Assembly: GCF_018502385.1 (NCBI RefSeq)
Contig: NZ_CP075523.1
Location: 2,108,001 to 2,172,000 of the forward strand
Length of the DNA: 64,000 bases
Reading direction: 5' to 3'
Source of the DNA: Synechococcus sp. LA31
GTDB taxonomy: Bacteria; Cyanobacteriota; Cyanobacteriia; PCC-6307; Cyanobiaceae
In this document: positions 1 through 64,000 of the stretch, piece by piece
How the letters are laid out: every line of letters starts with the position of its first letter
Position numbering within the stretch: the stretch's first letter is position 1
Translations under genes and position numbers: made by a program
Notes under the pieces: model-generated
The model's database searches: none
What the model was told of the DNA's origin: nothing
What the model saw: the letters and a program-made list of their open reading frames with translations, nothing else

Positions 1-57
1 TTGGCCCAGCTGGCCGGCTCCACCGGTGAGGATCACCTTCATGGTTGCTGCACCCAT
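1..57 (-). CDS. rfbD: dTDP-4-dehydrorhamnose reductase, N-terminal fragment
   Basis: Only the first 19 codons are in the window; the gene runs off the left edge. The reading MKVILTGGAGQLGQ is the Rossmann nucleotide-binding start of RmlD/RfbD, which uses NAD(P)H for the last step of dTDP-L-rhamnose synthesis. Two in-frame ATGs exist. The one at 57 overlaps the rfbC stop as TGATG, the same junction used between rfbA and rfbC, so I prefer it. The one at 42 gives the usual family N-terminus (MKVILTG). Neither has a clear Shine-Dalgarno sequence, so translational coupling from rfbC is likely. Confidence 0.85.
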   Translation of the reverse strand, partial: MGAATMKVILTGGAGQLGQ

Positions 58-662
58 CAGCGGAACAAATCCTGATCCGTGAGATCAGCCAGCAGCGGCG
101 CCACAGCATCCTTATCGGAGAGCAGCGGTGTCGCAGGGGCTGGTGCGCCCTGGCCTTGCGGCCAAGCGATCGCCACCTGGGGATCGTCCCAGCGGATGGC
201 ACGCTCGCAGTCGCGGCTCCAGAAATCGGTGGTTTTGTAAAGCACCTCAGCGTGCTCACTGAGGGTGAGAAAACCGTGGGCGAAACCCGCCGGCACCCAG
301 AGCTGTTGATGGTTGGCTGCGCTCAGGCGAACACCCACCCACTGGCCAAAGCTGGCCGAACCACGGCGGATATCCACAGCCACATCGAAGATCTCGCCCA
401 GCACGCAGCGCACGAGCTTGCCCTGGGGATGGGGCGGTAGCTGATAGTGCAGCCCGCGCAACACACCGCAGCTGGAGCGAGAGTGGTTGTCTTGCACAAA
501 GTCAGCCACCGGCTGGCCATCGGCCTCGAGAGCCGCCGCAAAAGCCCGCTGGTTCCAGCTCTCGAAAAAGAAGCCGCGATCGTCGCCGAACACGCGCGGG
601 GTGATCAGCAGGGGGCCCGCCATCGAGGCGCCAGCGGCCGTGTGGAGGCGTTCAGCGTTCAT
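57..662 (-). CDS. rfbC: dTDP-4-dehydrorhamnose 3,5-epimerase
   Basis: A 201-residue RmlC-family cupin that epimerises dTDP-4-keto-6-deoxyglucose at C3 and C5 in cytosolic dTDP-L-rhamnose synthesis. Visible hallmarks are the early FGDDRGFFFESW segment, the GVLRGLHYQ motif with the expected catalytic base His72, the following basic and acidic strand (KLVRCVLGEIFDVAVDIR), and LYKTTDFWS with the expected catalytic Tyr142. Length is normal for the family. It sits between rfbA and rfbD, with one-base TGATG overlaps at both ends, so the three genes are a translationally coupled operon for rhamnose supply to surface polysaccharide. Confidence 0.96.
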   Translation of the reverse strand: MNAERLHTAAGASMAGPLLITPRVFGDDRGFFFESWNQRAFAAALEADGQPVADFVQDNHSRSSCGVLRGLHYQLPPHPQGKLVRCVLGEIFDVAVDIRRGSASFGQWVGVRLSAANHQQLWVPAGFAHGFLTLSEHAEVLYKTTDFWSRDCERAIRWDDPQVAIAWPQGQGAPAPATPLLSDKDAVAPLLADLTDQDLFR

Positions 663-1531
663 CAGGCCTCCAGCAGCTGCAGCAGATAGTTGCCATAGCC
701 ACTCTTGCGTAGCGGCTGAGCCAGCTCACTTAGCTGCTCAGCGCTAATCCAGCCCATGCGCCAGGCCACCTCCTCAGGGCAGCCCACCTTGAGGCTCTGG
801 CGGTGCTCGAGCGTGCGGATGTAACTGGAGGCCTCGTGCAGGGAGTCGCAGGTGCCGGTGTCGAGCCAGGCCATGCCGCGACCCATCAGCTCCACCTGGA
901 GCAAACCCTCATCAAGGTATTGGCGATTGAGATCGGTGATCTCCAACTCACCACGCGCGGAGGGCAGCACCCGGCGAGCACGCTCCACCACCGAGTCGTC
1001 ATAGAAATAGAGGCCGGTTACGGCATAGCGCGACCTGGGCTGGGCTGGTTTCTCTTCGATGCTGAGCACCCGGCCGGTGGTGTCGAACTCCACCACGCCA
1101 TAACGCTCCGGATCACGCACCGGATAGGCAAACACCGTGGCCCCTGAAGCCGCACCGATCGCACTGCCCAACTGGGTGTCGCCATGGAAGAGGTTGTCGC
1201 CCAGCACAAGCGCGGCAGGAGCTCCCGCCAAAAAATCAGCACCGATCAGAAAGGCCTGGGCCAAACCATCCGGGCTGGGCTGCACGGCGTAGTGGATCTG
1301 CATCCCCCAAGCAGCTCCATCTCCCAGCAGCCGCTGAAAGGCGGTTTGATCGTGGGGAGTGGTGATGATCAACACCTCGCGAATTCCCGCCAGCATCAAG
1401 GTGCTGAGCGGGTAGTAGATCATCGGCTTGTCGTACACCGGCAGCAGCTGTTTGCTCACTGCCTGCGTGATCGGATGGAGGCGCGTGCCGCTGCCACCCG
1501 CCAGGATGATGCCCTTACGTGCCTGGGTCAT
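662..1531 (-). CDS. rfbA: Glucose-1-phosphate thymidylyltransferase
   Basis: A 289-residue nucleotidyltransferase making dTDP-glucose from dTTP and glucose-1-phosphate, the entry step of the rhamnose pathway. The N-terminus carries the glycine-rich signature [13 protein letters not shown], then [18 protein letters not shown], and later [20 protein letters not shown] and [10 protein letters not shown], all typical of RmlA. The open frame continues about 50 codons further upstream, but the ATG at 1531 gives the family start [13 protein letters not shown]. The stop overlaps the rfbC start (TGATG). The gene is divergent from the protease gene at 1642, so the 110 bp between them should hold both promoters. 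Confidence 0.96.
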
Positions 1532-1641
1532 CGAAGCGAGACTGCTGCGTGGATGCTCGCATGCAGCAGCTCCCAGAGAGGCTGAAACAGCGGTGGCATT
1601 CAACCCTTGAAAGCCAGCTACGTTTTCAGGAGCGCACACTG

Positions 1642-2022
1642 ATGGGCTTGATCTACGCCAGCCTGCGGCTGCTGAACCCCACACATCCGGAGCAGCAGGG
1701 TCTCCATGTGAGGGCTCTGGCCGACTCGGGAGCTGTGCACCTCTGCCTTCCCGAACATGTCGCCCTGCAACTGCAGCTCAGGGAACTGGAGCGCCGGGAG
1801 GTGGTGCTGGCTGACGGCCGCCGACGCAGCGTTCCTTATATGGGACCTGTCGAAGTGCGCTTTGCCAATCGCCGCTGTTTCACCGGCGCGATGGTGCTCG
1901 GCGATGAGGTGCTGCTGGGAGCCATCCCCATGGAAGACATGGACCTGGTGCTGCAACCGCAGCTTCAGCGGCTGAGCGTGAATCCGGAGAATCCAAACCT
2001 GCCGCTGAGCGTGGCCAAGTGA
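1642..2022 (+). CDS. Retropepsin-like (clan AA) aspartic protease
   Basis: A 126-residue single-domain protein. It shows the pattern of clan AA/retropepsin-like proteases: [15 protein letters not shown] at residues 24-38 (catalytic Asp28 in a D-S-G triad), a beta-hairpin flap region ([18 protein letters not shown]), and the hydrophobic-hydrophobic-Gly element in [15 protein letters not shown]. Such single-domain enzymes must dimerise to form an active site. The frame is open upstream, but ATG 1642 has a good Shine-Dalgarno (AGGAG at 1628-1632, nine bases away). It stands alone between rfbA (divergent) and ribH (convergent, stops one base apart). The substrate is unknown. No membrane segment is visible. 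Confidence 0.75.
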
Positions 2023-2023
2023 A

Positions 2024-2503
2024 TCAGCCCGGCAGCGCCGCCATCAGGCTGCCCATCTCGATCGCCTGAAGGCCGTAGCTCCAGCCCAGGTTGCTCTTGA
2101 TGCCAGCGCGCTCGAGGGCCTGCTGCATCGTGTCGGTGGTGAGCACACCAAAGATCACCGGCACACCGGTGTCACGGCTCACGGCGGCCACGCCTTTGCT
2201 CACCTCTGCCACCACCACATCAAAGTGGGGGGTATCGCCGCGAATCACCGCACCGAGGGTGATCACCACCTGGTAGCGGCCGCTGGCAGCCAAACGCTGC
2301 GCCACCAGCGGGATTTCAAAACTGCCGGGCACCCAAGCGGTGTCGAGCTGGGTGCTGGATGCCGAGATATCGATGCCATGGCGCGACAGGCAATCGAGGC
2401 AACCGCTCAGCAGCTTGGCGGTCACCAGATCGTTGAAGCGGGCCACCACTACGGCGATCCGCAACGACTGCGCTCCGACGAACTGGCCTTCAAAAACGGT
2501 CAC
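2024..2503 (-). CDS. ribH: 6,7-dimethyl-8-ribityllumazine synthase
   Basis: A 159-residue lumazine synthase that condenses 5-amino-6-ribitylaminouracil with dihydroxybutanone phosphate, the penultimate riboflavin step. Family signatures are [49 protein letters not shown] (the expected catalytic His lies in the GDTPHF segment), [18 protein letters not shown] and a C-terminus ending near AALPG. Length is normal. It lies just downstream of psbZ on the same strand (50 bp gap) and may be co-transcribed with it. It converges on the protease gene. Confidence 0.97.
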
Positions 2504-2553
2504 GCGAGCTGGCCTTGCACTGGCGCCAGCCTACGAATCTGAGGGTCGGCGCC

Positions 2554-2742
2554 TCAGGCGACGAAGTAGCTCATGCCCCAGTTCACCAGCACCAAGGCCA
2601 CCCAAGCCAAGCCGCCGAGCAGGATCAGGCGGTTAGAGCGACCGCTGGTGTCTTCACTGGCGTACAGCACGGGCACAGCCACGATCAGGGCGAACGACAT
2701 CACCACCAGTGCCAGAACGGTGAGGGTGTTGAGGATCGTCAT
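2554..2742 (-). CDS. psbZ: Photosystem II protein Z
   Basis: A 62-residue thylakoid membrane protein with two hydrophobic helices (about residues 5-27 and 38-60) separated by the loop [10 protein letters not shown], typical of PsbZ/Ycf9. PsbZ sits at the periphery of the photosystem II core and stabilises the PSII complex. The start is ATG at 2742 ([14 protein letters not shown]). Longer in-frame starts have no family resemblance. It is divergent from mutS with about 90 bp between, and upstream of ribH on the same strand. This is the clearest single marker that the window is cyanobacterial. Confidence 0.96.
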
Positions 2743-2831
2743 GGAACAGCGGCGGCGCCGGCCGAGCAGTTGGTGGATTCTCCCACGCAGGTTCCGGCCG
2801 AGCATGCCGCGCCAGCGGGTTCCTTCACAAG

Positions 2832-5609
2832 TTGTGGCGCCTACGATCAAGCACCCGCCTGAGCGCCTTGGCCGCGTCGTCCTCGCAGCAGCCGGAGCTG
2901 GCCCTGCAGGGGATGCTGTTTGGCCTGGAATCGGCGGCGCCCCAACCAGCCAGCGGCCCTGGTGGCGATCCAGCAAGCTGCGATCCACTCGATGAAGCCG
3001 CCCTCGCGGCGGATGCCACCCGCCGGCCACGCCAGCGCCAAGCGCAACAAAGCTCGGCCCTAGCCAGCACTGCCGCAGGCGGAGGCGATCCAGCCGAAGC
3101 CGAAGCCGACGACCTTCCCCCCTGGCACCACCACAGCCTGGTGGAGGCGCAGCAGCTCACCCCGATGCTGCGCCACTACGTGGAGCTCAAAGCGGCCCAT
3201 CCCGAACGGGTGCTGCTTTACCGCCTGGGCGACTTCTTCGAATGCTTCTTTGAAGACGCCATCCAGCTGTCGCGTTTGCTGGAGCTCACCCTCACCGGCA
3301 AGGAAGGGGGCAAGGCGGTGGGGCGCGTACCGATGGCGGGCATCCCTCACCACGCCGCCGAGCGCTACTGCGCCGAACTGGTGGGCCGCGGCCTGAGCGT
3401 GGCCTTGTGCGATCAGGTGGAGAGCACCCCAGCCAAAGGCGCCCTGCTCAAGCGCGAAATCACACGCGTGCTCACCCCCGGCACGGTGCTCGAGGAGGGG
3501 CTACTCAGCGCCCGCCGTAACAACTGGCTGTGCGCGGTGGTGTGTGAGCAATCGCGCTGGGGGCTGGCGGTGGCCGATGTGAGCACCGGTGAATTCCGCG
3601 TCACCGAACGCGATGGCAGCGATCTGCTGCATCAGGAGCTGTTGCAGGTGGAGGCCGCGGAGGTGCTCTGGCCTGGCGATGGTGAACCGGCCTGGTGCCC
3701 AGACGCCCTGCGGCTCACGCCCCTGCCGCGCACCCCCTTCACGGCACCGGAAGCCCGGGCCGCGCTGCTGAAACGCTTCCGGCTAGCCAGCCTCGATGGT
3801 CTGGGGCTGGGCGAAATGCCGCTGGGCCTTCGCGCCGCAGGTGGGCTGCTGCGCTATCTCGACGACACCCAGCCCGGCACCAGCGTGCCCCTGGAACTGC
3901 CTACCACCTGGCAGGCGGGCGATCAGCTGGTGCTTGATGCCGCCACCCGCCGCAACCTGGAGCTCACCCGCACCCAGCTGGGCGGCGGGCTGCACGGCTC
4001 GCTGCTCTGGGCTCTCGATCGCACCCACACCGCCATGGGCGGGCGCTGCCTGCGCCGCTGGATTGAAGGGCCCCTGGTGGAGCGGGCCGCGATCCTGGCC
4101 CGTCAAAACGGCGTGAGTGAGCTGGTGGCCAGCCGGCGGCTGCGGGTGGGTGTGCGCCGGCTGCTGCGCCCCATGGGCGATCTCGAACGGCTGGCGGGCC
4201 GCGCCGGTGCCGGCACCGCCTCAGCCCGTGATCTGGTGGCCCTGGCCGATGGCCTCGAGCGCTTGCCGCAGCTGGCGGCGTTGATCAACAGCGGCGAGGT
4301 GTCCAGCCCGCCCCTGCTGGCCCTGGCGCGCCCTTGGCCTGAACTCGAAGCCCTGGCGAGCGAACTGCGCCACCACCTGCTCGACACCCCTCCTCTGAGC
4401 CTCAGCGAAGGCGGCCTGATCCACGACGGGGTGGATGCCCAGCTCGATGGCTTGCGCAACCAGCTCGATGATCAGGAGGCCTGGTTGGCCGAACAGGAAG
4501 CGGCCGAGCGCAGCGCCAGCGGCATCAGCACCCTCAAGCTGCAATACCACCGCACCTTTGGCTATTTCCTGGCGGTCAGCAAGGCCAAAGCGCGGGGCGT
4601 GCCGGAGCACTGGATCCGCCGGCAAACCCTGGCCAACGAAGAGCGCTTCGTCACCCCCGAGCTCAAGGCCCGCGAGGGGCGCATCCTGCAACTCAAGGCG
4701 CGAGCGGCCCAACGGGAATATGAGCTCTTCTGCCAACTGCGCAACCGCGTGGGCGACCAGGCCGCCCCAATCCGCGCCGCCGCGCGGCTGGTGGCCGAGC
4801 TCGATGCGATCGCATCCCTGGCCGACGTGGCCGCCACCAGCGGCTACTGCAAACCCGAGCTCACCGATCCCGAAGGACCGGAAGCGCGGCTCTTGCAGAT
4901 CGAGGCCGGCCGTCACCCGGTGGTGGAGCAACTGCTGGTGGAGGAGCCCTTCACCCCGAACACCATCCAGCTCGGCTCCACCGCTGCTGAATCACCCAAC
5001 CGCAGCCATCCGGATCTGCTCGTGCTCACCGGGCCCAACGCCAGCGGCAAGAGCTGCTACCTGCGCCAAACGGGTCTGCTGCAGCTGATGGCCCAGATCG
5101 GGAGCTGGATTCCAGCCAGCAGCGCCCGGCTCGGGATCACCGATCGGATCTTCACGCGGGTGGGTGCCGGCGACGATCTGGCCGCCGGCCAATCCACCTT
5201 CATGGTGGAAATGGCCGAAACCGCCAACATCCTTCACCACGCCAGCGAGCGCTCCCTGGTGCTGCTGGATGAGATCGGCCGCGGCACCGCCACCTTCGAT
5301 GGCCTCTCGATTGCCTGGGCCGTGGCCGAATACCTGGCGGGTGAGATCGGTGCCCGCAGCGTGTTCGCCACCCACTACCACGAGCTCAATGAATTGGCCG
5401 ATCAGCTCAGCAACGTGGCCAACGCCCAGGTGCTGGTGGAAGACACCGGTGAAGACCTGCGCTTCCTCCACCGCGTGGTGAGCGGCGGCGCCAACCGCAG
5501 CTATGGCATCGAAGCCGCCCGCCTGGCCGGCGTGCCCCCGGCCGTGGTGCTGCGGGCCCGGCAGGTGCTGGGCCGAATCGAGGCCAACAGTCACATTGCG
5601 GCGGCCTGA
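2832..5609 (+). CDS. mutS: DNA mismatch repair protein MutS
   Basis: A MutS1-family mismatch recognition ATPase, 925 residues from the TTG at 2832. The first ~105 residues are a low-complexity extension. The conserved part starts near [11 protein letters not shown], followed by the mismatch-wedge Phe-x-Glu motif in [10 protein letters not shown] (residues 135-137). The ATPase has Walker [14 protein letters not shown] (near residue 733) and Walker [16 protein letters not shown] (near 809), then FATHYHEL and the [11 protein letters not shown] helix-turn-helix end. The start is uncertain: TTG 2832 is the longest and ATG 2913 (MLFGLESA) is an alternative. No mutL is in the window. The gene abuts the DUF6165 gene convergently, with adjacent stops. 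Confidence 0.97.
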
Positions 5610-6002
5610 TCAATAGGCCGCGTACGACTTCTCCTCCACCAGCTCCGATCCACACAGAGCATTGATCTGGCGCTTGAGCGCTGCCCGTTCATCGTTGCGG
5701 TAATACACCGCCCGGGCCAGCTCGATGAAGCTGGCTCCAAAGTCGTTCTGGCGCTCACACTCGCGGATGTCGTCTTCGATCGTCCAAAGCTGTGCATTCA
5801 CAGCAGCCAGCTGCCCACCGAGCTCCGCCAAGGCACCACTGGGGTAGCCCAGGTGTTGCTGCTCCACCACACCCATCAACGCCACCAGTTCGCGTTCGAT
5901 GTTCTGCTGCTTGGCATGATCGGCGATGCGTTCACGTTTGATCTCCAGGATCGTGATCTTGTCGATCAGCTCGCCCACCGATGCGGGAATCAGCAAAGCC
6001 AT
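5610..6002 (-). CDS. DUF6165 family protein
   Basis: A 130-residue, mostly helical, soluble protein beginning MALLIPASVGELIDKITIL and containing HAKQQNIERELVAL, ECERQNDFGASFIELAR and AVYYRNDERAALKRQIN. I recognise it as the DUF6165 family, whose function is not established. The ATG at 6002 overlaps the stop of the upstream TPR/glycosyltransferase-like gene (TGATG), so the two are translationally coupled and probably act together. From memory, this family often sits beside TPR or glycan genes in cyanobacteria. No catalytic motif is obvious. Confidence 0.8.
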   Translation of the reverse strand: MALLIPASVGELIDKITILEIKRERIADHAKQQNIERELVALMGVVEQQHLGYPSGALAELGGQLAAVNAQLWTIEDDIRECERQNDFGASFIELARAVYYRNDERAALKRQINALCGSELVEEKSYAAY

Positions 6003-7996
6003 CAGCGGGCGCCGGAGATATCCGTCATTATCTCGTGCTCTAAAGCACGCCGCATCTGCTCCACCGGTGCCGACCAATCGCCGTCAACCTTCTGGCGAAA
6101 TAATGTGGCACTTGGATACCAAGGTGTAGTGGAACCCTCTGCTCCCCAGCGCCATTCCGGAACACGCTTGAGGGGGATCCACAAACGAGCCCCGATTGCC
6201 CCCGCAAGGTGAGCAGCAGATGTATCAGAACTGATCACCACGGAGGCGCAATCCATCAGGGCCGCAGCATCTTCAAAATCCCAGGCCGCATCAATCTCAG
6301 CTTGGCAGCCCACAAAGCGATCCCGGAAACTGCAAGAAGCAAGCTGCTCGCTGCCATAACCCTTCTGAAGCGAAAGGAAACGAACCCCGGGTAGTGCGGC
6401 CAGCGGTGCCAATGCCTCAAGCGGAATCGATCGACCTCTGGATGTTGTTTTTTCATGCTCAGGATTACCCTGCCAATTGAGAGCAATCAAGAGATCAGAA
6501 CCAGCGGAAAGCTTGTCTTGCCAAAACAAGCGCCTCTGAGGATCAACTGGGAGAAATGGAATGCGCTCAGCAAATTTACCCTCAGGCACATCCAACAAGC
6601 CAGGCACACTCATCAACGGAAGCCAAGCAGCCTGCTCTGAAAACTGATCCGGATCCGCATCCAAGGGCACAACTCGATCCACAAGGCCCGACGCCGCAAA
6701 AAGCGACATCTGCGGCTTGGGGCAAGTCATCACAATGCTCTGTGCAAACTCACGCAGTAACGGCGCAAAGCGAATGAACTGGAAACTATCACCAAGGCCT
6801 TGCTCATGCAGCAACACAAGCTCCTGCAGTTTCGGTTGCTCTAACGGCCCCAGCCAAAGCGCATGACCAGGCAGCTCACGCACAATTGGATGACGCGCAT
6901 TATGGGTAAAACGCCACTCATATTCTTTCCAACCTTGCTCATACAAACCCTGCTGAAGCAGAACCGCCGACAAACTGAAGTGAGATTCTGCGTGGTGCGG
7001 TGCAAGCTCTAAGGCACGCCGCAGCGACGCTTCCGCTAAACACCAGGCACCGCGCTCATGCTGGATCACACCAAGATTGCTATGAATATCAGCATTGAGT
7101 GGAGATTTTTCAAGCGCTAGCTGACAAGTTTGCAGAGCCTCATCCAACTGGCCCAGCGCTCGTTGCGTGATTGCAAGATTGGAATAAGCCTGGAAATAGT
7201 CAGAATCGAGATTAATAGCCCGGCGGAAAGCCTCTTCCGCCTCAACAAGACGATCAGCCGCACGCAACGCATTGCCAAGGCTGGACAGAGCTGGTGGAAA
7301 CTGGGGTCGCAAGCGAATGGCTTCTTGGTGGGCAGCTATCGCGTCTTGCCATTGCTCCTGTGCATGCAAAGCGTTGCCAAGGTTGAGATGCGCCTCAGGC
7401 AGCAAAGGATCAAGTTCTACAGCTAAACGTGCTGATTGTTCAGCCGCCAAGAAATGCCCCAAAGCCAATTGGATCATCGAAGCATTGGCATGTGCAGCCG
7501 CAGAACGAGGATCCAGCGTTAAGGCGCGCTCACAGGCACTCAAGGCATCCTGATAGCTGGTTTGGTCATGCAACACCACCGAAAGAGTGAGCCAAGCAGC
7601 AAAAAGATCCGCATCCAACTCAAGGGCACGGCGCAGACAATCAATCGAAGCCTGAAGATCGCCACGCCGGCGTTTCACCGTTCCCTGCAACGCCCAAGCG
7701 GCGGCCAAATCAGCCTGCATCTGCAAAGTTTGATCCAGCAGGTGTTCGGCACGATCCAATGCACCTGAGGCGAGCTCAAGCTGAGCCAAATTCAGGCTGA
7801 GAACCGGATGCTGAAGACCACGGTCATACAACTGGCGATAGGCCGATAAGGGATGATTGAGCCGGCCGGCAACGTGATCTTCAACCAATCGTTGGAGTTC
7901 AGATAAACCAACCTCAGGTTTTGCTACACCCTCGGCTGAGCGAGCGTTCTTCCGCAACGAGAAGCGGCTGGGTTGAAATCCGCGACTCACCAGCAC
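6002..7996 (-). CDS. TPR protein with C-terminal GT9-like glycosyltransferase domain
   Basis: A 664-residue protein. Residues about 45-390 form roughly ten tetratricopeptide repeats (recognisable units include ALELDADLFAAWLTLSVVLH and SNLGVIQHERGAWCLAEASL). The remainder resembles heptosyltransferase-like GT9/GT-B folds: LHEQGLGDSFQFIRFAPLL, ALNWQGNPEHEKTTSRGRSI, then VVISSDTSAAHLAGAIGARL and a final WYPSATLFRQ segment. The architecture recalls TPR-containing protein O-glycosyltransferases, but acceptor and donor are unknown. The start is GTG 7996, the first start codon after an in-frame stop, with no clear Shine-Dalgarno. The cobH stop lies 21 bp upstream. The stop is coupled (TGATG) to the DUF6165 gene. 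Base composition looks less GC-rich than its neighbours. Confidence 0.8.
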   Translation of the reverse strand: MLVSRGFQPSRFSLRKNARSAEGVAKPEVGLSELQRLVEDHVAGRLNHPLSAYRQLYDRGLQHPVLSLNLAQLELASGALDRAEHLLDQTLQMQADLAAAWALQGTVKRRRGDLQASIDCLRRALELDADLFAAWLTLSVVLHDQTSYQDALSACERALTLDPRSAAAHANASMIQLALGHFLAAEQSARLAVELDPLLPEAHLNLGNALHAQEQWQDAIAAHQEAIRLRPQFPPALSSLGNALRAADRLVEAEEAFRRAINLDSDYFQAYSNLAITQRALGQLDEALQTCQLALEKSPLNADIHSNLGVIQHERGAWCLAEASLRRALELAPHHAESHFSLSAVLLQQGLYEQGWKEYEWRFTHNARHPIVRELPGHALWLGPLEQPKLQELVLLHEQGLGDSFQFIRFAPLLREFAQSIVMTCPKPQMSLFAASGLVDRVVPLDADPDQFSEQAAWLPLMSVPGLLDVPEGKFAERIPFLPVDPQRRLFWQDKLSAGSDLLIALNWQGNPEHEKTTSRGRSIPLEALAPLAALPGVRFLSLQKGYGSEQLASCSFRDRFVGCQAEIDAAWDFEDAAALMDCASVVISSDTSAAHLAGAIGARLWIPLKRVPEWRWGAEGSTTPWYPSATLFRQKVDGDWSAPVEQMRRALEHEIMTDISGAR

Positions 7997-8017
7997 ATGA
8001 TCAGCTTTCGATCATTA

Positions 8018-8665
8018 TCAACGAACGTTCTGCTGATCCAGCCAAGCCCGGCGCAACAGGGCGTTCACGGCGGCCCCCACCAATCCGGCCCCGCCACGGC
8101 TGCCCTCCAGGCGGATCTGAGGTAGGCCACTCTCAGCCAGATGGCGCTTGCTCTCCGCCACCCCCACAAAGCCCACAGGCATGCCGACCACCAGCGCCGG
8201 CGGCCTGCAGCGTCCGGCCGTCACCTGCTCCAGCAACAGCTCGAGAGCCGTGGGTGCACTGCCAATCAGCACCACAGCCCGGTGGTGCTCGTGCAAAGCC
8301 CGCTCCATCCCCACCGCTGCCCTGGTGCTGCCAGCAGGGGCCTGGGCAGGGGCCCAATCCAGCACGCTGCGCACACTGTTGCCAAACGTGCGCCGCGCCA
8401 TCGGTGCCACCGCCGCGGCCGCCATGGCGGTATCGGTGAGGATCGCAGCACCCGCTGCCAGAGCCTGGAGCCCCGCCTGGCAGGCGCCTTCCGACCAACA
8501 CACATCCGCCACCAGGCTCAGATCACCGCTGCTGTGGATCAACCGCAACAGCACCTCCTGCTCCAAAAGGGGTAACGAGGCAAGCTCAAAGCCGTTTGCA
8601 GCCTGCGGATCGGCCAAGGCAGCACGGATCAAGCGAATGCTCTCCGTGAAGATCGGATGATCCAA
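8018..8665 (-). CDS. cobH: Precorrin-8X methylmutase
   Basis: A 215-residue CobH/CbiC enzyme that moves the C11 methyl of precorrin-8X to C12, giving hydrogenobyrinate or its cobalt form in corrin ring synthesis. The family proton-transfer histidine is His44 in RLIHSSGD. Other signatures are AILTDTAMAAAAV, VLIGSAPTALELLLE, PALVVGMPVGFVGVAESK and SRGGAGLVGAAVNALL. Length is normal. No other corrin genes are in the window. It is divergent from the Phd-PIN gene. Confidence 0.96.
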   Translation of the reverse strand: MDHPIFTESIRLIRAALADPQAANGFELASLPLLEQEVLLRLIHSSGDLSLVADVCWSEGACQAGLQALAAGAAILTDTAMAAAAVAPMARRTFGNSVRSVLDWAPAQAPAGSTRAAVGMERALHEHHRAVVLIGSAPTALELLLEQVTAGRCRPPALVVGMPVGFVGVAESKRHLAESGLPQIRLEGSRGGAGLVGAAVNALLRRAWLDQQNVR

Positions 8666-8750
8666 AGCGGCATGCAGGCTGACGCCTTCCTACAGCGTGA
8701 TCAGCTGTGGCGCGGGGCTCGATCGATGAAACGCCAAGCGCAATCACCCA

Positions 8751-8770
8751 GTACTCCGTACAGTCTGTAC
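8751..8770. promoter_or_regulatory. Candidate operator: three GTAC half-sites
   Basis: Three copies of GTAC occur in 20 bp (starting at 8751, 8758 and 8767). The last two form a perfect 6-bp inverted repeat, GTACAG-T-CTGTAC (8758-8770). The element lies 18 bases before the ATG of the Phd-PIN gene, where a Phd-type DNA-binding domain would be expected to bind its own promoter. Half-site spacings of 3 and 5 bases do not fit the cyanobacterial LexA box. Autoregulation is an inference from position only. Confidence 0.45.
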
Positions 8771-8787
8771 AGCAATTGGCATCACAC

Positions 8788-9531
8788 ATGGCCACCCCAA
8801 GCGTCGCGGCGTCTCCGCTTGGGGTGGAAGAAGCCCGGCGGCGGCTCCCCGAGCTGCTCGAGCGGGCGGCAGGCGGTGAGCAGTTCGTGATCCAACGCCA
8901 CAAAAAGCCGATGGCGGCCCTGATGCCCTTGGGGGGCCAGTCGCCCACGGATCCCCTGCAACGGCAACGGCAGATCCAAAGCCTGATGAGCCTGCAGGGC
9001 AGCGGGCGCAACACCTGGGATCCCAACCAACGCCATCCGGCCACGCCAGACCCTCGAGCTCCAGCGATCAGCGCGCAGCCCAGCGACCATTTCCGCCCCA
9101 ACCAGCTGGTGCAGGGCAGCCGCATCGCCCTGGATGGCTCTGCCCTGGTGGCCTTCCTCGCAGATGCCAAAGGCACCGGCACCTATTTGCAGCCCCTGAT
9201 GCAGGGCATCGCCCAGGGCACCTGGCAAGGCGTGATCAGCAGCGTGAGCCTGGCGCGGGTGATGGAGGGGCCCCTGGCGCAGGGGGATGAGCTGCTGGCG
9301 CAGCGGTATGCCACCGCATTCACCAACCCGCAGCAATGGCTGCAGCTGCCTGCCGATGGGACCTTGGTGGTCGCCGCAGCGCGGCTTCAGCGCCAGGAAC
9401 CCCAACTCGATGAGATCCGAGCCATCGAACTGGCCACGGCGATTGCCGCCGAAGCCACCGTGCTGATCACCGATCACCCTGCCCTCGCCCAAACTGGGCA
9501 ACACCCCGTGCTCAGCGCCCGACGGATCTGA
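8788..9531 (+). CDS. Single-chain Phd/YefM-like antitoxin and PIN-domain fusion protein
   Basis: A 247-residue protein from ATG 8788. Residues about 10-48 read as a Phd/YefM antitoxin DNA-binding domain (GVEEARRRLPELLERAAGGE, then FVIQRHKKPMAALMPL). Residues about 50-110 are a Gln/Pro-rich linker. Residues 112-247 read as a PIN ribonuclease domain, with Asp116 (IALDGSALVAFL), Glu160 (LARVME) and Asp229 (VLITDH) at expected acidic positions. The usual Asp of the DAxxLATA segment appears to be Arg211 (EIRAIELATA), so nuclease activity may be weakened. Antitoxin and toxin types are normally separate genes. The gene lies between cobH (divergent) and holA (same strand, 20 bp gap). Cellular role unknown. 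Confidence 0.75.
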   Translation: MATPSVAASPLGVEEARRRLPELLERAAGGEQFVIQRHKKPMAALMPLGGQSPTDPLQRQRQIQSLMSLQGSGRNTWDPNQRHPATPDPRAPAISAQPSDHFRPNQLVQGSRIALDGSALVAFLADAKGTGTYLQPLMQGIAQGTWQGVISSVSLARVMEGPLAQGDELLAQRYATAFTNPQQWLQLPADGTLVVAAARLQRQEPQLDEIRAIELATAIAAEATVLITDHPALAQTGQHPVLSARRI

Positions 9532-9551
9532 GCGCCCGCTGCAGTACTGCC

Positions 9552-10553
9552 GTGCCGATCCATCTGCTCTGGGGCGACGACGAAGCGGCCCGCACGCGGG
9601 CGGTGGAGACGTTGATCAGCCACCACACCGATCCGGCCTGGCAGAGCATCAACCTGGCCCGGCTCGATGGCAACGAAGCGGGCCAGGCCGCTCAGGCCCT
9701 GGGGGAGGCCCGCACGCCGCCCTTCGGGGGAGGGGATCGGGTGGTGGTGTTGCAGCGCAGCCCCTTCTGCAACCAGTGCCCGGCGGAGCTGGCGGAGCAA
9801 CTGGAGGCAGCCCTGCCCCTGATCCCCGCCAGCTGCCACCTGCTGCTGGTGAACAGCGGCAAGCCCGATGCTCGCCTGCGCACCACCAAAGCCCTGCAGA
9901 AGCTGGTGAAGGCGGGCGAAGCGCGCGAGCAGAGCTTCCAGCTGCCGGCGGTGTGGGATGGCGCCGGCCAGATCGACCTGGTGCAGCGCACGGCCCGGGA
10001 GCTGGGGCTGCAGCTGGAACCCGCCGCCGCCGAAGCCCTCAGCGACGCCATCGGCAGCGACAGTGCCCGACTGGCCAGCGAACTGGAGAAGCTGGCCCTC
10101 TACGTGGGGGCAGAGACAGGCAGCCAGGCCCTCCAACCACCGATCACCGCTGCGGCCGTGGCTGCCCTCGTGGGCAGCCAGGCCACCAATGCCCTGCAGG
10201 TGGGTGACGCCCTGCTCGCGGGCAACCCCGCCGAAGCCGTGGCGCTGGTGGATGCCCTGCTGGCCGCCAACGAACCGGCACTGCGCATCGTGGCCACCCT
10301 CTGCGGGCAGATCCGCGGCTGGTTGTGGGTGAGCCTGCTGGATCAGCAAGGCGATAACGATGTCAACGCCATCGCCAAAGCCGCCGGCATCGGCAACCCC
10401 AAACGCATCTATGTGATGCGCAAACAGATCCGCGGCCGCAAACCCGCGCGCTTTCTGGCGCTGCTGCGCCAGCTGCTGGAGGTAGAAGCCGCCCTTAAGC
10501 GCGGCGGCAATCCAGGCGATGCCTTCCGCGATGGTTTCCTGCTCACGAGCTGA
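9552..10553 (+). CDS. holA: DNA polymerase III subunit delta
   Basis: A 333-residue HolA, the clamp-loader subunit that opens the beta clamp (DnaN, also in this window). It has the degenerate AAA+-like start MPIHLLWGDDEAARTRAVE, the SCHLLLVNSGKPDARLRTTK strand-loop, LQLEPAAAEALSDAIGSD with ARLASELEKLALY, and a C-terminal region ending RQLLEVEAALKRGGNPGDAF. Start is GTG 9552, about 20 bp after the Phd-PIN stop, so the two may be co-transcribed. Length is typical. Confidence 0.93.
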   Translation: MPIHLLWGDDEAARTRAVETLISHHTDPAWQSINLARLDGNEAGQAAQALGEARTPPFGGGDRVVVLQRSPFCNQCPAELAEQLEAALPLIPASCHLLLVNSGKPDARLRTTKALQKLVKAGEAREQSFQLPAVWDGAGQIDLVQRTARELGLQLEPAAAEALSDAIGSDSARLASELEKLALYVGAETGSQALQPPITAAAVAALVGSQATNALQVGDALLAGNPAEAVALVDALLAANEPALRIVATLCGQIRGWLWVSLLDQQGDNDVNAIAKAAGIGNPKRIYVMRKQIRGRKPARFLALLRQLLEVEAALKRGGNPGDAFRDGFLLTS

Positions 10554-10601
10554 AACAGCGCCACGTAGGACAATCAGCCGTTAACGCTCTATCGGCGCGT
10601 C

Positions 10602-12455
10602 ATGGCCCTGCTGGTCCAGAAGTTCGGCGGCACCTCCGTGGCCGATGTGGAACGGATCCAGGCCGTGGCTCAGCGCATCGCCGCCAGCCGCCAGGCCGGC
10701 CACGATCTGGTGATCGTGGTGTCGGCCATGGGCCACACCACCGATGAGCTCACGGGCCTGGCTCGGGCGATCAGCAGCGCGCCTCCCCAGCGGGAGATGG
10801 ACATGCTGCTGGCCACCGGCGAGCAGGTGTCGATCGCGCTGCTGGCGATGGCGCTGCATGCCCTGGGGGTGCCAGCCGTGTCGATGACCGGTCCGCAGGT
10901 GGGCATCCTCACCGAATCAGCCCACGGCCGTGCCCGCATCCTCGAGGTGCGCACCGACCGGCTGCAGCGCCTACTGGGTGACGGCAACGTGGTGGTGGTG
11001 GCTGGTTTCCAGGGCACCAGCAGCGGCCTCAGCGGTCTGCCCGAGATCACCACGCTGGGCCGCGGCGGTTCCGACACGTCGGCGGTAGCCCTGGCAGCGG
11101 CCCTCGGCGCCGATGCCTGTGAGATCTACACCGATGTGCCCGGGGTGCTCACCACCGATCCGCGCAAGGTGGCTGATGCCCAACTGATGGACACGATTAC
11201 CTGCAACGAGATGCTCGAGCTGGCCAGCCTGGGCGCGGCCGTGCTGCATCCGCGCGCTGTGGAGATCGCCCGCAACTACGGCGTGCCACTGGTGGTGCGC
11301 TCCAGCTGGAGCGATCAGCCCGGCACCCTGCTCACCAGCGATGCCGCGAGCCGCCGCGGCAGCGGGGAGGGTCTGGAGCTGGGGAAGCCCGTGGATGGCG
11401 CCGAGCTCGACACCGACCAGGCCGTGCTGGCCCTGGCCCATGTGCCCGATCGCCCCGGCGTGGCCGCCCAGCTGTTTGAAGCGCTCTCCGCCGCAGGGCT
11501 GAACGTGGATCTGATCGTGCAATCCACCCACGAAGCCGACGCCGCCTGCAGCGGCGACCACTGCGGCTTCACCAACGACATCGCCTTCACCGTCGCCGAG
11601 GCACAGCTGGATCGGGCACAGCTGGTGTGCCGCGAAGTGCTGGCGGCCATGGGCCCCGGCGCCGAGAGCGCCACGATCAGCGCTGAGGGCGGCATGGCCA
11701 AGCTGAGCATCGCCGGCGCCGGAATCATGGGGCGCCCCGGCGTGGCGGCCCGCCTGTTCGACACCCTGGCCAAGGGGGGGATCAACCTGCGCCTGATCGC
11801 CACCAGCGAAGTGAAAGTGAGCTGCCTGGTGGCCGGTCACCAAGGCAGCAAAGCCCTGCAGGCCGCAGCCCAATGCTTTGAGCTGGGCGAGCGGCAGTTG
11901 CATCTCAACCCACCCCCATCCGGCGCCGGCGCACCCGAGGTGCGCGGTGTGGCGCTCGACCGGGATCAAGCCCAGGTGGCCGTGCGCCGCATCCCCGATA
12001 AACCCGGCACCGCCGCGGCCGTGTGCCGTGTGCTTGCCGATGCCGGCATCAGCCTCGATGCGATCGTGCAATCGGAGCGCAGCCACGGCGATGGCGATCA
12101 GCAAAGCCGCGACATGGGCTTCTGCCTCAAACGCGACGATCTCGAACGCGCCCGCAACGTGCTGCAGCCGCTGCTCAACCAATGGCCTGGAGCCAGCTTC
12201 GACGAAGGCATCGCCATCGCCCGGGTGAGCGCCGTGGGTGCCGGGATGCCCTGCACTGCTGGCACAGCAGCGCGCATGTTCCGCTCCCTAGCGGAAGCGG
12301 GCGTGAACATTGAGATGATCGCCACCAGCGAAATCCGCACCAGCTGCGTGGTGCCGGAGGTCGAGGGCGTGAAAGCCTTGCAGGTGGTGCACGCCGCCTT
12401 TGGGCTTGGCGGCGCCGTGCAGCATCAGGCAGAGGGCACGGAGGCATCAATCTGA
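10602..12455 (+). CDS. lysC: Aspartate kinase
   Basis: A 617-residue aspartokinase catalysing the first step of lysine, threonine and methionine synthesis. The kinase domain (about 1-240) starts MALLVQKFGGTSVADVERI and contains VVSAMGHTTDEL, EITTLGRGGSDTSAVALAAA and VYTDVPGV-like sequence. The C-terminal ~350 residues hold four ACT-type regulatory segments in two pairs (for example HVPDRPGVAAQLFEALS and RIPDKPGTAAAVCRVLA). This long form is typical of cyanobacteria and is expected to be feedback-inhibited by lysine or threonine. Its stop (12453-12455) overlaps the next gene's ATG. Confidence 0.97.
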   Translation: MALLVQKFGGTSVADVERIQAVAQRIAASRQAGHDLVIVVSAMGHTTDELTGLARAISSAPPQREMDMLLATGEQVSIALLAMALHALGVPAVSMTGPQVGILTESAHGRARILEVRTDRLQRLLGDGNVVVVAGFQGTSSGLSGLPEITTLGRGGSDTSAVALAAALGADACEIYTDVPGVLTTDPRKVADAQLMDTITCNEMLELASLGAAVLHPRAVEIARNYGVPLVVRSSWSDQPGTLLTSDAASRRGSGEGLELGKPVDGAELDTDQAVLALAHVPDRPGVAAQLFEALSAAGLNVDLIVQSTHEADAACSGDHCGFTNDIAFTVAEAQLDRAQLVCREVLAAMGPGAESATISAEGGMAKLSIAGAGIMGRPGVAARLFDTLAKGGINLRLIATSEVKVSCLVAGHQGSKALQAAAQCFELGERQLHLNPPPSGAGAPEVRGVALDRDQAQVAVRRIPDKPGTAAAVCRVLADAGISLDAIVQSERSHGDGDQQSRDMGFCLKRDDLERARNVLQPLLNQWPGASFDEGIAIARVSAVGAGMPCTAGTAARMFRSLAEAGVNIEMIATSEIRTSCVVPEVEGVKALQVVHAAFGLGGAVQHQAEGTEASI

Positions 12456-13339
12456 TGCGAGTTCAAGTCTGCATCCCTCACTACTTCCGCGAACACACGG
12501 ATCCAGGGGATAACCCCAATGGCTACGGATCGCTACGAAGCGGAGCAAAACTACAACGAAGCATTGCTCTTGCGCGTTGTATCACGGCACTGCTCGATCT
12601 GCAGCGGAAGCAAGAAACCTGCCTACTCAATATTAATCAAAAAAGCATTGAGCATTGGCAAAACAAAGAGGAACAACTAGAAATATCTATACACGTCTTC
12701 ACCGACGGCATCAACAGGTTGCAGGATACTCTCGATATTTATAAAAACAATATAACCATTTCAGATAAACAATTAAAAAATCCTCGTGAACTACCATTAG
12801 AATGCAGAGATTATCTTATAAAGAATGAAACAGATGCCGATCTTCTATTCTACATGGAAGATGATATCATTATAAATGATAGATTATTCTTCGATAAGCA
12901 GAAATGGTTTATACATAATACAAGTCATAATTGCTCCCTAATGCCACACCGATATGAACGCATTGATCAGGGTTCACTAGAAACACTCATTGTCGACGGA
13001 TCATTAAGACCAGACTTCATTAATAGGTTTACAAATCCACAGAAAAATGCTGCTAATGGTCAATTTAGAGGTTCAGATTTTGTTTGCTTTGATATAGCAG
13101 ATAATCCACATTCTGGTACATTCTGCGTTAGCCGAGATCAAGCTGAAAAACTCAGAGATTTATCATTGCCACGCGAAGGATTCGTTGGACCACTTGAAAC
13201 AGCTGCAACACTAACAGTACTTAAATTTTTTCCAGTCATGAAACCCAGTATCCAATATTGGAAGTTTCTCAGTGTTGAACATGGTCATCCTTCTTTTCTG
13301 CCATTGATCAAGACACTTCCACACCAGGCAGCCAGCTAA
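12455..13339 (+). CDS. Putative GT-A-like glycosyltransferase, AT-rich
   Basis: A 294-residue protein that I cannot assign to a named family. It starts MRVQVCIPHYFRE, has LLFYMEDDIIINDRLFF at about residues 129-145 (an acidic Asp-Asp pair after hydrophobic residues, as in the metal-binding DxD region of GT-A glycosyltransferases), and later SGTFCVSRDQAEKL. No signal peptide or membrane helix is visible. Its ATG overlaps the lysC stop (TGATG), with GGAGG about 11 bases upstream inside lysC. From about 12620 to 13320 the DNA is strikingly AT-rich (runs such as AATTAAAAAATCC), unlike both neighbours, which suggests recent acquisition. It converges on purF. Confidence 0.6.
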   Translation: MRVQVCIPHYFREHTDPGDNPNGYGSLRSGAKLQRSIALARCITALLDLQRKQETCLLNINQKSIEHWQNKEEQLEISIHVFTDGINRLQDTLDIYKNNITISDKQLKNPRELPLECRDYLIKNETDADLLFYMEDDIIINDRLFFDKQKWFIHNTSHNCSLMPHRYERIDQGSLETLIVDGSLRPDFINRFTNPQKNAANGQFRGSDFVCFDIADNPHSGTFCVSRDQAEKLRDLSLPREGFVGPLETAATLTVLKFFPVMKPSIQYWKFLSVEHGHPSFLPLIKTLPHQAAS

Positions 13340-13373
13340 GACTGGAACTGAATCCGATTTCAAAGCAAGACTC

Positions 13374-14951
13374 TCAGACCGTGGCGGCGATCCCTTTGGG
13401 TTCGAGCATCAGCTTGCTGCCGCTCACGCTCTCATCCATTTCGATCGGATAGGCGCCATCGAAACAGGCGGTGCAGAAGTGGCCGGCATTGGCCTGGGCC
13501 GCTTCCACCATGCCCTCCTTGCTCAGGTAGGCCAGGGAATCCACCCCCAGATGAGCAGCGATCTCCTCGAGGGTGAGGCGGGCCGCAATCAACTGGTCTT
13601 GGGTGTCGGTGTCGATGCCGTAGAAGCAGGGGTGCGTCACCGGCGGTGAGCTGATGCGCATGTGCACCTCTGTGGCGCCCGCATCACGGATGGCGGCCAC
13701 GAGCTTGCGGCTAGTGGTGCCGCGCACGATCGAGTCGTCGATCACCACCACACGCTTACCGGCAAGCACATCCGGCAGGGGGTTGAGCTTCACGCGGATG
13801 CCGGCCTCGCGCATGGCCTGGGTGGGCTGAATGAAGGTGCGGCCCACGTAGCGGTTTTTGATCAGACCATCACCGAAGGGAATGCCACTGTGCTGCGAGT
13901 AGCCGATCGCAGCCGGGATCCCGGAATCGGGCACACCAATCACGATGTCGGCCGCCACAGGCGTTTCACGCGCCAGCACTTCACCGATGCGCACCCGGTA
14001 GCTGTAGAGCGATTCGCCGAAAAAGCGGCTATCGGGCCGGGCGAAATAGATCATCTCGAACACGCAGAGCTTCGCGGGCTCGGTGATCCAGCGGCTGCGG
14101 CTGGGCTCGGGATCCCCGAGGCGGAAATGCATGATCTCGCCGGGCTCCACATCGCCATCGAAGCTGGCGCCGATGATGTCGAGCCCGCAGCTTTCGCTGC
14201 TCACCACCCATTGGGCCTCGCTCTGCTCGCCCATGTGGCCAAACACCAGCGGCCGGATGCCATGGCCGTCGCGCAGCGCATAGAGCCCCTCGGGGGTGCC
14301 GATCACCAGGCTGAAGGCGCCGCGGCAGCGGCTGGCGGCCTCGCGGATGGCCGCCTCCCAGCCCAGCCCCTGGTTCACCGCGTGCTGGATCGCAAAGGCA
14401 ATCAGCTCAGAATCGGTGGTGGAGGTGAACTCCGCCTCAGGAATATCGGCCGCAATGGCCTCGCGCAGTTCGCCGGCATTCACCAAATTGCCGTTGTGGG
14501 CAAAGGCGAGCGGGCCGAGGCGGGTGTTGAGCAGCACCGGCTGGGCATTGCAGGCCTTGCTGCTGCCGGTGGTGGAGTAGCGGTTGTGGCCGATGGCGAG
14601 CTGTCCGGGCAGGCGCTCCAGCACGCTCTGATCGAACACCTGGCTCACCAAGCCCATGTCTTTGTGCATGCGCACCTGGGGCCTGGCCGCTTCACCGGGC
14701 TCGGCATCAAACACGGCGATCCCGGCCGACTCCTGGCCCCGATGCTGCAGGGCGTAAAGACCGAAGTAGGTGAGGTTGGCCACCGGCTGATCAGCCGCCA
14801 GCACGGCAAACACGCCGCAGGCTTCTTCCGGCTTGTCAGGGCGCTCGGCGCTGATCTGATCGGGGGTGGGAAGCGAGACGGAGTGCACGTCGGTCACCGC
14901 AGTTCCCACCTTTTGGTTTGTTTCAGCATTGTGCATCAGCGCTGCTCTCAT
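13374..14951 (-). CDS. purF: Amidophosphoribosyltransferase
   Basis: A 525-residue PurF that makes phosphoribosylamine from PRPP and glutamine, the committing step of purine synthesis. After a ~44-residue leader the glutaminase nucleophile is Cys45 (EEACGVFAVLA), so N-terminal processing is expected. The PRPP loop is VVVIDDSIVRGTTSRKLV. Four cysteines at the positions of the Bacillus-type Fe-S cluster ligands are present (in KLCVFEMIYFARPDS, HPCFYGID and FCTACFDGAYP). An alternative start is the ATG at 14936 (MHNAETNQ). It lies 31 bp downstream of purL on the same strand. Confidence 0.97.
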   Translation of the reverse strand: MRAALMHNAETNQKVGTAVTDVHSVSLPTPDQISAERPDKPEEACGVFAVLAADQPVANLTYFGLYALQHRGQESAGIAVFDAEPGEAARPQVRMHKDMGLVSQVFDQSVLERLPGQLAIGHNRYSTTGSSKACNAQPVLLNTRLGPLAFAHNGNLVNAGELREAIAADIPEAEFTSTTDSELIAFAIQHAVNQGLGWEAAIREAASRCRGAFSLVIGTPEGLYALRDGHGIRPLVFGHMGEQSEAQWVVSSESCGLDIIGASFDGDVEPGEIMHFRLGDPEPSRSRWITEPAKLCVFEMIYFARPDSRFFGESLYSYRVRIGEVLARETPVAADIVIGVPDSGIPAAIGYSQHSGIPFGDGLIKNRYVGRTFIQPTQAMREAGIRVKLNPLPDVLAGKRVVVIDDSIVRGTTSRKLVAAIRDAGATEVHMRISSPPVTHPCFYGIDTDTQDQLIAARLTLEEIAAHLGVDSLAYLSKEGMVEAAQANAGHFCTACFDGAYPIEMDESVSGSKLMLEPKGIAATV

Positions 14952-14982
14952 GCTGGAGCGTTCAGGGTTGGGCTAGCCACGG

Positions 14983-17358
14983 TCAACTCGTTGGCGGCAG
15001 ATCCACGCCCATGCGGCGCGGAATGGCCTGCTCAAACTGGGCCTCGAGCTGGGCGACGGGCAGCTTGAGCAAGGGTTGACCGGCCTGCTGGATCTGCAGC
15101 TCAGCCTCAGCGGCCACCACACCCAGGCACTGGGCGGGGACGCCTGCGGCATCGAGCGCCTGCTGCCAGGCAGCGCCCTGAGCCGGAGCCACACTCACCA
15201 GGATGCGGGCACCGCCCTCAGCGAAAAGCAAGCGATCCACCCGAGCGGTGCTGGCAGGGATCTCCAGATGGGCACCCAATCCACTGGCGATACAGGCTTC
15301 CGCGGCGGCCACAGCCAAACCGCCATCACTGAGGTCGTGGGCGGAGCACACCAGGCCGGCGGCGATCGCCTGGCGCAGGAAGCCCTGCACTGAGCGCTCC
15401 AGCGGCAGATCAATCTCGGGCGGGCGCCCCGTAACGGCTCCATGCACCTGCTCCAGATAGCTGCTGCCGGCCAGGCTCAGGCGGGGATCGGCGGGAGCCT
15501 CCCCCGCCTCCAGCCCAGCCCCAAGCAACCAGATCGCATCGCCGCCATCGCGCCAGGCCTGGCCGCGCACGTGGGCCAGATCGTGCACCAACCCCACCAT
15601 GCCCACCACCGGCGTGGGGTGGATCGGCTGCATGCGCCCATCGGGCAGGCGGGTTTCGTTGTAGAGCGACACGTTGCCGCCGGTGACGGGCGTATCAAGC
15701 ACTGAGCAGGCCGCCGAGAGGCCGCGGCAGGCCAGGGCCAGCTGCCAGTAGCCGGTGGGAGTTTCGGGGGAGGGGAAGTTGAGGTTGTCGGTGACGGCCA
15801 GGGGCTCGGCACCCACGCAGCTGAGGTTGCGGGCGGCCTCAGCCACGGCCGCCATGCCGCCGCGCTCGGGATCGAGCGCCACCCAACGGTTGGGGCAATC
15901 CACCACCGCCGCCACACCGCGCCTGGCCGCTTGGGTGTCTGCCTGGGGCCGCAGGCGCACCACCGCCGCATCAGCGCCGCCAGGGGGCACCACGGTGTTG
16001 GCCTGCACCTGGTGGTCGTATTGGCGGTACACCCAACGTTTGGAGGCGATGGTGGGGTCATCGAGCAGCTGCAGCAGCACCGCGTTCCAACTGAGGGCGG
16101 TGCCACCCGCGGGGGTGATGCCGGCGGGGCCCGCTGCAGGGAGTTCAGACTCGCTCCAGCGCCAGTGGGCCTGGATCTCAGCCGGGGGCTCACTGATCAG
16201 CTCGTGCCGGTTGATCGGGGTGTCGTCGGCCAGGGCGCTGGCGGGCACCTCGGCGGCTACGGCACCGTTCTGGAGCACACGCACGATGTTGTCCTCCAGC
16301 ACGCGGCCCACCACGGCCGCCTGTAAACCCCAACGGCTGAAGCGCTCCATCAGCGCCTGCTCGCGGCCGGGCTTCACCACAAACAGCATCCGCTCCTGCG
16401 ATTCAGAGAGCAAAAACTCGTAGGGGGTCATGCCCGCCTCACGGGCGGGCACCCGATCAAGATCCAGCTCGATGCCCAGGCCACCCTTCGCGGCCATCTC
16501 CGAGCAGCTGCAGGTGAGGCCGGCGGCGCCCATGTCTTGCGCGGCCACCACATCGCCGGTTTGGAAGGCCTCGAGGCAGGCCTCGATCAGGCCCTTCTCC
16601 AGGAAGGGATCACCCACCTGCACAGCGGGGCGATCGTCGAGGGAGGCTTCGGTGAGCTCAGCACTGGCAAAGCTGGCGCCGCCCATGCCGTCGCGGCCGG
16701 TGGTGCTGCCCACATACACCACCGGATAGCCCACGCCTTCGGCGCCGGAGCACACAATCTCATCGGTTTCCATCAGCCCCAGGGCCATGGCGTTCACGAG
16801 GGGATTGCCGGAATAGCTGGCGTCGAACGCCACCTCGCCGCCCACGGTGGGCACACCCACGCAGTTGCCGTAGTGGGCGATGCCAGCCACCACGCCCTCC
16901 ATCAGGCCCACGTTGCGCTCGTCTTCCAGCGGGCCGAAACGCAGAGCGTTGAGCAGGGCGATCGGGCGGGCGCCCATGGTGAAGATGTCGCGCAGGATGC
17001 CGCCCACGCCTGTGGCAGCCCCCTGGAACGGCTCCACGGCCGAGGGATGGTTGTGGCTTTCGATCTTGAAGGCCAGGCGCTGGCCCTCGCCCAAATCCAC
17101 CACGCCGGCGTTCTCGCCGGGACCCACCAGGATGCGCGGGCCGGTGGTGGGGAAGCCCTGCAGCAGGGGCCGGGAGTTGCGGTAACAGCAGTGCTCCGAC
17201 CACATCACACCGAACATGCCCAGCTCAGCGCGGTTGGGGGCGCGGCCGAGGCGGCGGCAGATCTCGTCGTAATCGGCCTGGCTGAGGTTCTCCTTCTTGA
17301 GGGCGTCGGGAACGGAGTAAGTGAGGGAGGCGTACTCGGGAGCGGCGACCACAACCAA
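14983..17358 (-). CDS. purL: Phosphoribosylformylglycinamidine synthase subunit PurL
   Basis: The 791-residue small-type PurL, the ATP-dependent synthetase subunit converting FGAR to FGAM with PurQ and PurS (neither in this window). Hallmarks are [68 protein letters not shown], and in the second half [12 protein letters not shown]. The frame opens with TTG 17358 (then GTT, GTG); GTG 17352 is an equally plausible start. It is followed by purF. The RTX protease gene separates it from the PRC-dnaN genes. Confidence 0.97.
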
Positions 17359-17390
17359 CGGAGCAGATCAATCCACTCTCGCTGAGCGAC

Positions 17391-18602
17391 TCACCCGAGC
17401 TCGCCGGTGTAGCTGGCGGACAGGCCAACGCTGAGATCACGCAACGCCGAGCGGCTCAGTTCATCACCGGTGTAGATGGCCTCCAGGCGCTGGCCCACAT
17501 AGATGCCAGTGCCGTCCAGCCGGCCATAGGCCTTGCTTTTGAACGTGGTGCTCTCGAAGCGCAACCGGCCGGTTTTCGTGCCAAGGATGCCCACAACGTC
17601 TTCCGAGCCGAGCTCAGCGATCTCATCCACGCTGCGGCGGTTGCGGCGGGTTTTGCGGGAGCCATCGCGGCTGATCAGGAGCCAATCCTGCTCGCCATCA
17701 CTGCCGCTGAAGAACTGATTGCTGCCTTTGCCGCCCCAAAGCTCATCGCGGCCGCCGCCACCGGTGAGCACATCGTTGCCCTGCTCGCCGCGCAGCAGAT
17801 CGGGACCGCTGCCGCCGGTGAGCACATCGTTCAACACGGTGCCAATCAGCCGATCACCGCTGGGGCTGGTGGCTGTGGGGCTCATCACCTTCGTGGTTTC
17901 AACGCCCCAGATGGCCTTCAGAGCAGCCAAATCATTGGCTGTAAACCATGTGGGCCAGCTCTCGCCAAGTGGAGAGCGGTAGGCCAGCAGGGTTTCTTCT
18001 GGATAGGCGCTGCGGGATGAATTACTGCTCTCAAACACATCTCCATCGGTTTGATCGAAGGGATGTTCACCGCCCAGGGTATGGAGCAGCTCATGCAGAG
18101 CGGCGTAATAGAGATAGTCGATCTCGCCATTGAAGGCGGGCGTATTGAGCATGATCTCCCAGAAATCACGCTGGGGGGTGTCATTTGAGAGAGCGATGCC
18201 GAGAGTCACACCATTACCACTGCCCTCCAGAGCGATTTCGCTATCGAAGTAGAAGCGAACATCAGCAAAGTCGGGCGAGTCAACAAAGCGAAAATCGAGA
18301 TCGATCTCGGCATCCAGCTTCTGCACAGCGTCCTGGAAGAAGGCCACAAAGGCTTCATCCATCGCAACGGTCTGGATCGTTTGAGCGCCATAGCCGCCCC
18401 CATTCACCGCCACCGGGCCAGCCGGCCGATGCAGATAGAGATCCAGCACGCCATCGGTCAGCACCTGCTGCTTGGTGAAGCTCTCGAAATCCGGAGCAAT
18501 CAGCTGCTCAACCGGAATTGTGCGCAGGGTTTGTTCACCCAGGGCATGGGATTCACCCAGAGCCACGCTGTTGCCGCTGGCCAGAAAACACCGATAACAC
18601 AT
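17391..18602 (-). CDS. RTX-repeat zinc metalloprotease (M10/serralysin-like)
   Basis: A 403-residue protein, probably secreted. Residues 170-180 read HELLHTLGGEH, an exact metzincin zinc site HExxHxxGxxH. About 25 residues on, ETLLAYRSP occupies the Met-turn position but has Leu206 where metzincins keep Met. Residues about 250-300 carry glycine/aspartate RTX calcium-binding nonapeptides (LTGGSGPDLLRGEQGNDVL, then LTGGGGRDELWGGKGSNQFF). No classical signal peptide is seen, so type I secretion through a C-terminal signal is likely, though no ABC exporter genes are in the window. The start at 18602 is not certain. It sits between the PRC-barrel gene and purL, which are adjacent in the gene order I know from relatives. 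Confidence 0.8.
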   Translation of the reverse strand: MCYRCFLASGNSVALGESHALGEQTLRTIPVEQLIAPDFESFTKQQVLTDGVLDLYLHRPAGPVAVNGGGYGAQTIQTVAMDEAFVAFFQDAVQKLDAEIDLDFRFVDSPDFADVRFYFDSEIALEGSGNGVTLGIALSNDTPQRDFWEIMLNTPAFNGEIDYLYYAALHELLHTLGGEHPFDQTDGDVFESSNSSRSAYPEETLLAYRSPLGESWPTWFTANDLAALKAIWGVETTKVMSPTATSPSGDRLIGTVLNDVLTGGSGPDLLRGEQGNDVLTGGGGRDELWGGKGSNQFFSGSDGEQDWLLISRDGSRKTRRNRRSVDEIAELGSEDVVGILGTKTGRLRFESTTFKSKAYGRLDGTGIYVGQRLEAIYTGDELSRSALRDLSVGLSASYTGELG

Positions 18603-18647
18603 GGCAGCTCTGCCTCAAGGGCTGCCTGCAAGCTAGACCCAACAGAC

Positions 18648-19403
18648 CTACAACCAAGGGTCGGCATCCCGATGGTTGGGGTCGGGCTTGCTCTCCTCAT
18701 CCCAGTCATCCCAGGCTTCATCCCTGGCGGTGACTGCGCGGCGAGGTTCGTCGTCGTCAGGCTCCGGCTCCTCCTCCAACCAACCTTCCAAGCGGTCATC
18801 GAAGCGATCGCCCACCTGCTGGAACTGCTCACGCAGGCGGGAGGTTTCTTCCGCAAACTGATCGCGCCAACGGCGGCCGCGCCGCAGAAACTCCTGGCGC
18901 ACGCTGGCCCGCGCCAAGGGCAAATCATCCAGCCCATTGAGGGCGGTGAGCACCTGGCCCGGCTGTTGATCGCGAATGCGCTCGGGGCTGAGGCGCCAGC
19001 GGCTGCTGCCGGGTAAACGCGGATCGCTGCGCGACACCAGGTAGTGGAGGATCTGGCCGGTGCTGAGCTCCACAGCTGCATCCGCCACCATGCCCATGAG
19101 CTCGCCGTGGCGATCGAGCAGGGCCGCCTCCATCAAGGTGGGTAATCGATCAGTGGTGGGCAGATCCGTATCAGCGCCGGGGCCCTGCACCAAGGCTTCC
19201 AGCTCTACCAGTCCGCGCAGTTGATCGAGCCGCCAGGCCTCGCGCCGATCCCCGAACGACGAAGGCTTGCTGATCCAGCCGAGCAACCGGTGCACAGGGG
19301 GGTGCATCCAAGCCAGCACCCCTGCGCCGTGATCGAGCCCCTGCTCGCAGCGCACCCGACGGCGCAGCAGATCACTCAACAGCAACTGCTCCGGCAGGCT
19401 CAC
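18648..19403 (-). CDS. PRC-barrel domain protein downstream of dnaN
   Basis: A 251-residue soluble protein starting with GTG 19403, which overlaps the dnaN stop as GTGA, so it is translationally coupled to dnaN. The region around residues 75-130 (AALLDRHGELMGMVADAAVE with flanking LVELEAL and ILHYLVSRSDPRLPG) fits a PRC-barrel fold. The C-terminal ~90 residues are charged, with LRRRVR-like and EEEPEPDDDEPRR stretches and probable coiled-coil character. The family is conserved next to dnaN in picocyanobacteria as far as I know, but its function is not established. A role near replication is only inferred from position. Confidence 0.75.
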   Translation of the reverse strand: MSLPEQLLLSDLLRRRVRCEQGLDHGAGVLAWMHPPVHRLLGWISKPSSFGDRREAWRLDQLRGLVELEALVQGPGADTDLPTTDRLPTLMEAALLDRHGELMGMVADAAVELSTGQILHYLVSRSDPRLPGSSRWRLSPERIRDQQPGQVLTALNGLDDLPLARASVRQEFLRRGRRWRDQFAEETSRLREQFQQVGDRFDDRLEGWLEEEPEPDDDEPRRAVTARDEAWDDWDEESKPDPNHRDADPWL

Positions 19404-20530
19404 TGGCGGATCTGCACCGGCATCACCAAGTAGGTGAAGGCCGAATCATCGTCAGGAGCCAGCACCACCGGCGTGGTGGGGGCATTGCAGCGCAGCTCCA
19501 CGCGCTCGGCGCTCATCGCCTTGAGGCCATCGAGCACATAGCGCACGTTGAAGGCGATCTGGATGGCATCACCGCTCACGTCAGCGGCGATGGCTTCTGA
19601 ACCACTGCCCACGTCTTGCGCATCGGTACTGATACTCAGCTGACCGGCCGCGGGATCACTGCTGATCTTCACCACGTTGTTGTGCTGATCAGCCAGCACA
19701 GCCACCCGCTCCAAAGCGCCCAGCAGACCCTTGCGGTCGAGCTTGAGACTGCGGGTAAAGCTCTCAGGGATCAGCTGGCGGTAGTTGGGGTAGGTGCCAT
19801 CGAGGCTGCGGCTGGTGAGCACCTGATCGGCGAACTGGAACACCACCTGGCCGTGATCACAGAACAGGCTCACCAGGTCGCTGCCGCCGCGGCTGGAGAG
19901 CAGCCGCTCCAGTTCGCGCAGCGAGCGAGCGGGCACGGTGACATCGAGATCCGCCCCACCCTCGGCGCTGTTTTGCAGGCGCAGCACAGCTAGGCGGTGG
20001 CCGTCGGTGGCAGCGCACTCCAGCCCATCGGCATTCAGGCCTAGATGCACGCCGGTAAGCAGCTGCTTGGCTTCATCGCCGCTGCTGGCAAACAGGGTGG
20101 CGCGCAGGCCTTTCACCAGCACCTCAGGGTCGAGCTTGATCGGTGTAGCGGCCTGGGCGAGGGGCAATTCGGGAAAGTCGTCGGCGGGCATGCCGCGCAT
20201 CTGATAGCTGCCGGAGGCGCTGGTGAGTTCCACCTGCTCGCCGCCTTCCTCACAGCTGAGGCTGATCGGGCTGTCAGCCGGCATGCGGGCCACGATTTCA
20301 CCGAACAACCGGGCCGGCAGGGTGATGGCGCCGCTGGTGTGCACCGAGGCGCTGAGGCTGGTTTGGATGCCGAGGCTCAAATCAAAGCCGGTGAGGCTGA
20401 GCCGGCCTGTGCCGGCGTCAGCGGTGAGCAGCACGTTGGCCAACACCGGATGGGTGGGCCGGCCTGCCACAGCGCGACTGACCAGCTGAAGGCTGGCGTT
20501 GAGTTCGGCCTGGGAGCAGACCAGCTTCAT
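19400..20530 (-). CDS. dnaN: DNA polymerase III subunit beta (sliding clamp)
   Basis: A 376-residue beta clamp conferring processivity on replicative polymerase. ATG 20530 gives MKLVCSQAELNASLQLVSRA, the normal start; a longer frame to 20563 adds unrelated residues. Three clamp domains are recognisable: PTHPVLANVLL with LTGFDLSLGIQT; VKGLRATLFASSGDEAKQLL with AATDGHRLAVLRL; and FNVRYVLDGLKAM. It ends with the conserved TYLVMPVQI. It reads away from the candidate origin immediately upstream, matching dnaN-oriC adjacency in cyanobacteria. Confidence 0.98.
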   Translation of the reverse strand: MKLVCSQAELNASLQLVSRAVAGRPTHPVLANVLLTADAGTGRLSLTGFDLSLGIQTSLSASVHTSGAITLPARLFGEIVARMPADSPISLSCEEGGEQVELTSASGSYQMRGMPADDFPELPLAQAATPIKLDPEVLVKGLRATLFASSGDEAKQLLTGVHLGLNADGLECAATDGHRLAVLRLQNSAEGGADLDVTVPARSLRELERLLSSRGGSDLVSLFCDHGQVVFQFADQVLTSRSLDGTYPNYRQLIPESFTRSLKLDRKGLLGALERVAVLADQHNNVVKISSDPAAGQLSISTDAQDVGSGSEAIAADVSGDAIQIAFNVRYVLDGLKAMSAERVELRCNAPTTPVVLAPDDDSAFTYLVMPVQIRQ

Positions 20531-20637
20531 GGCAGGGGCAAAGCGATCCCCACGCTTCCACAACGGGGCGGGAAGTGCAACGGGCCTGGCGAGCGGTTTC
20601 CCCGCGTTTCCCCATCCCTCCGTCTAACGGATCAAAA

Positions 20638-20649
20638 GGTTTTAAAACC
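20638..20649. repeat. Perfect 12-bp palindrome GGTTTTAAAACC in the AT-rich patch of oriC
   Basis: The sequence GGTTTTAAAACC equals its own reverse complement. It lies in the only AT-rich patch of the region (about 20630-20660), 108 bp upstream of the dnaN ATG. It could be part of a DNA-unwinding element or an operator for dnaN. The sequence alone does not decide. Confidence 0.5.
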
Positions 20650-20726
20650 AAAATCCCAATCCGTAGCCGTAGAGGGTGGGGAAACACCGCAAAAGCCACC
20701 AAACCCTTTGCACCGCAGTGGTTTTT

Positions 20727-20735
20727 GTTTCCACA
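20727..20735 (+). other. DnaA-box-like site GTTTCCACA
   Basis: It matches eight of nine bases of the cyanobacterial DnaA box TTTTCCACA and lies in the candidate origin. Confidence 0.6.
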
Positions 20736-20797
20736 AGCCTGGTGAATGATTCGGCGGGTTTGGCGCGAAGTAGGCGTTTTCCGCGAAATCCCGCTGC

Positions 20798-20806
20798 TGT
20801 GGAAAT
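20798..20806 (-). other. DnaA-box-like site (reverse) ATTTCCACA
   Basis: The top strand reads TGTGGAAAT. Its complement matches eight of nine bases of TTTTCCACA, in opposite orientation to the flanking boxes. Confidence 0.6.
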
Positions 20807-20862
20807 CTGCGCCTGGATCAGGGGGTTGGTCGGCCTCTGTTTTCCCGTGGGGCAACCCATGG

Positions 20863-20871
20863 TTTTCCCCA
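20863..20871 (+). other. DnaA-box-like site TTTTCCCCA
   Basis: It matches eight of nine bases of TTTTCCACA (A to C at position 7). GTTGTGGG follows directly, so a further degenerate reverse half may adjoin it. Confidence 0.5.
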
Positions 20872-20920
20872 GGTTGTGGGCAGACGCTTTGTGGGTTGGC
20901 TCGCTGCATGAGCAACCAGC

Positions 20921-20951
20921 AAAAAGCCCCGCCGGGATCAACCGGCGGGGC
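20921..20951 (-). terminator. Rho-independent terminator of thrC
   Basis: A 10-bp perfect GC stem (20926-20935 pairing with 20942-20951) with a 6-base loop. On the minus strand it is followed by five U (A5 on the plus strand at 20921-20925). It lies 32 bp past the thrC stop and would shield the origin from leftward transcription. Confidence 0.9.
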
Positions 20952-20982
20952 TATGGAGGCTGCGCTCGTTTCGGTTGTGGCC

Positions 20983-22041
20983 TCAGAAGCCCATCACCCG
21001 GGCCACGGTGGCGGTCTCCGGTTCAAGGCCGGTGTGGAACTTCGAGTCGTTGTGCTCGATCGCCGTGGTGGGGTCCTTGAGGCCGTTGCCGGTGAGCACG
21101 CACACCACCGTGGCCCCCGCTGGCACCTCGTGACGACGTTTGATCAGGCCGGCCACGGAGGCGGCACTGGCGGGCTCGCAGAACACGCCCTCACCACTGC
21201 CCAGCAGCTTGTAGGCCTCGATGATCTCGGCGTCGGTCACAGCCATGAAATCACCGTTGCTCTCGCTTCTCGCCTTGAGCGCCCGCTCCTTATTCACCGG
21301 GTTACCGATGCGGATGGCGGTGGCGATTGTGTCGGGCTGCTCCACCGTGTGGCCCAGCACCAGGGGGGCTGATCCAGCGGCCTGGAAGCCCATCATGCGG
21401 GGAAGGCGGCGGCTGTGGCCGGCGGCCTTGTATTCGTTGAAGCCCATCCAGTAGGCGCTGATGTTGCCGGCGTTGCCCACGGGGATGCACAGCCAATCGG
21501 GGGCCTCGCCCAGGGCATCCACCACCTCGAAGGCGGCGGTTTTCTGGCCCTGCAGGCGGAAGGGGTTCACCGAGTTCACCAGGGTGATCGGGTATTGGTT
21601 CGCCACCTCCTGCACAATCGCCAGGGCCCGGTCGAAGTTGCCCTTCACGGCCAGCACTTCAGCGCCGTAGAGCAGGGCCTGGGCGAGCTTGCCCTGGGCC
21701 ACATAGCCATCGGGGATCAGCACGAAGGCGCGCATGCCACCACGGCGCGCATAGGCCGCAGCTGCGGCTGAGGTGTTGCCCGTGCTGGCGCAGATCACCG
21801 CCTCGGAGCCCGCTTCCTTGGCCTTGGAGATGGCCATGGTCATGCCCCGGTCTTTGAAGGAGCCGGTGGGGTTAAGGCCGTCGTATTTGAGGAACACCTT
21901 CACGCCCTTGCCGATCCGCTCGGCGATCACCGGGGCGGGGATCAGGGGGGTGGCGCCTTCGCGCAGGGTGATCACCGGCGTTTTGTTGCTCACCGGCAGC
22001 CACTTGCGGTAGCCCTCGATCAGACCGGGCCAGTCCTGCAT
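20983..22041 (-). CDS. thrC: Threonine synthase
   Basis: A PLP enzyme converting O-phosphohomoserine to threonine, 352 residues from ATG 22041 (MQDWPGLIEGYRKWLPV). A GTG at 22074 would add 11 residues. Signatures are TPVITLREGATPLIPA, GLNPTGSFKDRGMTMAISKA (Schiff-base lysine in SFKDRG), ICASTGNTSAAAAAYARR, PVGNAGNISAYWMGF and FCEPASAASVAGLIKR. It completes the threonine branch that begins with lysC in this window. It is followed by a strong terminator beside the candidate origin. Confidence 0.97.
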   Translation of the reverse strand: MQDWPGLIEGYRKWLPVSNKTPVITLREGATPLIPAPVIAERIGKGVKVFLKYDGLNPTGSFKDRGMTMAISKAKEAGSEAVICASTGNTSAAAAAYARRGGMRAFVLIPDGYVAQGKLAQALLYGAEVLAVKGNFDRALAIVQEVANQYPITLVNSVNPFRLQGQKTAAFEVVDALGEAPDWLCIPVGNAGNISAYWMGFNEYKAAGHSRRLPRMMGFQAAGSAPLVLGHTVEQPDTIATAIRIGNPVNKERALKARSESNGDFMAVTDAEIIEAYKLLGSGEGVFCEPASAASVAGLIKRRHEVPAGATVVCVLTGNGLKDPTTAIEHNDSKFHTGLEPETATVARVMGF

Positions 22042-22104
22042 GGCCGGGCGGCGTCTGAAGGGCAGCAGGGGCACGGGTGGCTGGGGCGCGGTCTAGAGCC
22101 GAAT

Positions 22105-22695
22105 CTACGGGGCGGGTTTCGCCTCGGTGGCGTCGCTGTTGCCCCTCAGCCCATCCAGCGGCGACTCCATAAAGAACTGCACCAGCTCGCTGATGGATTT
22201 GGCCTTCTGCATCACGGCTAGCAGAGCCGGGATGCTCACCTCCATTTCGTCGACGGGGTAGGCCTCGAGGAAGCTGATGGCGCTGAGCTTGCCATCGGTG
22301 GCTACCAGGGCATTGATCACCCCCGCTCGCAGGGCCGGCACCCCGGCCGGCTTCGCATACAACGGGTAGATGATCTGCGCGATCCGCGCCAGCAGGGCCT
22401 CACCCAGGCGGGTGCTGAGCAGGCGGCTGGTGAGCAGCAACGGGATCGAGAGCTCTGCCTTGAGCAGCTTGCTCACTTCAGCGGGGTCCACCCGGGCAAG
22501 CATCAGCACGTCAGACATCAGCCCGCGGGCCCGGCCGGTGTCGGCTAGGTACACCAGGTCCGACACCGGAATCGAGCGGCGAAAGGCCCCTGTCACGAAC
22601 ACCACGTTTTCGGCGGCGATCGCCCCAGGGCTGCCCATCAGGCCGAGGCTCAGCACAGCGGCGGTAAGGCGCTGTCGCTTGCTGAGCCTGGGCAT
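22105..22695 (-). CDS. DUF1400 (alpha/beta-hydrolase-associated) exported protein
   Basis: A 196-residue protein with a signal peptide (MPRLSKRQRLTAAVLSLGLM, probable cleavage after GAIAA). The mature part, ENVVFVTGAFRRSIPVSDLV through PLYAKPAGVPALRAGVINAL, is the DUF1400 module found in cyanobacteria, often ahead of an alpha/beta hydrolase domain. Here there is no hydrolase domain, so the protein is DUF1400 alone. A periplasmic or lumenal location is inferred. Function is unknown. It lies between the ABC1 kinase gene and thrC on the same strand. Confidence 0.75.
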   Translation of the reverse strand: MPRLSKRQRLTAAVLSLGLMGSPGAIAAENVVFVTGAFRRSIPVSDLVYLADTGRARGLMSDVLMLARVDPAEVSKLLKAELSIPLLLTSRLLSTRLGEALLARIAQIIYPLYAKPAGVPALRAGVINALVATDGKLSAISFLEAYPVDEMEVSIPALLAVMQKAKSISELVQFFMESPLDGLRGNSDATEAKPAP

Positions 22696-22722
22696 GGTTG
22701 ATGGCGCTGGATTGGCCAGACC

Positions 22723-24723
22723 CTAGGCCGGCTTCCGCTGCAGATCAGCGCCCACCAACACATCGCGCACCAGGTGCACCACGCCCCGTTCGGCCAGGCC
22801 GCGGGCCAGCTCGGCCCCCATGCGCCGCAGCTCCGTTTCCTGCAGCAGCCTCGGCAGTCGCTTGAGCAGCAGCTGAGGTTCGAAGCCCGGCAGCTGGCGC
22901 AGGATCGCCACCAGCCGCTGGATCGGCTCCAGTGAGAGCAGCTCGGCGTCGTTGGCGCTCATCGGCAGCCGGTTGCGCAGGCCCGGGGGGCGCAGTGGCC
23001 GCGGCAGCCGCTGGGCGATGCGCAGCGTGGTTTGCCAGCCGAGGGCATCCATTTGATTCACCGCCGCTTCCACCAGCTGGCCCCGCAGCATCCCGGCGTT
23101 GGGGGAGAACAGAAAATCGAGCACTTGATCCAGCAGCCCATCGAGATCGAGCTGGCTACCGCTGGCGGCGCTGCTGATCAGGTTGTCGAGCCGCTGCCAG
23201 CGGAAGATCTCGCCATCAAACAGCATCTCTTTAAGGCTGTTGCGCAGCTGCGGATCGGGATCCTCCATCAGCCGCCGCGCGAAGTAGGGATAGGCGGCAC
23301 CGAGGATCTTGAAGTCGGGATCCACGCTCAAGGCGATGCCTTCCAGGGTGACCAGCGAGCGGATGATCAGCGCGTAGTAGGGCGGCACCTGGAAGGGGAA
23401 GCGATACATCACACCGCTGAGGTCGTCGGTGACGGCCTTGAAGTCCATGCGGCTGACGCCCATTTCCAGCGCCTGCCCGAACACGCCTTCGAAGGCCGGC
23501 ACGATTGGTGAGAGGTCCACGTCTTCCGCCAGGAAGCCGAGGCTCACGAAGTCTTTGGAGAGCTTGCCGAAATTGCGGTTCACCAGGTGCACCACCGCCT
23601 GAATCAGGCCGGTGCGGCTCTCACGACTCACCTCGCTCATCATCCCGAAATCGAGGTAGGCGAGGCGGCCGTCGGGGAGGGCCAGCAGGTTGCCGGGGTG
23701 GGGATCGGCATGGAAGAAGCCATGCTCGAGCAGCTGCTGCAGCGAGCAGTTCACGCCCACCGTCACCATGTCGTCGGGGTCGATGCCCAGCTGGCGCACC
23801 GCCTCGAGGTTGGTGAGTTTCACCCCATCGATCCATTCCATCGTGAGCACCCGCCGGGCCGTGGCCTGCCGGTAGATGCGGGGAACGGCGATGCGAGGGT
23901 TGTGGCTGTGGAGCGCTGCAAACTTCTCGGCATTGCTGGCCTCATTGCAGTAATCCATCTCCTCGAACACCCGCTTGCCCAGCTCATCGATCAGGGCCAC
24001 CAGATCGGAGCGGATTAGGCCGATGTTGCGGTTGAGCCAGGCAGCGATGTTGCGCACGATGTAGAGATCGAGCGTGATCTGCTCGCGCAGGCCTGGGCGC
24101 TGCACCTTCACGGCCACCTTGTCGCCATTGAGCAGCACGCCTCGGTGCACTTGGCCCAGCGAGGCGGCTGAGATCGGTTCGCGTTCGAGTTCGGCGTAGA
24201 TCGAGGGGATCGGGGCGCCCAGGTCTTCCTCGATGCAGGCCATCGCCAGGGCTGAATCAAAGCCTGGTAGTTGGTCCTGCAGGCCCGCCAGCTCTTCGAG
24301 CAGCAGCGGCGGGATGATGTCGGGCCGGGTGGAAAGGGCCTGGCCGGCCTTGATGAAGGCGGGCCCGAGCGAGGCCACCAGATCGGCGGCTTCCTTGGCC
24401 CGGGCCTGAGCGTGCTCAGGGTTCTTGAGGCGGCGGGTGAGCCAGTCGATCGCCACGCTGAGCATGTAGAGCCCAATGGGCACCAGCGTTTGCCAGACGC
24501 GGCGGATCAGGCGTTGGGGGGCGCCGGCATAAATGCGGCTGATGGCTGCCGGGTCGTATTCCAGTAAGCCGGAGGCCTCGATGAAGTCGCTGAGGTCGGC
24601 GGGCTGTGGGTCAACGGCAGCAATGGTCAGGGGTTTTGTCTCCAGGTCTTCGCCCAGCACGTTGTGCCGCATCGCGGCGCTGGCGGCTTCCAGGGGCGTA
24701 AGCGAACGGTTGGTGGTTGGCAT
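22723..24723 (-). CDS. ABC1/UbiB-family atypical kinase
   Basis: A 666-residue member of the AarF/UbiB/ABC1K family. The defining KxGQ motif is in AFIKAGQALSTRPDIIPP, followed by the Ala-rich nucleotide loop (AASLGQVHRG), VAVKVQRPG, the catalytic-loop equivalent FFHADPHPGNLL and the metal motif AYLDFGMMSE. Two hydrophobic stretches lie near the C-terminus. In cyanobacteria and chloroplasts such proteins act in prenylquinone metabolism and membrane stress, but the substrate of this one is unknown. It is divergent from recN. Confidence 0.9.
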   Translation of the reverse strand: MPTTNRSLTPLEAASAAMRHNVLGEDLETKPLTIAAVDPQPADLSDFIEASGLLEYDPAAISRIYAGAPQRLIRRVWQTLVPIGLYMLSVAIDWLTRRLKNPEHAQARAKEAADLVASLGPAFIKAGQALSTRPDIIPPLLLEELAGLQDQLPGFDSALAMACIEEDLGAPIPSIYAELEREPISAASLGQVHRGVLLNGDKVAVKVQRPGLREQITLDLYIVRNIAAWLNRNIGLIRSDLVALIDELGKRVFEEMDYCNEASNAEKFAALHSHNPRIAVPRIYRQATARRVLTMEWIDGVKLTNLEAVRQLGIDPDDMVTVGVNCSLQQLLEHGFFHADPHPGNLLALPDGRLAYLDFGMMSEVSRESRTGLIQAVVHLVNRNFGKLSKDFVSLGFLAEDVDLSPIVPAFEGVFGQALEMGVSRMDFKAVTDDLSGVMYRFPFQVPPYYALIIRSLVTLEGIALSVDPDFKILGAAYPYFARRLMEDPDPQLRNSLKEMLFDGEIFRWQRLDNLISSAASGSQLDLDGLLDQVLDFLFSPNAGMLRGQLVEAAVNQMDALGWQTTLRIAQRLPRPLRPPGLRNRLPMSANDAELLSLEPIQRLVAILRQLPGFEPQLLLKRLPRLLQETELRRMGAELARGLAERGVVHLVRDVLVGADLQRKPA

Positions 24724-24830
24724 ACCGCGGGTTGGGGCCCCGGGTGCCCTTTCAGTGTTGTCCCTCTTCTAAACGAAAGACACAGCCGCTACGGTCGGGC
24801 CGACTACCCGGCTGTAGCCGCGTCGCCCCC

Positions 24831-26504
24831 TTGCTCACTGGACTGCGCCTTCAGAACATCGCGCTGATTGAGCAGTTGCAGCTCGATTTCAGCGACGGAT
24901 TCACGGTGCTCACCGGTGAAACCGGCGCTGGTAAATCCATCTTGTTGGATGCTCTCGACGCTCTGCTTGGCGGCACCGGCCCACGCTTGCTGCGCCAGGG
25001 GAGCGAGCGCGGTGTGATCGAAGCCAGCTTCAGCCTTACCCCCCCTCTGCAGAGCTGGTTGGCGCAGCAGGAGTTGGAGGCTGATGACGCCGAAATCCTG
25101 CTCAGCCGCGAATGGCGCCTCAGTGATGAGCGCCTGAGTAGCCGCCATCGGCTGAATGGGGTGGCGGTGAATCGGGCGCAGATCCAGGAGCTGCGGCCAC
25201 TGCTGCTCGATCTCACCGTGCAGGGCCAAACCCAACAACTGGCGCGCCCGGGCCAACAGCGCCGCTGGTTGGATCGTTTCGCCGGGGAGGGGCTCCAGGC
25301 CCTGCTCATACCGGCGGCCGAGGCTTACCGCAGCTGGCGCTGCGCTGCTCAGCAGTTGGAGCAGGCCCGCAGCAATTGGCAGCAGCTGCAGCAGGAGCGC
25401 GAGCGCCAGGAGCAGGTCTTGGCAGACCTTGAGGCGGCCCAGCTGGAGGATCCCGCCGAACGCGAGCAGTTGCAGGCTGAAGAGAACCGCCTCGCCCATG
25501 GGGTGCGCTTGCAGGAAGGGGTGATGACGCTCCTCGGCCGCCTGGTGGATGGTGCTGACGACGCTCCCTCCGCTCTCGACCATCTGGCCGCTTGTGAGGG
25601 GGAGTTAGCGGCGATGCAGCAGCTGGATCCGTCGATCGCTGAACTGGCGGGCTGCGCCAGCGATGCTTTGGCCCAGCTGCAAGATCTGGCTCGCGATCTC
25701 GATCGCTACGGCGCCTCGCTGGAGAGCGATCCAGACAGCCTTGGGCAGTTGCAGGAGCGCATCGCCCAGCTCAAAGCACTGGAGCGGCGCCATGGCAAAA
25801 CCTTGGCCGAGCTGATCGAGTGGCGCGATCAGTTGCGGGGGCAGCTGGCGCCCGGCGGCGCTGAGGCCAGCCTGGAGGCCCTCGAAGCGGCTGAGTTGGC
25901 AGTGCGTCGCCAGCGCGACCGCTCCAATGCGGAGCTCACCACCGCCCGCCAGGCTGCCGCGGCACACCTGCAAGAGCAATTGATGCAGGCCCTGCGGCCC
26001 ATGGGCTTGGCCAACGTGCGCTTCAGCGTGGCGATCGAGCCGGCGGCCCCGGGCGAGGAGGGCGCTGACGCCGTGCAATTTCTCTTCTCCGCCAACCCCG
26101 GTCAGCCCCTGGCACCGCTGGCGGAGGTGGCCTCCGGCGGCGAGATGAGCCGCTTCCTGCTGGCTCTCAAAACCTGCCTGGCCGCGGCGGACCAGCACGT
26201 GACGCTGTTGTTCGATGAGATCGATACCGGTGTGAGTGGCCGCGTCAGCGGCGCCATGGCTGAGCTGCTGCAGCGGTTGGCCCAGCAACGCCAGGTGTTC
26301 TGCGTCACCCACCAGCCCCTGGTGGCCGCGGCGGCCGACCACCACTTCCGCGTGGCCAAGGAGGTGCGCGGCGGCACCACCCACACCCAGGTGTCCCAAC
26401 TGCGGGACACCCAGGCCCGCCAAGCGGAACTGGCGGAACTGGCCGGGGGCGACTCCGGCGAAACGCGCAGCTACGCCGCCAGCCTGCTGAAGCGGGCGGG
26501 CTAA
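24831..26504 (+). CDS. recN: DNA repair protein RecN
   Basis: An SMC-like ATPase for double-strand-break repair. The frame is open from 24717, but the RecN consensus begins LTGLRLQNIALIEQLQLDF, so TTG 24831 (557 residues) is the likely start. Walker A is VLTGETGAGKSILLDAL. A long central coiled coil follows, rich in Gln/Glu/Leu. The C-terminal lobe has the ABC signature VASGGEMSRFLLALK and Walker B TLLFDEIDTGVSG, then QVFCVTHQPLVAA. No LexA-box-like sequence was found in the 107 bp before it. uvrA follows 46 bp downstream, making a repair gene pair. Confidence 0.95.
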   Translation: MLTGLRLQNIALIEQLQLDFSDGFTVLTGETGAGKSILLDALDALLGGTGPRLLRQGSERGVIEASFSLTPPLQSWLAQQELEADDAEILLSREWRLSDERLSSRHRLNGVAVNRAQIQELRPLLLDLTVQGQTQQLARPGQQRRWLDRFAGEGLQALLIPAAEAYRSWRCAAQQLEQARSNWQQLQQERERQEQVLADLEAAQLEDPAEREQLQAEENRLAHGVRLQEGVMTLLGRLVDGADDAPSALDHLAACEGELAAMQQLDPSIAELAGCASDALAQLQDLARDLDRYGASLESDPDSLGQLQERIAQLKALERRHGKTLAELIEWRDQLRGQLAPGGAEASLEALEAAELAVRRQRDRSNAELTTARQAAAAHLQEQLMQALRPMGLANVRFSVAIEPAAPGEEGADAVQFLFSANPGQPLAPLAEVASGGEMSRFLLALKTCLAAADQHVTLLFDEIDTGVSGRVSGAMAELLQRLAQQRQVFCVTHQPLVAAAADHHFRVAKEVRGGTTHTQVSQLRDTQARQAELAELAGGDSGETRSYAASLLKRAG

Positions 26505-26550
26505 GCATCCGACCAATCCCCGTAGACTCCCCTATTCCCGAGCCGCCCGG

Positions 26551-29517
26551 ATGCCCCGCGCCCTCGCCAAGAGCGTGAACGAGAAAGCGGCCCTGCAGGC
26601 GCTGAATGGCGGCTCGCTGGAGGACGTGATTCGGGTGCGCGGCGCCCGGCAACACAACCTCAAAAACGTCGACGTCACCATCCCGCGCAACCAGCTGGTG
26701 GTGTTCACCGGCGTGAGCGGCAGCGGCAAGAGCTCGCTGGCGTTCGACACGATCTTTGCGGAAGGTCAGCGCCGCTACGTGGAGAGTTTGTCGGCGTATG
26801 CGCGGCAATTCCTCGGCCAGGTCGATAAGCCGGATGTGGATGCGATCGAGGGGCTCTCCCCGGCCATTTCGATCGATCAAAAATCCACCAGCCATAACCC
26901 GCGCTCCACGGTTGGCACGGTCACCGAGATTCAGGACTACCTGCGGCTGCTGTTTGGCCGGGCCGGTGAGCCCCACTGCCCGGAGTGCGACCGCTCGATT
27001 CGGCCTCAGTCGATCGACGAGATGGTTGATCAGATCCTGAAGCTGCCGGAGGGCACGCGCTACCAGTTGTTGGCCCCAGTGGTGCGCGGCAAAAAGGGCA
27101 CGCACGTGAAGCTGCTCTCAGGCCTGGTGGCCGAGGGCTTCGCGCGGGTGCGTATCAACGGCGAAGTGCGCGAGCTGGCCGACAACATCGAGCTCGACAA
27201 GAACCACGCCCACAACATCGAAGTGGTCGTTGATCGCCTCGTCTCCCGCGAGGGCATTCAAGAACGACTCACCGATTCCTTGCGCACGGCCCTCAAGCGC
27301 GGCGACGGCCTGGCACTGGTGGAGGTGGTGCCCAAAGCGGATGAGGAGCTGCCAGAGGGGGTGGAGAAGGAGCGCCTCTACTCCGAAAACTTCGCCTGTC
27401 CGGTGCATGGCGCTGTGATGGAGGAACTGTCGCCGCGGTTGTTCTCGTTTAACAGCCCCTACGGCGCTTGCGCTGATTGCCATGGCATCGGCCATCTGCG
27501 CCAGTTCACGATGGAGCGGGTGATCCCGGATCCTTCGCTGCCGGTGTATGCGGCGGTGGCTCCTTGGGCGGAGAAAGACAACGCCTATTACTTCTCCCTG
27601 CTCTATTCCGTAGGTGAGGCCTTCGGCTTCGAGATCAAGACCCCCTGGAATGAGCTTTCTCCTGAGCAGCACGAGGTGTTGCTCCACGGTTCCAAGGAGC
27701 CGATCTCGATTCAGGCCGATAGTCGCTACCGCAAATCGCAGACGTATGAGCGGCCGTTTGAAGGCATCCTGCCGATCCTCGAGCGCCAACTGCGCGATGC
27801 CAGTGGTGAATCAATCCGCCAGAAGCTGGAGAAATATCTAGAGCTGGTGCCCTGCGCCAGTTGTCATGGCCTGCGCCTCAAACCGGAAGCTTTGGCGGTG
27901 CGGGTAGGGCCCTATCGCATCCATGAGCTCACCAGCAGCAGCGTGGGTGAAAGCCTGCGGCGCATCGAAGAGCTGATGGGCGTTGGTGCTCACGAAGGGG
28001 ATGAGCCATTGCTGAATGCTCGCCAGATCCAGATCGGCGATCTGGTGCTGCGCGAGATCCGCATGCGGCTCAAGTTTCTGCTCGATGTGGGGCTCGACTA
28101 CCTCAGTCTTGATCGCCCGGCGATGACACTCTCTGGCGGTGAAGCCCAGCGCATCCGTTTGGCCACCCAGATCGGCGCTGGTCTCACCGGCGTGCTTTAC
28201 GTGCTCGATGAGCCGAGCATCGGCCTGCACCAGCGTGATAACGACCGGCTGCTCAACACGTTGATCAAGCTGCGCGATCTGGGCAACACCCTGATCGTGG
28301 TGGAGCACGACGAAGACACGATCCGCGCCGCTGATCACATCGTGGATATCGGCCCTGGAGCTGGCGTGCACGGCGGTCACATCGTGGCCGAAGGCGATTT
28401 CAATACCCTGATTAGCGCGGAAGACTCGCTCACCGGTGCCTACCTGAGCGGTCGCCGTTCGATCCCCACCCCGGCAGAACGGCGCGACACCGGATCCCGC
28501 AAGATCACCTTGGTGGGCTGCGAGCGCAACAATCTCGCCGGCTTCGATGTGGAGTTTCCGCTGGGCCGGCTGGTGTGTGTGACCGGTGTGAGCGGCAGCG
28601 GCAAGAGCACGATGGTGAATGAGCTGCTGCACCCGGCCCTGGAGCACAAGCTCGGCATGAAGGTGCCTTTCCCCTCCGGCGTGCAGGAGCTGAAGGGGAT
28701 CAAGGCGATCGACAAGGTGATCGTGATCGATCAATCACCGATCGGCCGCACGCCTCGCTCCAACCCCGCCACCTACACCGGCGCGTTTGATCCGATCCGC
28801 CAGGTGTTCGCCGCCACGGTGGAGGCCAAGGCCCGCGGTTATCAGGTGGGTCAGTTCAGCTTCAACGTGAAAGGTGGCCGCTGTGAGGCCTGCAGCGGCC
28901 AGGGTGTGAACGTGATCGAGATGAACTTCCTGCCTGATGTCTACGTGCAATGCGATGTATGCAAAGGCGCCCGCTACAACCGCGAGACGTTGCAGGTGAA
29001 ATACAAGGGCTACACCATCGCCGATGTGCTGGAGATGACGGTGGAGCAGGCCTCAGAGGTGTTCTCCGCCATCCCTCAGGCGGCAGATCGCCTGCGCACC
29101 CTGGTGGATGTGGGCCTCGGTTACGTGAAGTTGGGCCAGCCGGCGCCCACCCTCTCAGGTGGTGAAGCCCAGCGGGTGAAGCTTGCCACCGAACTCTCCA
29201 AACGCGCCACGGGTAAGACGCTCTATCTGATCGACGAACCCACCACCGGCCTCAGCTTCTACGACGTGCATAAGCTGATGGATGTGATTCAGCGTTTGGT
29301 CGACAAGGGCAATTCAGTGCTGGTGATTGAGCACAACCTCGACGTAATCCGCTGCTCTGACTGGATTATTGATCTCGGCCCCGATGGTGGTGATAAGGGC
29401 GGCGAGATCGTGGTGACGGGCACTCCAGAAGAGGTAGCGGAACATCCCACCTCTCATACGGGGCGCTATCTCAAGCAGGTGTTGGAGCAGCATCCGCCAC
29501 AGCCCGTGGCGGCTTGA
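26551..29517 (+). CDS. uvrA: UvrABC system protein A
   Basis: A 988-residue damage-recognition ATPase of nucleotide excision repair. It has two ABC modules: Walker A FTGVSGSGKSSLAFDTIFAE early and VTGVSGSGKSTMVNELLHP in the second half, with two TLSGGEAQR signatures (starting LSGGEAQRIRLATQIG and LSGGEAQRVKLATELS). The zinc-binding cysteine pairs are in CPECDRSI, FACPVHGAV with GACADCHGIG, and GRCEACSGQG with YVQCDVCKGARYN. Length is normal. It is on the same strand as recN and converges on the gyrA family gene with 75 bp between. No clear terminator was seen there. Confidence 0.98.
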   Translation: MPRALAKSVNEKAALQALNGGSLEDVIRVRGARQHNLKNVDVTIPRNQLVVFTGVSGSGKSSLAFDTIFAEGQRRYVESLSAYARQFLGQVDKPDVDAIEGLSPAISIDQKSTSHNPRSTVGTVTEIQDYLRLLFGRAGEPHCPECDRSIRPQSIDEMVDQILKLPEGTRYQLLAPVVRGKKGTHVKLLSGLVAEGFARVRINGEVRELADNIELDKNHAHNIEVVVDRLVSREGIQERLTDSLRTALKRGDGLALVEVVPKADEELPEGVEKERLYSENFACPVHGAVMEELSPRLFSFNSPYGACADCHGIGHLRQFTMERVIPDPSLPVYAAVAPWAEKDNAYYFSLLYSVGEAFGFEIKTPWNELSPEQHEVLLHGSKEPISIQADSRYRKSQTYERPFEGILPILERQLRDASGESIRQKLEKYLELVPCASCHGLRLKPEALAVRVGPYRIHELTSSSVGESLRRIEELMGVGAHEGDEPLLNARQIQIGDLVLREIRMRLKFLLDVGLDYLSLDRPAMTLSGGEAQRIRLATQIGAGLTGVLYVLDEPSIGLHQRDNDRLLNTLIKLRDLGNTLIVVEHDEDTIRAADHIVDIGPGAGVHGGHIVAEGDFNTLISAEDSLTGAYLSGRRSIPTPAERRDTGSRKITLVGCERNNLAGFDVEFPLGRLVCVTGVSGSGKSTMVNELLHPALEHKLGMKVPFPSGVQELKGIKAIDKVIVIDQSPIGRTPRSNPATYTGAFDPIRQVFAATVEAKARGYQVGQFSFNVKGGRCEACSGQGVNVIEMNFLPDVYVQCDVCKGARYNRETLQVKYKGYTIADVLEMTVEQASEVFSAIPQAADRLRTLVDVGLGYVKLGQPAPTLSGGEAQRVKLATELSKRATGKTLYLIDEPTTGLSFYDVHKLMDVIQRLVDKGNSVLVIEHNLDVIRCSDWIIDLGPDGGDKGGEIVVTGTPEEVAEHPTSHTGRYLKQVLEQHPPQPVAA

Positions 29518-29591
29518 TCAGTCCTGCCTGATCCTCAGCTGGGTCTCTGGCAGGCGTTTGCGTCTCCTCAAGGGGTCGCTGATGCTGCTAT

Positions 29592-32096
<2,505 letters not shown>

Positions 32097-32149
32097 CCGT
32101 TGCTCAGGCCGGGGGGCTGAAAGTGGCGCTCAGCCTACCGATGCTGTGC

Positions 32150-33037
32150 TTAACCGTCGCCCAGGTCGTCGGACGCGCCCGCATTGGCCTGGGCGCGCTC
32201 CACGTCGGCCTTGAGGGCTGGTTCAGCAAGCAGTTGCGCTGCAGCGCTGCGCAGTCTGGGCCCCCAGAGTTGCTCCTTCTGCCAGCTCTCGAGCACGTAG
32301 TTCGGATCCTCGGCCAGGGCCTTGGCCGCTAGCTGCAAGCTTTCGGTGTTGCCGGGTTGGGCTGCGTTTAGCGCTGCAGCCAGGGCCAGGTTGGGTTCCG
32401 CTGCATCCTTGATGCCCACCACTCGCCGCCAGCGTTTGATCGCTTCGCCGGCCTTGTTTTGCTCGTAGAGCACCAGCGCCTGGTTGTTGATCGCTTCCCA
32501 GAAATCGCTGCGCAGTTTTGAGGCCCGTTCGAACGCTCCCAGGGCATCGCCCGACTTGCCCATCAGGATGTAAGCGTTGCCCAGATCGAAGTAGGCGCCA
32601 GCATTTTTGCCGTCGAGCTTCAGGCCTTCGCGGATCAGGTCAGCCGCTTCTGAAGGCCGGCTGTCCTTGAGGGCCAGGGAGCCCTGGGCAAACAGGATGC
32701 CGGCGTTCTTCGGATCGAGCTCCCGTGCTTTGGCGAGCGACACGGCAGCTTCCTCATTCTGATTGCTGCGCAGTTGCGCCTCCGCCAGCAGCACCCAGCC
32801 CCGCGGATCATCCGGGATCAGTTGCACCGTGAGGGCTGCCAGCCGGGCTGCATCGTCCGCCTGGCCGATGCGCAGCAGCCGGGCCGCCGCCTGGGCAATG
32901 CCGAGGCCCGCCCCTTCGAGATTGCGTTCCGCCGGCACAGCCACATACGGCACCAAGGCGTGGGCTGGCTGCGCGGTCGTCAGGGCCGAGAGCATCAGGG
33001 GTGCCGCCGCCAGAACCTTTAACCAGCGCGCAGCCAT
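32150..33037 (-). CDS. Exported TPR-repeat protein
   Basis: A 295-residue protein from ATG 33037. It has a signal peptide (MAARWLKVLAAAPLMLSALT, cleavage near QPAHA) and about five to six tetratricopeptide repeats covering residues 45-230 (for example GWVLLAEAQLRSNQNEEAAV and AYFDLGNAYILMGKSGDALG). The longer frame to 33214 overlaps queG and is not credible. TPR proteins scaffold complexes; here export to lumen or periplasm is inferred. From memory it is conserved between gyrA and queG in picocyanobacteria. Its partner is unknown. Confidence 0.85.
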   Translation of the reverse strand: MAARWLKVLAAAPLMLSALTTAQPAHALVPYVAVPAERNLEGAGLGIAQAAARLLRIGQADDAARLAALTVQLIPDDPRGWVLLAEAQLRSNQNEEAAVSLAKARELDPKNAGILFAQGSLALKDSRPSEAADLIREGLKLDGKNAGAYFDLGNAYILMGKSGDALGAFERASKLRSDFWEAINNQALVLYEQNKAGEAIKRWRRVVGIKDAAEPNLALAAALNAAQPGNTESLQLAAKALAEDPNYVLESWQKEQLWGPRLRSAAAQLLAEPALKADVERAQANAGASDDLGDG

Positions 33038-33063
33038 CGATGCAAAACGATCACAGTCGCAGG

Positions 33064-34002
33064 TTAGGCAGGGGCGCCAGGGCTGGCTGCGGCAGCACGG
33101 ATGTTGCGCCGCCACATCGCTGGTTTGATCCGCCGCAGGGCGGAGGCGCGCAGCTTCTCGTCCCATTCGGCATCGCTCCAGGCCAGTGCTTCTTCGGCGT
33201 GTAGATCCAGCCACCAGGGCCGCGGTTGCATGTCGGGATCACTGCTGCCTTTCAAGGCTCTGTGATTCCACGGGCAGACGTCCTGGCAGATGTCGCAGCC
33301 AGCTACCCAGCCCTCCAGCGCGCCGGCGATCGCGGCGGGTAGCTCGGGATTGCGGTTTTCGATGGTGTGGAACGCGATGCAGCGGCGGGCATCCACCACA
33401 AATGGTTCTGTGATCGCGTTGGTGGGGCAGGCATCGAGGCAGGCGCTGCAGGCGCCGCAGGCCGGCACCGCCGGCGGGTCGGCCGGCAGCACGGCGGTGG
33501 TGAGCAGATGCCCGATCAGGAGCCAGGAGCCGTGCTCGCGGCTGATCAGGTTGCTGTGTTTGCCGATCCAGCCCAGGCCTGCTTCTTCCGCCCAGGCCTT
33601 GTCCAGCAGTGGCGAGCTGTCCACGCAGGCCCGCCAGCCCACCCCCGGCAGCTGCACGTCTAGCCAGCGCCCGAGGGCCCGCAGCCGCCCATCGATCACC
33701 CGGTGGTAATCGCGCCCCCAGCCGTAGCGGGCCACCTTCAGGCTTCCCGCTGCCCGCTCCGCCTCCACCCAATAGGGCAATCCCACCGCCACCACGCTGC
33801 GCACCCCTGGCAGCAGGGCTTCCACAGCGCGGCGGCGCGGGTCGGCCATCCAGGCCATGTCGGCTTGGTGGCCTGCGGCCAGCCAGCGCTCGAGGGCTGC
33901 GGTGCGTAGGTGCAGTCGTTCGCTGCCGGCGGCTGAGGCGATGCCTACCGCCACAAAGCCCAGCTGCCTGGCTTGTTGCTTAAGGGTGTCAGCTAGATCC
34001 AC
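33064..34002 (-). CDS. queG: Epoxyqueuosine reductase
   Basis: A 312-residue cobalamin-dependent iron-sulfur protein that reduces epoxyqueuosine to queuosine in tRNA. Signatures are KVARYGWGRDYHRVI, CVDSSPLLDKAWAEEAGLGW with GKHSNLISREHGSW, and two 4Fe-4S motifs, CGACSACLDACPTNAI and GCDICQDVCPWN, ending in RNIRAA. The link with the corrin gene cobH in the window is functional (B12 as cofactor), not positional. It is divergent from the HpsJ-like gene. Confidence 0.97.
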   Translation of the reverse strand: MDLADTLKQQARQLGFVAVGIASAAGSERLHLRTAALERWLAAGHQADMAWMADPRRRAVEALLPGVRSVVAVGLPYWVEAERAAGSLKVARYGWGRDYHRVIDGRLRALGRWLDVQLPGVGWRACVDSSPLLDKAWAEEAGLGWIGKHSNLISREHGSWLLIGHLLTTAVLPADPPAVPACGACSACLDACPTNAITEPFVVDARRCIAFHTIENRNPELPAAIAGALEGWVAGCDICQDVCPWNHRALKGSSDPDMQPRPWWLDLHAEEALAWSDAEWDEKLRASALRRIKPAMWRRNIRAAAASPGAPA

Positions 34003-34037
34003 CGCCCCTACGATTGCGCGATTGCGTCAACACCACT

Positions 34038-34688
34038 GTGAGTTCAGCAGCGTCCGGCCGTTTCGGCAGCTTGTTCCGTTGGCTGGGCATCACCCTGGTG
34101 GCGCTGCTGGTGCTGCAGCTCCTCGCGGTGCTGAGCGTGAACGGCTGGGGTGAGGAGAGCTTCCGTCAGCTCCTCTCCACCACGGTGGTCACCCAGTCGC
34201 CCATGGCCTTCGTGGGCATGTTGCTGATGTTGATCGGCCAGCGCCTGGATGAGCCCGTTCCCGGCCGCACGCCCCTGCGCTGGTTCGTGGCGGTGGTGAG
34301 CGGCCTGTTGGCCCTGGCTGTGCTGATCACCATCCCGGTGAGCATCAGCGGTGATCGCGCCGTGAGTGATCAGGCCAACCAGTCTCTGCTGGCTCAGCGC
34401 GGTCAGCTCGAGATGGCGAAGGCTCAGCTCGAGAACCCCCAAGTGCTCGATCAGGTGATCGCCCAGGGCGAGCAGGCCGGCCAGATCCCCGCCACCGCCA
34501 GCGATGCCGAGAAGAAGAAGGCGGCTCAAGCCTTCATGACTCGCCAGCTCGATCAGGCTGAGGAGCAGCTCAAGCAAGCCGAAAACCGCCGCGACCTGGC
34601 GGCCAACCAGCGCCGCATCGGCGGCACGGGCACAGCTGTGGTGCTGCTGGTGGCCTTCACCCTGCTGGCTGTGGTGGCCGTTTTGTGA
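34038..34688 (+). CDS. HpsJ-like membrane protein
   Basis: A 216-residue protein from GTG 34038 (a TTG at 34014 would add eight residues). It has hydrophobic helices at roughly residues 13-33, 53-66 and 80-100, a soluble heptad-rich helix (LAQRGQLEMAKAQLENPQVL to QAENRRDLAANQRR) and a final helix (VVLLVAFTLLAVVAVL). The layout matches the HpsJ family, named in filamentous cyanobacteria for polysaccharide secretion. In unicellular species its role is unknown, so I keep the name as a similarity call only. A run of T follows the stop (34719-34724). Confidence 0.65.
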   Translation: MSSAASGRFGSLFRWLGITLVALLVLQLLAVLSVNGWGEESFRQLLSTTVVTQSPMAFVGMLLMLIGQRLDEPVPGRTPLRWFVAVVSGLLALAVLITIPVSISGDRAVSDQANQSLLAQRGQLEMAKAQLENPQVLDQVIAQGEQAGQIPATASDAEKKKAAQAFMTRQLDQAEEQLKQAENRRDLAANQRRIGGTGTAVVLLVAFTLLAVVAVL

Positions 34689-34747
34689 GGGCGGCTGGCT
34701 AAGTTGCCAATTGGACTTTTTTCACCGGACGCCCCGGCCTGTCATTG

Positions 34748-35494
34748 GTGCAATCCAGTCCCAGACCTGAGCAGCCCCTGGGCGATCGCCTCCAGCAGGA
34801 CCTCAAGAACGACCTGATCGCCGGCCTGTTGGTGGTGATCCCGTTGGCCACCACCATCTGGCTGGCCACCACGGTGACGCGCTTCGTGCTGGCGTTTCTC
34901 ACCTCGATCCCCAAGCAGCTCAATCCCTTCAACACCCTCGATCCGATCCTCCAGGAGTTGATCAACCTGGGCTTGGGCCTGTTGGTGCCCCTCCTCGGGA
35001 TCCTGTTGATCGGCCTGATGGCACGCAACATCGTGGGCCGCTGGTTGCTCGAATTCGGCGAGGGCACGCTCCAGCGCATTCCCGTGGCGGGCAGCGTGTA
35101 CAAAACCCTCAAGCAGCTGCTGGAAACCTTCCTGCGGGATAACTCCAGCCGTTTCCGCCGGGTGGTGTTGGTGGAATACCCCCGCGAGGGCCTTTACTCC
35201 CTCGGGTTTGTTACGGGCGTGCTCGGCGCCACTCTCTCCGCCGGCTTTGATCAGCCGATGCTGAGCGTGTTCATCCCCACGGCCCCGAATCCCACCACCG
35301 GCTGGTATGCCGTGGTGCCCGAAGCCTCGGTGAAAGACCTCGACCTTTCGGTGGAGGATGCCTTCCGCACGATCATCTCGGCCGGCATCGTTAACCCCGA
35401 CGAGCGCGAAACCCCCGCCAGCCGCAGCTTCTCCAGCCTGCTGGCTCAGCTGCGGGCCCCGGCCTATTCCCCCATTCCTTCCAACAAGGCCTGA
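34748..35494 (+). CDS. DUF502 family membrane protein
   Basis: A 248-residue protein from GTG 34748; a TTG three bases earlier is equally possible. Two membrane segments are clear (LIAGLLVVIPLATTIWLATT and LGLGLLVPLLGILLIGLMA), followed by the family motifs IPVAGSVYKTLKQLLETFL, VVLVEYPREGLYSLGFVTG and VFIPTAPNPTTGWYAVVP. DUF502 proteins occur from cyanobacteria to plants, where relatives are named LIKE COV; the bacterial role is not established. The stop overlaps the nusB start (TGATG), so the two genes are translationally coupled. Confidence 0.88.
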   Translation: MQSSPRPEQPLGDRLQQDLKNDLIAGLLVVIPLATTIWLATTVTRFVLAFLTSIPKQLNPFNTLDPILQELINLGLGLLVPLLGILLIGLMARNIVGRWLLEFGEGTLQRIPVAGSVYKTLKQLLETFLRDNSSRFRRVVLVEYPREGLYSLGFVTGVLGATLSAGFDQPMLSVFIPTAPNPTTGWYAVVPEASVKDLDLSVEDAFRTIISAGIVNPDERETPASRSFSSLLAQLRAPAYSPIPSNKA

Positions 35495-36120
35495 TGCAGA
35501 GCCGCACTGTTGCCCGTGAACTGGCCCTGTTGATGCTCGGCCAGATCAGTGATCGTCAGCCGGCGGCTGATCTACCCCTTGATGCGCTGTTGCAGCAGGC
35601 GCAGGCCTCGCTAAGCCAGCACGTGCGCGAAGCCCTTGATCAGGCCGCCACCGATCTCCAAGCCGCCCAGCAGCAGCTGCTCGATAGCGAACTGCAGGAT
35701 CAAGGGGGCGCTGATCAACTTCCTCGGATCCGCCAGCACCTGCAGGAGGGCCTAGCCCACGCTGAGCAGGGCCTCAATCGCCTGTCCGCCAGTCTCGAGC
35801 TGCCCCGATTGCTGATGCTCTCGGATCAAGACGAGATCCGCCGTGGCGCCGTGGAGCGTGCACGGGCCGTGCTGCGCGGCCGCGAGGATCTCGATCAGCG
35901 CCTCGATGCTGTGATGGAGGGCTGGCGCCTCACCCGTCTGCCGCGCATCGATCGCGACATCCTGCGCTTGGCCGCCGTTGACATTGAGCAGTTCAAGACG
36001 CCCGCCGCTGTGGCCTGCAACGAAGCGGTGGAATTGGCCAACCGCTACAGCGACGAACAAGGTCGCCGGATGATCAACGGCGTGCTTCGCCGTTTCACCA
36101 GCGCTCCCGCTAAGGGCTGA
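35494..36120 (+). CDS. nusB: Transcription antitermination protein NusB
   Basis: A 208-residue NusB, which with NusE/S10 binds boxA RNA for rRNA antitermination. The N-terminus MQSRTVARELALLMLGQISD and the C-terminal LTRLPRIDRDILRLAAVDI, FKTPAAVACNEAVELANRYS and INGVLRRF are the conserved helices. The middle (about 25-95) is longer than in E. coli NusB, as is common in cyanobacteria. It begins at the TGATG junction with DUF502 and is followed by ftsY 14 bp later, so these three form one operon. Confidence 0.94.
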   Translation: MQSRTVARELALLMLGQISDRQPAADLPLDALLQQAQASLSQHVREALDQAATDLQAAQQQLLDSELQDQGGADQLPRIRQHLQEGLAHAEQGLNRLSASLELPRLLMLSDQDEIRRGAVERARAVLRGREDLDQRLDAVMEGWRLTRLPRIDRDILRLAAVDIEQFKTPAAVACNEAVELANRYSDEQGRRMINGVLRRFTSAPAKG

Positions 36121-36134
36121 TTCAGGAGGCGCCC

Positions 36135-37634
36135 ATGGTTTACGACTGGTTCAATCGCGGCACAGCCCCCCAAAACCCCGAGGAGCCCCAGCCGGAACAA
36201 GCCTCGCAGGCGCCTGCGGCTGAAGAGCAACCTGCCGCGGCCGCTCCTGCCGTGGGCGCTGTTGATCAGGACGCCCTCGATTGGGCCCGCCAGGCCTACG
36301 CGCGCCTGAAGGCCCAACAGGAAGCTGACAAAGAGGCCGCCGCGCCCCCGCCCCCTGCTCCGGCTCGTGCAGAGCCCCTGCAAAGCATCGAACCGGTTCA
36401 GCAGGCGCAGCAAGACCCCGTTGCTGAGCCGGCCGTTGAGCCATCTGCATCGCCTGAGCCCGAGCTCCCTTCAGCAGGTTTATCGCTGCTTGAGCAGGCT
36501 GCAGCCCAGCGGGCGCAGCGCCAGCAGGAGCTGCTTGAGCGTGCGATCGACACGCCGGCTCCGGCTCCCACCGCTGCGCCTGCAACGCCCGCCGCGCCCG
36601 CTGATGAAGCCGCTCCGCAGCTCGGCGCGTTTGACGACGACTTCACCTGGTCGGCAGAAGTGCTCGCGGCCCAGGGCCGCAACCTCAGCGACATCTCCTT
36701 GGAGGAGATCGACTGGCTGGGCCGCCTGCGCCGCGGCATGGAGAAGACCCGCCGGGGCTTCGTCACCCAGCTGCTCGACAACCTCGGCGACGATCCCCTC
36801 ACCCCCGAGGTGCTGGACGATCTGGAGAGCCTTTTGCTCCGCGCCGACGTGGGGGTGAAGGCCACAGATCAAGTGCTCGATGCCCTGCGCAAGCGCCTGA
36901 ATGAAGAGGTGGTGGAGCCGGCCGAGGGCATCCGCTTCCTCAAAGAGCAGCTCAAGGGGTTGCTTGATGCGCCGATCCAGGCCAGTGGCGCACAGCTGCT
37001 GGCGCCGGAGCGCGGCCGCCTCAACGTGTGGCTGATGGTGGGTGTGAACGGCGTGGGCAAAACCACCACCCTCGGCAAGCTCGCCAATCTCGCCGTGCGC
37101 AGTGGCTACAGCTGCCTGATCGCCGCGGCTGACACCTTCCGCGCCGCGGCGGTGCAACAGGTGGCGGTGTGGGGTGAGCGCAGTGGCGTCACCGTGGTGT
37201 CGAACCCCTCCGCCAATGCCGATCCCGCGGCGGTGGTGTTTGACGCCATCGGCGCGGCCCAGGCCAAGGGCACTGATCTGGTGCTGGTGGACACGGCCGG
37301 TCGCCTGCAGACCAAGCACAACCTGATGGAGGAGCTCTCCAAGGTGCGCCGCATCGTCGACAAGTTGGCGCCTGACGCACAGGTGCAGTCGCTGTTGGTG
37401 CTGGATGCCAGCCAGGGGCAGAACGGCCTCAAGCAGGCCATGGCCTTTGCCCAGGCGGCCGGTCTCACCGGTGTGGTGATCACCAAGCTCGATGGCAGCT
37501 CCCGCGGCGGCGTGGCCCTGGCGGTGGCCTCAGAAGCGGGCCTGCCGATCCGGTTCATCGGCGCTGGCGAGGGCATTCGCGACCTGCGGCCCTTCAACAG
37601 CTTCGAATTCGTGGAAGCGCTGCTGGCCAAATAA
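36135..37634 (+). CDS. ftsY: Signal recognition particle receptor FtsY
   Basis: A 499-residue SRP receptor GTPase that docks ribosome-SRP complexes on the membrane. A strong Shine-Dalgarno AGGAGG (36123-36128) precedes ATG 36135. Residues 1-170 are an acidic, Pro/Ala/Gln-rich A domain. The NG domain follows: LRRGMEKTRRGF, G1 VGVNGVGKTTTLGKLAN, DTFRAAAVQQ, G3 DTAGRLQTKHNLMEEL, G4 TKLDGSSRGGVALAV and the C-terminal GAGEGIRDLRPF. Length is normal for a cyanobacterial FtsY. Confidence 0.98.
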   Translation: MVYDWFNRGTAPQNPEEPQPEQASQAPAAEEQPAAAAPAVGAVDQDALDWARQAYARLKAQQEADKEAAAPPPPAPARAEPLQSIEPVQQAQQDPVAEPAVEPSASPEPELPSAGLSLLEQAAAQRAQRQQELLERAIDTPAPAPTAAPATPAAPADEAAPQLGAFDDDFTWSAEVLAAQGRNLSDISLEEIDWLGRLRRGMEKTRRGFVTQLLDNLGDDPLTPEVLDDLESLLLRADVGVKATDQVLDALRKRLNEEVVEPAEGIRFLKEQLKGLLDAPIQASGAQLLAPERGRLNVWLMVGVNGVGKTTTLGKLANLAVRSGYSCLIAAADTFRAAAVQQVAVWGERSGVTVVSNPSANADPAAVVFDAIGAAQAKGTDLVLVDTAGRLQTKHNLMEELSKVRRIVDKLAPDAQVQSLLVLDASQGQNGLKQAMAFAQAAGLTGVVITKLDGSSRGGVALAVASEAGLPIRFIGAGEGIRDLRPFNSFEFVEALLAK

Positions 37635-37669
37635 ACGCGGCTATCTTGCGGGCACTTCGCGGCCGCTCG

Positions 37670-39085
37670 GTGAGCAGCAAGCCGCCCCCACGGCGGTCTG
37701 ACCCTCCGCTTCAGATCCACGCCGACCGCGCCACCACCCCGCGGCCGCCATCGGCGCTGGCTTCGGTGCGCCAGCTGCTCGACAGCCTCAACCGCGAGCA
37801 GCGCCGTAATCACGAGCTGCTCGCTTCCCTGGGCTTTGCCCTGCGCAGCTTTACCAACCTCAGCCGCTTCCTTGAGCTCGTGCCCTTGGTAGCAGCGCGC
37901 CTGGTGGAGGGTGACGGTGCTCTGCTGGTGGTGTTTCACCCCGATGGCCGCCTCTGGCGCGAGCAGCTGCATGGCAGTGCGCCTGAGGTACTGCGGCAGC
38001 TGGCAGCCCTCCCCGACGACGAGCTGCTGCAGGCTTCCGGTGATGCGGCCGTCGCGGCGCTGCTGGATCGCCTGGTGCGCCGCCAGCTCACCGATCGCCC
38101 CTTGTTTGCCACCTCCGTGGTGGCCCGCAGCCGCTGCCGTGGCCGGCTTTATGTGTATGGCCCTCGCACGGGCCTGAGTTGGAGCGAAAGCCACCGCGGA
38201 CACGCCCAACTGGTGGCGGATCTCACCGGTGTGGCGATTGAAAACGAGCAGCTGTTGCAGGAGGCGCGGCGCCATGAGCGTGTCGACCGGCAGCTCTCCA
38301 CCGGCGCGGAGCTCCAGGCCCAGCTGCTGCCGGACCACTGCCCAGTGATCGAAGGGGTGGAACTGGCGGCCCGCTGCCGGCCCGCCTTCCAGGTGGGCGG
38401 CGACTACTACGACTTCATTCCCACCCGCCCGCAACTGCTGGGTCGCCGCCGCGAGCAGGGCCGCTGGGCGCTGGTGGTGGGTGATGTGATGGGGAAGGGG
38501 GTGCCCGCCAGCCTGTTGATGACGCTGCTGCGGGGCATGCTGCGGGCGGAGGTGCTCAGCGGTCTGCCACCGGATCGAATCCTGCACGACCTCAATCAGC
38601 TAGCCCAGGAAGACCTGGCCCAGTCACACCGCTTCGTCACCCTCTTCTATTCCGATTACGACCCCCGCACCCGCCTGCTTCGCTACGCCAACGCTGCCCA
38701 CAACCCGCCGTTGATCTGGCGCCGCATGCGCAACGCCGTGGATCGCCTCGATGCGCCGGGATTGTTGATCGGCCTGCAACCTGAAGCCAACTATGGCTGC
38801 GAGCAGATCGTGCTCGACCCAGGCGATGTGCTGCTCTGCTACACCGACGGCGTCACCGAAGCCAGTGGCCTCAACGGCGAGCGTTACGACGAGGAGCGGC
38901 TGATCACCGCCTTTCAAGCGGCCTGCCGCTCCGGGGTTGGCGCCCAGGGGATCCTCGATCAGCTCTTCACCCGTTTGGATCGCTTCGTGGGTGCTGATCG
39001 CCAGCTGGACGACGATGCCTCGATGGTGGTGCTCAAGGTGCGCGAGGAGGTGATGCTGCCCTCGCTGAGCCGCCTGCCAAGCTGA
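37670..39085 (+). CDS. PP2C-type protein phosphatase with GAF-like domain (RsbU family)
   Basis: A 471-residue protein from GTG 37670; an in-frame TTG at 37646 is less likely. Residues about 55-205 look like a GAF-type sensor (LVPLVAARLVEGDGALLVVF to VADLTGVAIENEQLL). Residues about 230-465 are a SpoIIE/PP2C phosphatase: QVGGDYYDF, VVGDVMGKGVPASLLM, YANAAHNPPLIW, DVLLCYTDGVTEASG and LDDDASMVVLKV supply the metal-binding aspartates. Such proteins dephosphorylate anti-sigma antagonists, but no partner switch genes are in the window. It is conserved between ftsY and argH in relatives. Confidence 0.9.
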   Translation: MSSKPPPRRSDPPLQIHADRATTPRPPSALASVRQLLDSLNREQRRNHELLASLGFALRSFTNLSRFLELVPLVAARLVEGDGALLVVFHPDGRLWREQLHGSAPEVLRQLAALPDDELLQASGDAAVAALLDRLVRRQLTDRPLFATSVVARSRCRGRLYVYGPRTGLSWSESHRGHAQLVADLTGVAIENEQLLQEARRHERVDRQLSTGAELQAQLLPDHCPVIEGVELAARCRPAFQVGGDYYDFIPTRPQLLGRRREQGRWALVVGDVMGKGVPASLLMTLLRGMLRAEVLSGLPPDRILHDLNQLAQEDLAQSHRFVTLFYSDYDPRTRLLRYANAAHNPPLIWRRMRNAVDRLDAPGLLIGLQPEANYGCEQIVLDPGDVLLCYTDGVTEASGLNGERYDEERLITAFQAACRSGVGAQGILDQLFTRLDRFVGADRQLDDDASMVVLKVREEVMLPSLSRLPS

Positions 39086-39112
39086 GATTCAGTGTGATCG
39101 AGCCGGGCCCCG

Positions 39113-40513
39113 ATGGCGGTTGAGTCGTCTTCCTCCACCTGGAGTCAGCGTTTTGAGGAGGGGCTGCATCCGGCGATCGAGCGCTTCAACGCGTCGATCG
39201 GCTTCGACATCACCCTGCTGCAACACGACCTCGACGGCTCCATCGCCCACGCCCGCATGCTTGCCAGCACCGGCGTGATCACGGCCGAGGAAGCCGAGCA
39301 ACTGGTGGTGGGCTTGGAGCAAGTGCGTAGCGAAGCCGCTGCCGGCCAGTTCAACCCCGGCCTCGACGATGAAGACGTGCACTTCGCGGTGGAGCGCCGC
39401 CTGATCGCGATCCTCGGCCCCCTGGGCAAAAAGCTGCACACCGGCCGCTCACGCAACGATCAGGTGGGCACCGATCTGCGCCTGTGGCTGCGCGGCCAGA
39501 TCGATGCGATCGACAGCGCCTTGGTGCGCTTCGAGCGGGCGTTGCTGGATCAGGCTGAGGCCCACGCCGAGGTGATGATCCCGGGCTACACCCACCTGCA
39601 GCGGGCCCAGCCCATCTGCCTGGCCCACCACCTGCTGGCCTATGTGGAGATGGCCGAGCGTGACCGGGCCAGGCTGCGCGATCTGCGCAAACGCGTGAAC
39701 ATCTGCCCGCTGGGGGCTGCGGCCCTGGCCGGCACGCCGGTGCCGATCGATCGCCGCCACACCGCTGCGGCCCTGGGCTTCGACGACGTGTACGCCAACA
39801 GCCTCGATGCGGTGAGCGACCGCGACTTCGCCGTGGAGTTCAGCGCCGCCGCCAGCCTGGTGATGGTGCACCTCAGCCGGTTGAGCGAGGAGGTGATCCT
39901 CTGGGCCAGCGAGGAGTTCAGCTTCGTGAAGCTCACCGATCGCTGCGCCACCGGCAGCAGCCTGATGCCCCAGAAGAAAAACCCGGATGTGCCCGAGCTG
40001 GTGCGCGGCAAGTGCGGCCGCGTGTTCGGCCATCTGCAGGGGCTTCTGGTGATGATCAAGGGCCTGCCCCTCGCCTACAACAAAGACTTCCAGGAAGACA
40101 AGGAAGCCCTCTTCGACGCCGTGGCCACCACCCTGGCCTGCCTGGAGGCGATGGCGATCTTGTTTGAGGAGGGCCTGCAGTTCCGCCCGGAGCGGCTGGA
40201 GGCTGCTGTGGGCTCGGATTTCTCCAATGCCACTGATGTGGCCGACTATCTGGTGGCCAAAGGGGTGCCGTTCCGCGAGGCCTACCAGCTGGTGGGCGGA
40301 CTGGTGAAGGGTTGTTTGCAGGAGGGAATCCTGCTGCGGGATCTGCCGCTGGAGCGCTGGCAGCAGCTGCACCCTGGCTTTGAGGCCGACATCTACGAGG
40401 CCATTCACCCTCGCCAGGTGGTGGCAGCGCGCCGCAGCGAAGGCGGCACGGCGTTTGATCAGGTGCGGCTTCAGCTGGGGCGAGCCAGGGCGCGGCTTGA
40501 AGGGGTGGCCTAA
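39113..40513 (+). CDS. argH: Argininosuccinate lyase
   Basis: A 466-residue fumarase/aspartase-superfamily enzyme that splits argininosuccinate into arginine and fumarate. Signatures are [38 protein letters not shown] (catalytic histidine in this segment) and the superfamily signature [20 protein letters not shown] (catalytic serine). Length and start (ATG 39113) are normal. It follows the RsbU-like gene by 27 bp on the same strand. Confidence 0.98.
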
Positions 40514-40595
40514 CGCCGGGCCGGTACCTGCCGAATCGTCTCGGCCGCCTTAGGCTTTTTGAGCTGAATTTCTGCCTGATCGGCCCCCTCGGCCT

Positions 40596-41090
40596 GTGAG
40601 CATTTTTGTTGGCAACCTCCCCTTCCGCGCGGAACAGGAGGACGTGGCCGAGCTGTTTACCCCTTTCGGTGAAATCACCAACTGTTTCCTGCCCCTGGAG
40701 CGGGATACAGGCCGAAAGCGGGGCTTTGCGTTTGTGGAACTGGCCGACGAGGACAGCGAATCACGCGCCATCGACGCCCTCCAGGGCGCAGAGCTGATGG
40801 GTCGCCCCCTGCGCATCAACAAAGCCGAACCCCGCAGTAGCGGCGGCGGCGGCGGCGGCAGTGGTGGCGGCTACGGAGGTGGTGACCGTGGCCCCCGGCG
40901 CGGCGGTGATGGCGCTGGCGGCGGAGGCAGCTATGGCGGCGGCGATCGCGCTGCTTACGGAGCTGGCGAGCGTTCGTCCGGTGCACGCGGTTGGGAAGAC
41001 CGCAGCTACGGCGGCGGCGGCGATCGCGCTGGTGATTCCTTTGGAGCGGGCCGCACCCGCCGGCGGCGCAGCAGCGGTGGTGGCGACTGA
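40596..41090 (+). CDS. RNA-binding protein, RRM plus glycine-rich tail
   Basis: A 164-residue protein starting with GTG 40596. Residues 1-80 are one RNA-recognition motif, with RNP2 IFVGNLPF and RNP1 RKRGFAFVEL. The C-terminal half is a Gly/Arg/Ser-rich low-complexity tail (GGGYGGGDRGPRRGGDG and similar), ending RRRRSSGGGD. This is the cyanobacterial Rbp type with glycine-rich C-terminus, often cold-responsive and implicated in mRNA localisation or stability. The 82 bp before it could hold a regulatory leader, but I see no definite motif. Confidence 0.93.
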   Translation: MSIFVGNLPFRAEQEDVAELFTPFGEITNCFLPLERDTGRKRGFAFVELADEDSESRAIDALQGAELMGRPLRINKAEPRSSGGGGGGSGGGYGGGDRGPRRGGDGAGGGGSYGGGDRAAYGAGERSSGARGWEDRSYGGGGDRAGDSFGAGRTRRRRSSGGGD

Positions 41091-41130
41091 AGCCTGACGG
41101 GGCCGCTCGATTGCTGGGGTTGAGGCTCGT

Positions 41131-42129
41131 TTAGAGCCCCCGCTCCTCCAGCTGGGCAGCCGCGCGCTCGAACACCTCGGGGCCTGCATCGCGGGCTCCA
41201 GCGGCCAGGCCGAGATCGCGGCGCCAATGGCGCGCCCCGCTCACGCCTTCCACCACCTGCACCAGATGCCGGGCAATGGCCCAGAGGCGGCCGCCGCCGT
41301 TGCACCAGCCCTCGGCATAGGGGATCAAACCCCGCACCACCGTTGAGGCACTGGCCATCGGTTGGCTGCTGTCGCTGAACAGGTCGCGGTCCACCGTGGC
41401 CCAGCGCAGGGGGTGATCGTAGGCGGCCCGGCCCACCATCACGCCATCCACCTGTTGCAGCTGCTCAGAGCAGCTGGCCAGATCGAGCAGGCCGCCATTC
41501 AGTTCGATCGTGAGAGCGGGCCGCTCTCGTTTGAGCTGATGCACCAGCTCGTAGCGCAGGGGCGGGATCGTGCGGTTTTGTTTGGGATCGAGGCCCTCCA
41601 GCCAGGCCTTGCGGGCGTGCACGCTGAACCGCTGCGCCCCAGCTGCAGCCACCGCATCCACGAAGGCCAGCAGCTCCGCGTAGGAATCCCGCTCATCGAT
41701 GCCGATGCGGTGCTTCACCGTGACCGGCAGCGGTGAGGCCGCGGCCATGGCACTGATGCAGCGGGCCACGTGATCCGGTTCAGCCATCAAGCAGGCCCCG
41801 AAGCGCCCCTTCTGCACCTTCTCGCTGGGGCAACCCACGTTGAGGTTGATCTCGTCGTAGCCGCGATCGGCGGCGATCCGGGCGGCCTCCGCCAAGAGTT
41901 GCGGATCGTCGCCGCCCACCTGCAGGGCGATCGGATGCTCGATCGGGTCGAAATCGATCAGGCGCTCGCGCCGCTCGCTGTAGTGCAGCGCCTGGGCCAC
42001 CACCATCTCGGTGTAAAGCAGGCTGCGCCGAGTGATCTGCCGCATCAGCACCCGGAAGTGCCGATCGGTGTAGTCCATCATCGGGGCCACACTGAAGCGG
42101 TAGGCCCCGTTCAGCAGCGAATCGGGCAT
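41131..42129 (-). CDS. dusA: tRNA-dihydrouridine synthase DusA
   Basis: A 332-residue FMN enzyme that reduces uridines in the tRNA D-loop. ATG 42129 gives MPDSLLNGAYRFSVAPMMDY, the proper start; the longer frame runs into the divergent gene. Motifs: APMMDYTDRHFR, VAQALHYSERR (both typical of DusA), IALQVGGDDP, NLNVGCPSEKVQKGRFGACL with the catalytic Cys in the GACL segment, VKHRIGID and ELNGGLLDL with VMVGRAAYDHP. It converges on rbp (40 bp) and is divergent from the flavoprotein gene with 25 bp between the starts. Confidence 0.95.
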   Translation of the reverse strand: MPDSLLNGAYRFSVAPMMDYTDRHFRVLMRQITRRSLLYTEMVVAQALHYSERRERLIDFDPIEHPIALQVGGDDPQLLAEAARIAADRGYDEINLNVGCPSEKVQKGRFGACLMAEPDHVARCISAMAAASPLPVTVKHRIGIDERDSYAELLAFVDAVAAAGAQRFSVHARKAWLEGLDPKQNRTIPPLRYELVHQLKRERPALTIELNGGLLDLASCSEQLQQVDGVMVGRAAYDHPLRWATVDRDLFSDSSQPMASASTVVRGLIPYAEGWCNGGGRLWAIARHLVQVVEGVSGARHWRRDLGLAAGARDAGPEVFERAAAQLEERGL

Positions 42130-42154
42130 CGCTCCATGCTCGCCTTTCACGCCG

Positions 42155-43465
42155 ATGCCCTCCTCTTCTGAGCACTGGTCGCTGGTGGTGGCTGGTGGTG
42201 GACCGGCCGGCTTCATGGCGGCGATTGCCGCGGCGGAGGCCGGGCTGCAGCGGGTGTTGGTGCTTGAAAGCACCCCGGAGCCCCTGGGCAAGGTGCTGAT
42301 CAGCGGGGGCGGCCGTTGCAATGTGACCCACGCCTGCTGGGATCCCAGGGAGCTGGTGGGGTCCTATCCCCGCGGTGGCAAGGCCCTGCGCGGCCCCTTC
42401 AGCCGCTTTGCTGCCGGCGATGCGGTGGCTTGGTTCGACGAGCACGGCCTGGAGCTGGTGGAGGAGGCGGATGGCCGCATGTTTCCGCGGGCTAATCGCT
42501 CCACGGCGGTGATTCAGTGCCTGCGCCGTGCGGCGGCCGCGGCCGGTGTGGAGCTGCGCACCCACTGCGCGCTCCAGGCAGCACGGCAGCGGCCCCAGGG
42601 GGGCTTTGCGCTGGATGTGCGACGCGGTTCCCAGGCTGGAGCTGAGGCCGCAGCGGTGTCGCTCACCGCCGATCGTCTGCTCCTGGCCACCGGCAGCCAT
42701 CCCAGCGGGCGGCGCCTGGCCCAGAGCCTTGGCCATGGCCTGGTGGCGCCGGTGCCCTCCCTGTTCACGCTGGCCTTCAAGCCCAATCCGCTGGTGGCGT
42801 TAGCCGGGGTGGTGATGGATCCGGTCGACCTCGAGCTGGAGATCGACCTGGATCAGATCGCCGCTCCAGCGCCGCCGGGTATGGCCCATCGCTTTCGCCA
42901 GTCGGGTCCGCTGTTGATCACCCACTGGGGCTTAAGCGGGCCTGCCGCTCTGCGGCTCACGGCCTTTGCGGCGCGAGCGCTGCACCATGGCGGCTACCGG
43001 GGCACTTTGCGGGTCGACTGGAGCGGTGGCCGTAGCCAGCCCCAGCTGGAGCAGCTGTTTGCCGAGTGCCGCCGCGATCAGGCCCGGCGCCAGCTCAGCA
43101 ACGCCCGCCCTTGGCCGGCGCTGAGCCGCCGCCTCTGGCAGCACCTTCTCGATCAGCAGGGGGTGGAGCCGGAGCGTCGTTGGGCTGATCTGGGCAAACG
43201 CCAGCAGCAGGGCTTGATCGAAAGCCTGCGGCGCAGCAGCTACCCGGTGGCCGGCCGCGGCCCTTTTGGTGAAGAGTTCGTCACCGCCGGCGGCGTGCCC
43301 CTGGGGGAGGTGAACCTGGCCACCATGGAAAGCCGACTCACCACTGGGCTCTACCTGGCCGGTGAGCTGTTGGATGTGGATGGCATCACCGGCGGCTTCA
43401 ACTTCCAGCACTGCTGGAGCTCTGGCTGGCTCGCGGGGCAGGCGATCGCGGCTGTGGGTTCCTGA
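42155..43465 (+). CDS. BaiN/HI0933-family flavoprotein
   Basis: A 436-residue NAD(P)/FAD-dependent oxidoreductase. The FAD-binding site is VVAGGGPAGFMAAIAAAEAG near residues 11-30. It is followed by LGKVLISGGGRCNVTHA, then LLLATGSHPSGRRLAQSLGH and the C-terminal family signature AGELLDVDGITGGFNFQHCW. The HI0933/YhiN family is widespread and its physiological substrate is mostly unknown. It converges on pilC with 11 bp between the stops. Confidence 0.92.
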   Translation: MPSSSEHWSLVVAGGGPAGFMAAIAAAEAGLQRVLVLESTPEPLGKVLISGGGRCNVTHACWDPRELVGSYPRGGKALRGPFSRFAAGDAVAWFDEHGLELVEEADGRMFPRANRSTAVIQCLRRAAAAAGVELRTHCALQAARQRPQGGFALDVRRGSQAGAEAAAVSLTADRLLLATGSHPSGRRLAQSLGHGLVAPVPSLFTLAFKPNPLVALAGVVMDPVDLELEIDLDQIAAPAPPGMAHRFRQSGPLLITHWGLSGPAALRLTAFAARALHHGGYRGTLRVDWSGGRSQPQLEQLFAECRRDQARRQLSNARPWPALSRRLWQHLLDQQGVEPERRWADLGKRQQQGLIESLRRSSYPVAGRGPFGEEFVTAGGVPLGEVNLATMESRLTTGLYLAGELLDVDGITGGFNFQHCWSSGWLAGQAIAAVGS

Positions 43466-43476
43466 TGCGGCCGTGG

Positions 43477-44724
43477 CTATTTGATCTGATCAAAGATCGA
43501 GAACATCGGCAGATACATCGCCAGCAGGATTGAGCCCACGATGCCGCCCACGATCACGATCATGGCGGGTTCGAGCATCGAGGTGAGTGCCTTCACGGCG
43601 GCTTCCACTTCGTCTTCGTAGAAGTCGGCCACCTTGGAGAGCATCGTGTCCATCTGGCCGGTTTCCTCGCCGATGGCGAGCATGCTCAGGGCCAGTTCGG
43701 GGAAGACCTGTTTGCGTCCGAGGGCCACGCTCAGGGGAATGCCCTCTTGCACGTCTTGGCGGGAGGCCACGATCGCGTCGGCGATCACGGCGTTGCCTGC
43801 CGTTTCTTGCACGATCTCGAGCGAGAGCAGGATCGGCACCCCAGCTCGTGTGAGGGAGCTGAAGGTGCGGCAAAACTTGGCTGTGGCTGTTTTCTGGATC
43901 AGGTCGCCGAACAGGGGCAGTTGCAGCAGCAGGCCATCCACCCGGCGGCGGCCATCGGCGGTGGCGTAGTAGCGGCTGAACAGCCAGCCCCCCACCACGA
44001 GGACCAACACCAGCAGCAGCGAGAAGGAGGAGCGCAGCAGCTTGCTCAGATCCACCATCAGCTGGGTGAACACGGGCAGCTCGGCGCCCAGGTCTTCAAA
44101 GATCCCCGCGAAGGTGGGGATCAGGAAGATCGTCATCCCCAGGAACACCAGCACCGCGATCACCAGCACTGCCACCGGGTAGCCCATCGCCCCCTTGATT
44201 TGGTTTTGGAGCTTGGCGTTGCCCTCCAGCAACTTGGCCAGGCGCCGCAGGCTCTCATCGAGCACACCGCCGGCCTCTCCCGCTTCCACCATGGCGATGG
44301 TGAGCTTGTCGAACACCTTCGGCCAGCGCCGCAGCGCCGCCCCGAGGCTGCCGCCCTGGTTCACATCGGTGCTCACCGCCGTGAGCGCCCGCTTGAACAG
44401 GGGCATGCGCTGTTGCCGCGCCATCAGATCGAGGCTGCGCACGATCGGCACCCCGGCATCCACCAGCGCCGCCAGCTTGTTGGCGAACAGCGCTTTCTCG
44501 CGGATGCCAGGCCGGGCCTCCAGCAGGCCGGAGAGATCCAGGCCAAACACGGTGGTGGCCGGCACGGCGGCGCCGCGGCCTGTTCCCTCCACTAGCTCCA
44601 GGGCGCTGGGCACGATGCCGCGGCGGCGTAGGTCGCGGCGGGCGCTGGCGACATCGGCGGCCTGCAGGCGCAGTTGGCGGGTTTGGCCGGCGCGGGTGGT
44701 GTAGGTAGCGCTGAAGTTGGGCAT
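43477..44724 (-). CDS. pilC: Type IV pilus inner-membrane platform protein PilC
   Basis: A 415-residue GspF-family protein from ATG 44724 (MPNFSATYTTRAGQT); the frame extends upstream through pilT and that part is not coding. It contains two T2SF repeats, each with ALVDAGVPIVRSLDLMA- and SLTRAGVPILLSLEIVQ-type motifs, and three membrane segments (VLVIAVLVFLGMTIFLIPT, FSLLLVLVLVVGGWLF, MIVIVGGIVGSILLAMYLPM). PilC anchors the PilB and PilT motors to the pilus base. It is the last gene of pilB-pilT-pilC; its ATG lies 14 bp after the pilT stop. Confidence 0.95.
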   Translation of the reverse strand: MPNFSATYTTRAGQTRQLRLQAADVASARRDLRRRGIVPSALELVEGTGRGAAVPATTVFGLDLSGLLEARPGIREKALFANKLAALVDAGVPIVRSLDLMARQQRMPLFKRALTAVSTDVNQGGSLGAALRRWPKVFDKLTIAMVEAGEAGGVLDESLRRLAKLLEGNAKLQNQIKGAMGYPVAVLVIAVLVFLGMTIFLIPTFAGIFEDLGAELPVFTQLMVDLSKLLRSSFSLLLVLVLVVGGWLFSRYYATADGRRRVDGLLLQLPLFGDLIQKTATAKFCRTFSSLTRAGVPILLSLEIVQETAGNAVIADAIVASRQDVQEGIPLSVALGRKQVFPELALSMLAIGEETGQMDTMLSKVADFYEDEVEAAVKALTSMLEPAMIVIVGGIVGSILLAMYLPMFSIFDQIK

Positions 44725-44738
44725 GGGGGCGGCTCCGC

Positions 44739-45821
44739 TCAGCCGCTCTGGCCGTCGAGCAGGCGGCCCAGTTCCTCCGGTTTGCTGGCCTTGGCCATCG
44801 CCTCCTCGCGGCTCACAGCCCCTTGCACCACCAGGTTGGCCAGGGCCCGTTCCAGGGTCTGCATGCCCTGCTGGCCGCCGGTTTGGATCTGGGAATAGAG
44901 CTGCGCCGTTTTGCCCTCGCGGATCAGGTTGGCGATGGCTGGCGTGTTGATCAGGATCTCCTGGGCCATCACGCGCCCGAACTGGCCCGGCATGGGGTTC
45001 AGCCGTTTGCACAGGGTCTGCGAGAACACCCCCACCAGCGAACTGCTCAGCTGCACGCGGATCTGGGTCTGCTGCTCAGCCGGGAACACATCCACCATGC
45101 GATCCACCGTCTGGGCGGCGGAGCTGGTGTGCAATGTGCCAAACACCAGGTGACCTGTTTCCGCTGCGGTGATCGCCAGCTGGATCGTTTCCAGGTCGCG
45201 CATCTCCCCCACCAGGATCACGTCGGGGTCCTCGCGCAGGGCCGCCCGCAGGGCCGCGGCGAAGCTGCGGGTGTCTTCCCCCAGCTGGCGCTGGTGGATC
45301 ACGCTTTGCTCATTGCGGTAGGTGAATTCGATCGGGTCCTCGATCGTGAGGATGTGCTCGGCGCGGCTGCGGTTGATGTGATCCAGCAGGGCCGCCAGGG
45401 TGGTGGTTTTGCCGGAGCCGGTGGGCCCGGTCACCAGGATCAGCCCCCGCGGCCGCCGGCTCGTTTCTTCCACCACCGGCGGCAGATTCAGGCTGGAGAG
45501 GCTGGGGATCGAGCTGCCCAGGGCCCGCAGGCAGGCGGCGTAGCTGCCCCGCTGCCGGTACACATTCACGCGGAAGCGCGACACCCCCCGCAAGCCGTAA
45601 GCACAGTCGAGTTCCCAGGTTTGCTCCAGCTGCTTGCGCTGGGCGTTGTTGATCATCGAGAAGATCAGGCGGTTGCACTGGTCTTCGCTGAGCTTCTCCT
45701 CGCGCATGGGTCGCAGCGCTCCGCTGAAGCGTCCGTAGGGGGGCTGTCCCGCTGCCAGGTGCAGATCGCTACCGCCGCTCTCCACCAGCTCCTCCATCAG
45801 CTGCTCGATCTGGAGCTCCAT
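44739..45821 (-). CDS. pilT: Type IV pilus retraction ATPase PilT
   Basis: A 360-residue hexameric ATPase that powers pilus retraction, and with it twitching motility and DNA uptake. Motifs are the N-terminal GGSDLHLAAGQPPYGR, Walker [18 protein letters not shown], the Asp box IEDPIEFTY, Walker B DVILVGEMRD, the His box FGTLHTSSAAQTVDRMVDVF and the AIANLIREGKTAQLY segment typical of PilT. It lies between pilB (82 bp upstream) and pilC on the same strand. Confidence 0.97.
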   Translation of the reverse strand: MELQIEQLMEELVESGGSDLHLAAGQPPYGRFSGALRPMREEKLSEDQCNRLIFSMINNAQRKQLEQTWELDCAYGLRGVSRFRVNVYRQRGSYAACLRALGSSIPSLSSLNLPPVVEETSRRPRGLILVTGPTGSGKTTTLAALLDHINRSRAEHILTIEDPIEFTYRNEQSVIHQRQLGEDTRSFAAALRAALREDPDVILVGEMRDLETIQLAITAAETGHLVFGTLHTSSAAQTVDRMVDVFPAEQQTQIRVQLSSSLVGVFSQTLCKRLNPMPGQFGRVMAQEILINTPAIANLIREGKTAQLYSQIQTGGQQGMQTLERALANLVVQGAVSREEAMAKASKPEELGRLLDGQSG

Positions 45822-45903
45822 GGCCGGGCGGGATGCGTTCTGCCGTCAGTGTGGGTGGGGCGGATCGAGGCGGCAACGGCGCTGCCGTGGTGCTGGGCCC
45901 CGC

Positions 45904-47751
45904 TTAGGTGATCGCCCGTGGCGTGAGGCAGTAGGGGCACTCCAGCCATTCATCGCGCATGCCGGCGCCGCAGCCGCCGCAGGTGATCGTGTGCAGCGCC
46001 TTGGCCCGGCGCTCTGATTCCAGGCTGGAATCGGTGAGGATCATGCGCTCGATCTCCTCGAGGGTGGTGTGGCCCTGGCGCACCAGATCGAGGCCGTAGC
46101 CCAGCAGCGTTTTCATGCCGGCCTCGATCGCCAGCTTGCGGATCCGATCGGTGCTCGCTTGCTGGGCGATGGCACTGGCCAGGGTTTCGTTGATGCGCAG
46201 CACCTCGTACACCCCCACGCGGCCGCGGTAGCCCAGGCCCTGGCAGGTGGGGCACACCGCCGTGCTGTCGCCCTGGTGACGGCTGGCCTTGAAGAAGGTG
46301 ATGGCTTGCTCGTTGCTGGCAAACAAGCCGAAGCGGCCCAGCTCCTGCTCGCTGGGGTGATACGCCTGCCGGCAATCGGGGCAGACCCGCCGCACCAGCC
46401 GCTGCGACACGATCCCCATCAGTGAGGCGCTCACCATGAACGGCTCCACCCCCATCTCCGCTAAGCGGGCGATGGCACTGGGCGCGTCGTTGCAATGCAG
46501 GGTGGTAAGCACCAGGTGGCCGGTGAGGGCCGCTTCGATGGCGGTTTTGGCGGTTTCCTGGTCGCGGGTTTCACCCACCAGCAGCACGTCCGGGTCTTGG
46601 CGCATGAAGGCCCGCAGGGCCAGGGCAAAGTCGTAGCCCTTCTCCCGGTTCACCTGGGTCTGGGCGATGCCCCTGAGGGTGTATTCGATCGGGTCTTCAA
46701 CGGTGGAGATGTTCACCCCCGGGTCGTTGCGCTCCGCCAGCAGTGAGTAGAGGGTGGTGCTCTTGCCCGAGCCGGTGGGCCCCGTCACCAGCAGCATCCC
46801 GAAGGGTTTGCCGCCCATCTCGCGCACGCTGGCCAGGGCTACCGGATCGGTGATCAGCTTGTTGAGTCCCAGGTGGGTCGTGCCGCTGTCGAGCAGGCGC
46901 ATGCACACCTTTTCGCCGTAGCGGGTGGGCAAGGTGCTGACCCGCAGATCAAACAACTTGCCTCGGTAGCGGCGGCGGATGCGGCCGTCCTGGGGCAGGC
47001 GCCGCTCGGCGATGTCCAGGTCCGCCATGATCTTGAGGCGGGAGGTCACCGCAGGGGTGAGGTTCTTTGGCAGCTTGTCGAGCTGCTCAAGCACGCCGTC
47101 CTGGCGCAGGCGAATCAGCAGCCCATCGTCTTGGGGTTCGATGTGGATGTCGCTGGCGTTGCGCTGCAGGGCCTGCACCAGGATCCGGTCCACCAGGCTC
47201 ACCACCGGTGAAGCATTGGAGGCCGAGAGGCTGGCCTCTACATCCATCTCGTCGACGCCGTTGCTGGGCGCTTCCTCGAGGGTCTCCTCCAGCTGCAGGT
47301 CGTGCACCAGGGAGGCGCCAGGTGCTGGCCGCGGCGGTGCTGGGCTGATCGGGGTGGCGCTGGCGGTTGCTGGTTGGTGCTTCTCCGCTGCGGTGGCCGT
47401 GTCGTTGAGAGCAGCCTGAAGCGCGGCGGTCAGCTCATCGGGCAGGGCCAGGCGCAGGCTGATGGGCAGAGCGGCGGCCGCGGCGATCTGCTGCAGGCTG
47501 TCGCGCTGCTCCGGTCCCCAATGGCTGGGGATAGCCAGCACCAGGGTGCCGTTTCGCCGCTCCACCGGCAGGCAGCCCAGCTCTTGGCAGCGTTGCTTTG
47601 AGAAGGTCTGTTCCCAGCCCCAGCGCTCCGTGCCGGCGGCCCGTAGGGCCTGGCTGTTGAGCACCGCTTCCCCCAAGAGCAGCTCAACCTCCAGCCGCTG
47701 CTGATCAGCGCTGGCCGCGGCGGGCACGGGCCGAGTGGGCGTGCGGGTCAT
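45904..47751 (-). CDS. pilB: Type IV pilus extension ATPase PilB with extra C-terminal cysteine pairs
   Basis: A 615-residue GspE/PulE-family assembly ATPase. Residues 1-85 are a PilB N-domain, then an Ala/Pro linker, then the core: [35 protein letters not shown], Walker [36 protein letters not shown], Walker [14 protein letters not shown] and [13 protein letters not shown]. The usual zinc site is present (VCPDCRQAY and [12 protein letters not shown]). The last ~35 residues add [18 protein letters not shown], a second probable zinc ribbon that I do not expect in PilB. It heads pilB-pilT-pilC and is divergent from grpE. Confidence 0.95.
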
Positions 47752-47831
47752 GGAGGTGCGGGCTTCCGCCGCTTGTGGGGGGGTGCCCCTTCACACCAAC
47801 ATGTCTAGATCAGATTTCCGGTTCGGTCAGC

Positions 47832-48512
47832 ATGAGCGGCGAAGCGACCCCCCTCTCCCAGGAATCCGCCGAGACCCTCAACACAGCGGTTGAGGTTGAG
47901 CAGTCCGCCACTGCGGATGCTGTGCCTGAGGTTGAGGCCCCTGCCACCGAAGCGGCAGCCAGCGCCGATCCGGAGCAGCGGGTGCGCGAGCTTGAGGCGG
48001 AGCTGGAGGCTCTCAAGGCCGAGCACGAAACGGTGCGTAGCCAATACATGCGCATCGCCGCTGATTTCGACAACTTCCGCAAGCGCCAAAGCCGCGACCA
48101 AGACGATCTGCGCGTGCAGATTGCCTGCACCACCCTGAGCGAGATCCTGCCGGTGGTGGACAACTTCGAGCGGGCGCGCCAGCAGCTTGAACCCCAGGCG
48201 GAGGAAGCGCAGACCATCCACCGCAGTTATCAGGGGCTCTACAAACAGCTGGTGGATGTGTTCAAGCAGCTGGGCGTGTCGCCGATGCGGGTGGAGGGCG
48301 AGCCCTTTGATCCCAACCTGCACGAAGCGGTGCTGCGCGAGCCCAGCGATGAGCACCATGAAGATGTCGTGATCGCCGAGCTCCAGCGCGGTTATCACCT
48401 CAACGGCCGGGTGCTGCGCCACGCCTTGGTGAAAGTGTCGATGGGCCCTGGCCCCAGCGGCGGTGAAACGGCCGCTCCGGCCGAGAGTGCACAGGCCGAG
48501 AACGAGGCCTGA
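47832..48512 (+). CDS. grpE: Nucleotide exchange factor GrpE
   Basis: A 226-residue GrpE that releases ADP from DnaK. ATG 47832 ([17 protein letters not shown]) is preferred over an in-frame GTG at 47775. The first ~65 residues are acidic and disordered, then a long coiled coil ([18 protein letters not shown]) and the conserved [51 protein letters not shown] and [17 protein letters not shown]. It is followed by dnaJ after 3 bp, a chaperone operon. I saw no CIRCE element in the 80 bp shared with pilB. Confidence 0.96.
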
Positions 48513-48515
48513 TCG

Positions 48516-49643
48516 ATGGCCGACTACTACGACTTGCTGGGGGTCGCCCGCGACTCAGATGCCGACACCCTCAAGCGGGCCTATCGGCGTTTGGCGCGCC
48601 AGTACCACCCCGATATCAACAAAGAGCCCGGCGCGGAGGACAAGTTCAAGGAGATCGGACGCGCCTATGAGGTGCTGAGCGATCCCCAGACCCGCGCCCG
48701 CTACGACCAGTTCGGCGAAGCCGGCCTGGGTGGTGGTGGCGGCATGCCCGATATGGGCGATATGGGCGGATTTGCCGACCTGTTTGAAACCTTCTTCAGC
48801 GGCTTCGGTGGTGGCGTGGGCGGCCCGGGTGGTGGCGGTGCCCGCCGCCGCGGTCCGCGCCAAGGCGACGACCTGCGCTTCGACCTCACCGTGAGCTTCA
48901 GCGAAGCGGTGTTTGGCAAGGAGAAGGAGATCCAGATTCGCCATCTGGAAACCTGCAGCACCTGCAGCGGCTCCGGGGCGAAGAGCGGCAGTGGCCCCAC
49001 CACCTGCGGCACCTGCGGTGGTGCCGGCCAGGTGCGCCGCGCCACCCGCACCCCCTTCGGCAGTTTCACCCAGGTGGCTCCCTGCCCCACCTGCGAGGGC
49101 AGCGGCCAGGTGATTGCCGATCCTTGCAATGCCTGCGGCGGTCAGGGCGTGCAGCAGGTGCGCAAGAAGCTGCGCATCAATATTCCCGCCGGTGTCGACA
49201 GCGGCACGCGCTTGCGGGTGGCCAATGAAGGCAATGCCGGCCAGCGCGGCGGCCCCGCTGGTGATCTGTATGTGTTTCTCACGGTGCAATCGCATCCGCA
49301 GCTGCGGCGCGATGGCATCAACATCCACTCCGAGGTGGTGGTGAATTACCTCCAGGCGATCCTCGGCGACACGATTGAAGTGGAAACCGTGGATGGCGCC
49401 GAGCAGCTGGAGATCCCCGCTGGCACCCAGCCCGGGGCTGTGCTCACCCTCACCGGCAAGGGCGTGCCCAAGCTGGGGAATCCGGTGGCCCGCGGCAACC
49501 ACATGATTGCGATCAAGGTGCAGCTGCCCACCAAGCTCAACCGCGAGGAGCGCGAGCTGCTGGAGCAATTGGCCGGCCACCACACCGCCAAGGGCCATAA
49601 GCATCCGCATAAGAGCGGCCTGTTCGGCGGCCTGTTCGGGTGA
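48516..49643 (+). CDS. dnaJ: Chaperone protein DnaJ
   Basis: A 375-residue type I J-protein. The J domain (1-66) starts [20 protein letters not shown] and has the HPD triad in [11 protein letters not shown] Gly/Phe-rich linker follows ([19 protein letters not shown]). The four zinc-finger repeats are [24 protein letters not shown] and CNACGGQG. The C-terminal substrate-binding domains contain [20 protein letters not shown] and [12 protein letters not shown]. It starts 3 bp after grpE and is followed by the TusA-like gene 7 bp later. Confidence 0.97.
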
Positions 49644-49650
49644 ACCACCC

Positions 49651-49896
49651 GTGAGCACCGCCGCCCCTGATTCCTCTGCTCAGCTCAACCTGCGCGGCAC
49701 CCCCTGCCCGCTCAACTTCATCCGCAGCAAGCTGGCGCTGGAGAAGCTCGCGCTCGGTGCCTGGCTTCAGGTGGATCTCGATGCCGGCGAGCCCGAGCAG
49801 ATGGTGGCCTCGGGTTTGCGCGAAGCAGGCCAGTATGTGGAGGTGGAAGCCCTCGAGCCCGGAGCGGTGCGGTTGCTGATTCAACGCCTTGGCTGA
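49651..49896 (+). CDS. TusA/SirA-like small sulfurtransferase-family protein
   Basis: An 81-residue protein starting with GTG 49651. The core QLNLRGTPCPLNFIRSKLAL resembles TusA/SirA, with the Cys of the CPxP motif kept but the second proline replaced by Asn (CPLN). The remaining KLALGAWLQVDLDAGEP and VEVEALEPGAVRLLIQRLG fit the two-layer fold. TusA relays sulfur for tRNA thiolation, but the altered motif makes that role uncertain here. It lies between dnaJ and rsgA; the rsgA frame overlaps its last codons. Confidence 0.8.
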   Translation: MSTAAPDSSAQLNLRGTPCPLNFIRSKLALEKLALGAWLQVDLDAGEPEQMVASGLREAGQYVEVEALEPGAVRLLIQRLG

Positions 49897-50899
49897 ACGG
49901 GCGCGGGTGATGGCCCTGGAGGCCAACTTCTGCCGTGTGGAGCTCGAGCAACCTGGCCCCGGCGGCATCGAGCATTTGCTCTGCGTGCGCCGCACCCGTC
50001 TCGGCAAAACCGGCCAGCAGATCTGCGTCGGCGATCGCGTGCAGATCGATGGCATCGACTGGCCGGAAGGCCGCGGCGCCGTTGCGGCTCTGGAACCCCG
50101 CAACAGCTTGCTGGAGCGCCCCGCCGTCGCCAACTGCAGCCGGGTGGTGGTGGCGGTGGCGCTGGAGCAACCTCAGCTCGACCCTCTGCAACTCACCCGT
50201 TTTCTGATCACCGCTGAGCGCACTGGCGTGGCGGTGGAATTGGTGCTCACCAAGGCAGATCTGCTGCGTGCCGCGGAGCGGGCGGCTTGGTGCGAGCGTT
50301 TGCAGGGCTGGGGCTACGGGCCGTTGCTGGTGTCAGCCCAGCAGGGCGCGGGGATTGCGGAGTTGCGGCAGCGTTTGGCCCAGCCCGGCATCGCTGTGCT
50401 CTGCGGCCCCTCTGGCGTGGGGAAAAGCAGCTTGATCAATGCCCTGGTGCCGGAGCTTGCCTTGCGGGTGAGTGCCGTATCAGGCCGTCTCCAGCGCGGC
50501 CGCCACACCACCCGCCACGTGGAGCTGTTTCCCCTGGTCCCCGGGGCCCTGCTGGCCGATACGCCGGGGTTCAACCGCCCCGATTTGCCTCTGGAACCAG
50601 GGGATCTCGGGCCGCTGTTTCCCGAGATCCGTCAGCGGCTGGTCGCTGGCGTCTGCCGGTTCAAGAATTGCCTGCACCAGGGCGATCCCGGCTGCGCCGT
50701 GGGCAGCGACTGGGATCGTTTTCCCATCTACACCACCTGCCTTGAGGCAGTGCAGGCACAGGCGGCGCGCGAGCAGGGCCGCAGCATTGGTTCCGCCGGG
50801 CTTAAGCAGCGGGGCAGCCGCCGAGAGCCGCTGTTGGATCAGCGCTTGCGTCAGGTGTCGCGCCGGCGCCAGCGCCAGAGCGATGTTGACGACGACTGA
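49889..50899 (+). CDS. rsgA: Small-subunit ribosome biogenesis GTPase RsgA
   Basis: A circularly permuted GTPase that checks the maturing 30S decoding centre, 336 residues from TTG 49889, which overlaps the upstream stop by eight bases. GTG 49907 or ATG 49910 are alternative starts. An OB-fold N-domain (ANFCRVELEQ) is followed by motifs in permuted order: G4 LVLTKADLL, G5 LVSAQQGAG, G1 LCGPSGVGKSSLINAL, G2 GRHTTRHVELF and G3 ADTPGFNRPD. The C-terminal zinc site is CRFKNCLHQGDPGCAV. The tail is Arg-rich. Confidence 0.96.
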   Translation: MAERARVMALEANFCRVELEQPGPGGIEHLLCVRRTRLGKTGQQICVGDRVQIDGIDWPEGRGAVAALEPRNSLLERPAVANCSRVVVAVALEQPQLDPLQLTRFLITAERTGVAVELVLTKADLLRAAERAAWCERLQGWGYGPLLVSAQQGAGIAELRQRLAQPGIAVLCGPSGVGKSSLINALVPELALRVSAVSGRLQRGRHTTRHVELFPLVPGALLADTPGFNRPDLPLEPGDLGPLFPEIRQRLVAGVCRFKNCLHQGDPGCAVGSDWDRFPIYTTCLEAVQAQAAREQGRSIGSAGLKQRGSRREPLLDQRLRQVSRRRQRQSDVDDD

Positions 50900-50913
50900 G
50901 CTCCGCTGACCCC

Positions 50914-51252
50914 TCAGCCCATGCCTGGCAGGTTGAGGTTGAGGCCGCCGGTGAGCTCTTCCATCCGTTGCTTCATCGTGCCGGTGGAGAGCTCATAGGC
51001 CGCTTTCAGGGCATCGAGGGTGGCACCTTCGGTGGCGCTCTGCCCCTCCGCCAGCAGAGCCGGATCGAGGCGCACCTTCAGCGGCTGCTGGTTGCCGGAG
51101 AGCCACACGCTGGCGCGGCCGCAGCTGCTCGTGCCCTCCAGTTCCATGGCATCCAGTTCCTCTTGGAGCTTGGCGGCGTCCTGCTGGATCTGTTGCGCCT
51201 TTTTGAAGGCTTCGGTGAGTTGGCCGAAGTTGGGGAGTCCGAAACCGGCCAT
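50914..51252 (-). CDS. YbaB/EbfC-family nucleoid-associated protein
   Basis: A 112-residue protein: [20 protein letters not shown], then the helix [20 protein letters not shown], a beta segment [19 protein letters not shown] and a helical end [20 protein letters not shown]. This is the complete YbaB/EbfC dimeric DNA-binding fold. Such proteins coat the nucleoid or modulate expression. It lies 30 bp downstream of murB on the same strand and converges on rsgA. Confidence 0.93.
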
Positions 51253-51282
51253 GGGGGCAGGGAAGTTGAGCTGCTCGGCAGG

Positions 51283-52200
51283 CTACGTGGTGCTGCTCAG
51301 GCCCAGCCGCTTCACCTCGGTGTGCAGGCTGATGCCGTGAGCGCCACGCACCTGCTGCTGCACCTGGGCGATCAAATGATCGATCTCGCTGGCGGTGGCC
51401 CCGCCGGTGTTCACGATGAAATTGGCGTGAATCGGTGACACCTGTGCGCCGCCGATGTTCAGGCCCTTCAGGCCGAGCCCCTCGATCAGCTGGCCGGCCT
51501 TGTGGGGTTCGGGATTGCGGAACACGCTGCCGCAACTTGGCTGCTGGTAGGGCTGGGTGCTGGTGCGGCTGTGCAGGTTGGCGCTGGTGCGGCGGCTGAG
51601 TTCGGCCGGATCGTGACCGGCCTCCAGGCGGAAGCGAGCCGTGAGCACCACCAGCTCTTCGTGCTGCAGACGGCTGTGGCGGTAGGCGAAGTTCAGCTCC
51701 TGGTTGCTGATCTGGAACGGTTGATCCGGCCGCTGCGGGTCGATCACCGTGACGCTCTCCAGCACCTCGGCGGTGCACCCCCCCTGGGCGCCGGCATTCA
51801 TCACGGCAGCCCCACCCACGGTGCCAGGGATGCCCACGGCCCACTCCAACCCGGAGAGCCCAGCCCGGGCAGCGCGGCGCGCCAGGCTCGGGATCGGTTC
51901 ACCGGCGTGCGCTTCGATCAGCCCAGAGCTGCCATCGAGCGCCGCACCTTGTAGGTGCCGGTTGCAGATCGTGAGACCCTCCAGGCCGGCATCGCTCACC
52001 AGCAGGTTGGAGCCCGCGCCGATCACCCTCGCGGCCAGCCCTTCGGCGCGGGCCCATTGCAACAGGGCCTGCAGCTGCGCGCTGCAATCGGGTTCGGCAA
52101 ACCACTGGGCCGGCCCCCCAACCCGCCAGGTGGTGTAGTCCGCCAGGGCCACGCCGCGGCGCAGGCCGAGCGGTGCAGGGGGCGGCGCGGCGCTGCTCAC
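51283..52200 (-). CDS. murB: UDP-N-acetylenolpyruvoylglucosamine reductase
   Basis: A 305-residue FAD enzyme that reduces UDP-GlcNAc-enolpyruvate to UDP-MurNAc. Signatures are [55 protein letters not shown] and the active-site segment [20 protein letters not shown]; it ends with a [17 protein letters not shown]-type motif. The start GTG 52200 overlaps the murC stop (GTGA), so the pair is translationally coupled in the order murC-murB, although MurB acts first in the pathway. Confidence 0.97.
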
Positions 52201-53651
52201 GCGGCTAGGGGAAACGTGGCGAGGGGGTCTTCGCGGAGTTGCAGGCGCCCCCAGAGCCCATTCACATCGCCGGCTCCCATGGCCAGCACCAGATCCCCCG
52301 GCAGGCTGCGGGCCGCCACCGCATCAGCGAGCTCCTCAAGGCTGTCGGCCACTGTGACGGCTAGCTCGGGACGCAACCGCTGGATGGCGGTTGCCAGGGT
52401 TTGGCTGGAGATGCCGGCAATCGGTGCTTCGCCGGCGGCATAGAGATGGGCGAGCACCACCTCATCGGCTTGGCAGAGGGCCTCGGCGAAGGGCTCGAGG
52501 AATTCGGCGGTGCGGCTGTAGCGATGCGGTTGGAACACCGCCAGGAGCCGTTGGGGTGCCTGCGGCAGCGGGCTGCGGCCGCTGCGCACCATCAGCTGGG
52601 CCGTGGCCAGGGTGGCGCCCACTTCGCTGGGGTGATGGGCATAGTCATCCACCACCTGGCGCTCGCTCCAGGTGCCGCGGTAGTCGAAGCGACGGCCTGG
52701 AGCTTGCAGCCCTTCCACGGCTTGGCGCAGCTCCGCAAACGACACGCCGTGCAGCCGGCAGGCCGCCATAGCAGCGGTGGCATTGCTGAGGTTGTGCAGG
52801 CCGGGCAGCGGCAGGTTGAAGCTGCCGATCCGAACGCCCTGCTCGTAGAAGTCAGCCACGGTGCGCTCGCCGTTCAGCTCCAGCGGAATCGCGGCGAACT
52901 CCACTCCCGCGGCCGTGGTGGTTGACCACCAGTGACTGGCCTGGAAGTGCTCGTGGAGGATCGGGCAATCACGGTTGGCCAGCAGCTGCTGGCAGCCCCG
53001 CCCGAAGCGCTGCAGCGTGGCGATCAGTGCCGCCAGATCGGCGTAGTGATCGGTGTGATCGAGCTCCAGGTTGGTGATCAGCCCCAGCCAGGCCTGGAAT
53101 TTCACCAGGGTGCCGTCGGATTCATCGGCCTCAGCCACCAGCAGGGCTCCATCACCGTTGCGGCCATTGCTGCCAAATGCCGGCACCACGCCGCCGATTA
53201 CGGCGGTGGGGTCGTGGTGGGTGGCGTGCAGGAGGCTGGCGATCAGGGTGCTGGTGGTGGTCTTGCCGTGGCTGCCGGCCACCGCCACTGAGTTTTGGCC
53301 GGCGATCAGCGCTGCGAGCACATCGGAGCGGTGCGCAATCTCCAGCCCAGCTCGGCGCGCTTCTTGCAGTTCGGGATTGGTGGCGGGCACCGCTGAGCTC
53401 ACCACCACCAGCGGTTGGGTGGAGGTGCCGCTGCGGATGGCGGCGATGGTGGTGGCGCTTTGTTCACGGAACACGCGCACGCCGCGGCTGCGCAGGTCTT
53501 GCAGCACGGCGTTGTCGCGCGGGTCCGACCCGCTCACCTGATAGCCCCGATCCGCCAGGATTCCGGCGATGGCCGACATGCCGATGCCGCCCACTCCAAT
53601 GAAATGGAGGGGTTGACGGCGATCGAGCTGCTGGGCCAAGGGCGTGTCCAA
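52197..53651 (-). CDS. murC: UDP-N-acetylmuramate-L-alanine ligase
   Basis: A 484-residue ATP-dependent ligase adding L-alanine to UDP-MurNAc in the cytosol. Signatures are the N-terminal [20 protein letters not shown], the ATP loop [61 protein letters not shown] and [14 protein letters not shown]. Start MDTPLAQQL at 53651. It is divergent from gap2 across a 168-bp regulatory region and coupled to murB downstream. Confidence 0.98.
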
Positions 53652-53734
53652 GCCTCCGGAGACGGTAAGCCGGGAAGTGCCCCTTGTCTCCCTGGATCGT
53701 TGTGTTTGAGAGGGTTTTGCCGGGCTTGAGATCC

Positions 53735-53774
53735 ATGTCCCCAGATGGGGACATCACGTAGATCTCTGTATGAT
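53735..53774 (+). promoter_or_regulatory. gap2 promoter with perfect palindrome
   Basis: A perfect inverted repeat ATGTCCCC-AGAT-GGGGACAT (53735-53754) lies 14 bases upstream of a good -10 hexamer TATGAT (53769-53774), so it covers the -35 position, where no TTGACA-like box is seen. This arrangement suggests a dimeric regulator binding at or over -35. The implied transcript would start about 53781. The leader then carries a small hairpin (53797-53802 with 53807-53812) just before the gap2 ATG. The palindrome is seen directly; the regulator is unknown. Confidence 0.6.
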
Positions 53775-53819
53775 CGGCGGCCAAATCCCCCTTGCTAGCG
53801 GGTTTCCCCGCTCGATGCC

Positions 53820-54842
53820 ATGACCATCAAGGTTGCGATCAATGGATTCGGCCGTATCGGTCGCAACTTCATGCGTTGCTGGCTCAGCCGTGGAGCCAAT
53901 ACCGGCATTGAGCTGGTGGGCATCAACGGTTCAGGTGACACGTACACCAATGCTCACCTGCTCAAGTACGACTCGATGCTCGGCCCCCTGCGCAACGCAG
54001 AGGTGACCACCACCGACGACACGATCGTTGTCAACGGCAAGACGATCAAAACCTTCTACGACCGCAATCCCGCCAACCTCCCCTGGAAGGAGTGGGGCGT
54101 CGATCTGGTGATCGAGTCCACCGGCGTGTTTAACGACGACGTGGGTGCCAGCAAGCACTTTGAAGCCGGTGCCAAGAAGGTGATCCTCACCGCCCCCGGT
54201 AAGGGCGACAAAGTGGGAACGTTCGTGGTGGGCGTGAACGCCGATCAGTACCGCCACGAAGACTGGGACATCCTTTCCAACGCCAGCTGCACCACCAACT
54301 GCATGGCGCCCATCGTCAAGGTGTTGGACCAGGCTTTCGGCATCGTGAAGGGCACGATGACCACCACCCACAGCTATACGGGCGACCAGCGCATCCTCGA
54401 TGCTTCCCACCGCGACCTGCGCCGCGCTCGCGCTGCCGCCGTGAACATCGTTCCCACCAGCACCGGTGCCGCTAAGGCCGTGGCTCTCGTCTACCCGCCG
54501 ATGAAGGGCAAGCTCAGTGGCATTGCCCTGCGGGTGCCCACCCCCAACGTGTCGGTGGTTGACATGGTGCTTGAGATGAGCCGCGACACCACCAAGGAGG
54601 AGGTGAACGCCGTCCTCAAGGCTGCCTCCGAGAACGGCATGAAGGGGATCATCAAGTACTGCGATCTACCCCTGGTGTCGAGCGATCACGCCGGCACAGA
54701 CGAGAGCACCATCGTGGATTCCGATCTCACCCTGGTGATGGGCGGCAACATGGTGAAGGTGATCTGCTGGTACGACAACGAGTGGGGCTACAGCCAGCGC
54801 GTGGTCGACCTAGCCGAGATTGTGGCCAAGAACTGGAAGTGA
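53820..54842 (+). CDS. gap2: Glyceraldehyde-3-phosphate dehydrogenase, photosynthetic Gap2 type
   Basis: A 340-residue GAPDH. The Rossmann start is [17 protein letters not shown], the catalytic cysteine is in [18 protein letters not shown], and [40 protein letters not shown] and [15 protein letters not shown] complete the family. Sequence and length fit the cyanobacterial Gap2 that uses NADP(H) in the Calvin cycle. No obvious Shine-Dalgarno is present; a two-codon ATG-CCA-TGA lies at 53815-53823 and overlaps the real start. A strong terminator follows. Confidence 0.97.
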
Positions 54843-54863
54843 TGGTCTGAGACCACCACGAAG

Positions 54864-54887
54864 CCGCCCCTTCGGGGGCGGTTTTTT
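54864..54887 (+). terminator. Rho-independent terminator of gap2
   Basis: A 7-bp stem CCGCCCC/GGGGCGG (54864-54870 with 54875-54881), a stable TTCG tetraloop and a T6 tract (54882-54887), 22 bp after the gap2 stop. The T tract overlaps the stop codon of the convergent thiL gene. Confidence 0.93.
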
Positions 54888-55881
54888 ATTGGAAATGGGT
54901 GAAGCCTTCAGCCGCGTTGGCCAGGGGTTCTCCGCTGTTCTGCCAACGCACCAGCCCCGCTTCCCCTGCCATCAGTGTTCCGATGCGGCTGGCGCCGGGC
55001 CAGGCGGCGATCAGGGCTGCAGCCCAGGTGGGCTCGAGGGCAAGCACCAGCTCAAAATCCTCGCCGCCCCCCAGGCACCAGCCCTCCCCTTGGGGCAGCT
55101 GGGCCAGCTCAGGATCAAGCGGCAGCTGCTCGTGCTCCAGCGCCGCAGCGCACCGGCTGGCGGCGGCGATGCTGCGCACGGCTGCGGCCAGCCCATCGCT
55201 GCTGTCGGTGCCACCCACCCGCCATGGCTGATCAGAGGGTTGGCATCGGTGCAGGATGTCTGACGCATCCAGGCGTGGCTGCGGGCGGCGGTGCGCCTGG
55301 ATCGATCGCTCCTGTAGCCCTGGGCTGAGCTGTGCGGCGGCGGAGGGCTCCAGCTGATGCAGAAGCAGCGCCAGGCCCAGGCGGCTCAGCCCATGGGGGC
55401 CGCTGCTCACCAACCAGTCGCCGGCTCGGCCATCGCCGCGCCGGATGGCCTCGCCTGCCGGGTCAAGGTGTCCCAGGGCCGTGATCGAGAGCAGCCGCTC
55501 GCTGCCGCTGCTGCAGTCGCCCCCCAGCACCACACCGCCGTAGTGGTTTAACGCTGCGCTCAGCCCCTGATAGACCCCTTCCACCCAGGCCCAGGTGGTG
55601 TCAGGTGGGGCCACCAGGGCCACGGTGAGGCCCACCACGCTGCTGCAGCCCATGGCCGCCAGGTCAGAGAGGTTGGCCGCGGCAGCCCGCCAGCCCAGGT
55701 CCACGGCACCCATGGTGGCGTCGCTGAAGTGCACCCCTTCCACCAGCACATCGGTGTTCACCACCAGCTGGCGGCCGCTCTGCTCGCTCAGTAGGGCGGC
55801 GTCATCCTCGAACTGGCCGGGGGGCGCGAACGCGGCTAGGCGCTGCAGCAGCTCCCACTCGCCCAGGTCGCGCAGGCGCAC
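54886..55881 (-). CDS. thiL: Thiamine-monophosphate kinase
   Basis: A 331-residue PurM-fold kinase making thiamine diphosphate from the monophosphate. Signatures are FEDDAALLSEQSGRQLVVNT, DVLVEGVHFSDATMGAVDLG, NLSDLAAMGCSSVVGLTVAL, VVLGGDCSSGSERLLSITAL, GGTDSSDGLAAAVRSI and GGGEDFELVLAL. Length is normal. Its stop codon lies inside the U tract of the gap2 terminator. Its start lies 4 bp after the stop of the cyclophilin gene upstream on the same strand. Confidence 0.96.
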   Translation of the reverse strand: MRLRDLGEWELLQRLAAFAPPGQFEDDAALLSEQSGRQLVVNTDVLVEGVHFSDATMGAVDLGWRAAAANLSDLAAMGCSSVVGLTVALVAPPDTTWAWVEGVYQGLSAALNHYGGVVLGGDCSSGSERLLSITALGHLDPAGEAIRRGDGRAGDWLVSSGPHGLSRLGLALLLHQLEPSAAAQLSPGLQERSIQAHRRPQPRLDASDILHRCQPSDQPWRVGGTDSSDGLAAAVRSIAAASRCAAALEHEQLPLDPELAQLPQGEGWCLGGGEDFELVLALEPTWAAALIAAWPGASRIGTLMAGEAGLVRWQNSGEPLANAAEGFTHFQ

Positions 55882-55885
55882 GGGA

Positions 55886-56959
55886 TCAGGCGTGGGGCTT
55901 GAGGTTGTCGGCTCCCTCGATCACCTTCGCCTTCACGATGCCGTCTTCGATGCCCAGCTCCTCCAGCACATCAAAGCCATCCACCACATAGCCGAACGCG
56001 CCGTAGCGGCCATCCACCAGATTGAGTCCGGCCGGGGTGAGCTCAGCTTCGTAGAGGAAGAAAAAGAACTGCGACGATCCGTCGTTGAGGGCCTCGTCGG
56101 AGTGGGCCCAGCCCAGGGTGCCCAGGGTGGCGAAGGGCAGCACCGGTTGAGCGGTGAACAGGCCGAGATCCTCAAAAGTGGCGTTGTAGAAGGGCTCGGC
56201 TTCGCCCGGCACCATGATTTCGAGCGGCACCGTGCGCTCGGTTTTGGTTGTCGGGTCGAGGTAGCCGGTTTCTGGGCCCTTGGGATCGCCGGTTTGGAGC
56301 ACGTAGAAGTCTTCGGCGCGGGTGAAGGGCAGGCCGTCGTAGAAGCCTTTCTGCACCAGATCCACGAAGGCACCGGCGGTGATGGGGGCGTTGTAGCCAT
56401 CCACCACGGCGATCACCGTGCCTTGGGTGGTTTCAATCTCCACGGTGGCCCGGCCCAGCAGCCGCGGTAGATCCGCAAATTCAGCCGGGATCGCGAAGGG
56501 GAAATCCCCCACCAGCAGCGCTTCCACCTCGCCGATGCTGCTGAGGGCTGCACGGCGCGCGTCGAGGAAGCTGTCGCGATCGTTCACTTCGGTGGCGGCG
56601 GCCACCTGCTGCAGTTGGGTGTCCAGCTGATCCAGCAGGGCGCTGCCTTGGGCCTGATCGCCGCTGGGAAGGCTCTTGAGAATGGTTTCGCGCTTGCTGC
56701 TCAGGAGTGTCTGGCTGCGGCGCACCGTGGCGGTGAGCGCGCTCCAGCGTTTGGCCCGCAGCTCGTCGCTCGTGCTCTCCAGCCGGTGTTGCAGCTCCTG
56801 CAGCTCGGGCTGATCGATCGGCAGGGCGTTGCGCAGGATCGCTGTGGGGTCTTTCACGGCGTTGCCGGGAGGCAGCGCGGCATTGGCCGGTAAGGCACCG
56901 ATCGGGCAGCTGAGGCCCAGCACCACCAGAAGGGCCAGGAGCCAGCGCTTGAGATCCAT
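55886..56959 (-). CDS. Cyclophilin-type peptidylprolyl isomerase, TLP40-like
   Basis: A 357-residue protein from ATG 56959. A signal peptide ([20 protein letters not shown], cleavage near PANAA) is followed by a helical region (about 35-150, [20 protein letters not shown]) and a cyclophilin domain ([67 protein letters not shown]). The helical-plus-cyclophilin order resembles plant thylakoid TLP40/CYP38, which acts in photosystem II assembly, so a lumenal location is likely. The upstream frame to 57244 is antisense to efp and not coding. It is divergent from efp by 67 bp. Confidence 0.92.
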
Positions 56960-57026
56960 GCTGCAGCCTTGTCTCTGCCCGGACTCTGGCACAGCCGTAC
57001 AATCCCGCCTGAACCGTTCTGCCGGA

Positions 57027-57587
57027 ATGATCTCGAGCAACGACTTTCGCACCGGCACAACGATTGAGATCGATGGCCAGGTCTGGCGTGTCGTTGAGTT
57101 CCTGCACGTGAAGCCCGGCAAGGGCTCAGCGTTTGTGCGCACCAAGCTGAAGGCGGTGCAGAGCGGCAACGTGGTGGAGAAAACGTTCCGCGCCGGCGAA
57201 ACTGTGCCCCAAGCGCAGCTGGAAAAGGCTGTGCTGCAGCACACCTACATGGAGGCTGACGACTACGTCTTCATGGATATGTCGTCCTACGAGGAGACCC
57301 GCCTCACCGCCAAGCAGATCGGTGATCAGCGCAAATACCTCAAAGAGGGTATGGAGGTGAACGTTGTCTATTGGAACGGCAAGCCCCTCGAGGTGGAACT
57401 CCCCAACTCCGTGGTGCTCGAGATCACCCAGACCGATCCTGGCGTGAAGGGTGATACCGCCACCGGCGGTACCAAACCCGCCATCGTGGAAACCGGTGCT
57501 CAAGTGATGGTGCCGCTGTTTTTGTCGGTGGGCGAGAAGATCAAGATTGATACCCGCACGGATAGCTACCTCGGCCGCGAGAACTGA
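57027..57587 (+). CDS. efp: Translation elongation factor P
   Basis: A 186-residue EF-P that relieves ribosome stalling at proline runs. ATG 57027 gives [20 protein letters not shown]. The tip loop [14 protein letters not shown] has Lys32 at the position modified in many bacteria. [19 protein letters not shown] and the signature [14 protein letters not shown] end the protein. It is followed by accB after 5 bp, the efp-accB order common in cyanobacteria. Confidence 0.98.
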
Positions 57588-57592
57588 TCGCC

Positions 57593-58066
57593 ATGCAACT
57601 TGATCACAACCAACTGCGCGATCTGATCGCTCTGCTCGGCGAGAGCGACATTCAGGAGCTCAAGCTCGAAGGCGACGACTTCCGCCTCGAGTTGCGTCGC
57701 AACCTGCCGAGCACACAGCCTCAGGTGTTGATGCAAACGGCCCCGGCGGCCATTCCGGCTCCTGTGGCTGCAGCACCTGCCGCTCCGTCTGCTGCTCCCC
57801 CAGCGGCCCCGGCTGTGCGCGGCGATCTGGTGGAGATCACGGCGCCGATGGTGGCCACCTTCTACCGCGCCCCTTCCCCTGGTGATCCTCCGTTTGTGGA
57901 GCTGGGCACCCGCATCAATACGGGGCAGACCGTCTGCATCCTGGAGGCGATGAAGCTGATGAATGAGCTGGAGTGCGAGGTGAGCGGGGAAGTGGTAGAG
58001 ATCCTGGTGGAAAACGGCACCCCCGTGGAGTTCGGCCAGGTGTTGATGCGGGTGAAGCCCGCCTAA
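57593..58066 (+). CDS. accB: Biotin carboxyl carrier protein of acetyl-CoA carboxylase
   Basis: A 157-residue BCCP carrying biotin between the carboxylase and transferase halves of acetyl-CoA carboxylase for fatty acid synthesis. An N-terminal helical region ([20 protein letters not shown]) is joined by an Ala/Pro linker (about 52-72) to the biotinyl domain, with the biotin attachment Lys121 in [16 protein letters not shown]. The stop overlaps the convergent pdxA stop by two bases. It is co-oriented with efp, 5 bp upstream. Confidence 0.97.
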
Positions 58067-59091
58067 CCGAGCTCCAGCGCTGTTTCCAGGGCGGCACGCA
58101 TGCTGGCTGCCCGAGCGACGCCTTGGCCTGCAATGGCGAACCCGGTGCCGTGGTCGGGTGACGTGCGCAGAAAGGGCAGGCCAAGGCTGGTGTTCACGGC
58201 TTGGTCGAAGGCCAGCAGCTTCACCGGGATCAGACCCTGGTCGTGGTACAGAGCAAGGAAGCCATCGGCTGCGCGGGGCTCGGGTTCCCCTTGGCTATGC
58301 CAGGCGTGGCCGGCTTCCAGCCAGCAGGTGTCAGGCGGTAAGGGGCCGCGCAGCTGCACCTGCGGGTGTTGTTGTTGCCACTGCTCGAGAGCAGGGATCA
58401 GCCAGTCGAGCTCCTCGCGCCCGAGTTGGCCCCCTTCGCCGGCGTGGGGGTTGAGGCCTGCCACCACGAGTTGCGGTTGGGCGCTGAAGCGCTGGCAGAA
58501 GTGCAGCAAGGTATCGAGCTTGGCGGCGATACGCCCACTGTTCAGCTGCTGCGGCACGGCGGCCAGGGGAATGTGGGTGGTGGCCAGCAGCGTGTTCAGC
58601 CGCCAGCCACCGCTGGGAGAGCGAGCTGTGAACAGCATCGAAGCCTCAGCCACGCCGGCGAGCTCGGCCAAGCGCTCTGTTTGTCCGGGATAGGTGTGGC
58701 CGGCGGCGTGCCAGGCGTGTTTGGCAATGGGCGCTGTTACCAGGGCTTGGCAATGGCCGCTCTGAACCTGCTCGACGGCCGCGCTGAGCCAATGAAAGCT
58801 GGCATCGCCGCTGGCGGCGCCAGCCTGGCCCGGTTGCAATGGCTGCTCCAGGGGGCGATCCAGCACCTCGAAATCGGCCGGGTCTGCCAGGGCGGATGCG
58901 CTGCAGCTGCGCAAGTGCTGGTAGCTCTGCTCGAGCCAACGGCGGCAGCCCACCAGCAGGGGTTTGGTGTGCTCCGCCGGCCAGTGGGCCAGCGCCTTGA
59001 GGGTGACTTCCGCGCCGATTCCGGCTGGGTCGCCGAGGGAAACGGCCAGGCGAGCCCGCTTAGCGTGCTGAAGGCTGGCTTGATGGACCAT
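58063..59091 (-). CDS. pdxA: 4-hydroxythreonine-4-phosphate dehydrogenase
   Basis: A 342-residue PdxA of the DXP-dependent pyridoxal phosphate pathway. Signatures are [40 protein letters not shown], the metal-ligand segments [28 protein letters not shown] and [17 protein letters not shown], and [15 protein letters not shown]. Length is normal. It is divergent from the small membrane protein at 59090, with starts overlapping by two bases. Confidence 0.96.
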
Positions 59092-59251
59092 GCTGCGCTG
59101 GGTGTTGTTGCTGCTGATCGGCTTTGGCCTGGTGAAAGGCGTGGAGAGCGGTTGGGTGGAGCTGCATTGGCAGCGGCTTCTGCACGATGTGGGTGTGCCT
59201 TTTGTTCCGCATCCTGAGAATCCTGCATCCCAGGGGCAACAGCAGACTTAG
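59090..59251 (+). CDS. Small membrane protein (53 residues)
   Basis: An uninterrupted frame of 53 residues starting [20 protein letters not shown], with one N-terminal hydrophobic helix, then GWVELHWQRLLHDVGVPFVP and a polar tail. The last four bases overlap the convergent epimerase-like gene, and the start overlaps the divergent pdxA start by two bases. It therefore fills the gap between the two genes exactly, as expected for a real gene in such dense DNA. From memory, relatives have a similar short protein beside pdxA. Function unknown; it is likely membrane-anchored. Confidence 0.6.
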   Translation: MLRWVLLLLIGFGLVKGVESGWVELHWQRLLHDVGVPFVPHPENPASQGQQQT

Positions 59252-60156
59252 GCGCCTGGGTTGTTCCCCCGCTGCTCTTCCGCCAGGCTGGCGCTGAACC
59301 CTTCGCGGTAGCTGGGGTAGCGCAGTTGATAGCCGAGTTCGTGGCAGAGCAGCGCGTTGCTCACCCTGCGGTTATCGGCCCAGAAGCTCAGCGCCATGGG
59401 GCTCATCTCCGGTGCAATGGCTTCAAACCGTTGCACGGCCGGGAGCTTGCAGCCCAGTAGGTGCGCGGCATAGGCGAGCGTTTCGCTCGATGGGCATGGG
59501 GCGTTGTCGCTCACATTGATCACGGCGGGCTGCTTGCCTGCGGGTTGATCGGTGGCGTGCAGCAGGGTTCCCACGATGTCGTCCACATGGATGCGGCAGA
59601 ACACCTGGCCCGGTTTGTGCACCAGGCGGGCCTTGCCGCTGCGCAGCTGCTCGAACGGGCAGCGGCCGGGCCCGTAGATGGCCGGCAGCCGGAAGCTCTG
59701 CACCGGCAGACCGCTGCTCAGCCACTGCTGTTCGCACTGCAACCGTGCCTGGCTGCGGGGCAGGCTGGGATGTGTGGGAGAGGTTTCGTCCACCCAGCCC
59801 CCTTGGCTGTCGCCGTAGACGCCGGTGGTGGAGAGATAGCCGAGCCACAGCAGGGGTTGGTGGCGTAGGGGCTCCAACAGATGCAGCAGGGCCGCATCGG
59901 TGCCGGCAGCGCTAGGTGGCAGCGTGATCAGGGCATGGGTGAGGCCTTCGGGCAGCTCTGGGATCGCACCGACCTCAGCGTCAAAGCGCAGCCAGGAGAA
60001 GGCCTCAGTTGCCCCTTGGGCTTCAAGCGATTCCCGGCGGTGGGTGAGCCACACCTGGGCGCCGCGTGCGGCGGCGGCGCCGGCGAAACGCAGGCCGCTG
60101 TAGCCACCACCCACGACCAGCACCCTCGCCCCCGGGTTGACAGCACGGCTAGTCAC
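59248..60156 (-). CDS. NAD-dependent epimerase/dehydratase-like protein
   Basis: A 302-residue extended short-chain dehydrogenase. The Rossmann motif is RVLVVGGGYSGLRFAGAAAA, then LITLPPSAAG, LWLGYLSTTGVYGDSQGGWV (the Ser-Thr-Thr...Tyr region), VQSFRLPAIYGPGR, and FCRIHVDDIVGTLLHATDQ. This resembles the YeeZ/YlbE type, in which the substrate is unknown. Start is GTG 60156. It is divergent from the small exported protein at 60189, and its 3' end overlaps the 59090 gene by four bases. Confidence 0.85.
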   Translation of the reverse strand: MTSRAVNPGARVLVVGGGYSGLRFAGAAAARGAQVWLTHRRESLEAQGATEAFSWLRFDAEVGAIPELPEGLTHALITLPPSAAGTDAALLHLLEPLRHQPLLWLGYLSTTGVYGDSQGGWVDETSPTHPSLPRSQARLQCEQQWLSSGLPVQSFRLPAIYGPGRCPFEQLRSGKARLVHKPGQVFCRIHVDDIVGTLLHATDQPAGKQPAVINVSDNAPCPSSETLAYAAHLLGCKLPAVQRFEAIAPEMSPMALSFWADNRRVSNALLCHELGYQLRYPSYREGFSASLAEEQRGNNPGA

Positions 60157-60188
60157 CAGTACACCTGTATCACTAATTGATTCGGTCC

Positions 60189-60398
60189 ATGACGGCGACC
60201 TGTTTCTCTACTCCTCTGTCTGTGGCATCCGGGCAGGCGCGCCCCATGGTGCGTCCACGGGTGCGTCCGCGCCAGTTGCTGATACCGGCTGTGGTGGCCT
60301 TTGTGTTTGCAGCGGTTCTGGTCGCTCCTGAGCAGCCTCGGGCCCAGGCGGAGATCTGCGAGCGCTACAACGGCCCGGCAGCTTGCCGGGTTTGGTGA
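60189..60398 (+). CDS. Small exported or membrane-anchored protein (69 residues)
   Basis: A 69-residue protein from ATG 60189 (MTATCFSTPLSVASGQARPM). A basic stretch (VRPRVRPRQ) is followed by one hydrophobic helix (LLIPAVVAFVFAAVLVA), a possible signal-peptidase site (PRAQA-EI), and a short tail with two cysteines (ICERYNGPAACRVW). The two cysteines could pair outside the membrane. I associate tails ending CRVW with a conserved picocyanobacterial family but cannot name it. It lies between the divergent epimerase-like gene and the convergent HNH gene. Confidence 0.6.
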   Translation: MTATCFSTPLSVASGQARPMVRPRVRPRQLLIPAVVAFVFAAVLVAPEQPRAQAEICERYNGPAACRVW

Positions 60399-60408
60399 GG
60401 GCACGCCC

Positions 60409-60783
60409 TCAGGCCGCTTGCAGGCCCATCGATGCGCTCTGGGGGCTCGCCCACTGAAGTAGGCGCATGGCCAGCCGTAGATCGCCATCGGTCCAGGCCC
60501 GGATCGCCATGGCGCGGCGGGGGTCGTAGAAGCGCTGGCGCCTGTACCACTCGAAGGCGTCGGCGTCGCTCTTGCGGCCGTTGCAGGCCAGGCAGGCGGG
60601 TACGCAGTTTTCGGTGGTGCTCAAGCCGCCGCGGCTTTGGGGAAGCACGTGGTCGATCGATTCAGATGGCTTCCCGCAGTAAATGCAGGTTTTGTGAGTA
60701 AAGGAGTGGAGATTTTGTCTCCAGCGTCGAACGCGAAGTTTGGGGCACAGATCCTCAAGGAACACGGCATCCCTGGCGTGCAT
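60409..60783 (-). CDS. HNH endonuclease family protein
   Basis: A 124-residue protein: MHARDAVFLEDLCPKLRVRR, then a zinc-bound HNH module with CIYCGKPSESIDHVLPQSRG (first cysteine pair and the DH of the catalytic segment) and NCVPACLACNGRKSDADAFE (second cysteine pair and the final N), followed by RRQRFYDPRRAMAIRAW. The metal and catalytic residues are complete. Its substrate is unknown. Its start is 208 bp from the divergently oriented SNF2-type helicase gene. It converges on the small exported protein. Confidence 0.9.
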   Translation of the reverse strand: MHARDAVFLEDLCPKLRVRRWRQNLHSFTHKTCIYCGKPSESIDHVLPQSRGGLSTTENCVPACLACNGRKSDADAFEWYRRQRFYDPRRAMAIRAWTDGDLRLAMRLLQWASPQSASMGLQAA

Positions 60784-60991
60784 CCGCTTGGTTCGATTGT
60801 GGAGAGTTTGCCTGCAGTGGCTGGGATGTCAATGTGTCGAGCGATGCTGTTTTCACGCTTCATCGCAACGCTTGCCTCCTGTTGAGGTGTCGTTAGAATC
60901 ACATTCGCTGCGCGAGAGTCGTTGCAGCAGTGGTGTTTCCATTCCCCGCGCGATCTCGCCTCCTCGATCTCCAGCCCCTGTGCGCTGCCTG

Positions 60992-62545
60992 ATGCGGTTG
61001 GGGGAGTCGGGTTGCATTGAGCTGCAGCTTCCGTTTGATGCGGTCACCCAAGCCCAGCTGCGGGCTGTGCGGCCACGGGGGCAGTGGTCTGGCCGGCGAG
61101 GTTGTTGGCAGTTTCCCCTCGAGGCGGCTGCGGTGCTACGCCATCAGTTCGGCAGCCGTTTTGCGGTGGAGCCGGAGCTGCAGCGCTGGTTTGGCTGGCT
61201 GGAGCAACCCCTGCCTCCCCTGCCTGCCCACCGCAACCTGGTGCAGTTGGCTGAGCTGGGGCAACCTCTGCCGGATGGCCGCCAGCTGTTCGCCCATCAG
61301 CGCGCTGCTGCTCGCTGGTTGTTGGCGCGTCGTGGTGCAGTGCTGGCTGACGCCATGGGCTTGGGCAAAACGCTCACGGCGCTGGCCGCAGCCCGGGCGA
61401 TGGTGCGCGCGGCCGACTGCCGCATCGTGGTGGTGGCCCCGGCGGGTCTGCATCGCCATTGGCGTCAGGAAGCTTCCGCTTTGCAGTTGCAACTGGAGTT
61501 GCTCAGCTGGGCGCGGCTTCCCGCTGAGTTGCCTCCGGCTGGCACGGTGTTGATCGCCGATGAAGCGCACTACGCCCAGAACCTGCACACCAGCCGCACG
61601 CAGGCCTTTCTGCGCTTGAGCCGCCATCCACGTCTGCGGGCGGTGTGGCTGCTGAGCGGCACGCCGATGAAGAACGGCCGGCCGGTGCAGCTCTTCCCCT
61701 TGCTGGCGGCCATCGGCCATCCCCTCGCTGCTGATCAACGGACCTATGAAGAGCGTTACTGCCAGGGCCATTGGCTGGAGCGTGACGGCAAGCGTCAGTG
61801 GCAGGCCATGGGTGCCACCAACCTTGAGGAGCTGCAACGGCTCACGCGGCCGTTAGTGCTGCATCGCCGCAAGCAGGATTGCCTCGAGCTGCCGCCCAAG
61901 CAGCGGCAGCTCTTGCCGGTGCGGTTGAGCGAGGCCGAGGGCCAGGGCTTCCAGCACCGCCTGCAGCTCAAGGTGGACGATTACCGCCGGCGGGCGGCGG
62001 CCGGACTGGTGCGGCGGGATGCGGAGGTGTTGGCTGTGTTCACGGCCCTGCGCCAGATCAGTGCTGAATACAAACTGCCGGCGGCCAGTGCTCTGGTTAA
62101 CCGGCTGCAGGGTGAGGGAGATGCGGTGGTGGTGTTCACGGCCTTCGTGGCCTCTGCCCAGCTGCTGCACCAACGCCTCGGCGGTGCTTTGCTCACCGGG
62201 CGCCAACCGCCCGCTGAACGGCAGCAGATCGTGGATGCCTTCCAGGCCGGGGCGCATCAGCTTTTGATCAGCACGTTTGGTGTGGGCGGGCTGGGTTTCA
62301 CCCTTCACCGGGCCCGTCACGTGGTGTTGTTGGAGCGCCCTTGGACGCCTGGTGATGCAGAGCAGGCTGAGGATCGCTGTCATCGCATCGGTATGCAGGG
62401 CCCCCTGCAGTGCCACTGGCTGCAGTTGGGTGTGGCCGATCAGATGGTCGATGATCTGATCGCCAGCAAGGCAGCCCGCATCGATCAGTTGCTCAGCCGC
62501 CGGAGCCTGCCGGGGATGGTGCGTCAGCTGTTGGAGCGTTGGTAA
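60992..62545 (+). CDS. SNF2-family DEAD/DEAH helicase
   Basis: A 517-residue superfamily 2 ATPase from ATG 60992 (MRLGESGCIELQLPFD); GTG 60980 or GTG 60887 would lengthen it. Motifs: LFAHQRAAARWLLARRGAVL, Walker A ADAMGLGKTLTALAAA, IVVVAPAGLHRHW, Walker B VLIADEAHYAQN, LLSGTPMKNGRPVQLFPLL, then in lobe 2 VVVFTAFVASAQLL, LLISTFGVGGLGFTLHRA and the motif VI equivalent EDRCHRIGMQGPLQCHWL. The small size resembles SMARCAL1/ZRANB3-like annealing helicases. Its 3' end overlaps the convergent lipoprotein gene by 53 bp. Confidence 0.92.
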   Translation: MRLGESGCIELQLPFDAVTQAQLRAVRPRGQWSGRRGCWQFPLEAAAVLRHQFGSRFAVEPELQRWFGWLEQPLPPLPAHRNLVQLAELGQPLPDGRQLFAHQRAAARWLLARRGAVLADAMGLGKTLTALAAARAMVRAADCRIVVVAPAGLHRHWRQEASALQLQLELLSWARLPAELPPAGTVLIADEAHYAQNLHTSRTQAFLRLSRHPRLRAVWLLSGTPMKNGRPVQLFPLLAAIGHPLAADQRTYEERYCQGHWLERDGKRQWQAMGATNLEELQRLTRPLVLHRRKQDCLELPPKQRQLLPVRLSEAEGQGFQHRLQLKVDDYRRRAAAGLVRRDAEVLAVFTALRQISAEYKLPAASALVNRLQGEGDAVVVFTAFVASAQLLHQRLGGALLTGRQPPAERQQIVDAFQAGAHQLLISTFGVGGLGFTLHRARHVVLLERPWTPGDAEQAEDRCHRIGMQGPLQCHWLQLGVADQMVDDLIASKAARIDQLLSRRSLPGMVRQLLERW

Positions 62546-63005
62546 TCAGCCGGCAGCTCTTGGCGCGTAGCTCAATTTCTTCCACCAGCAGGGGGTCGGC
62601 GGGAGGCTGGGCCGGGAGCAGTTTGAGCAGCTTGGCTGCTGCGAGGCTGTCGCGGCAGGCCGTTTTGTTGTCTCCCGCCAGGCTGTGCAGCAAGGCACGT
62701 TCGTTGCGCGGTTGCGGGTGGTTGGGATGGGCCTCCACCACGCTGTCGCAGCGCTCGATGGCCCGTTGCAAACGCTTGATCTCCACCTGGCGTAGGCAAT
62801 CTCCCAGGCCTGGAAGGGTGGTGGTGGGATCGGCAGGACCGCTGACGCATCCCCCCAGCAGGGCCACCAGCAGGGCTGCTGCCGATCCGAAGGAAGCGGC
62901 CCTAGTAGGCGTAACGCTCGCTGCGGGTCTGGCTGCCGCTGCTGCTGCCCGTGTCGGCTTCGCGTTGTTGCTTCTGCTCCTGTTGGTCCGGCACTGCGCT
63001 GGCAT
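62493..63005 (-). CDS. Putative small lipoprotein with TPR-like region
   Basis: About 170 residues from ATG 63005. A hydrophobic segment with lipobox ALLVALLGGC is followed by SGPADPTTTLPGLGDC, a helical repeat-like region (LRQVEIKRLQRAIERCDSVV, NERALLHSLAGDNKTACRD) and EIELRAKSCRL. The start is doubtful: ATG 63005 gives an overlong basic leader and places 104 bases inside the DUF6554 gene, but no GTG or TTG exists close to the lipobox. The 3' end overlaps the SNF2 gene. Outer-membrane or periplasmic attachment is inferred from the lipobox. Confidence 0.6.
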   Translation of the reverse strand: MPAQCRTNRSRSNNAKPTRAAAAAARPAASVTPTRAASFGSAAALLVALLGGCVSGPADPTTTLPGLGDCLRQVEIKRLQRAIERCDSVVEAHPNHPQPRNERALLHSLAGDNKTACRDSLAAAKLLKLLPAQPPADPLLVEEIELRAKSCRLITNAPTADAPSPAGSGG

Positions 63006-63321
63006 AGAGATCACCGAGATATTTGCCGCAATCGGGGAAGGTGCCCGGGTTCTGCACCACAGCTTCGGTGATCATCACCGCCGCATGCTCTGGCGATGTT
63101 TTGAACAAGCTGGCGCTTTGGCGCTTGATCAGGGCATAGGCAGCCAGCCAGCTCACCTCGTGGTTGTTGCCGGAATTGCGCATGAAGCAGTACACCTGCG
63201 CACCCTTGGCGGCCGGGCTCGACGGGTTGTCCGCGCCGCGGGCTGCAGGAGCGCTGTGGATGGCGGCTGCTGTCAGCAGGAAGGCGGTCAGCACTCTGGC
63301 AACAGTGGAACGCTGCATCAA
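62902..63321 (-). CDS. DUF6554 family exported protein
   Basis: A 139-residue protein with signal peptide (MMQRSTVARVLTAFLLTAAA, cleavage near PAARGA). The mature domain KGAQVYCFMRNSGNNHEVSW, then KTSPEHAAVMITEAVVQNPG and DCGKYLGDLYASAV, is a cyanobacterial family that I recall as DUF6554; two cysteines could form a disulfide. The C-terminus is Gln/Ser-rich. Function unknown. The second Met is an alternative start. It overlaps the downstream lipoprotein frame on the same strand. Confidence 0.75.
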   Translation of the reverse strand: MMQRSTVARVLTAFLLTAAAIHSAPAARGADNPSSPAAKGAQVYCFMRNSGNNHEVSWLAAYALIKRQSASLFKTSPEHAAVMITEAVVQNPGTFPDCGKYLGDLYASAVPDQQEQKQQREADTGSSSGSQTRSERYAY

Positions 63322-63385
63322 CTCTTTGGGGCAGTGGGGCCCAAGGTATCGGGCGCGTCGCCAGGCATCCAGTGCGTGGTGGGTT

Positions 63386-63910
63386 TCAGGCTGAGGGAGG
63401 TGGCGTGAGGCCGCTTGCTAGCAGCAGGCGCACGGCTAGGGGGAGCACCAGCAGCACAGTGATCAACCGCACGGCGTGCAGCACGGCCACAGCTGCCCCC
63501 ACGCCGAATTCGGCCCCCACCAAGCTCATGCCGCTGATGCCGCCAGGCGCGGCCCCGAGTAGAGCCACGACAGGATCCATACCCAACAGCCGGCCGCACC
63601 AGAGCCCCACCACCAAGCCCGTCATCACCAGGGTGATCGTGATCAACAGTGCCGGCTTCCAAAGCAGCCTCAGTTCCTCCAGGGCCGAGGCCGTCAGGCT
63701 GGTGCCGATCACCGTGCCAATGGCGATCTCCAGGGCGGTCCGGGTTCCAGGAGGCCAGCTGGCCACGTCCAGGCGGCCACTCAAACTCACGAGCCCGGCA
63801 CCAAGCAGCGCGCCGGCCAGGGGCGCCGCGGGAATGCCTGTGCGCAGCGCAAGCAGTCCACCAGCTGCTCCAGCCACCACATAGGCGAGCAGCTGCAGAG
63901 GTGTGCTCAT
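63386..63910 (-). CDS. AbrB-family membrane protein (single repeat)
   Basis: A 174-residue integral membrane protein with about five helices (for example LLAYVVAGAAGGLLALRTGI and ALLITITLVMTGLVVGLW), and the family motif LLGAAPGGISGMSLVGAEFG followed by VAVLHAVRLITVLLVLPLAV. The AbrB/putative ammonia-monooxygenase membrane family normally has two such repeats in ~350 residues. This gene holds only one, so it probably dimerises, or it is a natural half-length form. Despite the name it is unrelated to AbrB DNA-binding regulators. Substrate unknown. Confidence 0.8.
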   Translation of the reverse strand: MSTPLQLLAYVVAGAAGGLLALRTGIPAAPLAGALLGAGLVSLSGRLDVASWPPGTRTALEIAIGTVIGTSLTASALEELRLLWKPALLITITLVMTGLVVGLWCGRLLGMDPVVALLGAAPGGISGMSLVGAEFGVGAAVAVLHAVRLITVLLVLPLAVRLLLASGLTPPPSA

Positions 63911-63967
63911 CGCAGCGAAGCCCTGAGAACCCCGCCAGTCTGCTGGCTGCCGGCGGGCTTGTGTGCT

Positions 63968-64000
63968 GTGATCGGGCTACCTGGTATTCACTACATGGCC
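63968..64000 (+). other. Possible start of a rightward gene at the window edge
   Basis: A GTG at 63968 opens an uninterrupted frame (MIGLPGIHYMA) to the edge, and an ATG lies at 63995. Eleven codons are too few to recognise a protein. This position is divergent from the AbrB-family gene, so a rightward gene is plausible but unproven. Confidence 0.25.

Follow-up and report, generated by a model that had tools for sequence, protein, structure and literature searches.

Has a former addiction module gained control over an essential replication gene? The question is raised by a gene of Synechococcus sp. LA31 that joins an antitoxin-type and a toxin-type domain in one chain and lies directly upstream of holA. 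It occupies positions 8788 to 9531 of the plus strand, stop codon included, of the window (the whole stretch of 64,000 nucleotides that was analysed) and encodes 247 amino acids; the call is supported by the open reading frame, by fused orthologues (27 distinct sequences) and by purifying selection. The ATG at 8788 starts the intact frame in the ORF listing of the window. A longer GTG frame from 8707 would enclose the conserved operator described below, and because the orthologues also begin 3' of that operator, 8788 is the better start. A frameshift or assembly artefact is ruled out by fused frames in all 27 distinct sequences, which come from many assemblies.

Domain Architecture

The first-pass annotation, made from the letters of the DNA, had read the protein as a Phd antitoxin domain and a PIN ribonuclease domain in one chain, and both structural and profile evidence bear this out. 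The Phd/YefM DNA-binding domain spans residues 10-50 (8815 to 8937, plus strand). PF02604 matches the window protein with E = 1.3e-6 and 28.5 bits in a Pfam search, slightly below the cut-off of 29.8 bits, and with 30.3 bits, above the cut-off, in the whole-genome scan; it is present at the N terminus of 18/18 orthologues (best E = 3.5e-9). An AlphaFold2 model of the fusion has a mean pLDDT of 82.6. In this model residues 7-49 resemble the Phd domain of Mycobacterium tuberculosis VapB46 (6jqy; rmsd 1.4 over 43 residues), and a Foldseek/VIA comparison of the N-terminal part with VapB46 gives an rmsd of 1.0 over 39 alignment columns.

The PIN domain spans residues 107-247 (9106 to 9528, plus strand). 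The profile search that had been proposed as a check succeeds for the N-terminal domain, but the Pfam search of the window protein itself returns no PIN match; PF01850 matches 11 of the 18 orthologues (best E = 1.1e-6). The PIN part of the model (pLDDT ∼94) adopts a VapC-type fold, matching VapC toxins with VIA Z scores of 10-13 over 120-130 residues, and the closest figure is that for VapC15 (4chg; Z 13.3, 123 residues aligned, rmsd 2.0). A PDB sequence search with the PIN alignment profile found nothing; the PIN relation is seen in the fold and in the Pfam matches of the orthologues. A PADLOC search also found nothing.

An Unfused Pair at the Same Site

The annotation had further held that the two domains come from different toxin families, a view that does not survive comparison. 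Phd-PIN pairs are routine (PMC4963859, which lists three Phd/YefM-PIN pairs for Synechocystis 6803), and an unfused form of the present gene exists in a related genome, G375. The LA31 genome itself carries a conventional adjacent Phd antitoxin and PIN toxin pair (L055/L063, G000:C1:2056415-2057052), whose PIN motif reads LDTHAL...DPFDRLLAAQA.

G375 has two separate genes, followed by holA, at the same cbiC-holA site. Its antitoxin has 86 residues, with a Phd domain and a VapB-like tail ending LLALRGSGSGCWDQATGSSDAADVVHKLRSEWD (LRGSGSGCW...KLRSEWD). Its toxin is a 147-residue PIN protein with the four canonical acids D..E..D..D (in IDTAPL, TLAELL, FPDALQ and THDRDF). Pfam assigns PhdYeFM_antitox and PIN to the pair, the toxin matching PF01850 with E = 7.9e-16, and the element ACGTACAGTCTGTACGT in the promoter of the pair contains the same core, GTACAGTCTGTAC, as the window. 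A midpoint-rooted PIN tree groups the 28 fused rows in a single clade (support 96/94) and places the G375 toxin, itself a long branch, outside it beside free toxins. The gene departs from the two-gene layout of type II VapBC in being one ORF in 27 distinct sequences and separate only in G375. Its common descent with a VapBC pair is indicated by the G375 locus and operator and by the PIN tree, and the fusion is read as a former VapBC because its unfused homologues occupy this site and share the operator.

The simplest history would be insertion of a VapBC pair between cbiC and holA, one fusion and several losses. A poorly resolved HolA tree requires 5-7 label changes, and the module may have been transferred between lineages. 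Independent acquisition of the G375 pair at the same place is less likely, because the operator is common to both forms. The opposite direction, with the G375 pair arising by fission of a fused gene, is disfavoured by the canonical acids that G375 keeps in common with free toxins.

Outside the family the matches are free PIN toxins only. Ten such toxins were examined (L081-L090); each is preceded by a separate antitoxin-like gene of ∼70 residues (71 amino acids) without a Pfam match, the tail of which, ELEGLGKEIWNGLDAQEYVNQERASW, resembles that of the G375 Phd antitoxin. This suggests that different DNA-binding heads have been swapped onto a common toxin-binding tail.

Fixed Locus and Purifying Selection

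The distribution in cyanobacteria, which the annotation had marked for checking, is broad within the family, one of freshwater cyanobacteria, and the position is constant. Fused orthologues, ∼46-86% identical, occur in at least four genera: in the majority of sampled members of its own genus (nearest named relatives, Vulcanococcus) and in further genera, with named records from Cyanobium and Synechococcus. At 26/26 loci examined, cbiC and holA flank the gene or what remains of it. In the window these neighbours are cbiC/cobH (precorrin-8X methylmutase; 8018 to 8665, minus strand), divergent and upstream, and holA (DNA polymerase III delta; 9552 to 10553, plus strand), directly downstream as the annotation had stated; they are assigned by synteny together with PF02570 (E = 5e-54) and PF06144/PF21694, respectively. 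A mobile element is ruled out by this invariant locus and by a search of plasmid and phage records that found no match to the fusion at E 1e-3.

The gene is not universal. In 14 family genomes without it, cbiC directly faces holA across ∼10-110 bp, and three copies are decayed (HJ21-Hayes, ATX 6A2 and G029). The copy of Synechococcus sp. HJ21-Hayes (L049, 2800-3320) has suffered three separate deletions relative to its sister locus L042: one of 39 bp takes just the operator, the other two take most of the Phd/linker region and the PIN core, and holA is intact.

Where the gene is present, substitution rates in close pairs indicate that it is under purifying selection: dN/dS is 0.00-0.09 for the Phd domain and 0.07-0.32 for the PIN domain, compared with 0.06-0.14 for holA. 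The PIN domain has 20 invariant residues. Because the whole domain is under purifying selection, the fused PIN does something.

A Putative Operator and the Link to holA

An operator-like palindrome, TCCGTACAGTCTGTACAGC, lies upstream of the gene at 8755 to 8773, with the core GTACAGTCTGTAC at 8758-8770; it is a candidate operator conserved upstream of orthologues, where its consensus is TCTGTACAG-N-CTGTACAGA. The palindrome TCTGTACAGNCTGTACAGA, with at least 9/10 core bases, precedes 28/31 family members, and none of 578 control windows from the same loci reaches that score. Of the remaining three, one has a copy with 8/10 core bases (two mismatches), and in the other two a GTAC-N5-GTAC site lies at a greater distance upstream. 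Across the 2.75-Mb genome there are two exact copies of the core, one here and one inside an ORF; the copy here is the sole intergenic one, and no second intergenic exact site that would point to a wider regulon was found in that genome.

Escherichia coli YefM binds TGTACA cores (PMC7730913) and contacts DNA via R10 and R31 (PMC4803016). The palindrome of the fusion gene matches the YefM core, with TGTACA-like cores spaced 9 bp apart here versus 12 bp for YefM. R17 and R37 of the fusion, invariant in 18 orthologues, are presumably the equivalents of YefM R10 and R31. The palindrome is a putative operator, to which the Phd domain may bind in regulating its own gene. A scan for consensus promoters near it found none. 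The cyanobacterial LexA box has a 4-bp spacer and is expected to recur at SOS genes; a LexA reading of the site is ruled out by its 5-bp spacer and by the two occurrences of the exact core, one of them inside an ORF.

The surroundings of the operator vary among orthologous loci. In L042 it forms the core of a 37-bp perfect palindrome upstream of phd-pin, CTCCTGAATTCTGTACAG-G-CTGTACAGAATTCAGGAG; in L035 and L048 the outer arms differ from these and are still largely palindromic, and the window copy has no extended arms. L037 and L038 have several tandem GTAC units at 9-bp spacing upstream of phd-pin, an arrangement that might accommodate two or more repressor dimers.

On the other side, the distance from fusion to holA ranges from an overlap to +34 nt in all intact orthologues, and in many the fusion stop overlaps the holA start (TGATG or 16 nt). 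No terminator-like site was found between the two genes, and co-transcription is likely. Strains without the fusion gene retain holA, and any control of holA would be dispensable, because several relatives have lost the gene or carry it in decayed form. In L012, L013 and L015 the fusion overlaps the first 16 nt of holA, placing the coding sequence of its C terminus inside holA.

A Retained Antitoxin-Tail-Like Segment

The region between the domains had been described as a Gln/Pro linker of ∼60 residues. A free stretch of this kind is present, but it is confined to residues 81-104 (9028 to 9099, plus strand), which have low pLDDT, are mostly disordered and show the highest dN/dS within the protein (mostly 0.2-1.2). 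Residues 56-78 (8953 to 9021, plus strand) are instead ordered, conserved and antitoxin-tail-like, comprising a helix and the sequence LQGSGRNTW, which aligns with LRGSGSGCW of the unfused G375 antitoxin. The motif L-x-G-S-G-x-x-x-W is conserved, with L69, G71 and S72 invariant in 18 orthologues. In VapB-type antitoxins the corresponding part of the tail binds the toxin. By this resemblance, part of the supposed linker is a relic of the toxin-binding tail of the antitoxin.

Modeling supports the same assignment. In the full-length model pLDDT is 92 for residues 61-70 and 83 for residues 71-80; when residues 1-100 are folded alone these values fall to 68 and 54, and the Phd part is barely altered. 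The drop without the PIN domain indicates that, in the model, residues 61-80 dock on PIN in the manner of antitoxin tails.

Displaced Acids in the PIN Domain

Residue counts were made across the 27 distinct fused sequences and compared with the unfused G375 toxin and five free toxins; the fused PINs align to the G375 toxin without gaps up to and including motif II and again from motif III onward. D116 (9133 to 9135, plus strand, as are all the following codons) is the sole canonical catalytic acid still in place: Asp in 25 fused sequences, Glu in one and a gap in one, and Asp in the unfused and free toxins. The annotation had named D116, E160, Arg211/E214 and D229 as the residues to place. It was right about D116 and about Arg211, which this alignment puts at the third canonical acidic position, but E160, E214 and D229 lie off the canonical positions, and the loss at R157 and the D229/H230 shift had escaped it.

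The canonical Glu of motif II falls at R157 (9256 to 9258). This position is Glu in the unfused G375 toxin and in 5/5 free toxins and in only 3/27 fused sequences, where R, G, H, Q, T, D and E all occur. Three residues further on, E160 (9265 to 9267) is a new acid: Glu in 22 fused sequences, Asp in 3 and Gln in 2, and Thr or Val in the unfused and free toxins. Both sequences with Q160 retain the canonical E157. The third canonical Asp, present in the unfused and free toxins, corresponds to R211 (9418 to 9420), where none of the 27 fused sequences has an acid and which is the second most variable of 132 columns. Again three residues past the lost acid, E214 (9427 to 9429) is Glu in 27/27 fused sequences and Gln in the unfused and free toxins. 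The fourth canonical Asp is at position 230 of the pair D229-H230 (9472 to 9477); it is Asp in the unfused and free toxins, and the fused sequences have Asp at 229 (21) or at 230 (8).

Among the 132 columns the entropy ranks of the canonical positions are 104 (157), 131 (211) and 93 (230). In every fused sequence checked, acids occupy 214, at least one of the pair 157/160 and at least one of the pair 229/230. Against the four canonical acids of VapC at their usual positions, the window protein thus shows E to R157, D to R211 and D to H230. As judged from the alignment, the canonical metal site is dismantled in the fused PIN; the active site may be shifted rather than dead.

Function of the Fused Protein

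The sequences support the two domains, their fusion and common origin, the lost catalytic positions, selection on PIN, conservation of the operator and tight linkage to holA. From these we infer DNA binding, repression, co-repression by PIN, absence of RNase activity and any effect on holA. The reading we favor, and consider fairly probable, is that the gene is a domesticated VapBC derivative, an autorepressor with a non-catalytic PIN domain that is probably co-transcribed with holA. A VapBC-type pair, Phd antitoxin followed by PIN toxin, stands at cbiC-holA in this family, and its two genes have fused in the LA31 lineage. The Phd domain would dimerize on the TCTGTACAGNCTGTACAGA palindrome and repress its own transcript, which probably carries holA too. 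The PIN domain, held by the retained LQGSGRNTW segment, would not act as an RNase, given its dismantled canonical metal site, but would serve as a built-in co-repressor or dimerization module. The annotation had left two options, a self-inhibited toxin or a DNA-binding regulator with a disabled nuclease, and the evidence favors the regulator.

A self-inhibited toxin that is still active is the more serious of the alternatives, and doubtful. It supposes that the quartet has been re-registered (D116, E157 to E160, D211 to E214 and D230 to D229) and still binds metal, with LQGSGRNTW blocking the site in cis until proteolytic cutting of the exposed linker, or a ligand, frees PIN. The invariance of E214, the acid at 160 in 25/27 sequences, the retention of E157 by the Q160 pair and an Asp at 229 or 230 in all sequences are as expected of such a site. 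So are a neutralizer-like segment that the model orders only when PIN is present and a flexible, fast-evolving linker, and single-chain toxin-antitoxin proteins with a cis antitoxin exist (EzeT, PMC4826407). Yet three of the four canonical positions are unconserved, one of them invariantly Asp in the free toxins that were examined. E214 could have a structural role, and catalysis would have had to survive shifts of three residues for two acids and of one residue for another in a single domain, a demanding path. A composite, which we consider improbable, would be a single-chain VapBC whose PIN site has moved (two acids by one helical turn and one by a residue), active but cis-locked, and also repressing the transcript of holA, a replication clamp-loader gene.

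Two further possibilities concern what selection has kept. The gene could be a single-chain relic in the course of loss, its fusion and active-site changes degenerative and its persistence due to inertia, as the three decayed copies and many empty sites might imply. This is quite improbable and already disfavored by the selection data: both domains have dN/dS values in close pairs similar to those of holA, and the operator and invariant residues are conserved across at least four genera. Alternatively, PIN could tune repression by binding RNA or DNA or by sensing a metabolite, with holA or cbiC and not the gene alone as target. Selection on PIN without a canonical site, the location between divergent cbiC and holA, and the overlap of up to 16 nt with the holA start are compatible with this very improbable scheme, but the genome has no second intergenic operator site for a wider regulon.

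Relation to Known Systems and Significance

The closest known systems are type II VapBC modules with Phd/YefM antitoxins (M. tuberculosis VapB46; Synechocystis ssl1004/sll0525), with which the fusion shares the Phd/YefM domain, the toxin-binding tail motif, the PIN fold, antitoxin-first order and an operator-like palindrome upstream. It differs in being one polypeptide, in the replacement of the antitoxin end (KLRSEWD in G375) by a free linker, and in lacking canonical acids at three of four positions. In function the fusion probably resembles the repressor part of a type II toxin-antitoxin system; it is not a standard VapBC.

Among single-chain systems, EzeT of E. coli (zeta-type, PMC4826407) likewise combines antitoxin and toxin functions with the antitoxin part N-terminal and cis neutralization possible, whereas it has a zeta kinase fold and is an active toxin. 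The Phd-RelE fusion yb_293189 of Ralstonia eutropha, as far as it is described where it is cited in PMC4826407, also joins Phd to a toxin thought to be inactive, but that toxin is RelE and the protein is truncated in both parts; here PIN retains its full fold and is conserved. The HicAB fusion Slr1999 is another cyanobacterial toxin-antitoxin protein fused from a two-gene operon, reported from Synechocystis 6803 only (PMC4963859), whereas the Phd-PIN fusion keeps a constant location in four genera or more. The literature searched holds no description of a Phd-PIN fusion, which does not prove that none exists. We know of no Phd DNA-binding domain in EzeT.

Toxin-antitoxin pairs are thought to undergo occasional domestication. 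To our knowledge, a single locus rarely preserves the unfused pair and the fused gene along with the loss of catalytic residues, decayed copies and empty sites. If the improbable combination of a cis-locked active PIN with holA repression were true, one event, linker cleavage or ligand binding, would release an RNase and at the same time alter holA expression. At the cbiC-holA locus, a few constructs would suffice to test the transition of a selfish pair into a host regulator.

What the first reader, a model, noticed from the sequence alone, without database searches (positions are those of the whole stretch)
20531..20918. Probable chromosomal replication origin with clustered DnaA-box-like repeats
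The only long non-coding stretch of the window lies directly upstream of dnaN. It contains three 8/9 matches to TTTTCCACA (two forward, one reverse), several 7/9 copies, and an AT-rich patch with a perfect 12-bp palindrome. A strong terminator closes it on the thrC side. Position and repeats fit a cyanobacterial oriC.
Basis: partly seen in the sequence, partly recalled or inferred. Interest (0 to 1): 0.6.

Follow-up and report, generated by a model that had tools for sequence, protein, structure and literature searches.

The report
Replication origin with cytosine-substituted DnaA-trios
The stretch beside dnaN is very probably where this cyanobacterium starts copying its chromosome, and the short repeats where the strands should open carry cytosine in place of adenine at every second copy, a swap seen again and again in its relatives and the one that laboratory work on another bacterium found tolerable.

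Summary
The region has three 8/9 and four 7/9 TTTTCCACA-like boxes, more than chance. GC, AT and keto skew flip at dnaN and flip back about 180 degrees away. It is the densest TTTCCNCA cluster in an 864-kb sample of the genome. Same-genus relatives keep its boxes.

The new point is the strand-opening element. On the dnaN strand it reads box GTTTCCCCA, spacer CCCT, CTA CGG CTA CGG, so the strand DnaA would hold is 3'-GAT GCC GAT GCC-5'. Prochlorococcus and 17 of 20 genomes of other cyanobacterial families keep canonical DnaA-trios. The published (NAN)x3 search rule finds nothing here. In 94 Cyanobiaceae origins the captured middle base of trios 1-4 is A 274, C 96, T 6, G 0. In B. subtilis, C is the one substitute for that A that works (PMC10721633). 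Contact residues in DnaA are unchanged.

By kind it is an ordinary cyanobacterial oriC, with a repeated A-to-C variant of the DnaA-trio that my searches did not find in print. Perfect TTTTCCACA tandems lie elsewhere, mostly beside DUF2811 genes.

The parts
19400..20530 (-). dnaN (sliding clamp); start ATG at 20530
   Evidence: Pfam DNA_pol3_beta 1-3; conserved MKLV start in relatives. The TTG start at 20563 given by the mechanical ORF list is not supported.
20531..20918 (.). oriC intergenic region
   Evidence: skew flip, box cluster, conservation in 18 aligned loci
20550..20563 (-). conserved dnaN-proximal box TTGTGGAAGCGTGG (7/9 DnaA box), directly upstream of dnaN
   Evidence: nearly invariant in 18 aligned loci
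20606..20614 (+). GTTTCCCCA, 7/9 box
20630..20660 (.). AT-rich unwinding patch; holds the palindrome 20638-20649, which only 1 of 18 aligned loci (the window itself) has
20661..20672 (+). variant DnaA-trios 1-4; bound strand is window +, 3'-GAT GCC GAT GCC-5' (dnaN strand CTA CGG CTA CGG)
   Evidence: homologous to the CTACTACTAC trios of relatives
20673..20676 (-). 4-bp spacer CCCT between box and trios
   Evidence: same 4-bp spacing in relatives
20677..20685 (-). trio-proximal DnaA box GTTTCCCCA
   Evidence: TTTCC[N]C core conserved
20727..20735 (+). DnaA box GTTTCCACA (8/9)
   Evidence: conserved in most relatives
20777..20785 (+). TTTTCCGCG, 7/9 box
20798..20806 (-). DnaA box ATTTCCACA (8/9)
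20863..20886 (.). distal conserved block: TTTTCCCCA (+) at 20863-20871, facing a TGYCCACAA box (-)
   Evidence: conserved in 18 aligned loci
20925..20952 (-). intrinsic terminator hairpin of the thrC-like gene, closing the region
20983..22074 (-). thrC-like PLP-dependent enzyme
   Evidence: Pfam PF00291

Best explanation
This is the chromosomal replication origin of a Vulcanococcus-like picocyanobacterium. DnaA, made from a gene about 1.0 Mb away on the circle, binds the degenerate TTTTCCNCA-type boxes on both sides. From the trio-proximal box at 20677-20685 a DnaA filament runs through a 4-bp spacer onto the window + strand and captures bases of four trinucleotides, 3'-GAT GCC GAT GCC-5', opening the duplex toward the AT-rich patch at 20630-20660 and dnaN. 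The trios are a derived form of the canonical cyanobacterial 3'-GAT-5' trios: the captured middle adenine has been replaced by cytosine in trios 2 and 4. Such exchanges occurred many times within Cyanobiaceae and went to C, rarely T, never G. The likely reason is that DnaA contacts the exocyclic amine that A and C share. Shown here: position, skew, boxes, homology of the trios, the A/C pattern and the unchanged DnaA residues. Inferred: that DnaA binds these boxes, that opening starts here, and that the amine is what selection keeps.
For: Skew: GC, AT and keto skew flip at dnaN and at the antipode in the own genome; in relative G013 they also flip at dnaN. dnaA is present once. Densest TTTCCNCA cluster in the 864-kb sample. 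Box footprints conserved in 18 aligned loci. Trios: Prochlorococcus-type relatives have box, 4 bp, CTA CTA CTA at the same place; 17 of 20 genomes of other families carry middle A in trios 1-3, so C is derived. Middle bases in 94 sites (of 96 Cyanobiaceae loci examined): trio 1 A93 T1; trio 2 A58 C34 T2; trio 3 A70 C21 T3; trio 4 A53 C41; G 0 of 376. Fewest A/C changes on the dnaN tree are 10, 8 and 12 for trios 2, 3 and 4. Control middle positions of triplets 5-11 in the loci of GC 50% or more: A205 T63 C53 G50, against A66 C92 T4 G0 in trios 2-4 of 54 such loci. In the rest of the intergenic region T/C differences (1155) outnumber T/G (686), so mutation bias alone predicts the opposite. B. 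subtilis DnaA residues E183, N187, I190, I193, R202, K222, E223 and E228 are identical here and in 30 of 30 cyanobacterial DnaA loci. In B. subtilis C keeps trio function where G and T do not (PMC10721633, section 10 read).
Against: No binding, unwinding or marker-frequency data. Boxes in the region are individually poor (none exact), while perfect tandem boxes lie elsewhere. The strict (NAN)x3 rule fails here (0 hits). Six of 376 middle bases are T, so the A/C rule is not absolute. The GC class of the loci changes only once on the tree, so a link between base composition and C cannot be tested independently. G013 shows an extra skew flip at about 2.0-2.1 Mb. ACAC, the commonest C pattern, could in part come from copying of a CTACGG hexamer, though AACA, AACC, ACCC and ACCA are not explained that way.
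Confidence: 0.8

Rival explanations
1. It is oriC, but the C-bearing trios are simply decayed: opening rests on trio 1 (always A) and the AT-rich patch, and trios 2-4 drift under GC pressure.
For: Trio 1 keeps A in 93 of 94; C is common in GC-rich loci.
Against: Drift should give C on the top strand, i.e. G on the bound strand, at least as often, since T/C differences outnumber T/G (1155 v 686); observed G 0 of 376. The first base of trios 1-4 stays G in 212 of 216 positions of the GC-rich loci, though the site finder used first bases, so that figure is partly built in.
Confidence: 0.15
2. The conserved CTACGRCTACGG and neighbouring blocks are a regulatory site or promoter of dnaN (or bind another protein), and oriC proper is the box cluster only.
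For: The region is also the dnaN promoter region; a box touches the dnaN start.
Against: The element sits 4-5 bp from a DnaA box in other cyanobacterial families as well, 17 of 20, although its distance to dnaN there varies from about 115 to 580 bp, and it reads as canonical trios there.
Confidence: 0.06
3. The chromosome does not use a DnaA-dependent oriC here (multiple or DnaA-independent origins, as in Synechocystis 6803); the cluster is a relic.
For: Such cyanobacteria exist (PMC7198777, passages).
Against: Regular two-point skew with one flip at dnaN, dnaA kept in 42 of 42 near-complete genomes among the 60 searched, and selection on boxes and trios.
Confidence: 0.03

Closest known systems
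oriC of Synechococcus elongatus PCC 7942
   Same: Near dnaN, at a skew shift point, DnaA-bound, dnaA essential (PMC7198777, passages read); its DnaA opens its own box-plus-trio scaffold (PMC8287927, section 14 part 1 read).
   Different: No exact TTTTCCACA box here, and mixed A/C trios. The S. elongatus origin itself was not fetched by name; other families sampled have middle A in trios 1-3.
Basal unwinding system (BUS) of Bacillus subtilis: DnaA-box 6/7 plus DnaA-trios
   Same: Box, short GC-rich spacer, triplets with 3'-G first base, then AT-rich DNA; the DnaA residues that capture the bases are the same.
   Different: Middle base alternates A, C, A, C; strict (NAN)x3 rule not met; one clear proximal box.
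Engineered B. subtilis origins with middle A changed to C in trios 1-3 (PMC10721633)
   Same: The same exchange, A to C, in the captured position.
   Different: Made in the laboratory, in trios 1-3; here it is natural, in trios 2-4, with trio 1 always A.

Membership tests
Bacterial chromosomal oriC (dnaN type of cyanobacteria) | Skew sign change at the site | tested here: met
   repeated in G013 at dnaN
Bacterial chromosomal oriC (dnaN type of cyanobacteria) | Cluster of DnaA boxes beyond chance, next to dnaN | tested here: met
Bacterial chromosomal oriC (dnaN type of cyanobacteria) | Conserved in relatives at the same place | tested here: met
   (18 loci)
Bacterial chromosomal oriC (dnaN type of cyanobacteria) | Initiates replication in cells / binds DnaA | not testable with these tools
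   needs marker frequency and ChIP
Basal unwinding system (BUS) | DnaA box (2 mismatches or fewer) within 16 bp of the trios, in the right orientation | tested here: met
   GTTTCCCCA, 2 mismatches to TTTTCCACA, spacer 4
Basal unwinding system (BUS) | Three or more consecutive 3'-NAN-5' triplets | tested here: not met
   0 hits on both strands of the 430-bp region; rule taken from PMC8287927 section 13
Basal unwinding system (BUS) | DnaA base-capture residues present | tested here: met
   8 of 9 named residues identical, N196 is D
Basal unwinding system (BUS) | DnaA-dependent strand separation on this sequence | not testable with these tools
   in vitro assay needed

The most novel reading that the evidence does not exclude
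DnaA reads an amine code, not an adenine code: natural DnaA-trios are 3'-G(A/C)N-5'. In Cyanobiaceae, mixed A/C trios evolved many times from all-A trios with no change in the contacting residues of DnaA. Trio 1 must be A and the later ones may be C. Searches that demand NAN triplets would then miss functional unwinding sites of this kind, perhaps including some of the roughly 15% of origins in which none was found.
Probability: 0.6. Interest if true: 0.65.

Novelty: new variant of a known kind. Interest (0 to 1): 0.5.

Why it matters
Finding oriC beside dnaN is expected. What is not expected is that the unwinding triplets depart from the published motif in just the one way that biochemistry in a distant bacterium allows, repeatedly and against the mutational grain. 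If true, it supports the base-capture model in nature, widens the motif used to find origins, and supplies a ready series of natural substrates (AAAA, AAAC, AACA, ACAC, ACCC) for in vitro tests with cyanobacterial DnaA.

Tried and rejected
The antipodal position (747 and 754 kb) of two perfect tandem TTTTCCACA clusters first looked like a terminus element. In G013 the tandem is only 636 kb from dnaN and beside DUF2811, so a tie to the terminus was dropped. The palindrome as a functional element was rejected (1 of 18). A GC-content test across independent lineages was tried and has no power: the GC class changes once. The first site finders mis-anchored some loci on the upstream of two tandem boxes and were replaced. 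L173, L196, L197, L199, L200 and L202 were then placed by hand; L222 (not homologous upstream) and L223 (cut off) were left out, so 94 of 96. Five of the six hand-placed sites read AAAA and one reads ATAC.

Not in print: searches were DnaA-trio with cyanobacteria, with cytosine, with Prochlorococcus (0 papers), with Synechococcus, and basal unwinding system. I read passages of PMC7198777, PMC10225481, PMC6669920, PMC13220808 and PMC8235120; passages, section 13 and part 1 of section 14 of PMC8287927; passages and section 10 of PMC10721633. Supplements were not available, so the phylum logos of PMC8287927 were not seen. The other papers were seen only in search listings.

Full report
What was checked. 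The window is bases 2,108,001-2,172,000 of a single-contig 2,752,051-bp genome. Its dnaN protein is 94% identical to that of Vulcanococcus sp. records, so it belongs to the picocyanobacteria (Cyanobiaceae; family name from general knowledge). The finding lies at 20531-20918, between dnaN (19400-20530, - strand) and a co-oriented thrC-like gene (20983-22074), both confirmed by Pfam.

The observation. Three one-mismatch and four two-mismatch copies of TTTTCCACA are present as described, against 0.23 (one mismatch or fewer) and 2.1 (two or fewer) expected (P 0.002 and 0.0045). The palindrome is there (20638-20649) but only 1 of 18 aligned loci, the window's own, has it. The terminator is strong and lies at 20925-20952.

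Is it the origin? I sampled 40 stretches of 20 kb plus the window. GC skew is mostly negative and AT skew mostly positive from about 0.8 Mb up to the window, and the reverse beyond it round to about 0.74 Mb, with a few 20-kb samples of the other sign or near zero. Keto skew changes sign between samples at 2,108,001 and 2,124,001 and between 738,000 and 758,000. The cumulative GC-skew minimum inside the window is at 19730, inside dnaN. The antipode of the region is at about 752.7 kb. In relative G013 skew also flips at its dnaN (1.61 Mb), though that genome has a further flip near 2.0-2.1 Mb. dnaA is single and distant (395 kb). In the 864-kb sample the 8-mer TTTCCNCA occurs 78 times; 5 are in this region, the densest cluster found. 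With the stricter TTTTCCNCA the region has only 1 and three other places have 3 each, which is told here as a point against.

Conservation. Upstream DNA of dnaN from 18 same-genus loci, the window's own among them, was aligned. Conserved blocks, on the dnaN strand, are: TCTGYCCACAACCTGNGGAAAA, TTTTCCNCA, NGGAAAA, TGNGGAAA (most), TTTCCNC, then CTACGRCTACGG (with variants), an AT-rich patch, CCCGTTGC, and TTGTGGAAGCGTGG just before the dnaN ATG. These are box-like elements around one other motif.

The motif. CTACGRCTACGG follows a DnaA box by 4 bp. In Prochlorococcus-type relatives the same place reads CTACTACTACTA, and in 17 of 20 genomes of other cyanobacterial families a DnaA-like box with a 4-5-bp spacer is followed by three triplets with middle T on this strand, mostly CTA CTA CTA. 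That is the DnaA-trio: consensus 3'-GAT-5' on the other strand, held as single strand by a DnaA filament (PMC8287927, PMC6669920, passages and sections read). So the window's element is a diverged trio array, 3'-GAT GCC GAT GCC-5'. The published search rule, three or more consecutive NAN triplets within 16 bp of a box, returns nothing on either strand of the region. At the homologous place only 41 of 94 Cyanobiaceae sites have three middle adenines in a row in register; 57 of 94 satisfy the rule if any frame within 16 bp is allowed.

The A/C rule. I placed sites by the box core and by the first base of each triplet, without using the middle bases (six placed by hand). Of 96 Cyanobiaceae loci, 94 were usable. 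Bound-strand middle bases are: trio 1 A93 T1; trio 2 A58 C34 T2; trio 3 A70 C21 T3; trio 4 A53 C41. G occurs 0 times in 376. On a quick maximum-likelihood tree of the dnaN proteins the fewest A/C changes are 10, 8 and 12 for trios 2, 3 and 4. Since other families have A, the direction is A to C; this direction is inference. Rows of close relatives are not independent, and some records occur in both sets of loci, so the tree counts matter more than the cell counts. With the triplets further out (5-11) as control in loci of GC 50% or more, middle bases are A205 T63 C53 G50, against A66 C92 T4 in trios 2-4. If changes followed the control share of C, 30 of 35 would have P 7e-11 (rough, as it sets tree counts against cell counts). 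In the remaining intergenic DNA T/C differences exceed T/G (1155 to 686), so mutation alone would favour G on the bound strand, which is never seen.

Why C? In B. subtilis the amine of the middle adenine is held by Asn187; C, which also has an amine, works about as well in vitro and better than G or T in vivo (PMC10721633, section 10). The authors raised the possibility that other DnaAs recognise other sequences (passages). Aligned to that structure (8btg), this genome's DnaA has the same residue at 183, 187, 190, 193, 202, 222, 223 and 228; 196 is Asp, as in all 30 cyanobacterial DnaA loci read, including families with all-A trios. So the exchange of bases did not need a changed pocket. That trio 1 is never C suggests that the first captured base is more demanding; this is inference.

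Other box clusters. Exact TTTTCCACA occurs 14 times (of 21 TTWTCCACA) in the genome, none in oriC. Tandem copies 11 bp apart occur at 747,148 and 753,770, a wider pair at 279,838 and 280,142. The tandem pattern hits 7 places in 25 same-genus genomes against 0 for the reversed control. Five of the 7 are beside a DUF2811 gene. In an alignment of the best DUF2811 locus from 13 genomes, both boxes (one mismatch or fewer) are present in 11, at least one in 12, and TGTGGAAAAC inside the gene in 13 of 13. These look like a DnaA-regulated or DnaA-titrating site, not a second origin; that is inference.

Verdict. oriC: very likely. Unwinding element: a variant of the known DnaA-trio, not a strict member by the published rule, supported by comparison and by known chemistry but not tested in the laboratory.

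Noticed in passing
G000:C1:753770-754266 (L099, L100) and relatives L101-L112: A DUF2811 gene has a conserved upstream region with tandem TTTTCC[AC]CA boxes 11 bp apart about 250 bp before the start (both boxes in 11 of 13, at least one in 12 of 13) and an invariant TGTGGAAAAC inside its coding sequence (13 of 13), with fixed synonymous sites. Possible DnaA-regulated gene or DnaA-titration site; no paper with the word DUF2811 was found.
   Followed up: partly
G000:C1:2686643 and 279838-280142: Other exact TTTTCCACA copies also lie by DUF2811 paralogs: one 256 bp upstream (gene at 2686899), two at or near the gene at 279663-279896.
   Followed up: partly
G000:C1:747148-747438 (L007, L097): A tandem plus an inverted TTTTCCACA about 280 bp apart near a reverse-strand ORF that looks by eye like a type III glutamine synthetase (not searched), with TTGACAG-like repeats between.
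   Followed up: no
window 20577-20584: GCAACGGG (CCCGTTGC on the dnaN strand) is invariant in 18 aligned loci between the AT-rich patch and dnaN; function unknown, possibly part of the dnaN promoter.
   Followed up: no
G000:C1:395790: An exact TTTTCCACA lies inside the dnaA coding sequence.
   Followed up: no
L260 (G053), L267 (G057): These two genomes of other families have no one-mismatch boxes upstream of dnaN, although each has dnaA; they may be lineages that replicate without a dnaN-side oriC.
   Followed up: no
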